A stretch of 8,819 nucleotides of DNA from an uncultured Chloroflexota bacterium (GTDB taxonomy: Bacteria; Chloroflexota; Anaerolineae; Aggregatilineales; Phototrophicaceae), in contig CAIVEA010000511.1 of the NCBI GenBank assembly GCA_903904765.1, positions 1 to 8,819 of the forward strand, written 5' to 3'. Within the stretch, counting starts at the first letter, position 1. Each line of letters starts with the position of its first letter. The position numbers and the translations under genes were made by a program. The notes beneath the pieces were generated by a model that did no database searches, had not been told where the DNA came from, and saw nothing but the letters and a program-made list of their open reading frames with translations. Below, piece after piece: positions 1-8,819 of the stretch.

Positions 1-49
1 AACCCATATCCCCATCCTTGCGATGCGGTACAACCCCATGTGCTGCATC

Positions 50-86
50 CAACAGCGGTCAGATCCCCCAACTCTGGCCGCTGTTG
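50..86. repeat. Long inverted repeat of unknown role
   Basis: Positions 50-63 pair with 73-86 in a 14-bp stem (one G-T wobble, T59 with G77) around a 9-base loop. The outer nine pairs are CAACAGCGG with CCGCTGTTG. No T-tract follows on either strand, so it is not a standard intrinsic terminator. It lies between the probable mqnC terminator and the window edge. It could be a transcript-end structure of a gene left of the window, a protein-binding site, or part of a mobile-element end. Only the pairing itself is certain. Confidence 0.5.
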
Positions 87-104
87 ATTCCTGCACCCGG
101 AATT

Positions 105-134
105 AAAACACCCCCGCATGTGCGAGGGTGTTTG
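105..134 (-). terminator. Rho-independent terminator after mqnC
   Basis: On the minus strand AAACACCC (133-126) pairs with GGGTGTTT (113-106), extended inward by a GC-rich segment with one mismatch (125/114) and a four-base loop. It is followed by TTTTAATT. It begins 27 bases after the mqnC stop codon and would end the whole leftward mqn transcript. The T-rich tail lies on the minus-strand side; the plus-strand tail (TTTGTGTG) is weaker. Confidence 0.8.
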
Positions 135-160
135 TGTGTAACGAGAGTGTGTGCGGCAGC

Positions 161-1396
161 CTACTCGATGAGCGTCAGCCCCGCCCAGTTGCCCTGCTTG
201 GAGGCCGCCGCGCTGATGCTTTCCATGCTCAGGTCTACGTCGTCCTCATTCTGGTCGAAGACGTGCAGCACATCATAGTTGGTGTTGCGCTGCGCCGGAA
301 TGAAGCCCGCCTCGCGGATCTGGCGCTGGATTTCGTTCGGCATCATCAGCGAACTGGCTTTGGTGGGCGCACCCGCCGAGGACACCACGTTCTCCTCGAT
401 CATGGTGCTGCCGAAGTCGTCGCAGCCGAAGTGCAGCGCCATCTGCCCCACCTTCACACCCTGCGTCGGCCAACTGGCGCTGATGTGCGGCACATTGTCC
501 ACGAAAATGCGGCTGATGGCGGTGTGACGCAGATATTCGGTGCTGGTGCCGCCGTATTCGGCAGCGAAGCGGCTGCGCCCCAGCGGTGTACCTTCGATCT
601 GCACCGTCCAGCTAATGAAGGCGTTGAAGCCGTTGCCGAAACGCTTCAGGCTATCGTCCTGTTCGTCGCGCAGGCGCTGGAGGTGGTTCAGGCGATTACG
701 CAGTTCCTCGCGGAAGCCGATCACCATGGTGTTGGTCGTCACCAGCCCCAGTTCGTGCGCCACCTTCATCACGCCGAACCAGTCGTCGGTCATGATCTTC
801 TTGGGGGTTACGCGCTTGCGAACTTCGTCATCCAGAATTTCGCCGCCGCCACCGGGCAGCCCCATCAGGCCGGCGGCCTTCAGGTCGGTCAGCACTTCGC
901 GCCACGTCTTGCCGGCGATTTCAGCGATATACTGAATTTCGCTGGGCGAGAAAGCGTTGATCTCAATAGCCGGGAAGGTTCGGTGTATCCAGCTCACCAG
1001 ATCGAGATAGTAGTCGTAGGGTAGATCGGGATTGTGACCGCCCTGCATCAGGATGCGGGTTGCGCCCAGTTCCAGCGCCTCCTCGATTTTGCTGCCGAGG
1101 ATGAGCTTGTTGTTGACGTAGCCTTTTTCTTTGTCGCCGGGGAGGGCGTAGAAGTTGCAGAACTGGCAGTCGGTCACGCATACATTGGTATAGTTGATGT
1201 TGCGGTCAATCAGGTAGGTGACCAGATTGCCGGGGTTCAATTGCTGGCGGCGGACGTTGGCGGCTTCCGCCAAGTCCAGCAGGTCGCCATGCTGGTACAG
1301 CAGCAGTCCTTCATCATAGGAGATGCGCCCGCCGTCGTGTACCTTCGCCAGAATCGAGTCAATCTGGCCTTTGGTTTGCGAATCAAGTGTGGTCAT
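161..1396 (-). CDS. mqnC: Cyclic dehypoxanthinyl futalosine synthase MqnC (radical SAM)
   Basis: Radical-SAM enzyme of the futalosine menaquinone pathway. It converts dehypoxanthinyl futalosine to its cyclic form, a carbon-carbon bond-forming step in the cytosol. The 411-residue product shows the CxxxCxxC iron-sulfur motif at C73, C77 and C80 within the family context RNINYTNVCVTDCQFCNFY. It also has QGGHNPDLPYDYY (about 118-130), a glycine-rich PGGGGEI (181-187) and a C-terminal GCDDFGSTMIEENVV block (324-338), which together separate MqnC from MqnE. The start is ATG, with a weak GGAG about 12 bases upstream. Family members are usually around 350-380 residues; the extra length is a tail after about residue 380 rich in D, E, S and A. 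It is the last gene of the leftward mqn operon, 106 bp after the DUF4926 gene, and is followed by a terminator. Confidence 0.94.
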   Translation of the reverse strand: MTTLDSQTKGQIDSILAKVHDGGRISYDEGLLLYQHGDLLDLAEAANVRRQQLNPGNLVTYLIDRNINYTNVCVTDCQFCNFYALPGDKEKGYVNNKLILGSKIEEALELGATRILMQGGHNPDLPYDYYLDLVSWIHRTFPAIEINAFSPSEIQYIAEIAGKTWREVLTDLKAAGLMGLPGGGGEILDDEVRKRVTPKKIMTDDWFGVMKVAHELGLVTTNTMVIGFREELRNRLNHLQRLRDEQDDSLKRFGNGFNAFISWTVQIEGTPLGRSRFAAEYGGTSTEYLRHTAISRIFVDNVPHISASWPTQGVKVGQMALHFGCDDFGSTMIEENVVSSAGAPTKASSLMMPNEIQRQIREAGFIPAQRNTNYDVLHVFDQNEDDVDLSMESISAAASKQGNWAGLTLIE

Positions 1397-1502
1397 CAGT
1401 TATCCGTTCTCCGTTTTCCCTGTTCGTTTTGCCACTTATTCAGCATGTGTATTCTTGCGCCATCGGGACACTGCACCGGCGCTTGATCCGAATGATCGAG
1501 TA

Positions 1503-1751
1503 TTATCCTGTTCTCGCCAGCAAGCGCACAGTAGGAACTTGATCTTCTTGAAGCGGTTCGATAGCTGCTAACGGCACAATCACAATCCGCAGTGAGTCGC
1601 CTAGCGCATTGAAGATTTCCAGAATCGCACCATCCTCGCCCTCTTGTGGGTGCTGGAGGTACTCGATATACAGCGCCACATCCCCCTTTTTGAGATTGGC
1701 TTCGGGTAAATCGCGGTTGACGACGACTTCGGTGTAGAGTTCGGGTTGCAT
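1503..1751 (-). CDS. DUF4926 domain protein
   Basis: A small soluble protein of 82 residues, with no membrane segment or signal peptide. The layout (LYTEVVVNRDLPEANLKKGDVA, broken here as LYTEVVV, RDLPEANLKKGDVA, then alternating strand-like segments ending in IVIVPLAAIEPL) matches the DUF4926 pattern of a D-L-P-E..L-K-x-G-D motif followed by a short beta-barrel-like core. Function of the family is unknown to me. ATG follows a clear GGAG (GAGGAGATAAGGGCA) and lies 5 bp after the DUF6883 stop, so the two are almost certainly co-translated. It sits inside the mqn operon between mqnA and mqnC but has no known link to menaquinone. Base composition is lower in GC than mqnA (about 52% in the one row of 60 I counted). 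Confidence 0.75.
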   Translation of the reverse strand: MQPELYTEVVVNRDLPEANLKKGDVALYIEYLQHPQEGEDGAILEIFNALGDSLRIVIVPLAAIEPLQEDQVPTVRLLARTG

Positions 1752-1756
1752 TGCCC

Positions 1757-2083
1757 TTATCTCCTCGGTTTTAGAGTTACAAATCGGTAGTTGGTGTCTT
1801 TAATTGGGTCGAATACCCAGACAGTGATTACATCCAATTGGACACCATTTATACCGATCAAAACCCCTTCAACGCGATAGAATTTCCCAAATTCGTTTTC
1901 CAGATCAAAGATCGCTTCATTACCCAAGATGATTTGACGAATCGCCGCCTCTAGTGCATTCGGGTTTTCTAGCGTGAAGCCAAGCCGTACAAGGAGGTTG
2001 GATTTGTCGCTGCGCGGACGTGGCTTCAGCAGGTATAGCGTGAGCTTTTCGGGCGCTATTATCGCATCCGGCGGGATTTTCAT
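1757..2083 (-). CDS. DUF6883 domain protein
   Basis: 108-residue soluble protein. Its opening IAPEKLTLYLL, the DKSNLLVRLGF motif (about 26-36) and the following helix-like segment match the DUF6883 pattern (K-L..Y-L-L, D-K-S, L-G-F). The rest (FGKFYRVEGVLIG, VQLDVITVWVFD) looks like paired beta strands. Function is not established. It starts 11 bp after the mqnA stop without a convincing ribosome site, and is followed 5 bp later by the DUF4926 gene. In my experience these two families are often neighbours, which supports both calls. The gene is markedly AT-richer than its neighbours: two 60-base rows inside it count to 40% GC against 73% for a row inside mqnA, suggesting separate acquisition. 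Confidence 0.75.
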   Translation of the reverse strand: MKIPPDAIIAPEKLTLYLLKPRPRSDKSNLLVRLGFTLENPNALEAAIRQIILGNEAIFDLENEFGKFYRVEGVLIGINGVQLDVITVWVFDPIKDTNYRFVTLKPRR

Positions 2084-2094
2084 CAGCGTATAGC

Positions 2095-2961
2095 TCAGTG
2101 GCTCGTAACTGCCGCCTCATCTTGCCAAAATTCTAGCGTGTTCCTGTCAAACCCTTCCAGCGCTAGTTCGAGGAAGCGTTTGAGTCCGGCGCGATCATCA
2201 TCCTGCAAATGATAGCGCAAATCGCGCAGATAGCGGCGGCACACCCCAGCGGGCAAGCCGAGCCGTGCTGCATAAGCGTTTGCCAGTCCGTCGCGGGGCG
2301 TTTCCGTCAGGCCGGCCTCGGTGGAGGCATACAGCGCATCGAACACGCCCGCCGCTTGCAGTTCCGCTGCCCGTTCGCGCCGCGCTGCCCACACCGCGAA
2401 GGTGAACGGCAGCCCGGTCATTTTCAGCCATTCGTCGCCCAGATCATAGATGTAGGGCAATCCCCAACCATCAGGGCCGCTGAGGGCGCGGTGAATCGCG
2501 CCTTCCACCAGCGCGTCATCCCCGATGACCAGCGCCCCGGCATGGTCGGCTAACATGCTGGGCAGATGCTGGCGGGTGACAGTGAAACGCGGTTGGATGC
2601 CGTAGCGTTCGCGGCACAGCACATCCAGCAGCGCCACGCTGGTAGCGGAATGGTCGGTGAGCGCGATGCTCTGCCCGTCGAGGTCGCGCATGTCCGCTGC
2701 CCACGAGAACAGCAGCACCGTCCGCACCGCGCCGAAACTGGCGATGCTCAAACCGGGCAGCACCACCACCTGCTCGGCATAACGTGCCGCTTCGATGGCG
2801 GAAATGGGCGCGAGGTCAATCTCACCGGATTTGAGCATCCGGTTGAGCATGGACGGCACGCCGCGCTCGAAATGCACATCCACATCTTGCAGCCGTTCCG
2901 CCAGATCATAGTGGAAGGGCATGGTATTCAGATAGTCAATCAAACCGATATTCAGCGTCAT
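2095..2961 (-). CDS. mqnA: Chorismate dehydratase MqnA
   Basis: First enzyme of the futalosine menaquinone route, dehydrating chorismate to 3-enolpyruvylbenzoate in the cytosol. The 288-residue product is of normal family length, with a periplasmic-binding-protein-like fold. Visible MqnA signatures are YLNTMPFHY (10-18), GEIDLAPIS (46-54), SFGAVRTVLLFS (75-86), IGDDALVEGA (146-155) and the segment YDLGDEWLKMTGLPFTFAVW (172-191). The SFGxVRTVLLFS block fits MqnA better than its relative MqnD. I chose ATG at 2961 because the recognisable family sequence begins there (MTLNIGLIDYLN), a short CAGG precedes it, and it leaves a 20-bp gap. A GTG at 2997 would add 12 residues and overlap the upstream gene. 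It lies between a Uma2 gene and the DUF6883 gene in the same operon as mqnE and mqnC. Confidence 0.93.
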   Translation of the reverse strand: MTLNIGLIDYLNTMPFHYDLAERLQDVDVHFERGVPSMLNRMLKSGEIDLAPISAIEAARYAEQVVVLPGLSIASFGAVRTVLLFSWAADMRDLDGQSIALTDHSATSVALLDVLCRERYGIQPRFTVTRQHLPSMLADHAGALVIGDDALVEGAIHRALSGPDGWGLPYIYDLGDEWLKMTGLPFTFAVWAARRERAAELQAAGVFDALYASTEAGLTETPRDGLANAYAARLGLPAGVCRRYLRDLRYHLQDDDRAGLKRFLELALEGFDRNTLEFWQDEAAVTSH

Positions 2962-2981
2962 GATGCCTGATTTCTGCTCGC

Positions 2982-3536
2982 TTACGAACGAAACCACTCT
3001 GCAATTGTGATAGGCTGCTCACCCATGAGCGTAGATGTGAACGCACCATCCGTTCCGGTTAACCCCTGCCGGACGTAGCGCCCTGCATCTGCATCGAGGA
3101 TGAACACTTCCACAAACTGCGCTTCCGGGTTCACCATCCAGTATTCGCGCACCCCTGCGCGTTCGTAGATGGCGAACTTTGAGCCACGATCATTCATTTC
3201 GGTGGAAGGCGACAGAATTTCCACCACCAGATCGGGCGCACCGTGCCAGTAGCGACCGCTGGCTTCCAGCACACAGCGCGTATTCTGCGGGCTGACCCAA
3301 AACAAATCCGGTTCCAGACTGCTACCCTCGTCCGGGCGCAATCCGGTGGGCGCTAAACGCCAGTGTCCGCTTGGCATCCGTGACCGCAGCATGAAGTAGA
3401 CGTTGCCGAGGATCATCTGATGCGGGTCAACGGGCGGATTCACGACGATTTCTCCGTCAATCAGTTCGGTAATCTGGCTGCTTTCGGGCAGCGCGTCATA
3501 GTCCGCAAGCGTTAATCGCGTTTTGGCGGGTATCAC
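2982..3536 (-). CDS. Uma2 family (DUF820) PD-(D/E)XK nuclease-fold protein, copy 1
   Basis: A protein of the restriction-endonuclease-like Uma2 family, abundant in cyanobacteria and Chloroflexota; in vivo role unknown. The diagnostic blocks are ITELIDGEIVVNPP near the N-terminus, SLEPDLFWV, then GRYWHGAPDLVVEILSPST carrying the acidic D and E of the nuclease core, and DRGSKFAIYERAGVREYWMV with the conserved K and Y. All core residues look intact. Start: a TTG at 3545 lies only one base from the AAGGGGG ribosome site, while GTG at 3536 has a 10-base spacing and still keeps the whole domain (184 residues), so I prefer GTG. The ribosome site overlaps the stop of the upstream membrane-protein gene, implying translational coupling. 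It is a paralogue of the gene at 3883-4428. Confidence 0.88.
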   Translation of the reverse strand: MIPAKTRLTLADYDALPESSQITELIDGEIVVNPPVDPHQMILGNVYFMLRSRMPSGHWRLAPTGLRPDEGSSLEPDLFWVSPQNTRCVLEASGRYWHGAPDLVVEILSPSTEMNDRGSKFAIYERAGVREYWMVNPEAQFVEVFILDADAGRYVRQGLTGTDGAFTSTLMGEQPITIAEWFRS

Positions 3537-3546
3537 CCTGTTCAAG

Positions 3547-3553
3547 CCCCCTT
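3547..3553 (-). promoter_or_regulatory. Ribosome binding site overlapping a stop codon
   Basis: AAGGGGG on the minus strand overlaps the TAA stop (3554-3552) of the small membrane-protein gene. It is 1 base from a TTG and 10 bases from a GTG, which favours the GTG at 3536 as the start of Uma2 copy 1 and suggests coupled translation of the two genes. Confidence 0.55.
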
Positions 3554-3863
3554 ACTGTGGCTTGGGCAGCAGCGCGACCAGCACGATGATCGTGACCACC
3601 AGCGGAATCAGCGCCCCCATCATCAGGCTGATGATCTGAATCGGGCGCACCAGTAGGTTACGCCAGTCCACACTATCCACCGAGTCGTCGTTGATCTGCC
3701 AGATGTTCTGTTCACCGAGGTAGATTTGCACACCGAGCGCCCGCCCCAGCACACGCCGCAGGAACGGATCGAGGATGCGCCAGTACAGCGCCATCCACGC
3801 GCCACCTGTGAGGAACAGTACCACCGCCCCGATGCCCAATGTGAATATTACGCTACCGTCCAT
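3552..3863 (-). CDS. Small two-helix membrane protein, unknown function
   Basis: A 103-residue protein I cannot assign to a family. A hydrophobic helix spans about residues 5-28 (VIFTLGIGAVVLFLTGGAWM is its core) and a second spans about 78-100 (ISLMMGALIPLVVTIIVLVA is most of it). Between them is a basic-then-acidic loop with FLRRVLGRALGV (34-45) and EQNIWQINDDSVDSVDW (51-67). It is probably an inner-membrane hairpin with both ends on the same side. The ATG at 3863 has AAGGA about nine bases upstream and lies 19 bp after the stop of Uma2 copy 2; a longer frame reaching 4064 merely runs antisense-like through that Uma2 gene. It sits precisely between two Uma2 paralogues, so the three may form a unit. 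Confidence 0.8.
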   Translation of the reverse strand: MDGSVIFTLGIGAVVLFLTGGAWMALYWRILDPFLRRVLGRALGVQIYLGEQNIWQINDDSVDSVDWRNLLVRPIQIISLMMGALIPLVVTIIVLVALLPKPQ

Positions 3864-3882
3864 GTGTTGCGTCCTTGATGAG

Positions 3883-4428
3883 CTAAAACCAACCGGACAG
3901 ATCAATCGGAGCGTGGTTGAGGGCGCTACTGGCGAAGGACTGCCCCGCTTTGAACACCCCGCTGCGCTCGAAACGCGCCCCATTGTGTGCGTACACTTCC
4001 ACGAACAGCGCCTCCGGGTCAACGATCCAGTATTCGCGCACGCCGATGGCCTGATAGCGGTCAAACTTCACGCCGCGATCTTCATAAGCGGTTGAAGGCG
4101 ACAGCACTTCTATCACCAAATCGGGCGCACCGTGCCAGTAGCGACCATTCGCTTCGAGGAAGCAGGTCGGGCTGTCGTGGCGCACCCAGAACAAATCCGG
4201 CTCGAAGCTATTGGCTTCGTCCAGATGCAATCCGCTGGGCGCGATGCACAACTGCCCCGCCTCCCGGAATGGCAGCAAACTGCCAATGATCGCCAGCAGC
4301 GTTTTCTGGTGGCGAAACAGGGGCGGATTCATCACGATCTCCCCGTCAATCAGCTCGACAATCTGGTTGGTTTCGGGCAAGGCGGTGTACTCGGCAAACG
4401 TCATGCGCGTTCGGACGGTTGTATCCAT
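3883..4428 (-). CDS. Uma2 family (DUF820) PD-(D/E)XK nuclease-fold protein, copy 2
   Basis: 181-residue Uma2 protein with the same block order as copy 1: IVELIDGEIVMNPP (23-36), FEPDLFWV (75-82), GRYWHGAPDLVIEVLSPST (95-113, core D103 and E107) and DRGVKFDRYQAIGVREYWIV (117-136, K121). No catalytic-type residue is missing. Actual nuclease activity is inferred only from the fold. ATG at 4428 is preceded by a strong AAGGAGGGG with 5-7 base spacing; a start at 4467 would place that ribosome site inside the gene and run into the intergenic palindrome. It shares a 27-base identical stretch with copy 1 (4120-4146 and 3231-3257), consistent with a tandem duplication. It follows mqnE by 113 bp and is followed by the membrane-protein gene after 19 bp. 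Confidence 0.9.
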   Translation of the reverse strand: MDTTVRTRMTFAEYTALPETNQIVELIDGEIVMNPPLFRHQKTLLAIIGSLLPFREAGQLCIAPSGLHLDEANSFEPDLFWVRHDSPTCFLEANGRYWHGAPDLVIEVLSPSTAYEDRGVKFDRYQAIGVREYWIVDPEALFVEVYAHNGARFERSGVFKAGQSFASSALNHAPIDLSGWF

Positions 4429-4455
4429 CAGCACCCCTCCTTCCACCTCAAAAAC

Positions 4456-4490
4456 CCTCATCCCCAACCCTTCTCCCTCAGAGAGAAGGG
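4456..4490. repeat. Palindromic intergenic repeat, copy A
   Basis: Leader CCCTCATCCCCAA is followed by CCCTTCTC (4468-4475), a 7-base loop and GAGAAGGG (4483-4490). It lies between the mqnE stop and the Uma2 copy 2 start. The same 8-bp stem with a 7-base loop recurs exactly at 6433-6455, and a longer relative lies at 8762-8811. This is a REP-like dispersed element. It has no T-tract, so it is not a classical terminator, though it could modulate mRNA stability between mqnE and the genes downstream. Confidence 0.75.
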
Positions 4491-4517
4491 TGTAAGGCGG
4501 TGGTCTTGTGTCCCCTA

Positions 4518-4533
4518 CCGAAAACGTTCTCGG
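4518..4533. repeat. 16-base near-perfect palindrome after mqnE
   Basis: CCGAAAACGTTCTCGG reads as a dyad with only one wobble position around a central AACGTT. It starts 8 bases beyond the mqnE stop on the minus strand. Its centre resembles the GAACGTTC palindrome at 5680-5687 upstream of mqnE. It may be a binding site or a small hairpin, but could easily be chance. Confidence 0.3.
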
Positions 4534-4541
4534 CTGTCGCC

Positions 4542-5630
4542 CTACGCGAACACCTCGATCTCGTTGTACACCGTGTCACGTTCCACCGGCGTGTAACCCG
4601 CCTGCCGGATGAAGTTCATCAGTTCCTTCACGGTCATCGTCTCGCGCTTTGCGCCCGCTTCCTTATAGATGTGTTCTTCGATGATCGTGCCGTCCATGTC
4701 GTTCGCGCCGAAGTTGAGCGCCACCTGTGCCAGCGCCGGGGTGAGCATCACCCAGTAAGCCTTGATGTTAGGGATGTTGTCCAGCATCAGGCGGCTGATC
4801 GCCAGCGTCTTGATGTCATCCACACCCGTCGTCCACTGACGGCCAAGCTTGCGCCCTAGATTGTTTTCTTCGGGATGGAAAGCCAGCCCGATGAAGGTTT
4901 GGAAGCCGCCGGATTTGTCCTGCTGTTCGCGCAGTGCGACCATGTGGTGAACGCGATGTTCCGGTTTCTCGATGTGACCGTAGAGCATGGTGGCGTTGGT
5001 CTTGATGCCTAGCCGATGCGCTGCATCATGAACGGCCAGCCACACTTCTTGATTGGCCTTCTCCGGGCAAATCTTGCGGCGCACGTCCCAGTGGAAGATT
5101 TCCGCGCCGCCACCGGGCATGCTGTCCAGACCCGCTTCCATCAGTTGGCGCAGCACCTCGTGGTGGTTCTGTCCCGTGAGCGTGCTGAAGAAATCAATCT
5201 CCACCGCCGTGAAGGCCTTCAGATGGATGTGCGGGAACTCTCTCTTGAGCGTCCGCAGCAGGTCGAGGTAATAGTCGAAGCCCAGTTCGGGGTGCAGCCC
5301 ACCGACGATGTGGAATTCGCGCACGCCTGCCGCCACCGCCCCGCGCACCTTGTCGGGAATCTGTTCGGGCATGAAGGTGAACGCGCCTTCTTCTTTGTCG
5401 CTGGTGCGGGCGAACGAACAGAAGTTGCAGTGGAAGGCGCACACGTTGGTGGGGTTGATGTGGCGATTCTTGTTGAAGTACACCTTGTCGCCATGCAGCC
5501 GCCGCCGGACAACCTGCGCCAGCTTGCCAATCTTGATGACATCGCGCTGTTCAAACAGCCACACGCCTTCATCGTAGGTCAGGCGTTCGGCGGCCTGCAC
5601 TTTGTCGTTGATCTCGTTCCACGTCGTCAT
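4542..5630 (-). CDS. mqnE: Aminofutalosine synthase MqnE (radical SAM)
   Basis: Radical-SAM enzyme that joins 3-enolpyruvylbenzoate (the MqnA product) to the adenosyl moiety of SAM to give 6-amino-6-deoxyfutalosine. The 362-residue product has the CxxxCxxC cluster motif at C64, C68 and C71 in the typical setting INPTNVCAFHCNFCSFAR. It also has VGGLHPELGFDYY (109-121), MPGGGAEIF (171-179), a TNATMLYGHIE block (211-221) and the C-terminal NFGANDMDGTIIEEHI (306-321). The AFHCNFC and GGLHP motifs distinguish it from MqnC. ATG at 5630 is preferred over an in-frame ATG at 5654: a GGGAGAG purine tract precedes it and the family sequence (MTTWNEINDK) starts there. It is the first gene of the leftward operon, about 85 bases after the predicted transcription start of the promoter at 5721-5749. 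Confidence 0.94.
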   Translation of the reverse strand: MTTWNEINDKVQAAERLTYDEGVWLFEQRDVIKIGKLAQVVRRRLHGDKVYFNKNRHINPTNVCAFHCNFCSFARTSDKEEGAFTFMPEQIPDKVRGAVAAGVREFHIVGGLHPELGFDYYLDLLRTLKREFPHIHLKAFTAVEIDFFSTLTGQNHHEVLRQLMEAGLDSMPGGGAEIFHWDVRRKICPEKANQEVWLAVHDAAHRLGIKTNATMLYGHIEKPEHRVHHMVALREQQDKSGGFQTFIGLAFHPEENNLGRKLGRQWTTGVDDIKTLAISRLMLDNIPNIKAYWVMLTPALAQVALNFGANDMDGTIIEEHIYKEAGAKRETMTVKELMNFIRQAGYTPVERDTVYNEIEVFA

Positions 5631-5720
5631 ACTGGCTCTCTCTCCCTGCGTCATCCCTGTGCTGTTGGGTTTCTTCAGCGAACGTTCAAAAGATTGTGAA
5701 TGTTCTGAATTTCACGAATC

Positions 5721-5749
5721 ATTATAAGGCGTTTGAAGAACGCTGTAAA
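5721..5749 (-). promoter_or_regulatory. Sigma70-type promoter of the mqnE operon
   Basis: On the minus strand TTTACA (5749-5744) is followed after 17 bases by a perfect TATAAT (5726-5721). A start near 5714 would give a leader of about 85 bases before mqnE. This is the best promoter match I found in the window and nothing comparable precedes the downstream genes, supporting a single long operon. Confidence 0.7.
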
Positions 5750-5762
5750 GAACTACTATAAC
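5733..5762 (+). promoter_or_regulatory. Candidate divergent promoter toward the haem-binding gene
   Basis: TTGAAG (5733-5738) is followed after 18 bases by TATAAC (5757-5762). It overlaps the mqnE promoter back to back, so polymerase could occupy only one at a time. It would leave a leader of roughly 165 bases before the gene at 5933. A second option for the same gene is TACAAT at 5895-5900 with a poor -35. Confidence 0.4.
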
Positions 5763-5832
5763 GGTATTCATCTGGCCTGTATAGAGCATTCGCCCGCGCT
5801 CTGCGGCTGAATCTTATGATGAATGTCATGGA

Positions 5833-5861
5833 GATTCGCTTGATATTCAGCATAGCGAATC
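5833..5861. promoter_or_regulatory. Inverted repeat upstream of the haem-binding gene (possible operator)
   Basis: GATTCGCT (5833-5840) and AGCGAATC (5854-5861) form a perfect 8-bp inverted repeat around 13 bases. It lies about 70 bases upstream of the start codon at 5933, between the two candidate plus-strand promoters. It could be a regulator site or a leader hairpin. Confidence 0.35.
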
Positions 5862-5894
5862 CCTTTCTTTAGCTTGGGCTAAGGATGCCGGGTT

Positions 5895-5900
5895 TACAAT
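5895..5900 (+). promoter_or_regulatory. Alternative -10 element for the haem-binding gene
   Basis: TACAAT matches the -10 consensus at five of six positions, 20 bases before the AGGAGG ribosome site. The best -35 (TTGGGC, 5874-5879) is poor and only 15 bases away, so this is a weak call. Confidence 0.25.
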
Positions 5901-5932
5901 AAAGAAGCAAAGCACTTTTAGGAGGTCTTTTC

Positions 5933-6361
5933 GTGTCTACTCGTCGTGTGTTGATTGGCCTTGTGGCGGTACTCGTCCTCGGTTTCATCGTCCTTCAGCT
6001 TGTTCCCGGGTTCGATATCACCAACCCGCCTGTGACCAACACCATCACATGGGATTCGCCCGAAACTGAACAATTGATGCGGACGGCTTGCTACGACTGC
6101 CATACCAACGAAACCGTGTGGCCGTGGTACAGCTATATTGCGCCGGTCAAGTGGCTGGTGGTGCATGATGTGAACGATGGACGTGAGGCGATGAACCTTT
6201 CGACGGATCGTCGTATGGATGTGCGCGAGATGGTGGAGAAGATTGAGGGCGGCAGCATGCCTCCCAAGATTTACCTGCCCATGCACCCCTCTGCCAACCT
6301 GACCGCCGAACAGAAAGACGCGCTGATCGCTGGCTTGAAGGCCACCGCTGCGGGCGGGTAG
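5933..6361 (+). CDS. Membrane-anchored haem-binding domain protein (mono-haem c-type)
   Basis: 142-residue protein of the haem-binding domain family (Haem_bd type). An N-terminal basic MSTRR and a hydrophobic stretch at about 6-24 give a signal anchor, placing the rest outside the cytoplasmic membrane. The single covalent haem site is C53-Y-D-C56-H57, in the family-typical context CYDCHTNETVWPWYSYIAP. VVHDVNDGREAMNLS (76-90) and GGSMPPKIY (106-114) follow; M109 of the MPP motif is a possible second haem ligand (inferred). The start is GTG, fixed by a perfect AGGAGG seven bases upstream. The gene stands alone on the plus strand and converges on the large di-haem gene. Its partner and reaction are unknown, though an electron-transfer or redox-sensing role is likely. 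Confidence 0.88.
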   Translation: MSTRRVLIGLVAVLVLGFIVLQLVPGFDITNPPVTNTITWDSPETEQLMRTACYDCHTNETVWPWYSYIAPVKWLVVHDVNDGREAMNLSTDRRMDVREMVEKIEGGSMPPKIYLPMHPSANLTAEQKDALIAGLKATAAGG

Positions 6362-6384
6362 CCATTGCATTTCCTGCACACATG

Positions 6385-6425
6385 AAAAAACTCCCCGCCT
6401 CTTTTTCGAGGGGCAGGGAGTTTTT
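6385..6425. terminator. Bidirectional terminator between convergent haem-protein genes
   Basis: AAAAACTCCC (6386-6395) pairs with GGGAGTTTTT (6416-6425). The stem continues inward through GCC/GGC and CT/AG after a C-A mismatch to a small T-rich loop. It has an A-tract on the left and a T-tract on the right, so it works as an intrinsic terminator on both strands. It lies 24 bases after the stop at 6361 and about 45 bases after the stop of the minus-strand gene. Confidence 0.88.
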
Positions 6426-6432
6426 CTTTACG

Positions 6433-6455
6433 CCCTTCTCCCTGAGCGAGAAGGG
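6433..6455. repeat. Palindromic intergenic repeat, copy B
   Basis: CCCTTCTC (6433-6440), 7-base loop, GAGAAGGG (6448-6455): exactly the same arms and spacing as copy A, without the CCCTCA leader. It lies between the bidirectional terminator and the stop codon of the minus-strand fusion gene. Confidence 0.75.
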
Positions 6456-6469
6456 GTGAAGTTTCTTGC

Positions 6470-8737
6470 CTACAACAGCGCCTGAATCAGGATGTCGTAC
6501 ACGCGCCACAGGCCGCGCTTGATGGGCGCAGGCCAATCGCGCCCCGGCAGCAGCGGCGGGAACATGCTCGCCCCCGGCTCATCGAACGAGTTGTTCCAAC
6601 CTTCGCCCGTCCACATGATGTCCGCGCCGCCCAAGCCGATGTCCTTCACCAGCCCCTGCGGGTCGTAGCCGTTGTTCTCGAAGGTGTTGCCGTGAATCCA
6701 GTTGTTTTCTGGCAGTGCGCCGAGGTCGAACACGGTATCGCGGCTGTAGAGCGTGTACAGGCTGGTGAGCGCCACCCCGAACGACTGGTTGCCGCGAATG
6801 GTGTTGCCGAACACCTCGGTCTGGTCGGCGGTCATAATCATGATGCCCGTCCCCTGCGGCACTTTCGCCACCGTCGAGTTGGGTGCGCCGAAGTTGATGT
6901 GGTTGTTGTTCTCGATCAGGTTGTTGTACACCCGCGTGTTATAGCCCACTTTGGACGGGTTGTTGGGTAATAAGAACACCAGTATGCCGCCGCTGTTGTC
7001 GTGGGCGTGGTTGTCGTACACCTCGGCATTGGTGCTGTTCTCGATCTCGATTCCGGTCACGTTGTTAAAGACTTCGTTGTTGCGAACGATGATCGGCCCC
7101 CGGCTCTGCCCGACGTAAATGCCCGCGTCCGCAATCCCGCTGACCACGCAGTTCTCGATCAGCACATCCGTTGTTTCCACCGGATACAGGCCGTAGATGC
7201 CCGCATCCTGCACGATCAAATCGCGGTAGACGACATGCTCCGCGCCAGTGGTCAGCACGCCGTTGCCGATGTAGTTGCGGATGCCGAAGCCTTCCAGCGT
7301 GAAATCATCGCCTGTGGTGCTGAAGCCGTCGCTGAGGGTCTTTTCCCCATCCAGCCATGCGCGTTCCTCGCCATTGATGATGCCCTGAATGGTGATTCCG
7401 GCGCGGTCTACATACACCGTCTCGTGGTACACGCCCGGTTCGACTAGCACCGTGTCGCCCGCCAGCGCCTGATCTACTGCCGCCTGAATGGACTCGCCGC
7501 TTCTCACGGTGAAAGTCTGTGGCGCACGCTGGGCGGTGGTGTCCGGCGCGGCGGCGATGGACTGCTGCACCACCTCGCGCAGGGGGTTCTCCAGATGTTC
7601 GACCACCGCCAGCCCGGAAGGGACGCTTTCGGGGATGCGGATCAGGTCGGCGGGTTCGTCGGTCAGCGCCAGCAGGAAGGCGATCAAGTCGCTGGTTTGC
7701 TGCGGGGTGAGCGTGAAGCCGCGAATGAACTCATCCGGTTTCATATCCACACCGAAGGCCGGGCCGCCGCCTTTCGAGTAGAAATCCACCACCTCGTCCA
7801 GCGTTTTGAACACGCCGTTGTGCATATAAGGGGCGGTCAGCGCCACGTTTCGCAGCCCCGGCGTGCGGAAAGCGCGGGTTGAGTCCGGGCCGTTGACCAC
7901 TTCAACCTGCCCCAGATCGGGGCTGTTGGGGTTCACATCCGGCACGCCCAGCGCGTTGAAGGTGTTGTTGGTGAAGGTCGGCCATGAATGGCACTCGAAG
8001 CAGCGGGTTTGGGCGCTGCGGAACACGTTGAAACCGCGTTTCTGCGCCGGCGTGAGGGCGTTGGCATCCCCCGCCGCGAAACGGTCAAAGGGCGAGTTGT
8101 GCGTGAGCAGCGTGCGCTCGAAGGCCGCGATAGAAGTGGACACGTTCGCCAGCGTCAGGCCATCGCTGAAGGCTTCATCGAAGCGCCGCACATATTCCGG
8201 GATGGCGCGTAGCTCCTCCAGCATGGCATCCAGATCAGCGCCCATCTCGTTGGCCGTCGTCAGCGGCACCAGCATTTGCTCCTCCAGCGAGGCGGCACGC
8301 CCATCCCAGAACAGGCTGGTGGCATAGGCTACGTTCCACAATGAGGGCGTGTTGCGCCGCAGCGCCTCGCCATGTGCGCCCTCGGCGGTGGGCAGGCCAT
8401 CGGCAAAGCCCTTGTCGGGATGATGGCAGGACGCGCAGGAACGGTCATTGTCCACCGACAGCACCGGATCGTAGAACAGCAGCCGCCCCAGCGCCGCTTG
8501 CAGTTCATCCGGCGCGGCCACCTGCGGCCAAGCCGCCTGCAACCCGCTGACGGAGGCCGCTTCCTGCCGCGCCCCGCCGCCCTGCTGGTCGAGTGGAATC
8601 GGCGTGTCCTCCGGCACGGGCAGGAAGCAGAACGCCGCCGCCACGCTGCACAGCAGCGCCAGCGGCACGATCAACAGCCAGCGCCACCAGCGGCGGCGCG
8701 GCTTGCCAGCAGAATCCAAAATCGGTTGCCCCATCAT
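6470..8737 (-). CDS. Di-haem MauG/CcpA-type peroxidase fused to a parallel beta-helix domain
   Basis: A 755-residue exported two-domain protein (numbering below counts from an upstream ATG at 8743). A basic RRRWWRW (17-22 region) plus a hydrophobic helix at 23-41 gives a signal peptide or membrane anchor. Residues about 75-362 form a di-haem cytochrome-c-peroxidase/MauG module: haem sites C103-A-S-C106-H107 and C248-F-E-C251-H252, with family blocks RRNTPSLWNVA (129-139), FWDGRAASLEEQ (145-156), FRTPGLRNV (292-300) and TAPYMHNG (303-310). Residues about 408-700 are a right-handed beta-helix. It starts at FTVRSGESIQAAVDQA with GDTVLVEPGVYHE, then Asn-rich turns (GIYVGQSRGPIIVRNN, GIEIENSTNAEVYDN, GTGIMIMTADQTEVFGN), closing with GADIMWTGEGWNNSF. 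These resemble the TIGR03805 family as I know it. SD spacing favours the ATG at 8737 (or 8734). Substrate is unknown. Confidence 0.92.
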   Translation of the reverse strand: MMGQPILDSAGKPRRRWWRWLLIVPLALLCSVAAAFCFLPVPEDTPIPLDQQGGGARQEAASVSGLQAAWPQVAAPDELQAALGRLLFYDPVLSVDNDRSCASCHHPDKGFADGLPTAEGAHGEALRRNTPSLWNVAYATSLFWDGRAASLEEQMLVPLTTANEMGADLDAMLEELRAIPEYVRRFDEAFSDGLTLANVSTSIAAFERTLLTHNSPFDRFAAGDANALTPAQKRGFNVFRSAQTRCFECHSWPTFTNNTFNALGVPDVNPNSPDLGQVEVVNGPDSTRAFRTPGLRNVALTAPYMHNGVFKTLDEVVDFYSKGGGPAFGVDMKPDEFIRGFTLTPQQTSDLIAFLLALTDEPADLIRIPESVPSGLAVVEHLENPLREVVQQSIAAAPDTTAQRAPQTFTVRSGESIQAAVDQALAGDTVLVEPGVYHETVYVDRAGITIQGIINGEERAWLDGEKTLSDGFSTTGDDFTLEGFGIRNYIGNGVLTTGAEHVVYRDLIVQDAGIYGLYPVETTDVLIENCVVSGIADAGIYVGQSRGPIIVRNNEVFNNVTGIEIENSTNAEVYDNHAHDNSGGILVFLLPNNPSKVGYNTRVYNNLIENNNHINFGAPNSTVAKVPQGTGIMIMTADQTEVFGNTIRGNQSFGVALTSLYTLYSRDTVFDLGALPENNWIHGNTFENNGYDPQGLVKDIGLGGADIMWTGEGWNNSFDEPGASMFPPLLPGRDWPAPIKRGLWRVYDILIQALL

Positions 8738-8743
8738 TCCCAT

Positions 8744-8750
8744 CCCCCTT
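8744..8750 (-). promoter_or_regulatory. Ribosome binding site deciding the start of the fusion gene
   Basis: AAGGGGG directly abuts the ATG at 8743 (zero spacing), but stands 6 bases from the ATG at 8737 and 9 bases from the one at 8734. The true start is therefore probably one of the latter two. Confidence 0.6.
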
Positions 8751-8761
8751 TAATAAAATGA

Positions 8762-8811
8762 CCCTCACCCCCGACCCCTCTCCCAACCGCTGAGTACAGC
8801 TAGGAGAGGGG
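8762..8811. repeat. Palindromic intergenic repeat, copy C (longer form)
   Basis: Leader CCCTCACCCCCGA is followed by CCCCTCTCC (8775-8783), an internal small hairpin GCTG-AGTA-CAGC (8789-8800) and GGAGAGGGG (8803-8811). It shares the CCCTCAyCCCCrA leader with copy A but has different arms and a longer loop. It lies just upstream of the fusion gene; any promoter of that gene must lie within or beyond it, and I see no clear one before the window ends. Confidence 0.7.
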
Positions 8812-8819
8812 AGAAAGAG

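Follow-up and report, generated by a model that had tools for sequence, protein, structure and literature searches.

The window analysed here, a stretch of 8,819 nucleotides from an uncultured Chloroflexota bacterium, encodes on its reverse strand a single polypeptide in which a di-haem module of the MauG/MbnH type is followed by a right-handed beta-helix of the TIGR03805 family. The two halves are fused here and are carried by adjacent genes elsewhere, which points to one shared oxidation outside the cytoplasm. The reading that we tentatively prefer, with rather less than even confidence, is that the fusion is an extracytoplasmic oxidase, made as one chain and anchored to the membrane; its beta-helix would hold the substrate and small c-type cytochromes would pass electrons.

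The open reading frame at 6470-8743 (-) comprises 757 amino acids and runs from end to end with no interruption (Table 1). Residues 80-225 match CCP_MauG (PF03150, Pfam) with 182.9 bits against a gathering cut-off of 25.6, and residues 417-696 match TIGR03805 (NCBIfam) with 248.3 bits against a curated cut-off of 141.5. The initial annotation of this DNA had proposed one open frame holding a MauG/CcpA-type haem module and a TIGR03805-type beta-helix, and on all these points it is borne out; the two CxxCH motifs it had read at 8423-8437 and 7988-8002 are found there, at residues 101-105 and 246-250. TIGR03806 (SO2930 di-haem) has no match in the fusion protein at E <= 0.1, and a haem module of that type is thus ruled out. 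With its CCP_MauG haem half, and as judged from scans with the two families, the architecture differs from the TIGR03805/TIGR03806 pair, as had been suggested. Three related models score below their cut-offs: MbnH (TIGR04039, 240.5 bits, cut-off 362.85), MauG (TIGR03791, 223 bits, cut-off 443.85) and NosD (TIGR04247, 50.2 bits, cut-off 300). The fusion is therefore not a member of the MbnH or NosD families and is not MauG proper, and the beta-helix half, with TIGR03805 over its cut-off, is more than the generic NosD-type repeat that the initial annotation had considered. The structure prediction that it called for was made with AlphaFold2 on the whole chain (104-row alignment) and gave a two-domain model with a mean pLDDT of 92.2 and a pTM of 0.89, and thus predicts that the two domains pack in a defined way.

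Table 1. Features of the fusion protein, with positions in the window and residue numbers of the protein.
Feature	Position	Strand	Basis
Whole fusion protein, 755 aa from ATG at 8737	6470..8737	(-)	Open frame; Pfam and NCBIfam matches to both halves
N-terminal hydrophobic helix, residues 15-38, presumed membrane anchor	8624..8695	(-)	Predicted helix and hydrophobic sequence, which suggest the anchor role
Di-haem MauG/MbnH-type module, residues 75-365	7643..8515	(-)	
CxxCH 1, residues 101-105	8423..8437	(-)	37/37 fused rows with letters, 28/28 pairs
Trp134, signature of beta-helix-linked MauG modules	8336..8338	(-)	Fused, pair and control rows
Trp144, counterpart of MauG Trp93 between the haems	8306..8308	(-)	W in 37/38 fused rows with a letter (one L), 28/28 pairs
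Gln154, Pro158, Glu164, distal pocket; counterparts of MauG Gln103, Pro107, Glu113	8246..8278	(-)	Spacing, conservation
CxxCH 2, residues 246-250	7988..8002	(-)	44/44 fused rows, 28/28 pairs
Tyr320, sixth-ligand position (MauG Tyr294; Met in peroxidase 2c1u)	7778..7780	(-)	Alignment
Linker, residues 366-407; starts with the VPSG tail common to unfused proteins	7517..7642	(-)	
Right-handed beta-helix, residues 408-720	6578..7516	(-)	NCBIfam score, model, fold matches
Strip Y515, D537, Y541, E564, E566, N567, presumed substrate site	7037..7195	(-)	Conservation, which suggests the role
C-terminal helix, residues 737-754	6476..6529	(-)	Model

The fusion is widespread among relatives. In another assembly (L001) the query is matched over its whole length at 96%. 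A protein search scored 7992 candidates, with 2941 at E <= 1e-10, and the best 120 of these 2941 homologues, 737-776 aa long, are listed with both Pfam domains and carry at least two CxxCH motifs without exception (120/120). A scan of species genomes, largely metagenome-assembled so that absences may be gaps, returned 52 loci, with both modules in one frame in 13 (L001-L012 and L014), the titles of which are Chloroflexi or Anaerolineae-type; at L013 the start of the contig truncates the locus. From the Anaerolineae class 199 genomes were sampled; TIGR03805 is over its cut-off in 30 of them, and both modules are in one frame in 25 of these. The G188 contig starts within the gene and retains an in-frame haem fragment, and in four genomes (G091, G203, G190 and G112) the beta-helix is alone; two of the four are without any haem-module match and two have remote matches only, in genomes that may be incomplete. 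The partnership is thus not strictly obligatory. A peptidase M3 gene lies beside three beta-only genes and looks incidental. Partial fusions also come from records named Blastocatellia. With the match in L001, the 120 best homologues and the 25/30 sampled genomes, an assembly join or frameshift artefact has practically no probability and is rejected. The fusion is therefore present in close and distant relatives, where the initial annotation had considered that it might be absent, and it is not a rare arrangement.

In a split form, found mostly in Gammaproteobacteria, plus a Bacteroidetes MAG and Kordiimonas, the two halves are encoded by adjacent ORFs that are often close or overlapping, the families of which were determined for two loci. 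The haem protein (~400 aa, two CxxCH) comes first, and the TIGR03805 protein (~500 aa, one further CxxCH near the C-terminus) second. Separate haem and beta frames are present in 28/28 chosen pair loci. TIGR03805 is also associated with TIGR03806, which is over its cut-off in 2 of 143 sampled gammaproteobacterial genomes (TIGR03805 in 7). The two adjoin on one strand in G229 and G263, and in G242, G329 and G255 they form one frame of 1022-1044 aa with the beta-helix first and TIGR03806 last. Both models match at L097 and L098, where TIGR03805 exceeds its cut-off and TIGR03806 falls below its own, and the fusion at L099 was judged by frame. CCP_MauG has no match in the two TIGR03806 proteins that were scanned with Pfam. 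Taken with the MauG fusion, these pairs and fusions indicate that TIGR03805 has two kinds of c-type di-haem module as partners, the order of the halves being reversed between them. At L096:1699-8369, a TIGR03805/TIGR03806 pair has as neighbours a TonB receptor and a PQQ alcohol dehydrogenase that carries a cytochrome domain.

Quick maximum-likelihood trees with SH-aLRT support only were generated from 79 rows (haem half) and 86 rows (beta half, with some long branches). In both trees the 28 pairs are in one clade (SH-aLRT 100) and the main fused clades are the same, while several deep branches have support below 95. The lone haem protein of L018 is found inside the fused rows of the haem tree, and lone beta-helices (L068, L070, L072, L077 and at least six others) are inside the fused rows of the beta tree. 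Thus, the two trees largely agree, and they are most simply read as one fusion followed by later losses of either half.

Small cytochromes are frequent neighbours of both forms. A gene for a c4-like di-haem cytochrome is present in 27/28 pairs (L016 is the exception), and lies immediately upstream in those loci for which its place was listed. A c-type cytochrome with one or two haems, belonging to a single family, is encoded in 20/36 fused loci and in 0/4 beta-only loci; the 16/36 fused loci without it have flanks of differing length, some very short, and the window itself has only 76 bases upstream of the first ATG. Pair loci also carry a TonB receptor (11/28, match to one query) and an aldehyde dehydrogenase (5/28), neither of which is found in fused loci. 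Upstream of the fusion in 8/36 fused loci (L003, L005, L007, L008, L009, L011, L012 and L014) is a membrane protein of ~425 aa that matches NorB by profile (4xyd, E 4.4e-16), preceded in 7/8 of these loci by a two-haem cytochrome c. It has no His at the positions aligned with the haem and FeB ligand His of NorB.

Other genes also lie in the window. A Haem_bd (PF14376) protein with one CxxCH is encoded at 5933-6361 (+), convergent with the fusion; neither the 36 fused nor the 28 pair loci encode a relative, and it is therefore left out of the system. Two CofH/MqnC-type radical SAM proteins and a VitK2_biosynth protein (161-1396, 2095-2997 and 4542-5654, all (-)) presumably make up a futalosine menaquinone set. 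Two Uma2 (PF05685) genes at 2982-3545 and 3883-4467 (-) are repeated DNA copies 889 bases apart and ~72% identical, DUF4926- and DUF6883-like small genes lie at 1503-2083, and a near-palindromic 23-base intergenic element occurs in two copies with 91% identity (4468-4490 and 6433-6455).

In the haem module, MauG numbering rests on alignment ends and on residue spacing, W144, Q154, P158 and E164 being spaced as in MauG. The MauG chain 3l4m is aligned over 5-297 to residues 75-323 of the query, so that, if there is no gap among the last residues, Y320 falls on Tyr294. When the query is aligned to the Paracoccus peroxidase 2c1u, its Y320 is opposite the Met of KIM. Position 320 is Tyr in 44/44 fused, 28/28 paired, 7/7 other and 17/22 control rows, the remaining five controls having Met. 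Glu164 is kept in all 39 of the fused rows that have a letter there; Ala replaces Gln154 in 7 fused rows and Ser replaces Pro158 in 7. The combination of a Tyr sixth ligand of the second haem with distal Gln, Pro and Glu, as in MauG and BthA, is thus predicted for the fusion (Y320, Q154, P158, E164). In the available part of PMC6405878, which gives the MauG residues as Trp93, Gln103, Pro107 and Glu113, this Tyr ligand and these distal residues belong to enzymes that form bis-Fe(IV); according to the same part, BthA is without the inter-haem Trp, unlike the fusion, which has it as in MauG. In the matched entries, both MauG and BthA lack a fused beta-helix. The fusion also differs from MauG, beyond its TIGR03791 score, in that it lacks a counterpart of the surface relay Trp199. 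In MauG that residue lies two positions before the second CxxCH, where the window has T244 and the 44 fused rows have T, L or M. TIGR03791 has no match over its cut-off in 289 genomes.

A different function has to be weighed here, since the nearest solved relatives by sequence are bacterial peroxidases: CcpA, MacA and YhjA share the fold and the CCP_MauG family with the fusion. The di-haem module could remove H2O2 with electrons of the small cytochromes encoded beside it, the beta-helix merely anchoring it to the envelope or to a polymer. However, the Met axial ligand of these peroxidases is replaced by Tyr here, and with Tyr320 facing the Met of 2c1u a canonical bacterial cytochrome c peroxidase was rejected. 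In addition, a strip of Tyr, Asp, Glu and Asn that is strict in all groups of beta-helices exceeds the needs of an anchor, and linkage with TIGR03806 proteins, the two scanned of which have no CCP_MauG match, would not be expected of a peroxidase. Such a role is thus unlikely.

Trp134 sets the beta-helix-linked MauG modules apart from others. It is present in 38/38 fused rows with a letter (the stretch is missing in 6/44) and in 28/28 pairs, counts that are inflated by the relatedness of rows within clades and do not represent independent events, and in 3/28 control rows. The controls, meant as unlinked, were 20 MauG-like loci from the class of G011 together with L102-L105 and L034, L044, L045 and L049. 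Two of the three controls with Trp134 (L113 and L117) turned out to have an adjoining TIGR03805 gene, and no other locus of L102-L125 has a TIGR03805 neighbour; none of L034, L044, L045 and L049 holds TIGR03805 in its stretch. For the third, L106, no match to TIGR03805 was obtained anywhere in the genome. Its MauG-like protein (L106:2288-3625) has a C-terminal end that is cupredoxin-like by eye, another type of fusion. The lone haem protein of L018, nested in the fused clade, also has Trp134. A similar pattern is seen for R240, S241, R245, E248, P253, F319, G325 and the VPSG tail (S374, G375), which are present in 3 to 5 of 28 controls; S374 and G375 are found in 44/44 fused, 28/28 paired and 4/28 control rows.

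In the beta-helix half, the strip from Y515 to N567 is at least 95% kept in the 44 fused, 28 paired and 58 beta-only rows, as well as in 3/3 TIGR03806-linked rows. The 58 beta-only rows, which may include a truncated fusion, are proteins of 395-430 aa in which two haem-module strings are absent, together with 11 picked by hand. Among solved structures the fold is nearest to alginate epimerases, with NosD ranking below epimerases and lyases; when a profile of this half was compared with solved sequences, the matches were short, weak and confined to its start (PL6 lyase, pectinesterases and similar). The DPHD motif of the mannuronan C5-epimerases (available part of PMC4444821), which include AlgE4, AlgE6 and AlgG, is absent from the fusion protein sequence. 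With this absence and the sub-cut-off scores given above, membership in AlgE/AlgG, NosD, MauG proper and MbnH was rejected. The stretch YGLYPVE at 515-521 is reminiscent of the epimerase motif with its Asp and His lost.

MauG modifies methylamine dehydrogenase, and the beta-helix might itself be such a target, modified in cis or as a neighbour to yield a protein-derived cofactor or metal site. Known cases in which a MauG-like di-haem protein has an adjacent partner are MbnH/MbnP and SACCP/MopE, and in the latter a Trp of the partner becomes kynurenine (available part of PMC3621798); Y515 and Y541 are invariant, as such a target might be. However, no aromatic residue specific to MauG-linked beta-helices was found among the aligned rows, which speaks against the beta-helix as the modified substrate: the 58 beta-only rows and the 3 TIGR03806-linked ones retain Y515 and Y541 equally, and none of the 28 pairs has W709. 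The fusion thus differs from MbnH/MbnP and SACCP/MopE in having a beta-helix as partner, with no linked-only Trp in it, and in its MbnH score. Modification of the beta-helix in cis is weakened accordingly, and we regard this explanation as quite improbable. Still more doubtful is that the beta-helix handles a metal whose redox state is set by the haem module. The model would be NosD, to which annotation gives such a role with copper in the nitrous oxide reductase system. Both the NosD score and the fold ranking argue against it, however, as does the absence of Cys, His and Met from the strip residues kept in all groups.

The oxidase reading, then, would have an organic substrate bound along the conserved Tyr/Glu/Asn strip of the beta-helix. 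Once activated by peroxide, or once a partner has drawn off its electrons, the di-haem module may oxidise this substrate via long-range electron transfer, perhaps through W134, with the small c-type cytochromes encoded adjacent in many relatives carrying electrons to or from the oxidase. In proteobacteria the same machine would be split over two genes plus the c4-like cytochrome. Several observations support this reading: the halves are conserved together as a fusion and as neighbours in all chosen pair loci; TIGR03805 is joined to TIGR03806 both as a neighbour (L096) and in one chain (L097, L098 and, by frame, L099); and cytochrome c genes accompany most pairs and many fusions, and none of the beta-only loci. 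The TonB receptor and aldehyde dehydrogenase at some pair loci would be expected if the cell imports the substrate and converts it to an aldehyde. The MauG/BthA-type Tyr ligand position and distal residues, the signature W134 and a strip that does not vary with the partner are consistent with it at the level of sequence, as is the predicted two-domain arrangement. Against it are the 16 fused loci without the cytochrome, the occurrence of TonB receptor and aldehyde dehydrogenase in a minority of pair loci and in no fused ones, and the persistence of beta-helix-only genes in genomes without a close haem module. The missing counterpart of MauG Trp199 and the loss of those of Gln103 and Pro107 in 7 fused rows each also count against it, as do the inflated W134 counts and L106, which has W134 in a genome without TIGR03805. 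The initial annotation had proposed that both halves act on the same substrate, perhaps with the beta-helix presenting a polysaccharide or protein. One shared process is strengthened by the fusion, the adjacent genes and the TIGR03806 pair and fusion; presentation of a polysaccharide or protein is not supported, the nearest fold being that of alginate epimerases without their DPHD. A bolder possibility, which appears unlikely at present, is a separate enzyme class in which the di-haem centre fires oxidising equivalents via a W134 relay into a beta-helix-held substrate or a tyrosine-based cofactor, having evolved as a pair, as a fusion and with a second haem kind in the opposite order, and with a NorB-like partner without metal ligands in some Chloroflexota.

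The TIGRFAM descriptions of TIGR03805 and TIGR03806 note that the two may be fused, and are not known to give a function. The combination of TIGR03805 and a c-type di-haem partner, in some cases as a fusion, is thus an already known kind. The window shares with the TIGR03805/TIGR03806 (SO2930) pair the same beta-helix family beside or fused with a c-type di-haem protein, but its haem half is CCP_MauG, is N-terminal rather than C-terminal, and has its own signature residues. A literature search covering few subscription papers found in print no function for TIGR03805 and no MauG-type branch, split proteobacterial operon or signature Trp, and the available part of PMC8756737 holds nothing on a MauG-TIGR03805 fusion. 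New here are the MauG-type branch, the adjacent-gene form, the TIGR03806 fusion in the opposite order, the W134 signature and the comparison of haem and beta trees.

The fusion puts an enzyme and its presumed substrate platform in one expressible chain, and Y320, W134 and the Y515-N567 strip are residue-level signatures that name the mutants to make. If the oxidase reading is true, a substrate-presenting oxidase would join the MauG/MbnH group, the best-known members of which act on partner proteins.
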